Below, piece by piece: positions 1 to 32,068 of a DNA stretch of 32,068 nt. Both the position numbers and the translations under genes were made by a program. Source of the stretch: an uncultured Opitutaceae bacterium (GTDB taxonomy: Bacteria > Verrucomicrobiota > Verrucomicrobiia > Opitutales > Opitutaceae); NCBI GenBank assembly GCA_903862595.1, contig CAIOYO010000111.1, positions 1 to 32,068 on the forward strand, written 5' to 3'. The notes beneath the pieces were generated by a model. The model saw only the letters and a list, made by a program, of their open reading frames with translations. It was not told the DNA's origin and searched no databases. Within the stretch, counting starts at the first letter, position 1. Each line of letters opens with the position of its first letter.

Positions 1-1184
1 ACGCCAATCACGGCCGTCACGGTCCACAGCTGATGCAACTGCAGGAAGGGCAGCGCGTCGCCATTCACATCCTTCTTGGACGGCCAGACATTGTAGATCA
101 GGTCGAGCAGGAAGATCGCCGCGATCCACAGCGCCACCCACGGCATCTGCGTGCGGCTTAGCTTACGCTTGTAACTGAGCAGAAGGAAGAAGGGCACGAA
201 GAAATGGCCGAAGAGGAGGAGCATGCCGACCCACTTCCACTGGTTCGCAAAACCCGTGGCGCTGTTCATCTCGCGCAGGTTGTACCAGAAGGTTTCCTCC
301 GGAATGTTGGCATTCCAGATCAGGAAGTACTGCGAAAACGTGACGTACGCCCAGAACACCGTGAAGGCGAACATGAGCTGACCAATGCTATGGAAGTGGT
401 TCGCATTCAGAACTCCCCGGTAATCACCGCGCACCCAGAGCCACACCATGATCAGCACGCCCATCGACAACGCCGCACGGACGCAGCCGGCGAAGTACCA
501 GACCCCGTACATGGTCGAGAACCAGTGGTAGTCGAGCGACTTGACCCACAAGACGATGGCCAGCGTCAACGTCACCGCCGCGAGCGGCAAACCGAAGGCC
601 GCCGTCACGCGATTACGGTACGTCCACTTGAGATCGCCATCCGCGTCCTGAGCGAACGAGGCCGCACGCAGACGGGCGGAAAGCCAGATCCAGATGCCGA
701 ACGACAGCACGGTCACCACCACGAAGGCGGTCGGATTGAGTAGGGCCGCCTTCTTCGCCCACAGGACGTCCTCACCGACGGTGCCGCTCCCGCCGACTTG
801 CGCGAGATCGTACGCGGGATTCATCCACTTCCAGACCGCACCTGGCGCGAAGTAGACACTCGCGACCAGGGGAAGGAACAGCAGGGCGAGCCACTTGAAC
901 GAAGCCAGCCCATGCTCGAACTGACGACGGATCACGACGGACCACGAGGCGTCGAAGATGTGATGGATCATCACGAGGAACAACATGCCCAAGGCGATGC
1001 CGCCCCAGAAGGTCAGCGCGACCAGCCAGGAGAAAGCGACCTTGGCGCCACCGGAGACGAGGAGGCCTAGCGCCGTGAGCGCAATGCCCGCCAAGCCGAT
1101 CACGAGAGCCCGACCGGCCGCCGGAGCGCCGGCGGCCATCGAGGTCGCCAAACCAGGAGAGAGGGTTGCCGCGCGAGTGCTCAT
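1..1184 (-). CDS. actF: Alternative complex III subunit ActF (NrfD-like integral membrane protein), 3' end cut by window edge
   Basis: Reading the minus strand from the ATG at 1184 gives 394 codons without a stop, so the gene runs off the left edge. The product is a polytopic membrane protein with roughly ten hydrophobic segments. It has the conserved aromatic, histidine-rich helices of the NrfD/PsrC-like ActF, including HHIFDASW, TFSQYFLIW and GHFFVPF. ActF is one of two quinol-side membrane subunits of alternative complex III, which oxidises menaquinol and passes electrons to cytochrome c or an oxidase. The start overlaps the actE stop as ATGA (4 nt), which indicates translational coupling. 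No Shine-Dalgarno sequence is visible. Assignment rests on the sequence and on its place last in the act operon; it could also be called quinol:cytochrome c oxidoreductase quinone-binding subunit 2. Confidence 0.93.
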   Translation of the reverse strand, partial: MSTRAATLSPGLATSMAAGAPAAGRALVIGLAGIALTALGLLVSGGAKVAFSWLVALTFWGGIALGMLFLVMIHHIFDASWSVVIRRQFEHGLASFKWLALLFLPLVASVYFAPGAVWKWMNPAYDLAQVGGSGTVGEDVLWAKKAALLNPTAFVVVTVLSFGIWIWLSARLRAASFAQDADGDLKWTYRNRVTAAFGLPLAAVTLTLAIVLWVKSLDYHWFSTMYGVWYFAGCVRAALSMGVLIMVWLWVRGDYRGVLNANHFHSIGQLMFAFTVFWAYVTFSQYFLIWNANIPEETFWYNLREMNSATGFANQWKWVGMLLLFGHFFVPFFLLLSYKRKLSRTQMPWVALWIAAIFLLDLIYNVWPSKKDVNGDALPFLQLHQLWTVTAVIG

Positions 1185-1801
1185 TGAATACCAAGCTCCG
1201 CTTTGTGCGCCGCCGGGACATCGGCCACCGAGCCGTGCTGGGCGCGCTGCAAGGCCCGAACGTAGGCCACAATCGCCCAACGGTCTTCGGGGACCACCTT
1301 GTCGGCATAGCCCATCATGGTGCCCTTGCCGTTGGTGATCGTGTTGAAAAGTTCGCCTTCCGCCATCGCACGGATGCGGTCGTCATGGAAGGTGGGAGTC
1401 GCTCCCATTCCGTAGGCTTTCGTGATGCCGTTGCCATCGCCCAAGGCTCCGTGACACGGCGCGCAGCTGATGGCATAGCGCTCGCGTCCGCGTTGCAGGA
1501 AACGTGCATCGACGGTCAAAGCCGCGGGCACTCCCCGGGTCCATTCGCCCGCACCGGCTCGACCCTGGTAAAGGGCGGCATCAGCGCGGAGGTCACCGCG
1601 GGCAACGACGCCAGCGGGAAGCGGACGGTCCACGCGGCCATCGGCGAAGAACGCGGACGACTCCTGCGGACGCAGCTTGGGCTGACGATCCATGTCCGGG
1701 AAGACTTCCAGCGGGGGTCGCGAGGAGATGCTTCCCCGGAATCCGAGGATGCCCACGGTCAAGACCACGACGAAAAAAGTGGCGAGATAAACGTAACGCA
1801 T
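1181..1801 (-). CDS. actE: Alternative complex III subunit ActE, membrane-anchored monohaem cytochrome c
   Basis: The protein has 206 aa with an N-terminal hydrophobic anchor at about residues 4-21. A single haem c attachment site, CAPCH, lies near residue 114, and a likely distal methionine ligand lies in the GTMMGY stretch about 50 residues later. This is the standard layout of ActE, the periplasmic monohaem subunit thought to hand electrons on from the pentahaem ActA. The ATG at 1801 is preceded by GGAGG about 7 nt upstream, one of the few clear Shine-Dalgarno sequences in this window. The actD stop lies 2 nt upstream and the actF start overlaps the stop, so it sits in the middle of a tightly packed operon. 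Confidence 0.95.
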   Translation of the reverse strand: MRYVYLATFFVVVLTVGILGFRGSISSRPPLEVFPDMDRQPKLRPQESSAFFADGRVDRPLPAGVVARGDLRADAALYQGRAGAGEWTRGVPAALTVDARFLQRGRERYAISCAPCHGALGDGNGITKAYGMGATPTFHDDRIRAMAEGELFNTITNGKGTMMGYADKVVPEDRWAIVAYVRALQRAQHGSVADVPAAHKAELGIQ

Positions 1802-1803
1802 GA

Positions 1804-2337
1804 TCAGGCCTCCAACTCAGTGATCTCGCGACCGCCCGCCTTCTCCAGCAGGGCACGCGTCGCGGCGAGGTTGAACTTCGGGTCACGCGCCTCGATGACG
1901 ACGAGGAACTTGTCGTCAAGCCCGCGCACGATGTGGTCCGACTTCAGGACCGGATGATAGTGCATCGGCAGACGATTCAGCAGGAACATGCCTCCGATCG
2001 TGGCAAAGGCCGTGAAGAGAATCGTCAGCTCGTAGGACACCGGGAAGGCGAACATCGGGCTGAAGTACGGCTTGCCACCCACGATGAGCGGATAGTCGTA
2101 CGCATTGGTGAACCAGATCATCGACATGCCCGTCGTGAAACCGAGTACGCCTCCCACGAGGGAGATGCGCGGAACCTTGGAGCGACCGAGCCCCATTGCG
2201 CGGTCGAGGCCGTGGATCGGGAACGGCGTGATGCAGTCCCAGCACTTGTAGCCGGCGTCGCGCACCGTTTCCGCCGCGTGATACACCGCCGGAGCGGTGT
2301 CGAACACGGCGACGAGACCATAGGGTTGAGCAGCCAT
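1804..2337 (-). CDS. actD: Alternative complex III subunit ActD (DUF3341 family membrane protein)
   Basis: The protein has 177 aa. The N-terminal cytoplasmic half starts with the typical GLVAVFDTAPAVYHAAE stretch and continues with a CWDCITPFPIHGLD segment. Two transmembrane helices follow (about residues 60-80 and 100-120), and a short C-terminal domain ends in the region KFLVVIEA. This is the DUF3341 architecture of ActD, a two-helix accessory subunit of alternative complex III without cofactors. It lies between actC (42 nt upstream) and actE (2 nt downstream). The CxxC at about residues 33-36 is not a haem site because no histidine follows. Confidence 0.95.
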   Translation of the reverse strand: MAAQPYGLVAVFDTAPAVYHAAETVRDAGYKCWDCITPFPIHGLDRAMGLGRSKVPRISLVGGVLGFTTGMSMIWFTNAYDYPLIVGGKPYFSPMFAFPVSYELTILFTAFATIGGMFLLNRLPMHYHPVLKSDHIVRGLDDKFLVVIEARDPKFNLAATRALLEKAGGREITELEA

Positions 2338-2379
2338 CGGAGAAGGGTCGTTTAACGTGGGAGTAAGGGCGCGCAGTGC

Positions 2380-3834
2380 TTAGTGGGAACGGCCGGACGT
2401 TCCGTGGCCGGCATCGCCGGAACCATGGGGGTCCGCCTGAGGCATGACGGCCTTCAACTCCGCCATCGGCATCACCGGAAGGAAACGGATGAACAGGAGG
2501 AAAAGGACGCTGAACACGCCGAAGGTGCCGAAGAACGTGAAGATCTCCACGATCGACGGGCTGTAGTAACCCCAGCTCGAGGGCAGGAAGTCGCGCGCCA
2601 GCGACGTGACGATGATCACGAAGCGCTCAAACCACATGCCGACGTTGACGAAGATGGAGAGCACCCAGACCAGCGTGGTGTTCTCGCGCACCTTCTTGAA
2701 CCAGAAGAACTGCGGCGTGATCACGTTGCAGGAGATCATGATCCAGTACGCCCAGGCGTAGTGGCCGAACGCGCGGTTGATGAAGGCAAAACCCTCGTAG
2801 GGGTTCGCACCGTACCACGCGATGAAGAACTCCATGCCGTAGGCGTAACCAACAATCGTACCGGTCGCCAACGTGATCTTACACATGCAGTCGATGTGGT
2901 ACTGCGTGATCAGGTCCTCGAGGCGGTAGATCGCGCGGAGCGGAAGCATCAGCGTGAGCACCATTCCGAAGCCCGAGAAGATCGCGCCCGCCACGAAGTA
3001 CGGCGGGAAAATCGTCGTATGCCATCCCGGGATCAGGGACACCGCGAAGTCGAAGGACACGATCGTGTGCACCGAAAGCACGAGGGGCGTCGAGATGCCG
3101 GCGAGGATCAAATACGCCATCTCGTAGTTGCTCCAATGACGGTTGGAGCCACGCCAGCCCATCGCGAAGAACCCGTAGAGCCAACCGCGCATGCGGTTGC
3201 CGGCCGCAGTGAAACGGTCCCGCAAGATCGCGAGGTCAGGAAGGAGTCCGACGTACCAGAACAGCACCGATACCGTGCCGTAGGTCGAAACCGCGAACAC
3301 GTCCCACTCCAGCGGCGAACGGAAGTTCTGCCAGATGTAATTCGAGTTCGGGATCGGGAAAAGGTACCACGCGAACCATACGCGACCGACGTGGAAGACC
3401 GGGAAGATCGCGGCGCAGACCACCGCGAAGATCGTCATCGCCTCCGCTGCACGATTGATCGACGTACGCCACTTCTGCCGGAGCAGACACAGGATCGCCG
3501 AAATCAGGGTGCCGGCGTGGCCGATACCGATCCAAAACACGAAGTTGACGATATCCCAAGCCCAGTTGACCGGGTTGGCATGACCCCACACCCCGACGCC
3601 GGTCGCCACCAGGTAGGTGATGCCAGCCACGGTGAACGAGGCAACGAAGCACGCGACCACGAAGCACACCCACCACCACGTGGGGGTCTTGCCTTCGATG
3701 ATCCCGCAGATCTTGTCGGTGATCCAACCGAAGCTTCGGTTGTTTTCAACGAGCGTGGCACGCGGCAGCGCGGGCGGATTGACCTCCCTGAGGATCGCCG
3801 GCGCGTCGTGAGCAGATTCAGCAGCGTGAGACAT
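2380..3834 (-). CDS. actC: Alternative complex III subunit ActC (NrfD/PsrC family quinol-binding membrane protein)
   Basis: The protein has 484 aa and about ten transmembrane helices. Recognisable ActC segments include the N-terminal [47 protein letters not shown] and [13 protein letters not shown]. It is the large NrfD-like subunit that binds menaquinol in the membrane and is proposed to couple electron transfer to charge translocation. The start ATG at 3834 shares one base with the actB stop (TAATG), and GGGAGG lies about 9 nt upstream, so translation is probably coupled and SD-assisted. The C-terminal tail is rich in Gly and His. Confidence 0.96.
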
Positions 3835-6800
3835 TAGCTCAAACCTCCCGTCAGCTTGGAGACTTCACCCACGGACGAGTGGCTGTGACCATGGCTATGG
3901 CCATGGTTGCCGGTTGTGGGGTGATTCTTGGTGTCATATTCCTTCCGGCTGAACGGCTTCTCCGTGCCGCCGGGCATCTCCGGATTCGGGTTGCGCAGCT
4001 TGCCGAGATAGGTCGTGCGCGGGCGGACGTTGAGGTAGCCGAGGACCGCATAGTCCTGCTCCCGCGCCTTGGCCTGCGACACGGCACTCTTCGGGTCGGA
4101 AACGTCGCCGAAGACGATCGCCTCAACCGGGCACACCTGCTGGCACGCGGTCTTCACCGCGCCATCAGGGACCTGAACCTGATTCGAAGCTCCGGCCTTC
4201 ACCTTCTGCGCGATCTTGGCCTGCTGGATGCGCTGCACGCAGTACGTGCACTTCTCCATCACGCCACGCATGCGCACGGTGACTTCCGGATTCTTCACCA
4301 TCTGCACCAACTCGGGCATCCCCGCCGGAGCCAGCGGTCCGAGATAGAGGCTATCGATCTGACGCTTGTTCCAATCGAAGAAGTTGAAACGCCGAACCTT
4401 GTACGGACAGTTGTTCGCACAATAGCGGGTGCCGATGCAGCGGTTGTACGCCATCGTGTTCAACCCATCGTCGTCGTGGACCGTCGCATTGACGGGGCAC
4501 ACGGTCTCGCACGGAGCGAGTTCGCAGTGCTGACACGCCATGGGCTGGAGCGAAACCTGCGGATCCTCCGGGATCTCTTTGTTTCCTTCCCCGCCAAAGG
4601 CTGCCGCGTCGGCGTTGCCGTCGGAATAGTAACGATCGAGGCGAATCCAGTGCATCTCGCGCCCGCGAAGCACCTGGTCCTTGCCGACGATGGGAATATT
4701 GTTTTCCGCCTGACACGCGACCACGCAGGCGTTGCAGCCCATGCAGGTGTTCAGGTCGATCGACATACCCCACTGATTCACACCGGTCAGATCCGGCGTC
4801 TCGTAGAGGGAATTACCACGCGGCGAGGTCTTGGCCACGAAGGCCGGATCCTTGCCGGCATCGCGACCGAGGATCGCCGGCGAATGCGACTCAGTGCCGA
4901 AGGAATCCACCCAACCCGGATTGGAGACCGCCTCGGTCAGGTTGGCCTCGCGCACGATGTCGCGGCCTTCCATCGACCAATGCTCCTGGGTGTTGGCCAG
5001 CGCGTAGCGCTCCGACGTGACCGAGATACGTGCGCCGACGGCGATGTCGGCGCCGGCCGACGTGCGCAGCGGGAAGAAGTCGTGCCCCGTGCCTTGGCCA
5101 ATCCGCCCGGATGCGCGGCGACCATAACCCAGCGGGAGAACGATGGTGTAATTGGACAGGCCTGGCTGGATGTGCAGCGGGCCGCGTACCGTGCGTCCGC
5201 CCAACGTCACCTCGCCGATGAACGCCATCTCGCGTCCCTGATCGAAGGTCGCCGTCTCTTTGCGCGCTACCTGAAGCAAGGATCCCGCCGGTGTGATGCC
5301 GAGCTCTTTGCCCAAGCGCGGACTGACGAGGATCGCGTTGTCCCACGCGAGCTTGGTCATGGGCTCAGGACACTCCTGCAGCCAGCCGTTATTGGCGAAG
5401 CGACCGTCGTCGACCTTGGAATCGGCCACGAAGCGGACCTCAAGATTGTCCTTCGAGAGCGCCACCGGAGCGGCGGCGCTATTGATGGCCGCACGAACGC
5501 CGGCATTGTTCAGGGTGACGCGAGCCACCGGATACGCCGAGCCAGCGAGCAGGCCATCGTGCAGGAACCGGCGGAAAGCTTCCGCGCCACCACCCGAGAT
5601 GCGGGCGATCGTCTGGGAAACCAAGGCATACGGATCCGTCACGTCTTCGCCCGCGATTCGAGCCAAGACTTCAAGCTCCGTCAGACCGCCGAACAGCGGC
5701 AGAATCTGCGGCTGGACAGGGACCACCGTGCCATCGGCCGTGCGGGCATCGCCCCACGACTCAAGGAAGTGAGCGGCGGCGAGATTCGCCGAGGCAAGGG
5801 CGGATGTCTCATCCGGATAGTAGCCGAGGCGCACGACGTCGGCGACCCCCTTGATCGCACCGGCGAAATCGAGGTCCGCCGGGGCATTGTAGGCGGGATT
5901 ACCGCCGAGGATCACCAAGGTCTTGACCGCACCGGACTTTGCCGCAGCGACGACGTCGCCGATGGAGGCCGCGGAGTGATCCGGCAAGGAGACGAAATCG
6001 ACCGTCGCTCCGACGTTACCGAGGGCAACATTGAGGGCGTAGACGAGCGCGTGGACCGAGGCCGGAAGATGATTGCCAGCGACCACCAGCGAAGCGCCGC
6101 GGTGGGCCTTGAGATCGGCGGCCGCAGCCGAGAGCCATTGCGCCTTGTCCTTGAACTCCAGACCACCCGCCAGCGAGGCGAAGGACGCATCGCCCGTGAC
6201 CTCCGCCGACAACGCGGCGGTAAACGCGAGCATGTGGCTGCTCGCGAGGCGGAGACGATGGTCGGCCATGGAACCCGTCAGCGAGAACGTGCTCTCGACG
6301 GAGTAGAGGCGGTTCATCGGGTCGGTCGGGCGAGTCACCCGGCGGCCCTTGGCAAAGTCGCGAGCATACGCGAGCGCATGCGCATCACGGCTCAGGAAAT
6401 CGGCGTCGATCGCCACGATTCGCTTCGCCTTGGCGAAGTGGTAGACCGGCTTGACGCGGGAGCCGAAGGCGGCCTGCCCGGCCTCGAGCGGGGCATCGTC
6501 GCGAACCGGCTCGTACTCCGCCCACATCGCCTTCGGGAACTTAGCGCGGAGGCGTTGGACCAGCGCCGCCCGGGTGGGCGAGCTCGACTGGTCGGCGAGG
6601 AAGGCCAGACCGGCTCCCCCTGCGGCAGCGGCAGCCTTGCCGATCCCTGCGAGCAGATCCTGCACGGCGGGCGCGGCGGCGACTGCGCCCTTGATCGTGT
6701 GCGACGTGGCCCGATCGGGATCGTAAAGGTCCAGCAACGCGGCCTGAGCGACCAGATTGGTCGCACCACCGTAAGGAGCGTAGGACGGGTTGCCCTCGAG

Positions 6801-7172
6801 CTTCGTCGGGCGGCCCGAGCGTGTCTCGGCCAGCAGCGGGATCGCCCCACCGCGGATCGGCATCGACGTCGCAAAGAACAACGGAAGACCGGGGATCACC
6901 CCCTCGACCGACTTGCCATACGCGAGAATCTTCTCCTCCGGACGACGGCAGCCGGCCGCGAGGCCCACGCCACCGAGCGCAAAGGACGCCGCCATGATGC
7001 GGAAGAAGTGACGCCGGTCGACGCCATCGATCTCGGAGGCTCCCTCCGGAAATTCACGAGCGACTTGGTCGCGGAAGCCAGGCGTCGCCGCCAGTTCGTC
7101 GAGGCTACGCCAGTAACGGCGGCCGCGCGCTTCACCTTCCGAAGGTTCGGGATGCTGAAATTTGCGTTTCAT
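3834..7172 (-). CDS. actB: Alternative complex III subunit ActB (molybdopterin-oxidoreductase-like plus iron-sulfur fusion)
   Basis: The protein has 1112 aa. A Tat-type signal at residues 51-75 ([10 protein letters not shown], then a hydrophobic run ending LAAGC) also resembles a lipobox. Residues of about 80-750 form the MopB-like domain, which in ActB lacks a molybdenum cofactor. The C-terminal ferredoxin-like domain begins near residue 805. It carries [32 protein letters not shown] and CQQVC: fifteen cysteines, which fits three 4Fe-4S clusters and one 3Fe-4S cluster. The last residues contain a His-rich GHSHGHSHS tail. The start overlaps the actA stop as ATGA. The protein is exported folded and, with ActA, forms the periplasmic electron-transfer arm. 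Confidence 0.96.
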
Positions 7173-7825
7173 CGATGGCAGCCAGAGCAGCTTTGCGGAG
7201 GTTTAACGTTCCAGTCGTGGACGAACTTCTTACCCTGTTCGAGCTGGCCTTCGACCCCACCCGGGTGCTGCCAGTCGAGCTTGGTCACCAGCTCGGGCGA
7301 GCGGATGAACTTCTCGGGTTCACGGTGACAATCCAAGCAGAAGCCCATCGAAAGGGGCTTCGAGTGCGTCACCACGTCCATCTGGTCAATCCGACCATGG
7401 CACTCCACGCACGACACGCCTCGAGCGATGTGCACAGAGTGGTTGAAATAGGCATACTCGGGCAGAACGTGGACATTCACCCAAGGCACCGGGTTGCCCG
7501 ACTCATAGCTCGTGCGCACCGGCTCCAGCAGCGGGCTATTCGCCTTGATGATGCTGTGACAGTTCATGCACGTCTGGGAGGACGGGATGTTAGCATGACC
7601 CGACTTCTCCACGTTGCTGTGGCAGTAACGGCAATCCAGCCCCAGTTCGCCGGCGTGCAGCGTGTGGCTGAACGGCACCGGCTGGACCGGAGCGTAACCC
7701 ACCCGCGTGTACTTGGGCGTTGCGTAGTAATTCGTTGCAGCCGTGACAATTCCGCCCAGAACAAACACGTAAATGATGATCTGGAGCGGCAGTCGATTGG
7801 CCGACTTGGGAAAGAGCTTCGACAT
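7169..7825 (-). CDS. actA: Alternative complex III subunit ActA, pentahaem cytochrome c
   Basis: The protein has 218 aa with one N-terminal hydrophobic segment (about residues 14-31) that serves as anchor or signal. Five haem c motifs are visible: CRYCH, CMNCH, CVECH, CLDCH and, at the very C-terminus, CSGCH. Five haems is the diagnostic count for ActA of alternative complex III. It is the first canonical gene of the act operon and its stop overlaps the actB start. A small ORF ends 37 nt upstream. No Shine-Dalgarno sequence precedes the ATG at 7825. Confidence 0.96.
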   Translation of the reverse strand: MSKLFPKSANRLPLQIIIYVFVLGGIVTAATNYYATPKYTRVGYAPVQPVPFSHTLHAGELGLDCRYCHSNVEKSGHANIPSSQTCMNCHSIIKANSPLLEPVRTSYESGNPVPWVNVHVLPEYAYFNHSVHIARGVSCVECHGRIDQMDVVTHSKPLSMGFCLDCHREPEKFIRSPELVTKLDWQHPGGVEGQLEQGKKFVHDWNVKPPQSCSGCHR

Positions 7826-7862
7826 AGCCGGAAATTACTGAGGATAAAGGCTTTAGGCCCGC

Positions 7863-8048
7863 TTAGGCCTGGCCGTGGTGGCGGGACACCGCCCGCTGTT
7901 CAGGACGCACGGTCAGCGCGGGTTTGCCCGCCGGAGCGGATGCCGTTGCCGAGGACTCACGGGCCGCGAGACGGGTTCCGCCTACGGAAACCGCCATCAG
8001 GCCGATGAGTTTGGCAAAAAAAGTTTTTCTCGTAGAGAGGGTGCTCAC
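7863..8048 (-). CDS. Small Tat-signal-like protein at the head of the act operon (hypothetical)
   Basis: This 61-codon frame starts at GTG 8048 and ends 37 nt before actA. The predicted peptide opens STRKTFFAKLIG and is followed by a short hydrophobic stretch, much like a Tat signal with an RK in place of RR. It ends in a basic tail, RAVSRHHGQA. Short Tat-targeted peptides of this kind are known beside formate dehydrogenase loci, so a role as a small assembly or accessory peptide for the exported ActB is possible, but this is inference. A -10/-35-like pair lies upstream at 8103-8132. No Shine-Dalgarno sequence is visible. It could also be a spurious frame in the 5' leader of the operon. Confidence 0.5.
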   Translation of the reverse strand: MSTLSTRKTFFAKLIGLMAVSVGGTRLAARESSATASAPAGKPALTVRPEQRAVSRHHGQA

Positions 8049-8102
8049 GGTCGTCGCAAGTGCTGAAAATCAGCGGCGAATCGAACGGAGCGCGGTTTCG
8101 AA

Positions 8103-8132
8103 AGTAAACCAAAAATTCCCCGGGAGAGGCAA
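8103..8132 (-). promoter_or_regulatory. Candidate sigma70-type promoter for the act operon
   Basis: On the minus strand TTGCCT (8127-8132) and TTTACT (8103-8108) are separated by 18 nt. Each matches four of six consensus bases, in an AT-richer patch of an otherwise GC-rich region. The start point would fall near 8096, about 48 nt before the small ORF that precedes actA. The same -10 hexamer and spacer recur before trpG at 30808-30837. The motif match is modest, so the call is tentative. Confidence 0.35.
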
Positions 8133-8211
8133 ATACACCGAGGCATTAGACCGAACGCAGAGCGAATGCGGCCCGCTAATTGCACTCGAGAAGACCGCTT
8201 CTGCCCGCTCT

Positions 8212-8934
8212 TCAGGTCACAAACTGTCCGTCCCGCATCGGCAGCGTGTGATCGCAACGCGCGGCCAGCTCCGGATTGTGCGTCACGACCACGATCGCCT
8301 GGCCGTTTTGCCGCGCCAAACCAGTCAGTAAGTCGAACACCATTGCAGAGTTACGCACGTCCAGATTGCCGGTCGGTTCATCCGCGAGCAGAATCGATGG
8401 CTGATTCGCCAAGGCCCGTGCGATGGCCACGCGCTGCTGCTCGCCGCCGGAAAGCTGATTGCCAAGGCGATGCGTTTTGCCCCCCAAGCCGACTGAGGTC
8501 AGAAGGGCATGGGCCCGTTCCTGCATCTCCGGCAGGCTCCACCGCCCCAACTTGCGCATGGGCAACATTACGTTCTCCAGCGCCGAGAACTCGAGGAGGA
8601 GAAAGTGGAACTGAAAAACGAATCCAAGATGGCGTCCGCGCGCGGCGGTGCGGGCGGCATCGTCATCACGGGGCATCAACTGGCCATCGATCCAGATCTC
8701 GCCGTGATCCGGAACATCCAAAAGACCAAGGAGGTACAGGAGGGTCGACTTGCCACACCCGGAGGGCCCGACCATGGCATAGACTTCCCCGCGCCGCGCC
8801 GCGAACGATACCCCGCGCAGCACGTGGACCTGCCCCTCCCCCTGCCCCAGCGACCGGTGCAGGCCTTCACACCGCAGCACCGCGTGATCCGCAGAGGGCG
8901 CGAGACTGGAAGGCATGCCGGAGGGCGTCTTCAT
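8212..8934 (-). CDS. ABC exporter ATP-binding protein, LolD/MacB type
   Basis: The protein has 240 aa from the ATG at 8934. It has Walker A GPSGCGKST, the FQFHFLLLEFSALENV segment typical of the LolD/MacB subfamily, the signature LSGGEQQRVAIARAL, Walker B ILLADEPTGNLD and a switch histidine in VVTHNPE. It powers the FtsX-type permease encoded directly upstream, whose stop overlaps this start as ATGA. The frame stays open for 153 more codons upstream, but that part is the out-of-frame shadow of the permease gene, so the ATG at 8934 is preferred. With the adaptor and TolC-like genes it forms one four-gene exporter operon. LolD (lipoprotein release) is an alternative reading of the family. Confidence 0.9.
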   Translation of the reverse strand: MKTPSGMPSSLAPSADHAVLRCEGLHRSLGQGEGQVHVLRGVSFAARRGEVYAMVGPSGCGKSTLLYLLGLLDVPDHGEIWIDGQLMPRDDDAARTAARGRHLGFVFQFHFLLLEFSALENVMLPMRKLGRWSLPEMQERAHALLTSVGLGGKTHRLGNQLSGGEQQRVAIARALANQPSILLADEPTGNLDVRNSAMVFDLLTGLARQNGQAIVVVTHNPELAARCDHTLPMRDGQFVT

Positions 8935-10181
8935 TGCGCCGTCCCCCGGATCACGTCGCCCGGCTCCAGGCGCGCTGCCCGCCGCGCGGGAATCAAGCTC
9001 GCCGCCATCACCATCACCACCGAGATCACCACTGCGGACAGGTAATGCCACGCCGACCACGCCACAATGAAGTGGTCGGCGGTGAAGATACCGCGAATTC
9101 GGATCTTCATGAGCGATACACCGTAGGTCACGGCCGCTCCAAGGCCACAACCCAAGAGCGCCCCCACTGCGAGAACCATGGCAGCCTGCCAGAGGAAGAT
9201 CCGCGTCACGTCCCGCCGCGTATACCCCATCGACCGCAGGATCGCGATGTCCTTGGTCTTCTCCATCACGACCAGCGCGAGCGTATTGTACATGGCGATG
9301 CCCGCAATGAGCGTGAAGACCGAGACCGTGATGCTCGTCGAAAGGCGTAGGGCGCGAAAAACGTCGAGCCAGGTCCGCTCCCGCTCCTGCCACGAGGAGG
9401 CGCTGTGGCCGAGCACCGCCTCCATATGCGCCGCGTCCTGCGTCGCCCGATCCCGGTCGAGCACGTTGACCTGAATGAAGGACGCCCCGGTCGGCCGGCG
9501 CAGGAGCGAACGCGCCTCACCGAGGTGCAGGAAGACGCGATCCTTATCGATTTCGCCGATCCCCGTCTCGAAGATCGCTGAAACGCGATACCGGCGCACT
9601 TCCCCGCCCGCCTGCAGCTGAAACGAATCACCCACCTCCAGTTGCAGGCGCTCCGCGAGCTTGATTCCGACCAAGGTGCCCGCCGGGGTCTGACGAAAGT
9701 CCGCGAGGTGTCCACGCACAATCTGACGGGCCAGATCGGACACCTGCAGGTGGTCCTCCAACTGGATGCCGTACACCCGCGCCGCCTCGTTCTTGAAGCT
9801 CGAACGGATCTCCGCTGCACCATACAGCACTTCGGAGGTGCCCGCGACGTTCGCAAACCGTCGCACCGCTTCGATCAAGAGAGCGGGATCCTGGATTCCT
9901 TGGATGTACTTTCGTCCTTCCTTGACCTCCACGACGAAGCCAGAGGCGTCGTTGCCGCGCTCCGCCTCCATCGTCCGCAGGGTCTCCTGAATCCGGTCTT
10001 CAATGCGGATCGCGCCGTTGGTCCCCACGATCGTCTTGATGAAGAATCGTTCGAAGCCGGTCGTCGTCGCCTGAGTCACCACGAATAAGCCCACGCCCAG
10101 TGTGATGCACGCCAGACTCATCACCATGGCCCGGCGGCGGGCGGTGAGAAACCGAAGGGCGATCCGCAGGTTGGTCGACAC
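8931..10181 (-). CDS. ABC exporter permease, FtsX/LolC-like (MacB_PCD plus FtsX domains)
   Basis: The protein has 416 aa. One transmembrane helix lies near the N-terminus (about residues 20-38), followed by a large periplasmic domain of about 240 residues. Three helices follow at roughly 285-310, 330-355 and 380-400. This is the four-helix topology of FtsX, LolC/E, MacB and DevC permeases. The N-terminal region NLRIALRFLTARR and the segment VVMEKTKDIAILRSMGYTRR (coupling helix) are typical. It lies 32 nt after the adaptor gene and overlaps the ATPase gene by 4 nt. Together with HlyD-like and TolC-like partners the context favours a DevBCA/MacAB-TolC style exporter over a plain Lol system. Confidence 0.88.
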   Translation of the reverse strand: MSTNLRIALRFLTARRRAMVMSLACITLGVGLFVVTQATTTGFERFFIKTIVGTNGAIRIEDRIQETLRTMEAERGNDASGFVVEVKEGRKYIQGIQDPALLIEAVRRFANVAGTSEVLYGAAEIRSSFKNEAARVYGIQLEDHLQVSDLARQIVRGHLADFRQTPAGTLVGIKLAERLQLEVGDSFQLQAGGEVRRYRVSAIFETGIGEIDKDRVFLHLGEARSLLRRPTGASFIQVNVLDRDRATQDAAHMEAVLGHSASSWQERERTWLDVFRALRLSTSITVSVFTLIAGIAMYNTLALVVMEKTKDIAILRSMGYTRRDVTRIFLWQAAMVLAVGALLGCGLGAAVTYGVSLMKIRIRGIFTADHFIVAWSAWHYLSAVVISVVMVMAASLIPARRAARLEPGDVIRGTAQ

Positions 10182-10213
10182 AGCGCGAAAGGGGGCAGAC
10201 GGCAGCGGCGTCC

Positions 10214-11341
10214 TCAGGGCGAGCCCGTCGCTTGGCGCACCCGGTCACCGGCACGCACCTGATCCAGATTTTCCACCAAGACCCGCTCCCCTTCCGCCAA
10301 GCCGTCAAGCGACTCGACTTCGTTCAGGCTGACGAACCCGGTGCGCACGGTCCGCAATTCCACGCGACCGTCACGGACCACGTAAACCTTGCCGTCGAAA
10401 AGCGCCCGCCGCGGGAAGATGAGCGCCTGCGGACGCTCCCCAACCACCACGCTGACCTCACCGGTCAGGCCAGGCAGGAGTCGCTCCGCCGGCACGTCGA
10501 CTTCCAAAAAGGCCACGTAACGCTGAGTCGCCGCATCGGCCGTCGGCAGGAGCTTCGAAACCTGTGCCCCAAAACGTTCGTCACCGTAGCCGAGAAAACG
10601 CACCGAGGCCCGCTGGCCGATGCGAATGCCGGAGAAGTTCTCCTCGCTGATCTTCGCCTCCACCGTGCGCCGTGTCGAAATCAGCGTCGCGATCGGTGAC
10701 TCGCCTCCAATCAAGTCGCCCGGACGCGCGAACACTTCGGAGATCACGCCGTCCGCCGGCGCGGTGACCGTCATCTTCTCCCTCTGACGACGCCGGACCG
10801 CGAGGGCGTTCTCAAGCTGCGCGATCGCCGCTTCGTTGGCCAACGTCTCCAGCGCGAGGCGCTGCTCGATCGCCTTCACGTTGCGGCGCGAACGATCCAG
10901 GTCGACGGATGACGCCGTTCCCATGGTCACCGCCCGCTCCAGATTGCCCAGATCGACCCGAGCATTTTCCAACTCGATCCGCGTCACCGAGCCCACCTCC
11001 ACACGCCGTCGCGCCGTCTGCAGGCTCTCTTCAGTCGAAGCGATCTCCAGTTCCAAGTCCACGGTGTCCAACTGCACCAGGAAATCCCCGGCCTTCACCG
11101 CCGATCCGACCTCCAAGGCCGTCTGCGTGATCCGACCCGGAACCGAGGCGCGCACCGTCGCCACGAACTCGGCCGCCACCGTCACGCTTCCGGTGACGGC
11201 GTTCACGGCCTTGCCGCGGCGCACGGACTCCGTCCGCACCTCCGGACCCGAATGCGCCCAGACCGCATAGCCGACCCCCGCAAGCAACAGGGCGACCACA
11301 ACGAGACCAACGGCGCGAGAGGAAGGAAAACGCGGGTTCAT
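10214..11341 (-). CDS. Periplasmic adaptor (membrane fusion) protein, HlyD/RND-adaptor family
   Basis: The protein has 375 aa with an N-terminal membrane anchor (about residues 9-28). A first lipoyl-like half includes VPGRITQTALEVGSAVKAGD. A helical, coiled-coil-prone hairpin follows at about residues 100-180, then the second lipoyl half (TAPADGVISEVFARPGD). The C-terminal beta-barrel and membrane-proximal domains include LPGLTGEVSVVVGE and RVELRTVRTGF. It bridges an inner-membrane transporter to a TolC-type channel. The ATG at 11341 overlaps the stop of the upstream TolC-like gene (ATGA) and the permease follows after 32 nt, so all four exporter genes are probably cotranscribed. Substrate is unknown. 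Confidence 0.88.
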   Translation of the reverse strand: MNPRFPSSRAVGLVVVALLLAGVGYAVWAHSGPEVRTESVRRGKAVNAVTGSVTVAAEFVATVRASVPGRITQTALEVGSAVKAGDFLVQLDTVDLELEIASTEESLQTARRRVEVGSVTRIELENARVDLGNLERAVTMGTASSVDLDRSRRNVKAIEQRLALETLANEAAIAQLENALAVRRRQREKMTVTAPADGVISEVFARPGDLIGGESPIATLISTRRTVEAKISEENFSGIRIGQRASVRFLGYGDERFGAQVSKLLPTADAATQRYVAFLEVDVPAERLLPGLTGEVSVVVGERPQALIFPRRALFDGKVYVVRDGRVELRTVRTGFVSLNEVESLDGLAEGERVLVENLDQVRAGDRVRQATGSP

Positions 11342-12729
11342 GGACGGGGTTCGGAAAGTCGGGACAGCATCGGATCTTGGCCGATGACGGACAGGAACTC
11401 GGCCAGTCGGCCGAGGTACTCAACGCGATAGGCAAAGGTCCGCACCAGCACCTCATCCCGCGAGAGAGCTACGGCCGCCGCATCTCGGCGGGAGAGGTTG
11501 CCGCGAGCCACTTCCTCCTGTTGAAAGCGCACCAACCCATCGAGCTGGGAAAGGCGGCCCTCGCCGACCGCGGTCTGACGCTGAGCGATCTCGAGGAGCC
11601 TCGCCTGATTGCGCGCCCGCTCGACCACTTCCGCCCGGCGCGTCGTCCGCTCGCCCTCGATCTGCCGCGCTCGCAGCAGCGACGCCTTGCGCTGGGCGCG
11701 GGTCGCGTAGCCGTCGAAAATGGTCCAGGTGAGATTGATGCCGGCGTAAAACGACTGGATGCGCGCCCGGTCCGAGGGACTTCCCGTGTAACTCACTTCG
11801 TCCTGCATCGCCCCCGTCACCACGTTGAACTTGGGCCGGAGGTTCACGTCAGCGATCCGAAAATTGAGGCGCTCCTGCTCGAGTTGGAGCGTGAGTGCGC
11901 CGAGCCGGAAATCACCGCCAGCATCGCGATCCGCCACGAACCGCTCCAGCAAGGGTATCGGCCCGCCGGGCAGCTGCGGGAGAGGTGGAATCGTATCGGG
12001 AATGTCCTCCATCGCCAGCGGGGAAATGCCGGCCAGCCGCTCCAGCGCACCCTGATTGTAGCGCAGTGCCTCCATGCCCCGCTCCCAGTCCAGCCGCGCC
12101 TCCTCCACTCGGAGTTGGGCACCGAAGAGCTCCGCCCTGGGGGCTGCGCCGGACTCGATCCGCGACTCCATCGCCCGTAGATCCTCCTCCGCGAGCTTCA
12201 CCATCGTATCGAGGCGCTTGAGGCCCGCCTTCTCCACCACCAACCGAAGGAAAACCTGCCGCAGATCCAGCACGAGAACCCGCATCGCCTCCGCTTGGTT
12301 CTTCTCCGTGATCAGCGAGGAAATCTGCGCCACCCGAACCCCGTCCCGCAGCGCTCCCCAGTGATACAGCGGCTGCGTCAGCCCGAAGTTATAGGTGAGC
12401 TTCTCAGCCGGGTATGCGCCGGACCGATCGAGCCGCCGCTCTTGCGCCGCGCTGTAGGTGCCGCTGCCACCCACGTAGGGACGCATCCGGGCGCGCGCGA
12501 CCTCCTCCATCTGCTCCGCGATGAGCGAGTCGGCCGAAGCCCGGATCGCGTTGGGCGACTGCCGCAGCGCCGCCGCGAGCACGCGTTCGAGCGTCGGAAA
12601 GAGCTGCTCCGGCAACACGATCCCGTCCGCCACGGGCGCGCGCGGCTCGGCCCGAGCGGACGAGACGAAGCCCAAGGCTCCGGCGACACTCACAACCAAA
12701 ACGAAAAGGATCTTCGAGGAGGAAACCAC
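11338..12729 (-). CDS. TolC-family outer-membrane efflux protein
   Basis: From the GTG at 12729 the product is 463 aa. It begins with a signal peptide ending SSARA before EPRAPVADG and is followed by long alpha-helical repeats typical of the outer-membrane efflux family (for example FNFGL-like YNFGLTQPLYHWG, and FYAGINLTWTIFDGYATRAQRKA). The frame extends upstream to another GTG at 12789. That would place 20 extra polar residues before the signal peptide, so the internal GTG is preferred, but neither start has a Shine-Dalgarno sequence. It is first in the exporter operon and its stop overlaps the adaptor start. It provides the outer-membrane exit duct. Confidence 0.87.
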   Translation of the reverse strand: MVSSSKILFVLVVSVAGALGFVSSARAEPRAPVADGIVLPEQLFPTLERVLAAALRQSPNAIRASADSLIAEQMEEVARARMRPYVGGSGTYSAAQERRLDRSGAYPAEKLTYNFGLTQPLYHWGALRDGVRVAQISSLITEKNQAEAMRVLVLDLRQVFLRLVVEKAGLKRLDTMVKLAEEDLRAMESRIESGAAPRAELFGAQLRVEEARLDWERGMEALRYNQGALERLAGISPLAMEDIPDTIPPLPQLPGGPIPLLERFVADRDAGGDFRLGALTLQLEQERLNFRIADVNLRPKFNVVTGAMQDEVSYTGSPSDRARIQSFYAGINLTWTIFDGYATRAQRKASLLRARQIEGERTTRRAEVVERARNQARLLEIAQRQTAVGEGRLSQLDGLVRFQQEEVARGNLSRRDAAAVALSRDEVLVRTFAYRVEYLGRLAEFLSVIGQDPMLSRLSEPRP

Positions 12730-12835
12730 CGTCAAAACAAGAGGGCGAACAGCCCGCAGCCCGTTGCAGGGAAGGCGGGTTTGCAACACAGAAAGCGGCT
12801 GCCGCTAACCCGAACAACTCTATCGCAAAACTGCC

Positions 12836-14428
12836 TCAAGGTCCGCCTCCTGCGGGGGTGGCGGGTTCGATGACCAGATCGTACAGCGCGAGCGAAAGTT
12901 CCCGCACATCGCCCATGCCGGGCGACCGCGGCGGCGACGTCGCCGCGAACTCCCAGGTCACGCGAGCACCCGCATCCACGGTCAGCACCGACGTCACGAA
13001 GCGACCACGCTTCACCCCCAACTCACCACGCCAGTGTTCCGCTCCCCCCACGCGCAGCACGAGGTGCCCGTCTCCCATCCCGCGCGCTTCCCCACGGATC
13101 CGAAGGGTCACGGCGCGCTCGCCAGGATTTTCCACGCCCAGCGTCCCCGTCGAGGCCGTCCAGCGCCAGGTCCGTCCTTCACCCGCTTCCGCAGGATACC
13201 AACCGTCACCGCGCACGACCCGGACGGCGGCAGTCTCGACGCGAAAGAACTCGCCCGGAGGAGGAGCCAACTGACTCAAGCCCAACGGCACCCCAAGATT
13301 ACCCGCAAGGAGAAGTGGCAACCAACGCACGCCGCGCGGCACCAACACGTTGAAGGCCAGCGCAAGCGGCAACAGAACCCGCGGGTAAGCGCCCGGGAAA
13401 CCCTCCCAGACGGGCTGCGAGACGAACATCAGCAAGACCGCAAAGGGCACCGCTGCACGCCACCACGCGGCTCGAGGTTGCCACCACAGGACCAGAAAGA
13501 GGAACTGCACCAAGGTACCCAGCAGCGCCGCCAGACCCAGCACTTCCGGCGGACGAAGGCCGTTCGCAAGCGCCCCACGCATCAGCTCCACGCCCTTGCC
13601 CACCAGCCCCGCAAGGGGCCAGGTGAAGTTGCCGTCGCCGGCATCGCCGACCGGGCCGAAACGATGGGAGACATAGAGCATCCACAGCGCGAGCGGAGCC
13701 ACCACCCAAAGGCTTCGCCAGGCCACGTTGCCCCACTGCCGCAGGCGCTGCGGCCAGGCGTCGAGGAGAACCGCAGTCGACAGCACGCTCGTTTCCTTCG
13801 TCAGAGCCGCCAGCGCCAGCCAGACCACCCCACGACGCGACCAACCGCACTCCACGGCCCGCACCGCCAGCGCCGTCAGGAGGAGCGCAGGTGCATCGAG
13901 GAGCGCATGGCGGACGCTCAGACAGACCCCGGCGGAAAAGAGAAAACCCGCCCAACGCAGAAAGTTCTGCCACCCGTTCGCCGGGAACCACGCGAGCAGC
14001 AGCCACGCGAAGCCGAACCAGCACACGGCGTTCATCACCGCGTAAGCCTGCAACACCCACCAAGGCTCACCCGCCCCCGCAACCCACGCCAGCCACGGCA
14101 CCAGCACGCGGCGCGCACGGTAGTGCGGATTGTCCAGCGCGACGTCGAGGCTCGGTTCCTGCAGCAGGGGATGGAGCGCAATCTGCGCGTAGTACGTGCC
14201 GTCGTACCCGAAGGAGTCCTCGTGCACGTAGTGCGGCGTGGCGCGCAACGCCGGCACGGTCGCCGGCGCCACCCGATCGCCCACCGAGATCAGGCGCGTA
14301 AAGCCCTGTTCCGGCTGATGAAAACGCGAGAAGGCGACGAAAAAGGCCGCGACGCAGGCGAGGTACAGTACCCGCCACACCCATCGTCCACTTTGGCTCA
14401 CGCTCGGCGGCTTTTCCCAGGTCGACAT
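12836..14428 (-). CDS. Polytopic membrane protein, GT-C glycosyltransferase-like
   Basis: The protein has 530 aa. It has about ten to eleven transmembrane helices over residues 1-390 and a soluble C-terminal domain of about 130 residues that is beta-rich and contains GWYPAE and WRWT. Such domains are common at the C-terminus of bacterial GT-C-like proteins. The first large loop contains FGYDGTYYAQIALHPLL, with an aspartate placed as in GT-C catalytic loops. GT-C enzymes use polyprenyl-phosphate sugars on the outer face of the membrane, which agrees with the GT2 enzyme two genes upstream. The ATG at 14428 overlaps the previous stop (TGATG), and a GTG lies directly before it. The exact family is not recognised and the activity is inferred. 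Confidence 0.75.
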   Translation of the reverse strand: MSTWEKPPSVSQSGRWVWRVLYLACVAAFFVAFSRFHQPEQGFTRLISVGDRVAPATVPALRATPHYVHEDSFGYDGTYYAQIALHPLLQEPSLDVALDNPHYRARRVLVPWLAWVAGAGEPWWVLQAYAVMNAVCWFGFAWLLLAWFPANGWQNFLRWAGFLFSAGVCLSVRHALLDAPALLLTALAVRAVECGWSRRGVVWLALAALTKETSVLSTAVLLDAWPQRLRQWGNVAWRSLWVVAPLALWMLYVSHRFGPVGDAGDGNFTWPLAGLVGKGVELMRGALANGLRPPEVLGLAALLGTLVQFLFLVLWWQPRAAWWRAAVPFAVLLMFVSQPVWEGFPGAYPRVLLPLALAFNVLVPRGVRWLPLLLAGNLGVPLGLSQLAPPPGEFFRVETAAVRVVRGDGWYPAEAGEGRTWRWTASTGTLGVENPGERAVTLRIRGEARGMGDGHLVLRVGGAEHWRGELGVKRGRFVTSVLTVDAGARVTWEFAATSPPRSPGMGDVRELSLALYDLVIEPATPAGGGP

Positions 14429-15975
14429 CACGAATCAGGTTCCAAGCGCCAGAGCCGAAGTCCACCAAACGTGCGCACAGGCTCCCAGCGGGCGCCGCGG
14501 AGGCGTTCCTCCGCTTGGGGACGCTCTGCCTCAAACACCAGCGCAAAGACCGGCCGCCGCGCCGCATGGAGGCGGCGCACGAGGTCCGGGCCAGAATCGG
14601 GCCGGAGATCATCGAAACGAAGGGTGGCCACGGGAGTGTAGTAGTAGAGCGCGCCAGAGGTCGCGAAACTAGAGACGACTGCATCCGGGGGAAGGTTTCC
14701 CCCGACCCAGCGTCCAGCCTCACGGTACACGCGCTCCGCCGGGCCAATCGCGGAAAGATGCAGCTGCGGCAACCACAGCCACGCGAGCACCCCCGCCCAA
14801 ACCGCCAACACGGCCGCCCCGAAGGAACACCACCGGGGAGCACGCACCCCTCCCCAACGCTCCGCGATCGCCTGCCACGCCAGCACCGCCGCCAACACCC
14901 AGGCCGGAAAAGCGGGCAGCACGAAGCGTAAACACCACCAGACTTCATGGGTCACGGGATAGGTCGCATAGAAGCCCCCCAGCGCGGCGACCCACATCCC
15001 CAAACCCACCATTCGCCACCGCTGTTTGGCATCCCGGAGCAGGAAGCCCCCGGCCAGCGGCAGCACCAGGACGAGTCCCGGCAGGACCCGCGGCAGCCAT
15101 TCGGCATAGAACCGCAGGGTGACTCCGACCCACTCGGCTCCCAGCGCGGCGAAGATGTTGCCATAGCCGCTCGCGAGCGGATGACCGTACAACGTAAACT
15201 GGTAAAATCCGAGGAACAGCGCGCCCGGTAAGCCACCCAACGCCGCACCCAGCCAGCGCCGCCAGCAACCCAAGATCACCACCAGCGCCGGAATCACCAC
15301 CGCACTGGTCGGCCGCACCGCCACCGCCACCGCCACCGCCACGCCGCAGGCCACCGACCATCCCACCGACGCCCCACCCGTCTGCCCACGCGAACGCCCC
15401 GCCCGCAACGCCGCCACCAACGCGGCAAGGCTCCAGACCGCGGCCGGAAGGTCGCTCAGCGGCTGCAACGCGCCGAAGAGAGTGACCGGGCTGACCATGA
15501 GCACCGCCGCACCCGCCCACGCCAGCGGCCGCGCCACACCAAGTTCGCGCGCCGCACCCACCATCAGCAGTGGAAACGCGGCCGCCAGCGCTACGCCCAC
15601 AACCAGCGGCCCCCAATCCCAACCCAGCACCAAGCCCGCCAGCGCGAACTGCAGCGGCAGACCCGGGGGGTACGTCGGTACCGCCTCACCCTCGCGTCCA
15701 CCCAGCGTGAACCCGAGGGGCATAAACTCGTTCGGTCGCGCCACCGACCGCAATTCCTCCGGTAGCCGCAACCCCGTGGACCACCGGCCTTCGGCGAACA
15801 ACTTCGCGCTGTTCAGGTATCCCGAAGAATCAGCCCCGCCCGCCACCACTTCAAAGCGACTCCCGATCGTCCATACCCAGGACGCCCACAGGAGAAGGCA
15901 GACGATGGTTCCCGCCACCATCGCTCCCCGGCGCCACCCTCCCGCCGCTCCCCACGCTCCCTTGAAGAACATCAC
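14428..15975 (-). CDS. Polytopic membrane protein, GT39/ArnT-like glycosyltransferase
   Basis: The protein has 515 aa with around ten hydrophobic helices. The first extracytoplasmic loop has GGADSSGYLNSAKLFAEG, which resembles the D-S-x-G-Y signature of membrane GT39-like sugar transferases. A soluble tail (from about residue 405) reads YREAGRWVGGNLPPDAVV. One helix is coded by a perfect 6-bp tandem repeat (15316-15339), giving alternating Val and Ala. The start is GTG 15975 or the adjacent ATG 15972. The gene lies 24 nt after the GT2 gene and overlaps the next GT-C-like gene, so the three are likely one operon for modifying an envelope component with lipid-linked sugars. Acceptor and donor are unknown. 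Confidence 0.75.
   Translation of the reverse strand: MMFFKGAWGAAGGWRRGAMVAGTIVCLLLWASWVWTIGSRFEVVAGGADSSGYLNSAKLFAEGRWSTGLRLPEELRSVARPNEFMPLGFTLGGREGEAVPTYPPGLPLQFALAGLVLGWDWGPLVVGVALAAAFPLLMVGAARELGVARPLAWAGAAVLMVSPVTLFGALQPLSDLPAAVWSLAALVAALRAGRSRGQTGGASVGWSVACGVAVAVAVAVRPTSAVVIPALVVILGCWRRWLGAALGGLPGALFLGFYQFTLYGHPLASGYGNIFAALGAEWVGVTLRFYAEWLPRVLPGLVLVLPLAGGFLLRDAKQRWRMVGLGMWVAALGGFYATYPVTHEVWWCLRFVLPAFPAWVLAAVLAWQAIAERWGGVRAPRWCSFGAAVLAVWAGVLAWLWLPQLHLSAIGPAERVYREAGRWVGGNLPPDAVVSSFATSGALYYYTPVATLRFDDLRPDSGPDLVRRLHAARRPVFALVFEAERPQAEERLRGARWEPVRTFGGLRLWRLEPDS
15316..15342. repeat. Hexanucleotide tandem repeat (CACCGC x4) inside a membrane gene
   Basis: Four perfect copies of CACCGC run from 15316 to 15339, followed by a partial copy. 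On the coding (minus) strand this gives alternating Ala and Val in a transmembrane helix of the GT39-like protein. Gain or loss of a unit would stay in frame and add or remove two residues, so any length variation would be tolerated rather than switch the gene off. Confidence 0.9.
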
Positions 15976-15999
15976 AGCAACGGTGGCGCCACCCCTCGG

Positions 16000-16689
16000 T
16001 CACCGAAAGAAATTGTACTTCACGATCGCGTACAGCGCCCGCACGCCATCTTTCCAGCCGATCTTCTTTCCCTCCGCGTAGGTACGCCCGTAGTAGCTGA
16101 TGCCGACCTCGTAGATAGCGCAATTCAGCTTGGCGACCTTCGCGGTGATCTCCGGCTCGAAGCCGAAACGGTCTTCCTCCAGCGTAATCTGCTGCAGGAT
16201 CTCCCGGCGGAAGACTTTGTAGCAGGTCTCCATGTCGGTGAGGTTCAGGTTGGTCGCCATGTTCGAGACGAGAGTCAGGAACTTGTTTCCCACCATGTGC
16301 CAGAAATAGACTACCCGATGGGCCTCGCCGCCAGCGAAGCGCGAGCCGAACACGACATCTGCCCGGCCTTCCAGGATCGGACGCAGCAGCCGAGGATACT
16401 CCGCGGGATCGTACTCCAAGTCGGCATCCTGCACGATCACCACGTCCCCGGTCGCCTGCGCAAACCCGGTCCGCAACGCCGCTCCCTTGCCCCGGTTAAA
16501 GGTGTGGTACAGCACGCGGTCCACGAGCGGCGCGATCTCCGCGCGGAGCAGCGCCTGCGTGCCGTCAGTGGAGCAGTCGTCGACGATGATGATCTCCTTG
16601 CATTCGATCGGCGCGGCTCGCACGCGGTCCACCACCGCACGCAGGGTGGCCACCTCGTTGTAGCAGGGGATCACAATGCTGAGTTTCAT
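16000..16689 (-). CDS. Glycosyltransferase family 2, polyprenyl-phosphate sugar synthase type (DPM1-like)
   Basis: The protein has 229 aa from the ATG at 16689. The GT-A fold is plain: SIVIPCYNE at the N-terminus, [12 protein letters not shown], the [12 protein letters not shown] segment and the DADLEYDP motif holding the DxD metal site. A FGSRF segment and [12 protein letters not shown] follow. These are typical of dolichyl- or undecaprenyl-phosphate mannose/glucose synthases. No C-terminal transmembrane helices are present, so it is a DPM1-like soluble or peripheral enzyme. It probably charges a polyprenyl phosphate for the two GT-C-like proteins encoded next. The frame is open further upstream, but the ATG at MKLSIVIP is the family start. 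Confidence 0.9.
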
Positions 16690-16820
16690 GGGCGGTGAGG
16701 CAGCGCGACGTTGGCAACCCGGCAGGCCGGGGGCGAGCCTCTTCCCGCGCCTCCCGTGAGTCCGCGCTCCGCCGGAGAAACCGGTTGCGCCGATCGCGGA
16801 CTTTTCCGCATGCTCCGGAG

Positions 16821-17753
16821 ATGAGCGTGCTCGAAGGCCTCCTGCGGCGCTTCCGCTTCGTGCGCCGCCTGGAACGCCGGGCGGAGACCGCGGAGCGTGC
16901 CCTCGCCGAGGCGGGCGTGGCTTTCCCGCCCGGGCACTTCTACTCGCCGCTTCCGTCCCGCGCCGAGGTGGCCCGGGCGTTCGCCGAGGCCCCGAGCGAG
17001 CCTCCCTTTCCCGCCATCGAACTGCACGCCTCCGAGCAGGACGCACTGCTGGAACGTTTCGCGGGCTTCTACGGTGAGCAGCCATTCCCGGAGCAACCGC
17101 GGGAGGGCTGGCGCTTTCATCTCCGCAATCCGTCGTACGGCTGCTTCGACGCCATCATGCTCTGGTCGATGCTGCGCACACTGGGCACACGACGGGTCAT
17201 TGAGGTTGGCTCCGGCTTCAGCTCCGCCGCCATGCTCGACCTCAATGAACACGTCTTCGGGCGACGGATGGAACTCACGTTCATCGACCCCGACATGGCC
17301 CGACTGCGTCCGTTGCTCAAGCCGGAGGATCTGGGCGGGGTCACGCTGCGGGAACGGCGGGTGCAGGAGGTGCCCCTCGAAGTCTTCGACGCGCTGCGCG
17401 ACGGCGACGTGCTCTTCATCGACTCATCGCATGTAAGCAAGATCGGCAGCGACGTGAACCACCTGTTCTTCCGCGTCCTGCCGCGCCTCGCTCCCGGCGT
17501 GCGGGTGCACGTTCACGATGTCGCCGGCAACCTCGATTACCCGCGCGAGTGGCTGGACGAGGGCCGGGCGTGGAACGAGCAGTACCTGCTCCGCGCGTTC
17601 CTCATGTACAACCGCGCTTTCGCGGTCGAGTTCTTCACCGGTTGGCTCTTCAACCGCCGCCACGCGTTTCTGCGCGAGCATCTGCCCCTCTGCGCCGAGG
17701 GCGGCGGGGGGCAGATCTGGCTCCGGCGGACCAACGAACCGCCGACCGCTTAG
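16821..17753 (+). CDS. Class I SAM-dependent methyltransferase (Methyltransf_24-like)
   Basis: The protein has 310 aa from the ATG at 16821; the open frame extends upstream without a better start. The SAM-binding motif I is [19 protein letters not shown], followed by an acidic motif ELTFIDPD and [19 protein letters not shown], the pattern of Methyltransf_24 proteins often found in surface polysaccharide and secondary-metabolite loci. It is divergent from the GT2 gene (131 nt between starts) and its stop codon overlaps the tail of the DUF1080 gene. It could methylate a sugar or peptide made by the neighbouring glycosyltransferases, but the substrate is not evident. Confidence 0.82.
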
Positions 17754-18409
17754 GGCAGCAGGCGGATCCGGATGTTCCGGTAGTGAATCTGGCTCTCCGG
17801 GTCGTGCCCTTGGAGAGCGATCGTGCCGGAGTCGATCAGGCGGCCCTTATAGGAGCCTTCCCGGACCGGATTTTCCTCTTCCGTGTAATCCGTGATCAGG
17901 CGGTCATTCACCCAGGTACGGACGCGCTTGCCCTCCACTTTCACGCGGAGCGCGAACCACTCGTTGTCCTTCGCGATGGCGTCGAAGTTGTCCTTGATGC
18001 CGTAAAGTCCTGCGGTGCGCTTGGGATCCTTGTGCGAGTTGTTCACCTGCACCTCGTAACCCTTCAGCGGCCAGCCGGTCTGCTGAAAGACCGTGTGAAA
18101 GTACACGCCCGAGTTCCCCTTGGGGAAGGTCTTCACATCGAGCTTCAGCTCGAAGTTCCGGAAGGTGTGACCGCCCACCGCCCCTTCGTAGAAGAGGTGC
18201 GCCCGCGGACCGAGGACCACGATGCAGCCATCCTTCACCGAAAACGTCGCCGGCGCTTCGCTCGCCCGCCAACCGTCGAGCGTCTTGCCGTCGAAGAGGA
18301 GTTGCCAGCCCTCCGCGGTTTCCGCCGAGGTCAGCTGATTCTGGGCCGAGCACACCGAAAAAAGACCCGCCGAAAGGAGCAGGCCAACGAGGAAGGGGAG
18401 TCGTTTCAT
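17750..18409 (-). CDS. Secreted DUF1080 (3-keto-disaccharide hydrolase / LamG-like) protein
   Basis: The protein has 219 aa from the ATG at 18409. It has a signal peptide (hydrophobic stretch ending CSA before QNQL) and the DUF1080 hallmark GWQLLFDGKTLDGWRA near the mature N-terminus. YEVQVNNSHKD and GTIALQGHDPESQIHYRNIRI follow toward the C-terminus, the usual end of the family. DUF1080 proteins are concanavalin-like beta-sandwiches abundant in Verrucomicrobiota and Planctomycetota, and some act on 3-keto sugars. A GAGGGG stretch 4-5 nt before the ATG could serve as a ribosome site. The last codons overlap the convergent methyltransferase gene by 4 nt. The specific substrate is unknown. Confidence 0.9.
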   Translation of the reverse strand: MKRLPFLVGLLLSAGLFSVCSAQNQLTSAETAEGWQLLFDGKTLDGWRASEAPATFSVKDGCIVVLGPRAHLFYEGAVGGHTFRNFELKLDVKTFPKGNSGVYFHTVFQQTGWPLKGYEVQVNNSHKDPKRTAGLYGIKDNFDAIAKDNEWFALRVKVEGKRVRTWVNDRLITDYTEEENPVREGSYKGRLIDSGTIALQGHDPESQIHYRNIRIRLLP

Positions 18410-18578
18410 GCCCCTCAAGGTTGACGCGCTCTCGCAGATGCGGCGAGCCAATTGCGGGTCCGCTCAGCGCGGGTCGCGGCCCCCGAGCGATCGGCGGCAC
18501 GCTCCGTCTCCACGTCCGCCACCCGGCCACCCGCAGTCGGCGCGATCGGCCCCACGGGCGGGCGCCTCCCGAGGCTCA

Positions 18579-19490
18579 TCACTCGATCCGCAGGCCTTCG
18601 TTGTCCGCCGTCAGGGCCCGCGCCACCGAGGGCAGGCCAGCTTGGGTGAACGCGGCCGACATCGCGGCCGACACCGCCGCCACATCGCCGCGCCGACAGA
18701 CGCACAACACACTCGAACCGCTCCCGCTCAACCAACCCGTCAGCGCACCCGCGGCACATCCCGCGTCAATCGCCGCCCGGGCCCCCGGGATCGAGGGCAA
18801 GCGGTACGGTTCATGCATGAAATCGGCCACTGCATGACGCAACCGATCGAACTGGCCCGTGGCGAAGGCTGCGACGAGGTAACTCGCGCTGTTGATGCTC
18901 CGGACCGCGTCAAAGTACGGTAGTGACGCGGGCAAAACCCCCCGCGCCGCCTTGGTCAGCATCTCCGATTCTGGCGATACGACCACGAAGATGAGGTCGG
19001 AAGGAATGACGACGCGAATGGTGTCGAGATAGGCGCCGGTCGCCGGATCGCAGCGCGAAACACAGAATCCGCCCAGGATGCCCGCCGAGGCATTATCGGG
19101 ATGGCCCTCGAGTTGGGTCGCCAAGGCCACCAAGCGTTCGCGCGAGAGCCCAGCGCCGCGAAGGACATTCAGACCGGCCAGCACGCCCGCAATCACGGTC
19201 ACGCTGGACCCCAGCCCGCGCGCCGGTGGAACCTCACCATCGATGCGGAAGGCGAACCCCTCCGGAGCGAGGCCCGTCGCCGCGAGGAAGGCCGCCGTGG
19301 TGTCGGAGACCATGTCAGTGGCCCGCGCGTCGGCAGGCCGCTCCGGCTGTGGTCCCGCGCCCGGGCTCCGGGTCAGCGTCACTCGGTTGTGAACCGAGAG
19401 CGCGAGGCCCAGGGTGTCGAAGCCGGCACCACAGTTGGAAGTGCTTCCCGGAACGCGGACGGTGACGGAGGCGGGGGGTGACGCGGTCAT
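18579..19490 (-). CDS. thrB: Homoserine kinase (GHMP family)
   Basis: The protein has 303 aa, a normal length for ThrB. VRVPGSTSNCGAGFDTLGLAL at the N-terminus, the GHMP ATP-binding loop PPARGLGSSVTVIAG (residues 88-101) and LSGSGSSVLC near residue 255 identify a GHMP kinase of the homoserine kinase branch. EGHPDNASAGILGG is also ThrB-like. It phosphorylates homoserine in threonine synthesis. The ATG at 19490 overlaps the smpB stop (TGATG), so it is translationally coupled to smpB. That is an unusual partner and no other threonine gene lies nearby. Confidence 0.92.
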   Translation of the reverse strand: MTASPPASVTVRVPGSTSNCGAGFDTLGLALSVHNRVTLTRSPGAGPQPERPADARATDMVSDTTAAFLAATGLAPEGFAFRIDGEVPPARGLGSSVTVIAGVLAGLNVLRGAGLSRERLVALATQLEGHPDNASAGILGGFCVSRCDPATGAYLDTIRVVIPSDLIFVVVSPESEMLTKAARGVLPASLPYFDAVRSINSASYLVAAFATGQFDRLRHAVADFMHEPYRLPSIPGARAAIDAGCAAGALTGWLSGSGSSVLCVCRRGDVAAVSAAMSAAFTQAGLPSVARALTADNEGLRIE

Positions 19491-19966
19491 CAGCGGCGCA
19501 GTTTGAACGCCTTCTTGATTTCGAGCGCATCGGCCCGCGCACGCAAGTCGTCACGTTTGTCGTGCAGCTTCTTTCCGGTGCAAAGCCCGAGCTCCACCTT
19601 GACGAGCGCTTCCTTGAAATACATCCGCAGCGGCACGAGTGCCCGGCCGCCAGTGCTGAGCGCCTGTGCGATCTTCCGGATCTGGTGACGGTGCAGGAGA
19701 AGCTTACGGATGCGGCGGGCGTCGTGATTGAGCCGGTTCCCGAAGGCGTACTCTTCGATGTAAGCGTTGTGGAGCCACAGTTCGCCCCGTTCAACACGGC
19801 CGAAGGCGTCGTTGATTTGCGCGCGACCCGCCCGCACGGATTTCACCTCGGTGCCCTTCAGCTCAATGCCCGCCTCAAAGCGCTCGTCGACCGTGAAGTC
19901 GCGCAGCACCTTGGAATTCCGGACCTCCGTGATCCGGGGAGCTTGATCTTTCTTGCGGGCGGTCAT
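19490..19966 (-). CDS. smpB: SsrA-binding protein SmpB
   Basis: The protein has 158 aa and covers the full family length. The beta-barrel core has GIELKGTEVKSVRAG and an NDAFGRVERGELWLHNAYIEEY segment. The basic C-terminal tail KLHDKRDDLRARADALEIKKAF is characteristic. SmpB binds tmRNA and brings it to stalled ribosomes for trans-translation. No tmRNA gene is visible next to it in this window. It follows rpoZ after 94 nt and overlaps thrB. Confidence 0.97.
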   Translation of the reverse strand: MTARKKDQAPRITEVRNSKVLRDFTVDERFEAGIELKGTEVKSVRAGRAQINDAFGRVERGELWLHNAYIEEYAFGNRLNHDARRIRKLLLHRHQIRKIAQALSTGGRALVPLRMYFKEALVKVELGLCTGKKLHDKRDDLRARADALEIKKAFKLRR

Positions 19967-20016
19967 CGCGGGACAAAGTGAAAGGTGACCGGAGTCGACC
20001 CGCCGCGCGACCTTGG

Positions 20017-20043
20017 AAAAGCATGCGGCCGAGCGAGCGGCCG
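20017..20043 (-). terminator. Weak hairpin with short U-tract between rpoZ and smpB
   Basis: On the minus strand CGGCCG, loop CTCGCT, CGGCCG (20026-20043) is followed after GCATG spacing by TTTT (20017-20020). The stem is only 6 bp and the T run is short and displaced, so it may attenuate rather than end transcription after rpoZ. Confidence 0.25.
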
Positions 20044-20060
20044 ACGCGTTGCTTCCGGCG

Positions 20061-20270
20061 TTAGGCCGACTTCGCCGTACCCAGCTCGTAGCTGATCTTG
20101 CCCTCGATCACCTCGCGCAAAGCGATGTCCTCGGGCGCCAGCTTTTCGAGCGACTCCACCAGCGGACGGTTGCCACGCTTGAGTTGCTTCACGCGCCGCG
20201 ACACCACATTGATCAGGATGTTCGGGTCGGGAATCGTCTTGAGCGCTTCCTTGATGTAATCGTCTCTCAT
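20061..20270 (-). CDS. rpoZ: RNA polymerase omega subunit
   Basis: The protein has 69 aa from the ATG at 20270. MRDDYIKEALKTIPDPN followed by INVVSRRVKQLKRGNRPLV is the omega fold with the conserved V-x-x-R-V-x-Q-L-x-x-G-x-x-P pattern. APEDIALREVIEGKI matches the C-terminal E-D-I-A-L-x-E-I stretch. The open frame runs upstream to 20315 with unrelated residues, and the conserved domain begins at MRDDY, so the internal ATG is used. It is a small, often overlooked gene; omega stabilises beta-prime in RNA polymerase. A candidate promoter lies at 20304-20332. Confidence 0.9.
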   Translation of the reverse strand: MRDDYIKEALKTIPDPNILINVVSRRVKQLKRGNRPLVESLEKLAPEDIALREVIEGKISYELGTAKSA

Positions 20271-20303
20271 GGGCAGGCGGAACGGGGGCGTGGAAAACCT
20301 CCC

Positions 20304-20332
20304 AGTACGAGACACTCATTCCACCCCGTCAA
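20304..20332 (-). promoter_or_regulatory. Candidate promoter for rpoZ-smpB-thrB
   Basis: TTGACG (20327-20332, minus strand) matches five of six -35 bases. After exactly 17 nt comes CGTACT (20304-20309), which matches three of six -10 bases. The start would lie around 20297, giving a leader of about 27 nt to the ATG at 20270. The strong -35 supports the call; the poor -10 weakens it. Confidence 0.35.
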
Positions 20333-20480
20333 GGCGGATTTCCCCCAAGTGCCCTCAAGGTCGGCCCCCAAGAGAGCAGTTTCTTGCAAAAAGCTGATAC
20401 TGACCGGGAAACACCCGTGCCGCCGAGGCCTAAGGCAATCGAATTGCTCCCGTAGTCGTTCTGTGGTTAAACGCTCCTCG

Positions 20481-21182
20481 ATGAACTCCCGCGTTTTACC
20501 CCTGCGCCTCGTGCGCCTGCTTTGCTTCGTCGTCGGTCTGGGTGCCGCCACGTCCGCCATCGCCGCCCCGGCCTTTGAAGGTCGTATCCAAATTAAAGTT
20601 ACCAGTGGCCGAGACGTTTCCGAGATGGCCTACGCGATCAAGGGCTCGAAGATGCGGATCGAAGCGGGCGACGCGGAGGAAAGGATGGCGAGCATCATCG
20701 ACCTGAAGGCGATGCAGATGCTGATGCTCATCGACTCCGAGAAGATGTACATGGTGATGACGATTCCGGAGGCGCCGCAGGGAGAGGCGGAGAAGGAGCA
20801 GGGCTCGATCGAGAAGACCTCCGAGACTGCGGTGATCGCTGGCTACACGGCGACCAAGTACCTCGTGCGTAGCAAGGATTCGAAGGAGCCGGTTGAAGTG
20901 TGGGCGACCGAGGAACTGGGAACGTTCTTCAACCCCGAGTCCTTGGGTGGGCCCTTCGGAGGCAAGTCCAAGACGCCAGCCTGGGAGCAGCTCCTGCGGA
21001 GCAGAGGCTTTTTCCCGCTCCGCACGGTCGTGCGCGAGAAGCGCACCGAAACCCGCATGGAAGTGGTCTCCGTGGAGAAGACCCGCCTCCCCGACTCCCT
21101 CTTCATTCCGCCGGCCGGCTACCAGCGCATGGAAATGCCCGGGCTGGGGGGAATGCTCCCGGGCCTGCTCGGTAAACCGTAA
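20481..21182 (+). CDS. Secreted DUF4412 domain protein
   Basis: The protein has 233 aa from the ATG at 20481. A signal peptide ends SAIAA before PAFEGRI. The rest is a single beta-rich domain with MAYAIKGSKMRIE, a Met-rich stretch MQMLMLIDSEKMYMVM, GYTATKYLV and FIPPAGYQRMEMP. This pattern fits DUF4412, a family of secreted proteins of unknown function related to outer-membrane lipoprotein carrier folds. A 27-residue segment from about 105 is rich in Glu and Lys. It is divergent from rpoZ. The frame extends upstream to 20013, across the rpoZ antisense strand, which is not credible coding sequence. No clear Shine-Dalgarno sequence. Confidence 0.82.
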   Translation: MNSRVLPLRLVRLLCFVVGLGAATSAIAAPAFEGRIQIKVTSGRDVSEMAYAIKGSKMRIEAGDAEERMASIIDLKAMQMLMLIDSEKMYMVMTIPEAPQGEAEKEQGSIEKTSETAVIAGYTATKYLVRSKDSKEPVEVWATEELGTFFNPESLGGPFGGKSKTPAWEQLLRSRGFFPLRTVVREKRTETRMEVVSVEKTRLPDSLFIPPAGYQRMEMPGLGGMLPGLLGKP

Positions 21183-21366
21183 GCGCCGAGAGCGGGGGAC
21201 AGGGCAGGACGGACAATTCGAGAGGCGTGCCGAGATCGCCCCGCCCCCTCGGGCCATATCAGCGTTCGCTCCGGCGGGACCGTCCATTGCCTCGCTCCGC
21301 TGGTCGCAAGGTCGTGCGGTCTCAGGAGGGCTTGCACGGTCATCCAGAGCCGCTTGTCTCACTGCG

Positions 21367-21942
21367 ATGTCCTCCGCTCCCCGCATTCTCGCCTTCTCGG
21401 GCAGCTCCCGCGCGGGCTCGCTGAATCTCCGCTTGCTCCACGAGGCCGCCGCGGCTTGCCGGGCCACGGGAAGCGACGTGACCTCCATCAGGCTCACCGA
21501 CTTTCCGCTCCCGATTTACGACGGCGACTTCGAGGACGCTCACGGCGTGCCGGAAGATGCCCGGCGCCTCGCCGCGCTCATCACCGAACATCCCGCGCTG
21601 CTGATCGCGACCCCCGAGTACAACGCAACCTTTCCCCCAGCCTTGGCCAACGCCATCACCTGGGCCACCCGCGTCGGCCATAACCCGTTCAGCGGAAAGG
21701 TCGCGGCCCTGCTCGGCGCATCACCCGGCGCCTTCGGTGGTCTGCGGGCCGTGGCCGCTCTGCGCGCGGTGCTCACCCATCTTGGCGTCCACGTGATCCC
21801 GCAACAGGCTCTGCTGCCGGCCGCCGATACAGCGTTCGACGCCGCCGGACAACTGACGCATGAGCGAACTCGGACTTCAGTCCGCGGACTCGCGGAGGCC
21901 CTAGTTACGACCGCTTCCCGGCTGCGCGACCCGCGCGCCTGA
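21367..21942 (+). CDS. NAD(P)H-dependent FMN reductase family protein
   Basis: The protein has 191 aa from the ATG at 21367. It is flavodoxin-like: ILAFSGSSRAGSLNLRLL near the N-terminus is the FMN phosphate-binding loop, followed by DFPLPIYDGDFE and LLIATPEYNATFPPALANAITW, then a GASPGAFGGLRAVAALR segment. Relatives include SsuE-, ArsH- and chromate-reductase-type quinone/flavin reductases. It probably transfers electrons from NAD(P)H to FMN or quinones in the cytoplasm. A GTGCGG/CCGCAC hairpin without a T-run (21947-21964) directly follows the stop. The preceding 184 nt contain no gene that I can support. Confidence 0.9.
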   Translation: MSSAPRILAFSGSSRAGSLNLRLLHEAAAACRATGSDVTSIRLTDFPLPIYDGDFEDAHGVPEDARRLAALITEHPALLIATPEYNATFPPALANAITWATRVGHNPFSGKVAALLGASPGAFGGLRAVAALRAVLTHLGVHVIPQQALLPAADTAFDAAGQLTHERTRTSVRGLAEALVTTASRLRDPRA

Positions 21943-22022
21943 GGGAGTGCGGCGCCGTCCGCACCGGTCGACCCACACCCCGTTGACCCATTCCACGCGC
22001 GGACGACCGCGCCATTACGGAT

Positions 22023-22052
22023 TTGACACGGGCCCGGAGGCCACGCTTCCTC
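22023..22052 (+). promoter_or_regulatory. Possible promoter of the attenuator leader (perfect -35 TTGACA)
   Basis: TTGACA at 22023-22028 is a perfect -35 hexamer located 36 nt before the leader-peptide ATG. No good -10 is visible at 16-18 nt spacing (the sequence there is CTTCCT-like), so the promoter is only suggested by position and the -35 match. Confidence 0.3.
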
Positions 22053-22063
22053 CCCACTCTTTC

Positions 22064-22186
22064 ATGTCCCTTCGCGGAACGACAATCTCGGCAGGCCTTT
22101 CCGTCCACGGTTACTCCGTGGTCGCCTCCGTCATTGCATCCATTTCCGTCGCCGTCGTCGTTACGCGCGCGCCGCAGGGGGCCTGA
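22064..22186 (+). CDS. Branched-chain amino acid attenuator leader peptide (ilv-type), 40 aa
   Basis: The 40-codon frame from ATG 22064 has 8 Val and 3 Ile. Residues 18-34 are nearly all Val, Ile, Ala and Ser, with three consecutive Val codons at 31-33 (22154-22162). The stop at 22184-22186 lies 19 nt before a perfect intrinsic terminator. This is the classical layout of ilv leader peptides, where scarcity of charged tRNA-Val or tRNA-Ile stalls the ribosome. The stall point would just free AGGGGGC (22176-22182), the antiterminator strand, whereas a ribosome at the stop codon would cover it. The frame can be extended upstream to 21947, but the ATG at 22064 gives the usual leader length. No biosynthetic gene follows. 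Confidence 0.75.
   Translation: MSLRGTTISAGLSVHGYSVVASVIASISVAVVVTRAPQGA
22105..22121 (+). promoter_or_regulatory. Upstream pause-type hairpin in the leader RNA
   Basis: CCACGG (22105-22110), loop TTACT, CCGTGG (22116-22121) is a perfect 6-bp hairpin inside the leader-peptide frame before the Val/Ile run. Its position fits the first hairpin, which slows RNA polymerase until the ribosome catches up in attenuation systems. Confidence 0.5.
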
Positions 22187-22211
22187 CGTCACTCTCAATG
22201 ACTCGCCCCCT
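22176..22211 (+). promoter_or_regulatory. Predicted antiterminator pairing
   Basis: AGGGGGC at 22176-22182, in the last leader codons, is the exact reverse complement of GCCCCCT at 22205-22211. The latter contains most of the 5' arm of the terminator. The two pairings exclude each other, which is what a transcription attenuator needs. Read by eye; energies were not computed. Confidence 0.65.
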
Positions 22212-22239
22212 CCGGTGCCGCCGGAGGGGGTTTTTTGTT
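22206..22239 (+). terminator. Intrinsic terminator of the attenuator
   Basis: CCCCCTCCGG (22206-22215) and CCGGAGGGGG (22221-22230) form a perfect 10-bp GC-rich stem with the 5-nt loop TGCCG. TTTTTTGTTT follows directly. It is the strongest Rho-independent terminator in the window and sits 19 nt after the leader-peptide stop. Confidence 0.92.
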
Positions 22240-22414
22240 TCCCCACCTGGCGCAGTCACCGCAGGGGGTGGTTCACCCAAAACCACCACCACCCAGCATG
22301 ACCATGAATGCCAGAACCCAGCCGAGCCCGGGCTTCCCGACGCAGACGTCCACGCCACGGTCGAACCAGTCGAAGGCGCTGCTCCGCCGAGACTCGTCAC
22401 CGTCAGGTGACGTC
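22240..22414. other. Non-coding stretch after the attenuator, hairpin-rich
   Basis: I see no gene here that I can support. Two perfect inverted repeats are present. GGTGGTT / AACCACC (22267-22273 and 22281-22287) has a 7-nt loop. CGTCACC / GGTGACG (22395-22401 and 22406-22412) has a 4-nt loop and lies just past the stop of the minus-strand VOC remnant. A plus-strand frame (22298-22552) is open but has no recognisable content and runs antisense to the VOC remnant. Confidence 0.6.
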
Positions 22415-22594
22415 CTACCTCTGCGGCAAGAGCGCGACCGCGAAACCGGTCGGATCATGACGCACGACTTTCTCCTGGCCAATCTTCACCCGGAGTTCGT
22501 GCGCGACGCCATCGCGGCCGAGGAACGACGGCTTTGCGCCATCGACCTCTAGCCGAGAAGGCGCCGGAAACGCGCCCCCTGCGATCAGGCGAAG
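22415..22594 (-). pseudogene. 3' remnant of a VOC/glyoxalase-family gene
   Basis: A minus-strand frame open between in-frame stops at 22595-22597 and 22415-22417 gives about 59 residues. It ends ELRVKIGQEKVVRHDPTGFAVALLPQR in pieces typical of a VOC domain C-terminus: a hydrophobic strand, the D-P-x-G-F/N motif and a final strand of the V-x-L type. No ATG or upstream domain half is present, because the 5' side runs into the 3' end of the rhamnose isomerase gene (10-nt overlap). Codons are GC-rich at third positions, as in real genes. It is probably the tail of a gene truncated by rearrangement. Short length keeps the call tentative. Confidence 0.45.
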
Positions 22595-23787
22595 CTACCC
22601 GCCTTAGCCATCCCCAACTCGCGCCGCCGCCGTGAACGGTCCCGCGCCGCGGCCTTTTCGTATCCACTCTTGCGATGCGCTGCGAGCGGATCGGCCGCCA
22701 GGCCCTGCGCCCGGCGCCAGGCCTGCAGCGCCGGGTTGACGTCGGTGAAGAACGCCTTCCTCAACTCCAGCTCCGCCGCGACGACGTCGTGGCGATCCTG
22801 GGCGCGGCGTAGCGCCTTGTGATCGACGAGGGCCGCCTTCGCGTACAACTCCTGCGCCATCATCACCGTCTGGATGGTCGCCTCGATCTTGGGCTTCTCG
22901 TTGTGGCACTGGTCGATCATGTAGGCGATCTTCGGGGCACGACCGCGCTCCGCAGCGAAGCTGTGAATCTCGTGGAAGATCCGGAAGACCTGATAGGGAT
23001 CGATCGAGCCGAGCGTGAGATCGTCATCCGCATAGCGCCGGTCATTGAAGTGGAACCCGCCCAGCATGTCCTCATCGAGGAGGAAGGCCACGATCTGCTC
23101 GATGTTCTGCCCGGCGTAGTGGTGGCCGGTGTCCACCAGCACCTTAGCCCGCGGCCCCGCCTTGCGCGCGAGCACGTAGGCCATGCCCCAGTCCGCGATG
23201 TCCGTGGCATAGAACGCCGGCTCGAAGGGCTTGTACTCGACCAGCATCGTCTGCCGCGGCCCGAGGCGACGGTGCAGCGTGGCGAGCGACTCCTCAAAGC
23301 GGGCCTTGCGCGCCCGCAGGCTCTCCTGACCCGGGTAGTTGATGCCGTCGGCAAACCACAGCGAGACATACTCGCTCCCGAGGGCCTTGCCGATCGCAAC
23401 GGAATCGAAGCAGTGCTGCAGGGCACGGCGACGCACCGCGGGGTCCGCATGGCCAAAGGATCCCCACTTGTACTCTTGGTCCTGGAAGAGATTAGGGTTA
23501 ATCGCGCCGATCCGCACGCCGTGCCGGCGCGCAAGGCGGGCCACTTCCTTCGGATCCTGGCCGGGCGCGAAATCCCACAGCACGTGCACCGCAACCGTGG
23601 GGCAGCAGCCCGTCAGCGCATGCACATGGCCGGCGTCTGCCAGCTTGTCGCCGAGATCGATCGCTGCCGCATCCTGGAAGAACTTGCCAAAGCGGGTGCC
23701 GGTGTCGGCGAATCCCCAGGAGGGAGTCTCGACGGCGAAACCGTCGAGCACAGGAAACAGGCGGGAAGCAAGGGAGGCGGAGGGCAT
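22585..23787 (-). CDS. rhaI: L-rhamnose isomerase, Pseudomonas stutzeri type (sugar isomerase TIM barrel)
   Basis: The protein has 400 aa from the ATG at 23787. It has FAVETPSWGFADTGTRFGKF at the N-terminus and metal-site segments MLVEYKPFEP (Glu184), VDTGHHY (Asp219, His222), GGFHFNDRRYADDD (His246, Asp254, Asp256) and YMIDQCHN (Asp292). Spacing of these residues matches the P. stutzeri enzyme, as I remember its numbering, with a constant offset of 35. It interconverts L-rhamnose and L-rhamnulose and is often broad for rare sugars. An in-frame GTG at 23841 has a strong AGGGAGG six nt upstream and would add 18 residues. The ATG gives the conserved start. No other rhamnose genes are nearby. 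Confidence 0.9.
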   Translation of the reverse strand: MPSASLASRLFPVLDGFAVETPSWGFADTGTRFGKFFQDAAAIDLGDKLADAGHVHALTGCCPTVAVHVLWDFAPGQDPKEVARLARRHGVRIGAINPNLFQDQEYKWGSFGHADPAVRRRALQHCFDSVAIGKALGSEYVSLWFADGINYPGQESLRARKARFEESLATLHRRLGPRQTMLVEYKPFEPAFYATDIADWGMAYVLARKAGPRAKVLVDTGHHYAGQNIEQIVAFLLDEDMLGGFHFNDRRYADDDLTLGSIDPYQVFRIFHEIHSFAAERGRAPKIAYMIDQCHNEKPKIEATIQTVMMAQELYAKAALVDHKALRRAQDRHDVVAAELELRKAFFTDVNPALQAWRRAQGLAADPLAAHRKSGYEKAAARDRSRRRRELGMAKAGSFA

Positions 23788-23926
23788 CGGAGGAAAATGT
23801 GTTGAGAGAGGACAGCGAGGGCTCGCCGCGAAGCGACGCACGCCGGACCTCCCTTTATCCTAGCGGCGCATCGGCCGTTGAGGAGTCGAAAAACCGTCGC
23901 ACATGCAAGGATGCAAAAGGACAGTT

Positions 23927-25591
23927 CTAGAGCGACTCCGCCGCCGCCGTCGGCGACTCGGGTGGTGGGGCGAACCGCAGCATCAGCCCCGCGAACACCA
24001 CGAACAGCGCGCACGCCATCACGAACCACTCTCCGTAACGGACGTAGAAACTCTGCTGGCCGATCCAGCGGAAGTCGCGGGTCACCTCCACCGCACGAGC
24101 TCCGCGGAAATAGATGCCTCGCTCGGGGTCCGTCACGACCGCACGTGTCGCGCCGAATTCATCGATCCACCCGCTCCAACCGCCGTTGCCCGCCCGCAGG
24201 ACGGGCCGACGCGTCTCGACCGCTCGGAGCACGCTGTGCGCCGCATGCTGATAGGCCGCGCCCCCCTCCCCGAACCAGGCATTGTTCGTCAGCACCACCA
24301 GCGCATCCGCACCCGCCCGCACGCTGCTCCGCGCCAAGGCTGGAAAAATATCCTCGAAACAGATCAACGGCGCCATGGCCACCGGGACATCCTTCATCAG
24401 GAACACCATCGGAGCCGGGTCCGATCCTGGCGTGAAATCACCCCCGATCGGCACCACTTTCTCCAGCCAGCCGAGAATCGGACGCAGCGGCACGTACTCA
24501 CCGAACGGGACGAGGTGACGCTTGGCGTACATCTCCGGACGCAGGCCGGATTGGGGATCGACGAGGAACGCGCCGTTGATCCAGCGCTCGTCCGGCTGGC
24601 CGAGATTCTCCACGCCGACGGAGCCCAGTAGCAGCGGCGCCTTCGCCCGGGACACCAGGTCCTCCGTCCAGCCCCGCACCGAGTCATCGCCCCGCAACGC
24701 CCAAGGCGTGGACGCCTCCGGCCAGAGAATCAGGTCCGGACGCAGCGAAGCGGCCCGCAACGTTTGCTTCTCAAGGATCTCGAGAATGCCGGGTCCCCGC
24801 GACGGGTCCCACTTCACCTCCTGCGGAATATAGGGCTGCACGAACGCAATCTTGCCGAGGCCCACCGCATAGCGTCCGCGGTTGAAGGTTTCCTGAACAT
24901 GAATGCTCAGGCAAACCACGAGGAGGAACATCGCGGCGAGAAACTCCTGACTGCGACGCTGCAGTCCGCGGCGTCCCTCGAGGAGGAGCCGGTGCGCGTA
25001 CGCGGCGAAGCCGAGGTTCATCGCGATGAGCACGAAGGACACTCCCCACGCACCGGTGTAGGCCGAAATCTGCAGCACGCTCAAACGCTGCCATTGGCTG
25101 GCCGACAGCGGTAGCCAAGGGAACCCCGACAGCACCCACGTGCGGAGCCATTCGTTCAGGACCCAGAGCGCCGCGAGTCCGAACACGAGCGTGATCCGGG
25201 TGAGCACCGGCCGGCCCAGCAACTGCGGCAGCACCGCGCGCAGGGCGAGGAACCACAGGCCCACCCAGACGCCGATGAACGGGCCAAGCAGCAGAAGGCC
25301 GAGCCAAGTGACATGGTGCAGCCAACCAAGGATCACGGTCCATGCCACCGCCTGCGCTCCGAGCACCACCGCGGCGAAGCGACGGAACGGCGGACGACGG
25401 TAAGCCCAGAACGCCGCGGGAGCGGCAAACACGTACGCCGCCTCCGGCAGTCCGTAAGGCGGGAAAGAGATCACCGTCAGGACCACGGTCGAGACGAACA
25501 CCGCGGCCGTGACCAGCACATCCGCGTGCCGCCGCCACCACGGCGGAGAGCCGTCGTAGGGACGCGTCTCGAGCAACTCCGCGTTATTCAT
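23927..25591 (-). CDS. lnt: Apolipoprotein N-acyltransferase
   Basis: The protein has 554 aa. An N-terminal set of about seven transmembrane helices (residues 25-230) is followed by a periplasmic nitrilase-like domain. The Glu-Lys-Cys triad is visible: Glu292 in LILWPEAS, Lys357 in MYAKRHLVPFGEY and Cys411 in PLICFEDIFP. A final helix lies at about residues 515-535. Lnt adds the third acyl chain to the N-terminal cysteine of lipoproteins in the inner membrane. The gene begins 13 nt after the secA stop, so the two export/maturation genes are probably cotranscribed. Confidence 0.95.
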   Translation of the reverse strand: MNNAELLETRPYDGSPPWWRRHADVLVTAAVFVSTVVLTVISFPPYGLPEAAYVFAAPAAFWAYRRPPFRRFAAVVLGAQAVAWTVILGWLHHVTWLGLLLLGPFIGVWVGLWFLALRAVLPQLLGRPVLTRITLVFGLAALWVLNEWLRTWVLSGFPWLPLSASQWQRLSVLQISAYTGAWGVSFVLIAMNLGFAAYAHRLLLEGRRGLQRRSQEFLAAMFLLVVCLSIHVQETFNRGRYAVGLGKIAFVQPYIPQEVKWDPSRGPGILEILEKQTLRAASLRPDLILWPEASTPWALRGDDSVRGWTEDLVSRAKAPLLLGSVGVENLGQPDERWINGAFLVDPQSGLRPEMYAKRHLVPFGEYVPLRPILGWLEKVVPIGGDFTPGSDPAPMVFLMKDVPVAMAPLICFEDIFPALARSSVRAGADALVVLTNNAWFGEGGAAYQHAAHSVLRAVETRRPVLRAGNGGWSGWIDEFGATRAVVTDPERGIYFRGARAVEVTRDFRWIGQQSFYVRYGEWFVMACALFVVFAGLMLRFAPPPESPTAAAESL

Positions 25592-25604
25592 CGGCGACGA
25601 CCGC

Positions 25605-28562
25605 CTACTGCCCGTGACACGCTTTGTACTTCTTTCCGCTGCCGCACGGGCAGGGATCGTTGCGCCCCACCTTCGGCGCCTCGCGACGGACCGTCACCTT
25701 CGGCAACTGCACGTCGGACTCGGCCGAAGCCTCGGGCTGGGCCGCGGGAGCCGGAGCCGCCGGTGCCGGCGAAGCCGGCCCAACCGCCTTCGCGTTGCGG
25801 CTCAGGATCGCGAGCATGTTCTCGAACGCGTTGAGATTCGAAGCGCTGCGGAAGAGCCCGGTGCAGATCTGCAGACGCACGTTCTGCATCAGTTCCTCGA
25901 AGTACTTGTAGGCCTCTCCCTTGTATTCAACCAACGGATCCTTCTGGCCATAGCTTCGCAGACCGATTGAGCGCCGCAGCTCCTCCATCTCGGTCAAGTG
26001 CTCCTGCCAGTGATGATCGATCGCATTGATCACCACGTAGCGCTCCAGCGCACCCAAGGCCTCAGGAATCTCGACGGACTCCTTCACGGCATAGGCGTCG
26101 CGGATGCGCGTCACGATGTTCGCGGCGAGGGTGTCAAGGTCGGTCGAGCCCAGATCCTCCAGCTTCAGCCCGATCGGGAAGGTCGCATTGACCCAGCTCA
26201 CAAATCCTTCAAGGGCGGTCTGCGTGGCCCCAGCCTTCTCGCCCACGCCGGCGTTTCCGAGGCGCGTCACGATCTCCTCCTCGACCTGCTCGAAAATGAT
26301 GTCCTTCGGGCGCTCGGCGTGAATCGCTCCGTTGCGGATCCCGTAGATGACCTCGCGCTGCTGGTTCAGCACGTCGTCGTACTGCAGCAGTCGCTTGCGC
26401 TGCGAGTAATTCTGCTGCTCGACCTTCTTCTGCGCGCTTTCGATCGAGCGGTTCAGCCAAGGGTGCTCCAACTCCTCACCCTCCTTCATCGAGCCTTCCA
26501 TCAACCGCGACGCCAGATTCCCTTGGAGGAAGAGGCGCATCAGGTCGTCCTCGAGAGAGAGGAAGAATTTCGTCAGGCCAGGATCACCTTGGCGGGAGCA
26601 ACGGCCGCGGAGCTGGCGATCGATGCGGCGCGACTCGTGGCGCTCGGTCCCGATCACGAAGAGACCACCCAGATCGCGCACGCCCTCGCCGAGTTTGATG
26701 TCGGTGCCGCGGCCCGCCATGTTCGTGGCGATCGTGACTGCGCCTCGCTGGCCGGCGCGGGAAACGATCTCGGCCTCCTGCTCGTGATACTTGGCGTTGA
26801 GCACGGCATGGATGATGCCGGCGCGCTTGAGCATGCGCGACAGCACCTCGGAGGATTCGACGGATACGGTGCCGACCAGAACCGGCTGCCCGCGCTTGTG
26901 CGCCTCCTCGATCTCGCGCACCGCCGCGGCGTACTTGTCGCGGCGCGTCTTGAAGATGGAATCGTTCCGGTCGACGCGGATGCAGGGCTTGTTCGTCGGG
27001 ATGACTTGGACGGCGAGCCGGTAAATATCGTTGAACTCCGTCGCCTCGGTCTCCGCGGTGCCAGTCATGCCCGCGAGCTTCTCGTAGAGACGGAAGTAAT
27101 TCTGGATCGTGATCGTCGCGTAGGTCCGCGTCTCGCGTTCGATCGTGACCCCCTCCTTGGCCTCCACCGCTTGGTGCAGGCCGTCGGACCAGCGCCGGCC
27201 GGGCATGACGCGCCCGGTGTTCTCGTCAACGATCAGGACCTTGCCGTCTTGCACGACGTACTCGATGTCCCGCTCGTAGAGCGAATACGCGCGGAGGAGC
27301 TGCGAGATGGTGTGGATTTCCTCCGAAACATCGCCGTAGCGCTGTTGCGCGGCGAGCTTGCGTTCCTCGCGCTGGTCGGGCGTGAGCTCGGCATTGCGAT
27401 CGATCTCGCTGAACTCGGTCGCCAAATCGGGAAGCACGAAGGCGTCAGGACTATCCGGGCGCAGGCGGCGGCGGCCCAGTTCGCTGAGGTCGGCTTGATG
27501 CTGGCGCTCGTCGATCGAGTAGAAGAGCTCTTCCTTCAGGCGGTACAGCTCCTCCTTCTGCATGTCCGAATTGAGCTCGGTCTCGACCTTGTCGAGCAGC
27601 TTGCGCCACTCCGGGGTCTCCTGGAGACGGAGTAGGCGCTTGTTCTTGGGGTGGCCCACCTTGACCTGCAGCATGCGCCGCGCGGCGGCCTGCTTGTCCT
27701 CGGTCGTGACGTCCGGCTTGCCCAGCAGCGCTTCTGCCTCCGCCGCGAAGCGATTGCACAGCCGGAGCTGCTCCGCGACCAAGCGCTCGATCGGGGGTTT
27801 GATCCGCGTGAAGGGCTGTTCACGCTCGATGGGGGCCGGACCGGAGATGATCAGCGGGGTGCGCGCCTCGTCGACCAAGATGGAATCGATCTCGTCGACG
27901 ATGCAGTACCAGTAGTCACGCTGCACCTGATCCTCGCGCCGCGTGGCCATGCCGTTGTCGCGGAGGTAATCGAAGCCGAACTCCGATGCGGTCCCGTAGG
28001 TGATGTCGCGGCCGTACATCTCCCGGCGCAGCTCCGACGGCATCTGCTGCTGGATGCAGCCCACGGTCAGGCCGAGGTAACTGTAGAGGTGCCCCATCCA
28101 CTCGGAGTCACGGCGCGCGAGGTAGTCGTTGACCGTCACCAGCTGCGTATTGCGACCCGTGAGTGCGTTCAGGTACAGCGGCAGCGTCGCGACGAGCGTC
28201 TTGCCCTCACCGGTGGCCATCTCGGAAATCTTTCCTTGGTGCAGCGCAATGCCGCCAATCAGCTGCACGTCAAAGTGAACCATGTCCCAGCTGAGCTCGT
28301 GGTCGCACACGAGGACCTTGCGGCCGCAGAGGCGGCGGGCGGCGTTCTTCACCGTCGCAAAGGCCTCGGGGAGGAGACTGTTCAGAGTCTCGCCGGCCTT
28401 GAGCCGTGCCCGGAACTCGTCGGTCTTCGCCCGCAGCTGTTCCTCGGTCAGGCTCTGGTAGCCCAGTTCCACCTCGTTGATTTTCGCGACCAGCGGGCGC
28501 GCCGACTCGAGGAACTTCCGATAATGGCGGCCGGAGAAACGCTTGAGAAGAAACGAGAGCAT
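25605..28562 (-). CDS. secA: Protein translocase ATPase SecA
   Basis: The protein has 985 aa from the ATG at 28562 (a TTG four codons earlier is less likely). It has Walker A MATGEGKT (residues 115-122), [19 protein letters not shown], the second nucleotide-binding fold with [15 protein letters not shown], and [10 protein letters not shown]. At the C-terminus is the zinc SecB-binding motif [18 protein letters not shown], preceded by an Ala/Pro-rich linker. It drives preprotein export through SecYEG. It is longer than the E. coli protein mainly because of about 100 extra charged residues in the preprotein cross-linking region (roughly residues 265-420). It is followed at once by lnt. Confidence 0.97.
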
Positions 28563-28638
28563 GGAGGGCCGCAAACCCTAGGCGGAAGGCCGCCCATGGC
28601 AAACGACAAATCGAGCGGCCCGCCGGTCGGTCCCGGGC

Positions 28639-29565
28639 TCAGACCTGCGTGCGGAAGTAGGCGATGGTGCGCTGCAGGCCGTCCTCCAACGCCACCCGGG
28701 GTTCCCAGCCGAGCACGCGACGCGCCACGGCGATGTCGGGACGGCGCTGGCGGGGATCGTCCGCCGGCAGGGGTCGGTGCACGATTCGCGACTTGCCACC
28801 CACCAGCTTGAGGGTGAGCTCCGCCAGCTCCAGCATGGTGAACTCGCCCGGGTTGCCGATGTTCACGGGGCCCACGGTTTCCGTCTGATTCATGAGCCGC
28901 AGACAGCCCTCGAGGAGGTCGTCCACGTAACAGAACGAGCGGGTCTGCGTCCCATCGCCGTAGACGGTCAGGTCCTGGCCACGGAGGGCCTGTACGATGA
29001 AGTTGGAAACCACGCGGCCGTCATCCGGGTTCATGCGCGGTCCGTAGGTGTTGAAGATGCGCACGACCCGGATATCGACGCGGTTCTCGCGGTGATAATC
29101 GAAGAACAGAGTCTCGGCACACCGCTTGCCTTCGTCGTAGCAGGACCGTTTGCCGATGGGGTTTACATTGCCCCAGTAGGTCTCGGGCTGCGGGTGCACC
29201 TGCGGATCGCCGTACACCTCGCTCGTGCTGGCCTGGAACACCCGGGCCTTCACCCGCTTGGCCAGACCCAGGCAGTTGATCGCCCCCATCACGGACGTCT
29301 TCGTGGTCTTGATCGGGTTGAACTGGTAGTGCGGCGGCGACGCGGGGCAGGCGAAATTGTAGATCTGATCGACCTCGAACTTGAAGGGGTCAATCACGTC
29401 ATGCCGCACCAGCTCAAAGTGGGGATGCCCGCGGAGGTGAGCGACGTTCACCTTCCGGCCGGTGAAAAAGTTGTCGAGGCAGATGACCTCGTGGCCCTCG
29501 CCCAGAAGACGGTCGCACAGATGCGAGCCAAGGAAACCCGCTCCTCCAGTGATCAGGATGCGCAT
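28639..29565 (-). CDS. UDP-glucuronate decarboxylase (UDP-xylose synthase), SDR family
   Basis: The protein has 308 aa. The NAD-binding loop [12 protein letters not shown] lies at residues 5-16. The catalytic Y-x-x-x-K is Tyr143 and Lys147 in [11 protein letters not shown], and the Ser/Thr-Glu pair is in [32 protein letters not shown] and [14 protein letters not shown] are the usual UXS segments. It oxidises and decarboxylates UDP-glucuronate to UDP-xylose, a donor for surface glycans. It lies 76 nt from both neighbours and on the same strand. dTDP-glucose dehydratases share the fold, but the SCYDEGKR and YGPRM context points to UXS. Confidence 0.9.
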
Positions 29566-29641
29566 GCGAGGGACATCGTTGCCGAAAGGTCGCCGTCTTG
29601 GCCAGCAAAACGCACCGCACGGGCCGTAGACGTCTCAGCCA

Positions 29642-30778
29642 CTACCGCGCGGCTTCGCCGGACTCGTAACGCTCGATCCAGCCTCGGCTCCACGGGGCAA
29701 AGTCGCCCGCCTCAAGGTGCGTCCGCGCCTGAGCCATGAGGTCGAGGTAAAAGTGGAGGTTGTGGATCGAGAGCAGTGTGCCCGCCAGCATCTCGCCGGC
29801 GAGCTGGAGGTGCCGCAGGTACGCGCGCGAGAAACCGGCCGTGTAGTTGTCGAGACCTTCAACCAAGGGCCGCGGGTCAGTCCGGAACCGCTCGTTGCGC
29901 ACGTTCATCGGCCCGTCCGGCGTGAAGGCGAGGCCGTTGCGCGCGACGCGGGTCGGCATCACGCAGTCAAACATGTCCACTCCGAGGGCGATCATCTTCA
30001 GCAACTGCGGCGGGGTGCCCAGGCCCATCGCATAGCGGGGACGGTCCGCCGGGAGGTAGGGCGTGGTCGCACCAACCTGCTTGAGCATCTCGGGCTCCGG
30101 CTCGCCGACGCTCACTCCGCCGACCGCGTACCCGGGGAAATTGAGCGCCACCAGCGACTCCGCAGCCTCGCGCCGCAAGTCGTCGAAGGTCGATCCCTGT
30201 ACGATCGGAAACACGTGATGCCCCGCCGCCAGAAAGCCACTCTCCTCCGCCTCCCGCAGGCACTGCTCGGCCCAGCGCCGGCTTCGCGCCACCGCCCGCG
30301 CGCAGGCGTCGCGCTCACACGGCCACGGCGGACACTCATCCAGCACCATGGCAATATCGCTGCCGAGATTGCGCTGGATCGTCATCACCTCGCGCGGCCC
30401 GAGAAACAACCGCGACCCGTCCAGGTGGGACTGAAACGCCACGCCGTCCTCACGCACGTCGCGCAGCTTCGCCAGCGAAAAGACCTGGAACCCTCCGCTG
30501 TCGGTCAGGATCGGGCCATCCCAGCCCATGAAGCGATGCAACCCACCGAGGTCGCGAATCAGCTCACTGCCGGGCCGGAGGTTGAGGTGGTAGGTGTTCC
30601 CGAGAATGATCTGCGCGCCGATCTCCCGCAGGTGCCGCGGGGTCACGGCCTTCACGGTGCCCTGCGTACCCACGGGCATGAAGATCGGTGTCTCAATCAC
30701 GCCGTGACGCGTCCGCAGGCGTCCGCGCCGGGCCGCCGTGGTACGATCAGTGAGCAGGAGGTCGAAGTGCTGGGACAT
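29642..30778 (-). CDS. tgt: tRNA-guanine transglycosylase with degenerate zinc site
   Basis: The protein has 378 aa from the ATG at 30778. It is clearly Tgt: [30 protein letters not shown] (Asp93), [12 protein letters not shown], and [14 protein letters not shown] with the nucleophile Asp271. It exchanges guanine 34 of GUN-anticodon tRNAs for preQ1 in queuosine synthesis. The usual zinc motif C-x-C-x-x-C before the SRAYLRHL helix reads instead [18 protein letters not shown], with Leu309, Asn311 and Ala314 at the three Cys positions. The fourth ligand, His339 in SIHNLHFYL, is kept. Residues on both sides are in frame and well conserved, so this is a substitution, not a frameshift. The promoter faces trpG. 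Confidence 0.93.
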
Positions 30779-30792
30779 GCGGCGGTCTGGGA

Positions 30793-30823
30793 ACCCTACC
30801 CGCACGCTTGACCCCCCTGTCAA
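30793..30823 (-). promoter_or_regulatory. Candidate tgt promoter, overlapping the trpG promoter
   Basis: TTGACA (30818-30823, minus strand) is a perfect -35. At 17-19 nt spacing lies a poor -10 (GGTAGG or TAGGGT, 30793-30800). The start would be only about 9 nt from the tgt ATG at 30778. Its -35 lies inside the spacer of the opposite trpG promoter, giving the inverted repeat TTGAC-N6-GTCAA at 30808-30823. Confidence 0.35.
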
Positions 30824-30837
30824 TCCACCGGTTTACT
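30808..30837 (+). promoter_or_regulatory. Candidate trpG promoter implying a leaderless start
   Basis: TTGACC (30808-30813), an 18-nt spacer and TTTACT (30832-30837) form a promoter whose predicted start, seven nt past the -10, coincides with the GTG start codon at 30844. The TTG at 30808 that could be read as a start codon is therefore more likely part of the -35 box. Confidence 0.45.
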
Positions 30838-30843
30838 GATTCC

Positions 30844-31410
30844 GTGCTGCTGGTCATCGATAACTTCGATTCCTTCACCTACAACCTCGTCCAGTACTTC
30901 GGTCAACTGGGGGTGGCGCAGCGCGTCTTCCGCAACAACGAGATCACTCCCGAGCAGGCGATCGCCCTGAATCCCGACCGGGTGCTGATCTCCCCCGGCC
31001 CGTGCTCACCGGCCGAAGCCGGCGTCTCCCTCGACATCATCCGTGCCTTCGCCGGGCGCAAACCGCTCTTCGGGGTTTGCCTCGGGCATCAGTCGATCGG
31101 CCACGCCTACGGGGGCAAGGTCGTGCGCGCCGACCGCCTGATGCACGGCAAGACGTCCCCGATCCTGCACCGGAACACCGATCTGTTCCGCGGGCTGCCG
31201 CAAGGATTCCGCGCCACCCGCTACCACTCGCTCGTGGTCGAACGCGCCTCGTTTCCCAGCGAGCTCGAGATCACCGCGGAAACCGCCGAGGGCGAGATCA
31301 TGGGTCTGCGCCACCGCACCCTTCCCATCTGGGGCGTCCAGTTCCACCCCGAGAGCATCGCCACCGAGGGCGGGATGCAGATCCTCCGCAATTTCCTCGA
31401 ACTCGGCTGA
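30844..31410 (+). CDS. trpG: Anthranilate/aminodeoxychorismate synthase glutamine amidotransferase subunit
   Basis: The protein has 188 aa from the GTG at 30844 (reads [15 protein letters not shown], the universal N-terminus). The class I glutamine amidotransferase triad is visible: Cys in [16 protein letters not shown], and His and Glu in [15 protein letters not shown]. It releases ammonia from glutamine for anthranilate (TrpE) or aminodeoxychorismate (PabB) synthesis. No trpE or pabB lies in this window, so a dual TrpG/PabA role is likely. The frame is open to TTG 30808, but those residues are not family-like. NrdR follows after 21 nt. Confidence 0.92.
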
Positions 31411-31431
31411 CCCCGAGCGGTCCCACCCACC

Positions 31432-31908
31432 ATGCGCTGCCCGAAATGCACCTCGATTGAGGACAAGGTGATCGACTCTCGAATCGGCCGGGAGGGATCA
31501 ACCATCCGCCGCCGCCGCGAATGCCTGGAGTGCGGCCACCGCTACACCACCACCGAAACGCACGTGCGCGACGGGATCGTGGTGCTCAAGCGCGACGGTC
31601 GCCGCGAGGATTTTGACCGCGACAAGCTGGTCCGCGCCGTCCGCGCCGCCTGCCACAAGCGCCCGGTGGACGCCGAACAGATCGCCATGCTCATCGAAGA
31701 CGTCCTCGACGCCCTCGAGGCCCGTTTCGACTCCGAAATTCCCTCTCAGGCGATCGGTGACGGGGTCATGCAGCGTCTCCGCAAGATCGACCAGGTGGCC
31801 TACGTCCGTTTCGCCAGCGTGTACAAGGAGTTCCGGGACGTGACGGAATTCGTCGACGAGATCAGCACGCTCCGCCGCCCGGCCGCGGACGCGTCCGATC
31901 CTTCCTGA
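31432..31908 (+). CDS. nrdR: Transcriptional repressor NrdR (ribonucleotide reductase regulator)
   Basis: The protein has 158 aa. The zinc ribbon uses Cys3, Cys6, Cys31 and Cys34 (CPKC and CLEC), with the basic REGSTIRRRREC stretch between them. The ATP-cone follows at about residues 46-138 with VLKRDGRREDFDRDKL and VAYVRFASVYKEF. NrdR senses ATP/dATP and represses ribonucleotide reductase genes. It starts 21 nt after trpG and is probably cotranscribed with it and with the gene starting at 31941. No NrdR-box pair was seen in the window. Confidence 0.96.
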   Translation: MRCPKCTSIEDKVIDSRIGREGSTIRRRRECLECGHRYTTTETHVRDGIVVLKRDGRREDFDRDKLVRAVRAACHKRPVDAEQIAMLIEDVLDALEARFDSEIPSQAIGDGVMQRLRKIDQVAYVRFASVYKEFRDVTEFVDEISTLRRPAADASDPS

Positions 31909-31940
31909 GTCGCGCGACGGACCGCGCCCACGTCGCCGCC

Positions 31941-32068
31941 ATGCCGAAGCCTTCGCGCGCCGAGTCCCGCCGGCTCCAGCTGATCCACTCGCTCTTCGCT
32001 CCGCTCACCGGAAGCGACCTGTACCTCGCCCAGCAGATCAAGGAGGCGATCCGGTTTCGCCTCGCCGA
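31941..32068 (+). CDS. Unidentified gene, 5' part only
   Basis: An open frame begins at ATG 31941, 32 nt after nrdR, and runs off the right edge after 42 codons. The visible part is rich in Arg, Leu and Ala (it opens MPKPSRAESRRLQLIHSLF). It has no signal peptide and no motif that I recognise. Spacing and strand suggest that it is the third gene of the trpG-nrdR unit. Confidence 0.55.
   Translation, partial: MPKPSRAESRRLQLIHSLFAPLTGSDLYLAQQIKEAIRFRLA

Follow-up and report, generated by a model that had tools for sequence, protein, structure and literature searches.

The window analyzed here, a 32,068-nt stretch of DNA from an uncultured Opitutaceae bacterium, carries on its plus strand a candidate promoter, a valine-rich leader ORF with overlapping RNA structures, and a small ORF that converges on a rhaI-like gene of the minus strand. 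The features are as follows.

22023 to 22028, plus strand: −35 element TTGACA, 41 nt before the leader ATG
22046 to 22051, plus strand: −10 region CTTCCT, 17 nt after the −35 element; the pattern in relatives is CTTTNT
22064 to 22186, plus strand: leader peptide ORF, 40 codons with 8 Val and 3 Ile, ending APQGA-stop
22105 to 22121, plus strand: early hairpin CCACGG-TTACT-CCGTGG, 6 bp
22169 to 22182, plus strand: antiterminator 5′ arm (region 2), within the final leader codons, folding with 22205 to 22218
22185 to 22204, plus strand: small helix capping the antiterminator tip, between leader stop and terminator
22205 to 22236, plus strand: intrinsic terminator, whose 5′ arm doubles as antiterminator region 3
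22298 to 22552, plus strand: small ORF ("HDFL protein"), proposed attenuator target, 84 codons, of no known family
22463 to 22498, plus strand: conserved motif HDFLLANLHPEF of the small ORF, consensus HDFLVxNxxPDL
22585 to 23841, minus strand: rhaI-like sugar isomerase gene, convergent and outside the unit (Pfam AP_endonuc_2 above cut-off, RhaA just below)

A preliminary description of this DNA had proposed an ilv-type attenuator, and its parts were recovered. The leader peptide (MSLRGTTISAGLSVHGYSVVASVIASISVAVVVTRAPQGA) has the 40 codons, 8 Val, and 3 Ile first counted, forming a short leader ORF in which regulatory codons occur in a run, and the 6-bp early hairpin lies within it. An intrinsic terminator stands 3′ of the leader; its GC stem, followed by a T run, has 12 pairs (22205–22231; −25.9 kcal/mol, z −4.3). 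Folding of 22160–22219 without the terminator 3′ arm gave the antiterminator (−30.3 kcal/mol, z −3.7), which bears out the pairing of AGGGGGC with GCCCCCT. Both alternative structures were found in this leader–terminator region and, judged by sequence only, the antiterminator cannot coexist with the terminator and reaches into the last codons of the leader ORF. The same description had seen no plus-strand gene until position 30844. This is refuted by the 84-codon ORF, which begins 61 nt past the terminator, ahead of rhaI, and is conserved at the same place in two related genomes (G005 and G003).

Conservation of the leader, its structures, and its promoter

Of 57 genomes searched with the DNA of 22010–22245, 21 gave a match, counting the window's own. 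From those 21 leaders we built a covariance model of 99 positions, which matched 140 of the 252 genomes of the family (the source genomes being among those searched) and 36 of 49 genera, including all 10 genomes of the window's genus; 112 genomes and 13 genera gave no match. L304, the only match in G225, is false and reads as an ordinary terminator without a leader, so that our tally of downstream genes covers 139 genomes and 35 genera, with 146 leader loci. L306, a second match in G025, proved false in the same way. The tally also omits hits that the terminator, being palindromic, gave on the opposite strand in G004, G006, and G008, together with a weak second match in G150. In an order-level sample, 51 of 372 genomes matched, including 7 that do not belong to the family. 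Of the latter, five were read: at L298, L299, L301, and L302 a Val-rich leader precedes an acetolactate synthase gene, and at L300 the leader precedes a small ORF with HDFLVVNPRPDL. L308, a second match in G318, was unlike a leader on reading. In the window's own genome (G000; assembly 94.8% complete, 397 contigs) the model gave one match, and an nhmmer search with the leader found none in the 5.3 kb around the genome's only acetolactate synthase match; a second copy before ilvB, which it had earlier been advised to look for, was not found there.

Across 127 called leader peptides, Val makes up 21% of the residues, and Val-rich leaders stand at homologous loci in 35 genera. The peptides differ in length and sequence among relatives and keep their Val-rich runs, VV being present in 125 and VVV in 91 of the 127. 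In 95 of 127 peptides the C terminus is PRG or PQG, with one further residue at most, and the codons there form region 2.

The alternative structures are conserved with the peptide. The intrinsic terminator is kept in all 21 aligned leaders. The antiterminator positions of these leaders are paired in 92% of cases versus 49 to 63% when the partner is slid, and a region 2/3 duplex of −12 kcal/mol or lower forms at 125 of 133 loci versus 28% when region 2 is shuffled; 11 further loci, in which no terminator arm was recognized by pattern, lie outside this count. Strict covariation is slight: both sides change in 2 of 11 pairs, and the various measures are reached by 23 to 107 of 500 shuffles. Support for the antiterminator therefore comes mainly from preserved complementarity. 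The linker between leader stop and terminator can form a helix of at least 4 pairs in 77 of 127 cases versus 31% of mononucleotide shuffles, with sequences that differ by genus (TCGT/ACGA, GTCA/TGAC, GAAAG/CTTTC, and TTGTT/AACAA). The effect per linker is modest (median shuffle rank 0.22; rank at or below 0.1 in 30 linkers, with 13 expected). The CCAC..GTGG early hairpin is present in 56 of the 91 leaders that precede small ORFs versus 1 of 29 before ilvG. For a protector pairing of region 1 with region 2, at most 0.05 of synonymous shuffles were as good in 3 of 21 leaders, the share being 0.08 to 0.90 in the others, so that for most leaders the pairing hardly surpasses its shuffles.

These data bear on the idea that a chance open frame happens to precede an ordinary terminator. 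Long open frames are indeed common in this G+C-rich window. Chance is nevertheless contradicted by the DNA matches, by the model matches (one of the 140 genomes being false), by Val-rich leaders in 35 genera, and by a motif in 101 of 107 small ORFs. The peptide and the antiterminator pairing, whose absence from relatives had been named earlier as part of what would speak for chance, are both kept in relatives. We reject this reading on the conservation of leader and small ORF and assign it virtually no probability.

An exact TTGACA lies 20 to 65 nt upstream of the leader in 87 of 127 cases, a version with one mismatch in 37, and neither in 3; shuffled upstream stretches gave 0.4% and 9.4% for the exact and one-mismatch forms. 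When the 87 leaders were aligned on TTGACA, an information peak, CTTTNT, appeared 17 nt past it, and the spacing from TTGACA to the ATG was 41 nt in 34 of 87 and 39 to 46 nt in 77 of 87. The leader promoters thus have TTGACA-N17-CTTTNT in common, with an unusual −10 element that lacks an A at position 2. The window's own −10 (CTTCCT) is weak and was not reported by a standard promoter scan of the window. With this arrangement, transcription would begin some 5 nt ahead of the leader ATG, giving a near-leaderless leader mRNA. The −35 box is also overlapped by a subthreshold Rfam match to the guanidine-II riboswitch (21995–22036; 21.9 bits, threshold 32), which is probably due to chance.

Genes behind the leader

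At the 146 leader loci, the next gene is a small ORF in 107 (24 of 35 genera), a second acetolactate synthase large subunit gene (ilvG) directly behind the leader in 30 (17 of 35 genera), an MFS transporter gene in 4, and ilvN in 1; at 4 loci the contig ends. A gene of branched-chain amino acid (BCAA) metabolism is absent downstream in the window and present at 31 of the 146 homologous loci (30 ilvG, 1 ilvN). The preliminary description had advised looking for an ilv gene directly after the leader in relatives, and the 30 acetolactate synthase loci supply it; together with the Val-rich leader and the antiterminator pairing, they give the ilv-type assignment good support at the sequence level. 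Seven genomes hold two leaders with different targets, which in G002, G127, G134, and G164 are a small ORF and ilvG. Across genera, comparison of the loci ties together the −35 element, the leader with its two alternative structures, and the small ORF.

The MFS transporter genes, of about 410 codons, follow the leader at L166, L177, L202 (genus g66), and L195 (G014), where the valine switch may also govern metabolite transport. At L199 (G013) the leader precedes ilvN, the gene for the acetolactate synthase small subunit.

Behind 18 of the 107 small ORFs, in 7 genera, lies an aminotransferase gene. The protein read at L038 is of the multiple-substrate/LysN kind (PDB 2egy and 1wst, E = 1.4e-90 and 3.8e-100), and the aminotransferase of the 18 loci is taken to be of this same kind; the gene is absent from the window's locus. 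Within the window's genus, G001, G002, G008, and G009 have the leader followed by small ORF, aminotransferase, rhaI (reverse), and lnt (reverse), an order that G007 shows as far as rhaI, where the stretch ends. G006 has the aminotransferase behind the small ORF and no rhaI within 11.5 kb downstream; the G004 stretch ends 150 nt past the leader. The window's clade (G000, G003, and G005) lacks the aminotransferase, and rhaI follows the small ORF directly; loss in this clade would be the simpler reading. Because the aminotransferase is absent and the small ORF kept, the window holds a locus without one of the two genes that follow the leader in its sisters, rather than an attenuator without a gene. 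The earlier suggestion that the controlled operon had been lost is therefore half right: the aminotransferase of the sister species is missing from the clade, but a conserved small ORF remains. Neither the label of an orphan attenuator nor the proposal that a short RNA or its antisense read-through is the product is needed, since a conserved coding sequence follows the terminator.

The distribution of the aminotransferase could also mean that the attenuator once served this gene (or acetolactate synthase), now gone from the clade, and that leader and small ORF are decaying. The gene's presence behind the small ORF in five sister species (G001, G002, G007, G008, and G009), where rhaI comes next, and in G006 fits such a decay, as does a small-ORF pN/pS of 0.55 for the pair formed by the window and L022, its nearest relative. 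Decay fits poorly, however, with the leader peptides of G000 and G005, which are identical at 38 of 40 residues, and with their small ORFs, whose last 34 residues are identical; 89 of the 107 small-ORF loci also have no aminotransferase behind them and keep the motif regardless. We regard a relic as unlikely.

A further alternative is that the leader RNA or peptide acts in trans, or that read-through acts antisense to rhaI. Trans-acting leader products do exist, the attenuator leader peptide peTrpL of Sinorhizobium meliloti being one (PMC7298713), and no terminator-like site is reported between the small ORF and rhaI, so read-through could enter rhaI. G006, however, keeps leader and small ORF with no rhaI in the 11.5 kb downstream, and this reading appears very unlikely. 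The peTrpL system and the one described here share an attenuator leader with a possible second role; unlike peTrpL, the product that we propose for an attenuator controlling the small ORF is a separate protein gene past the terminator, not the leader.

The small ORF

We picked the small ORF without regard to its motif, as the first ATG ORF of at least 40 codons starting 30 to 100 nt past the end of the covariance model, at the 111 leader loci that lack ilvG and have at least 330 nt downstream (5 shorter loci were dropped). Such an ORF was present at 107 of 111 loci, the 4 without being the MFS loci. The motif [HN]D[FLM][LI], usually in the form HDFLVxNxxPDL, occurs in 101 of the 107 ORFs versus 0.8% of residue shuffles; the six without it are ilvN (L199) and five variants assigned by hand. 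In the tally of downstream genes, 102 of the 107 small ORFs were chosen by motif pattern and 5 by hand (L136, L153, L164, L180, and L208). Variant small ORFs include HEFLVLCARPEM, TDFLALAFYPGM, and PADFLVTNLRPDL, and that of L153 is the most remote.

Within the 101 motif-bearing ORFs, Asp is encoded by GAC in 51 and GAT in 50, and Leu by CTC, CTG, TTG, CTT, and CTA; position ten is Pro in 87 of 99. Because synonymous codons vary freely inside the motif, selection acts on the protein. Outside the motif, Pro, Ala, and Arg are abundant and the chain evolves fast. In 13 genera, the closest pairs listed per genus have pN/pS values of 0.19 to 0.82, and most close pairs fall between 0.2 and 0.7. Searched with a profile built from 36 of these ORFs, the 252 genomes yielded 64 matches at E ≤ 1e-6, one per genome. 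Of these, 62 lie behind a known leader and 2 (G075 and G258) at contig ends; at L303, one of these two, the terminator 3′ arm is still visible. Weaker matches fall in frames elsewhere, including lipoate ligase-like proteins.

Database searches returned no family for the small ORF, with no match to Pfam for 4 members, no significant match to NCBIfam for 36 members (best E = 0.051), and none to PDB sequences (best E = 0.24, a laccase). No clear Shine–Dalgarno sequence was seen next to the ATG of the window's small ORF. By eye, a conserved hairpin seemed plausible in the stretch from ribosome-binding site to start codon; it was rejected because it is not clearly above dinucleotide shuffles (mean z of −0.74 across 101 small ORFs and −0.22 across 18 ilvG). 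An AlphaFold model is mostly unstructured (pTM 0.28), with one helix at residues 65 to 82, and is uninformative on fold. A conserved motif in a probably disordered chain suggests binding to a partner.

Arrest peptides combine a short motif with freely varying flanks. The small ORF resembles them in this respect and might itself, as an upstream ORF, regulate a gene that lies beyond it; the aminotransferase, which begins shortly after it in 18 of the 107 loci, would be one candidate. In the window, however, the next gene lies on the opposite strand, as it apparently does in examples from genera g26 and g7, a call that is a matter of judgement where ORFs overlap on both strands; g25 and g51 have matching frames. 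We consider a regulatory upstream ORF quite unlikely.

Proposed control of the small ORF

We think it probable that the locus is a ribosome-mediated Val/Ile transcription attenuator that controls the 84-aa HDFL protein encoded right after it. Ribosome stalling, termination, read-through, and translation of the small ORF are the steps that we infer. From the promoter would come a transcript with almost no 5′ UTR. As long as Val and Ile tRNAs are sufficiently charged, the ribosome would reach the leader stop and cover region 2 (22169–22182), so that the terminator forms and transcription halts at about 22236. Under a shortage of either amino acid, the ribosome would stall in the Val/Ile codons of the leader and region 2 would pair with the terminator 5′ arm; with the antiterminator formed, polymerase would read on and the HDFL protein (22298–22552) would be made. 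As read from its sequence, the window copy would work like a BCAA attenuator with a small ORF, not a BCAA gene, downstream.

Behind the same switch, acetolactate synthase, aminotransferase, ilvN, and a transporter elsewhere stand in place of the HDFL protein or beside it, which suggests for this protein a role in BCAA economy as the likeliest one. More tentatively, it may be a dedicated valine-starvation effector, small and mostly disordered, whose motif HDFLVxNxxPDL acts on a partner in BCAA metabolism, for example the remaining acetolactate synthase. If so, many Opitutaceae switch on a regulator protein through a classical attenuator, instead of or besides a pathway enzyme.

Attenuators classically control enzymes for the amino acid sensed, and transcription attenuators of ilvB and ilvG are known in enterobacteria. 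The switch described here is a new lineage of this known kind, with an unusual main target, the HDFL protein. One Val/Ile switch is kept across dozens of genera, and its target varies among an enzyme, a transporter, an aminotransferase, and, mostly, a small protein. The control region thereby hints at the conditions under which the small protein family is made, and the loci form a natural series for how a regulatory cassette outlives or swaps its target.

Candidate ilvB attenuators are reported in Corynebacterium, Mycobacterium, and Streptomyces (PMC1262725; PMC10272879). The latter source proposes that upstream-ORF attenuation of ilvB is common, which fits our acetolactate synthase class, and describes the ilvB-OMG and ilvB motifs as a short BCAA-rich upstream ORF before ilvB for which attenuation is suggested (PMC10272879). 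The element resembles ilvB/ilvG attenuators in its BCAA-rich leader peptide, its terminator, and the acetolactate synthase large subunit gene that follows at 30 of 146 loci; it differs in the small ORF of no known family that comes next in the window and at 107 of 146 loci and in the almost leaderless transcript implied. It likewise shares the short BCAA-rich upstream ORF with the ilvB-OMG and ilvB motifs as there described, and our ilvG class may overlap them. When the window region was compared with Rfam, neither motif came up even at a cut-off of E ≤ 5, and no Rfam 15 family reached its gathering threshold in the window or in 8 relative loci. A search of open-licence full text on leader peptides, attenuators, and acetolactate synthase in Verrucomicrobia, Verrucomicrobiota, and Opitutaceae returned no description of the element and a match on EF-P instead. 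Among the matches listed, in the extracts they gave, are ilv attenuators of other groups, none of them describing the Opitutaceae element, and the open-licence text searched did not, in those extracts, mention an HDFL protein or its pairing with an attenuator.

The small ORF may have arisen from ilvG or from a lipoate ligase-like protein, two candidates that sequence comparison suggests and neither of which is established. An ilvG-start profile (18 of the 30 ilvG loci) scores at least 8 bits in 3 of 102 small ORFs versus 0 of 2040 shuffles. The motif aligns with an HNFLV segment of ilvG at an hhalign E of 0.027, with a probability of only 1.8%, and the best copies that the motif matrix finds in ilvG are just above the 99th percentile of shuffled ilvG. 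Opitutales lipoate ligase-like proteins carry HDFLLLNRYPD near the N terminus (L307), and L330, L331, L333, L336, and L337 have DFL(L/M)L(Q/K)RYP in that position, which resembles the small-ORF motif. This resemblance may reflect chance, mimicry, or common origin. Scored with the motif matrix, the L307 segment reaches 26.7 and other relatives 10.7 to 12.9, compared with 8.0 to 9.5 for ilvG, but a laccase segment also scores 22.3.
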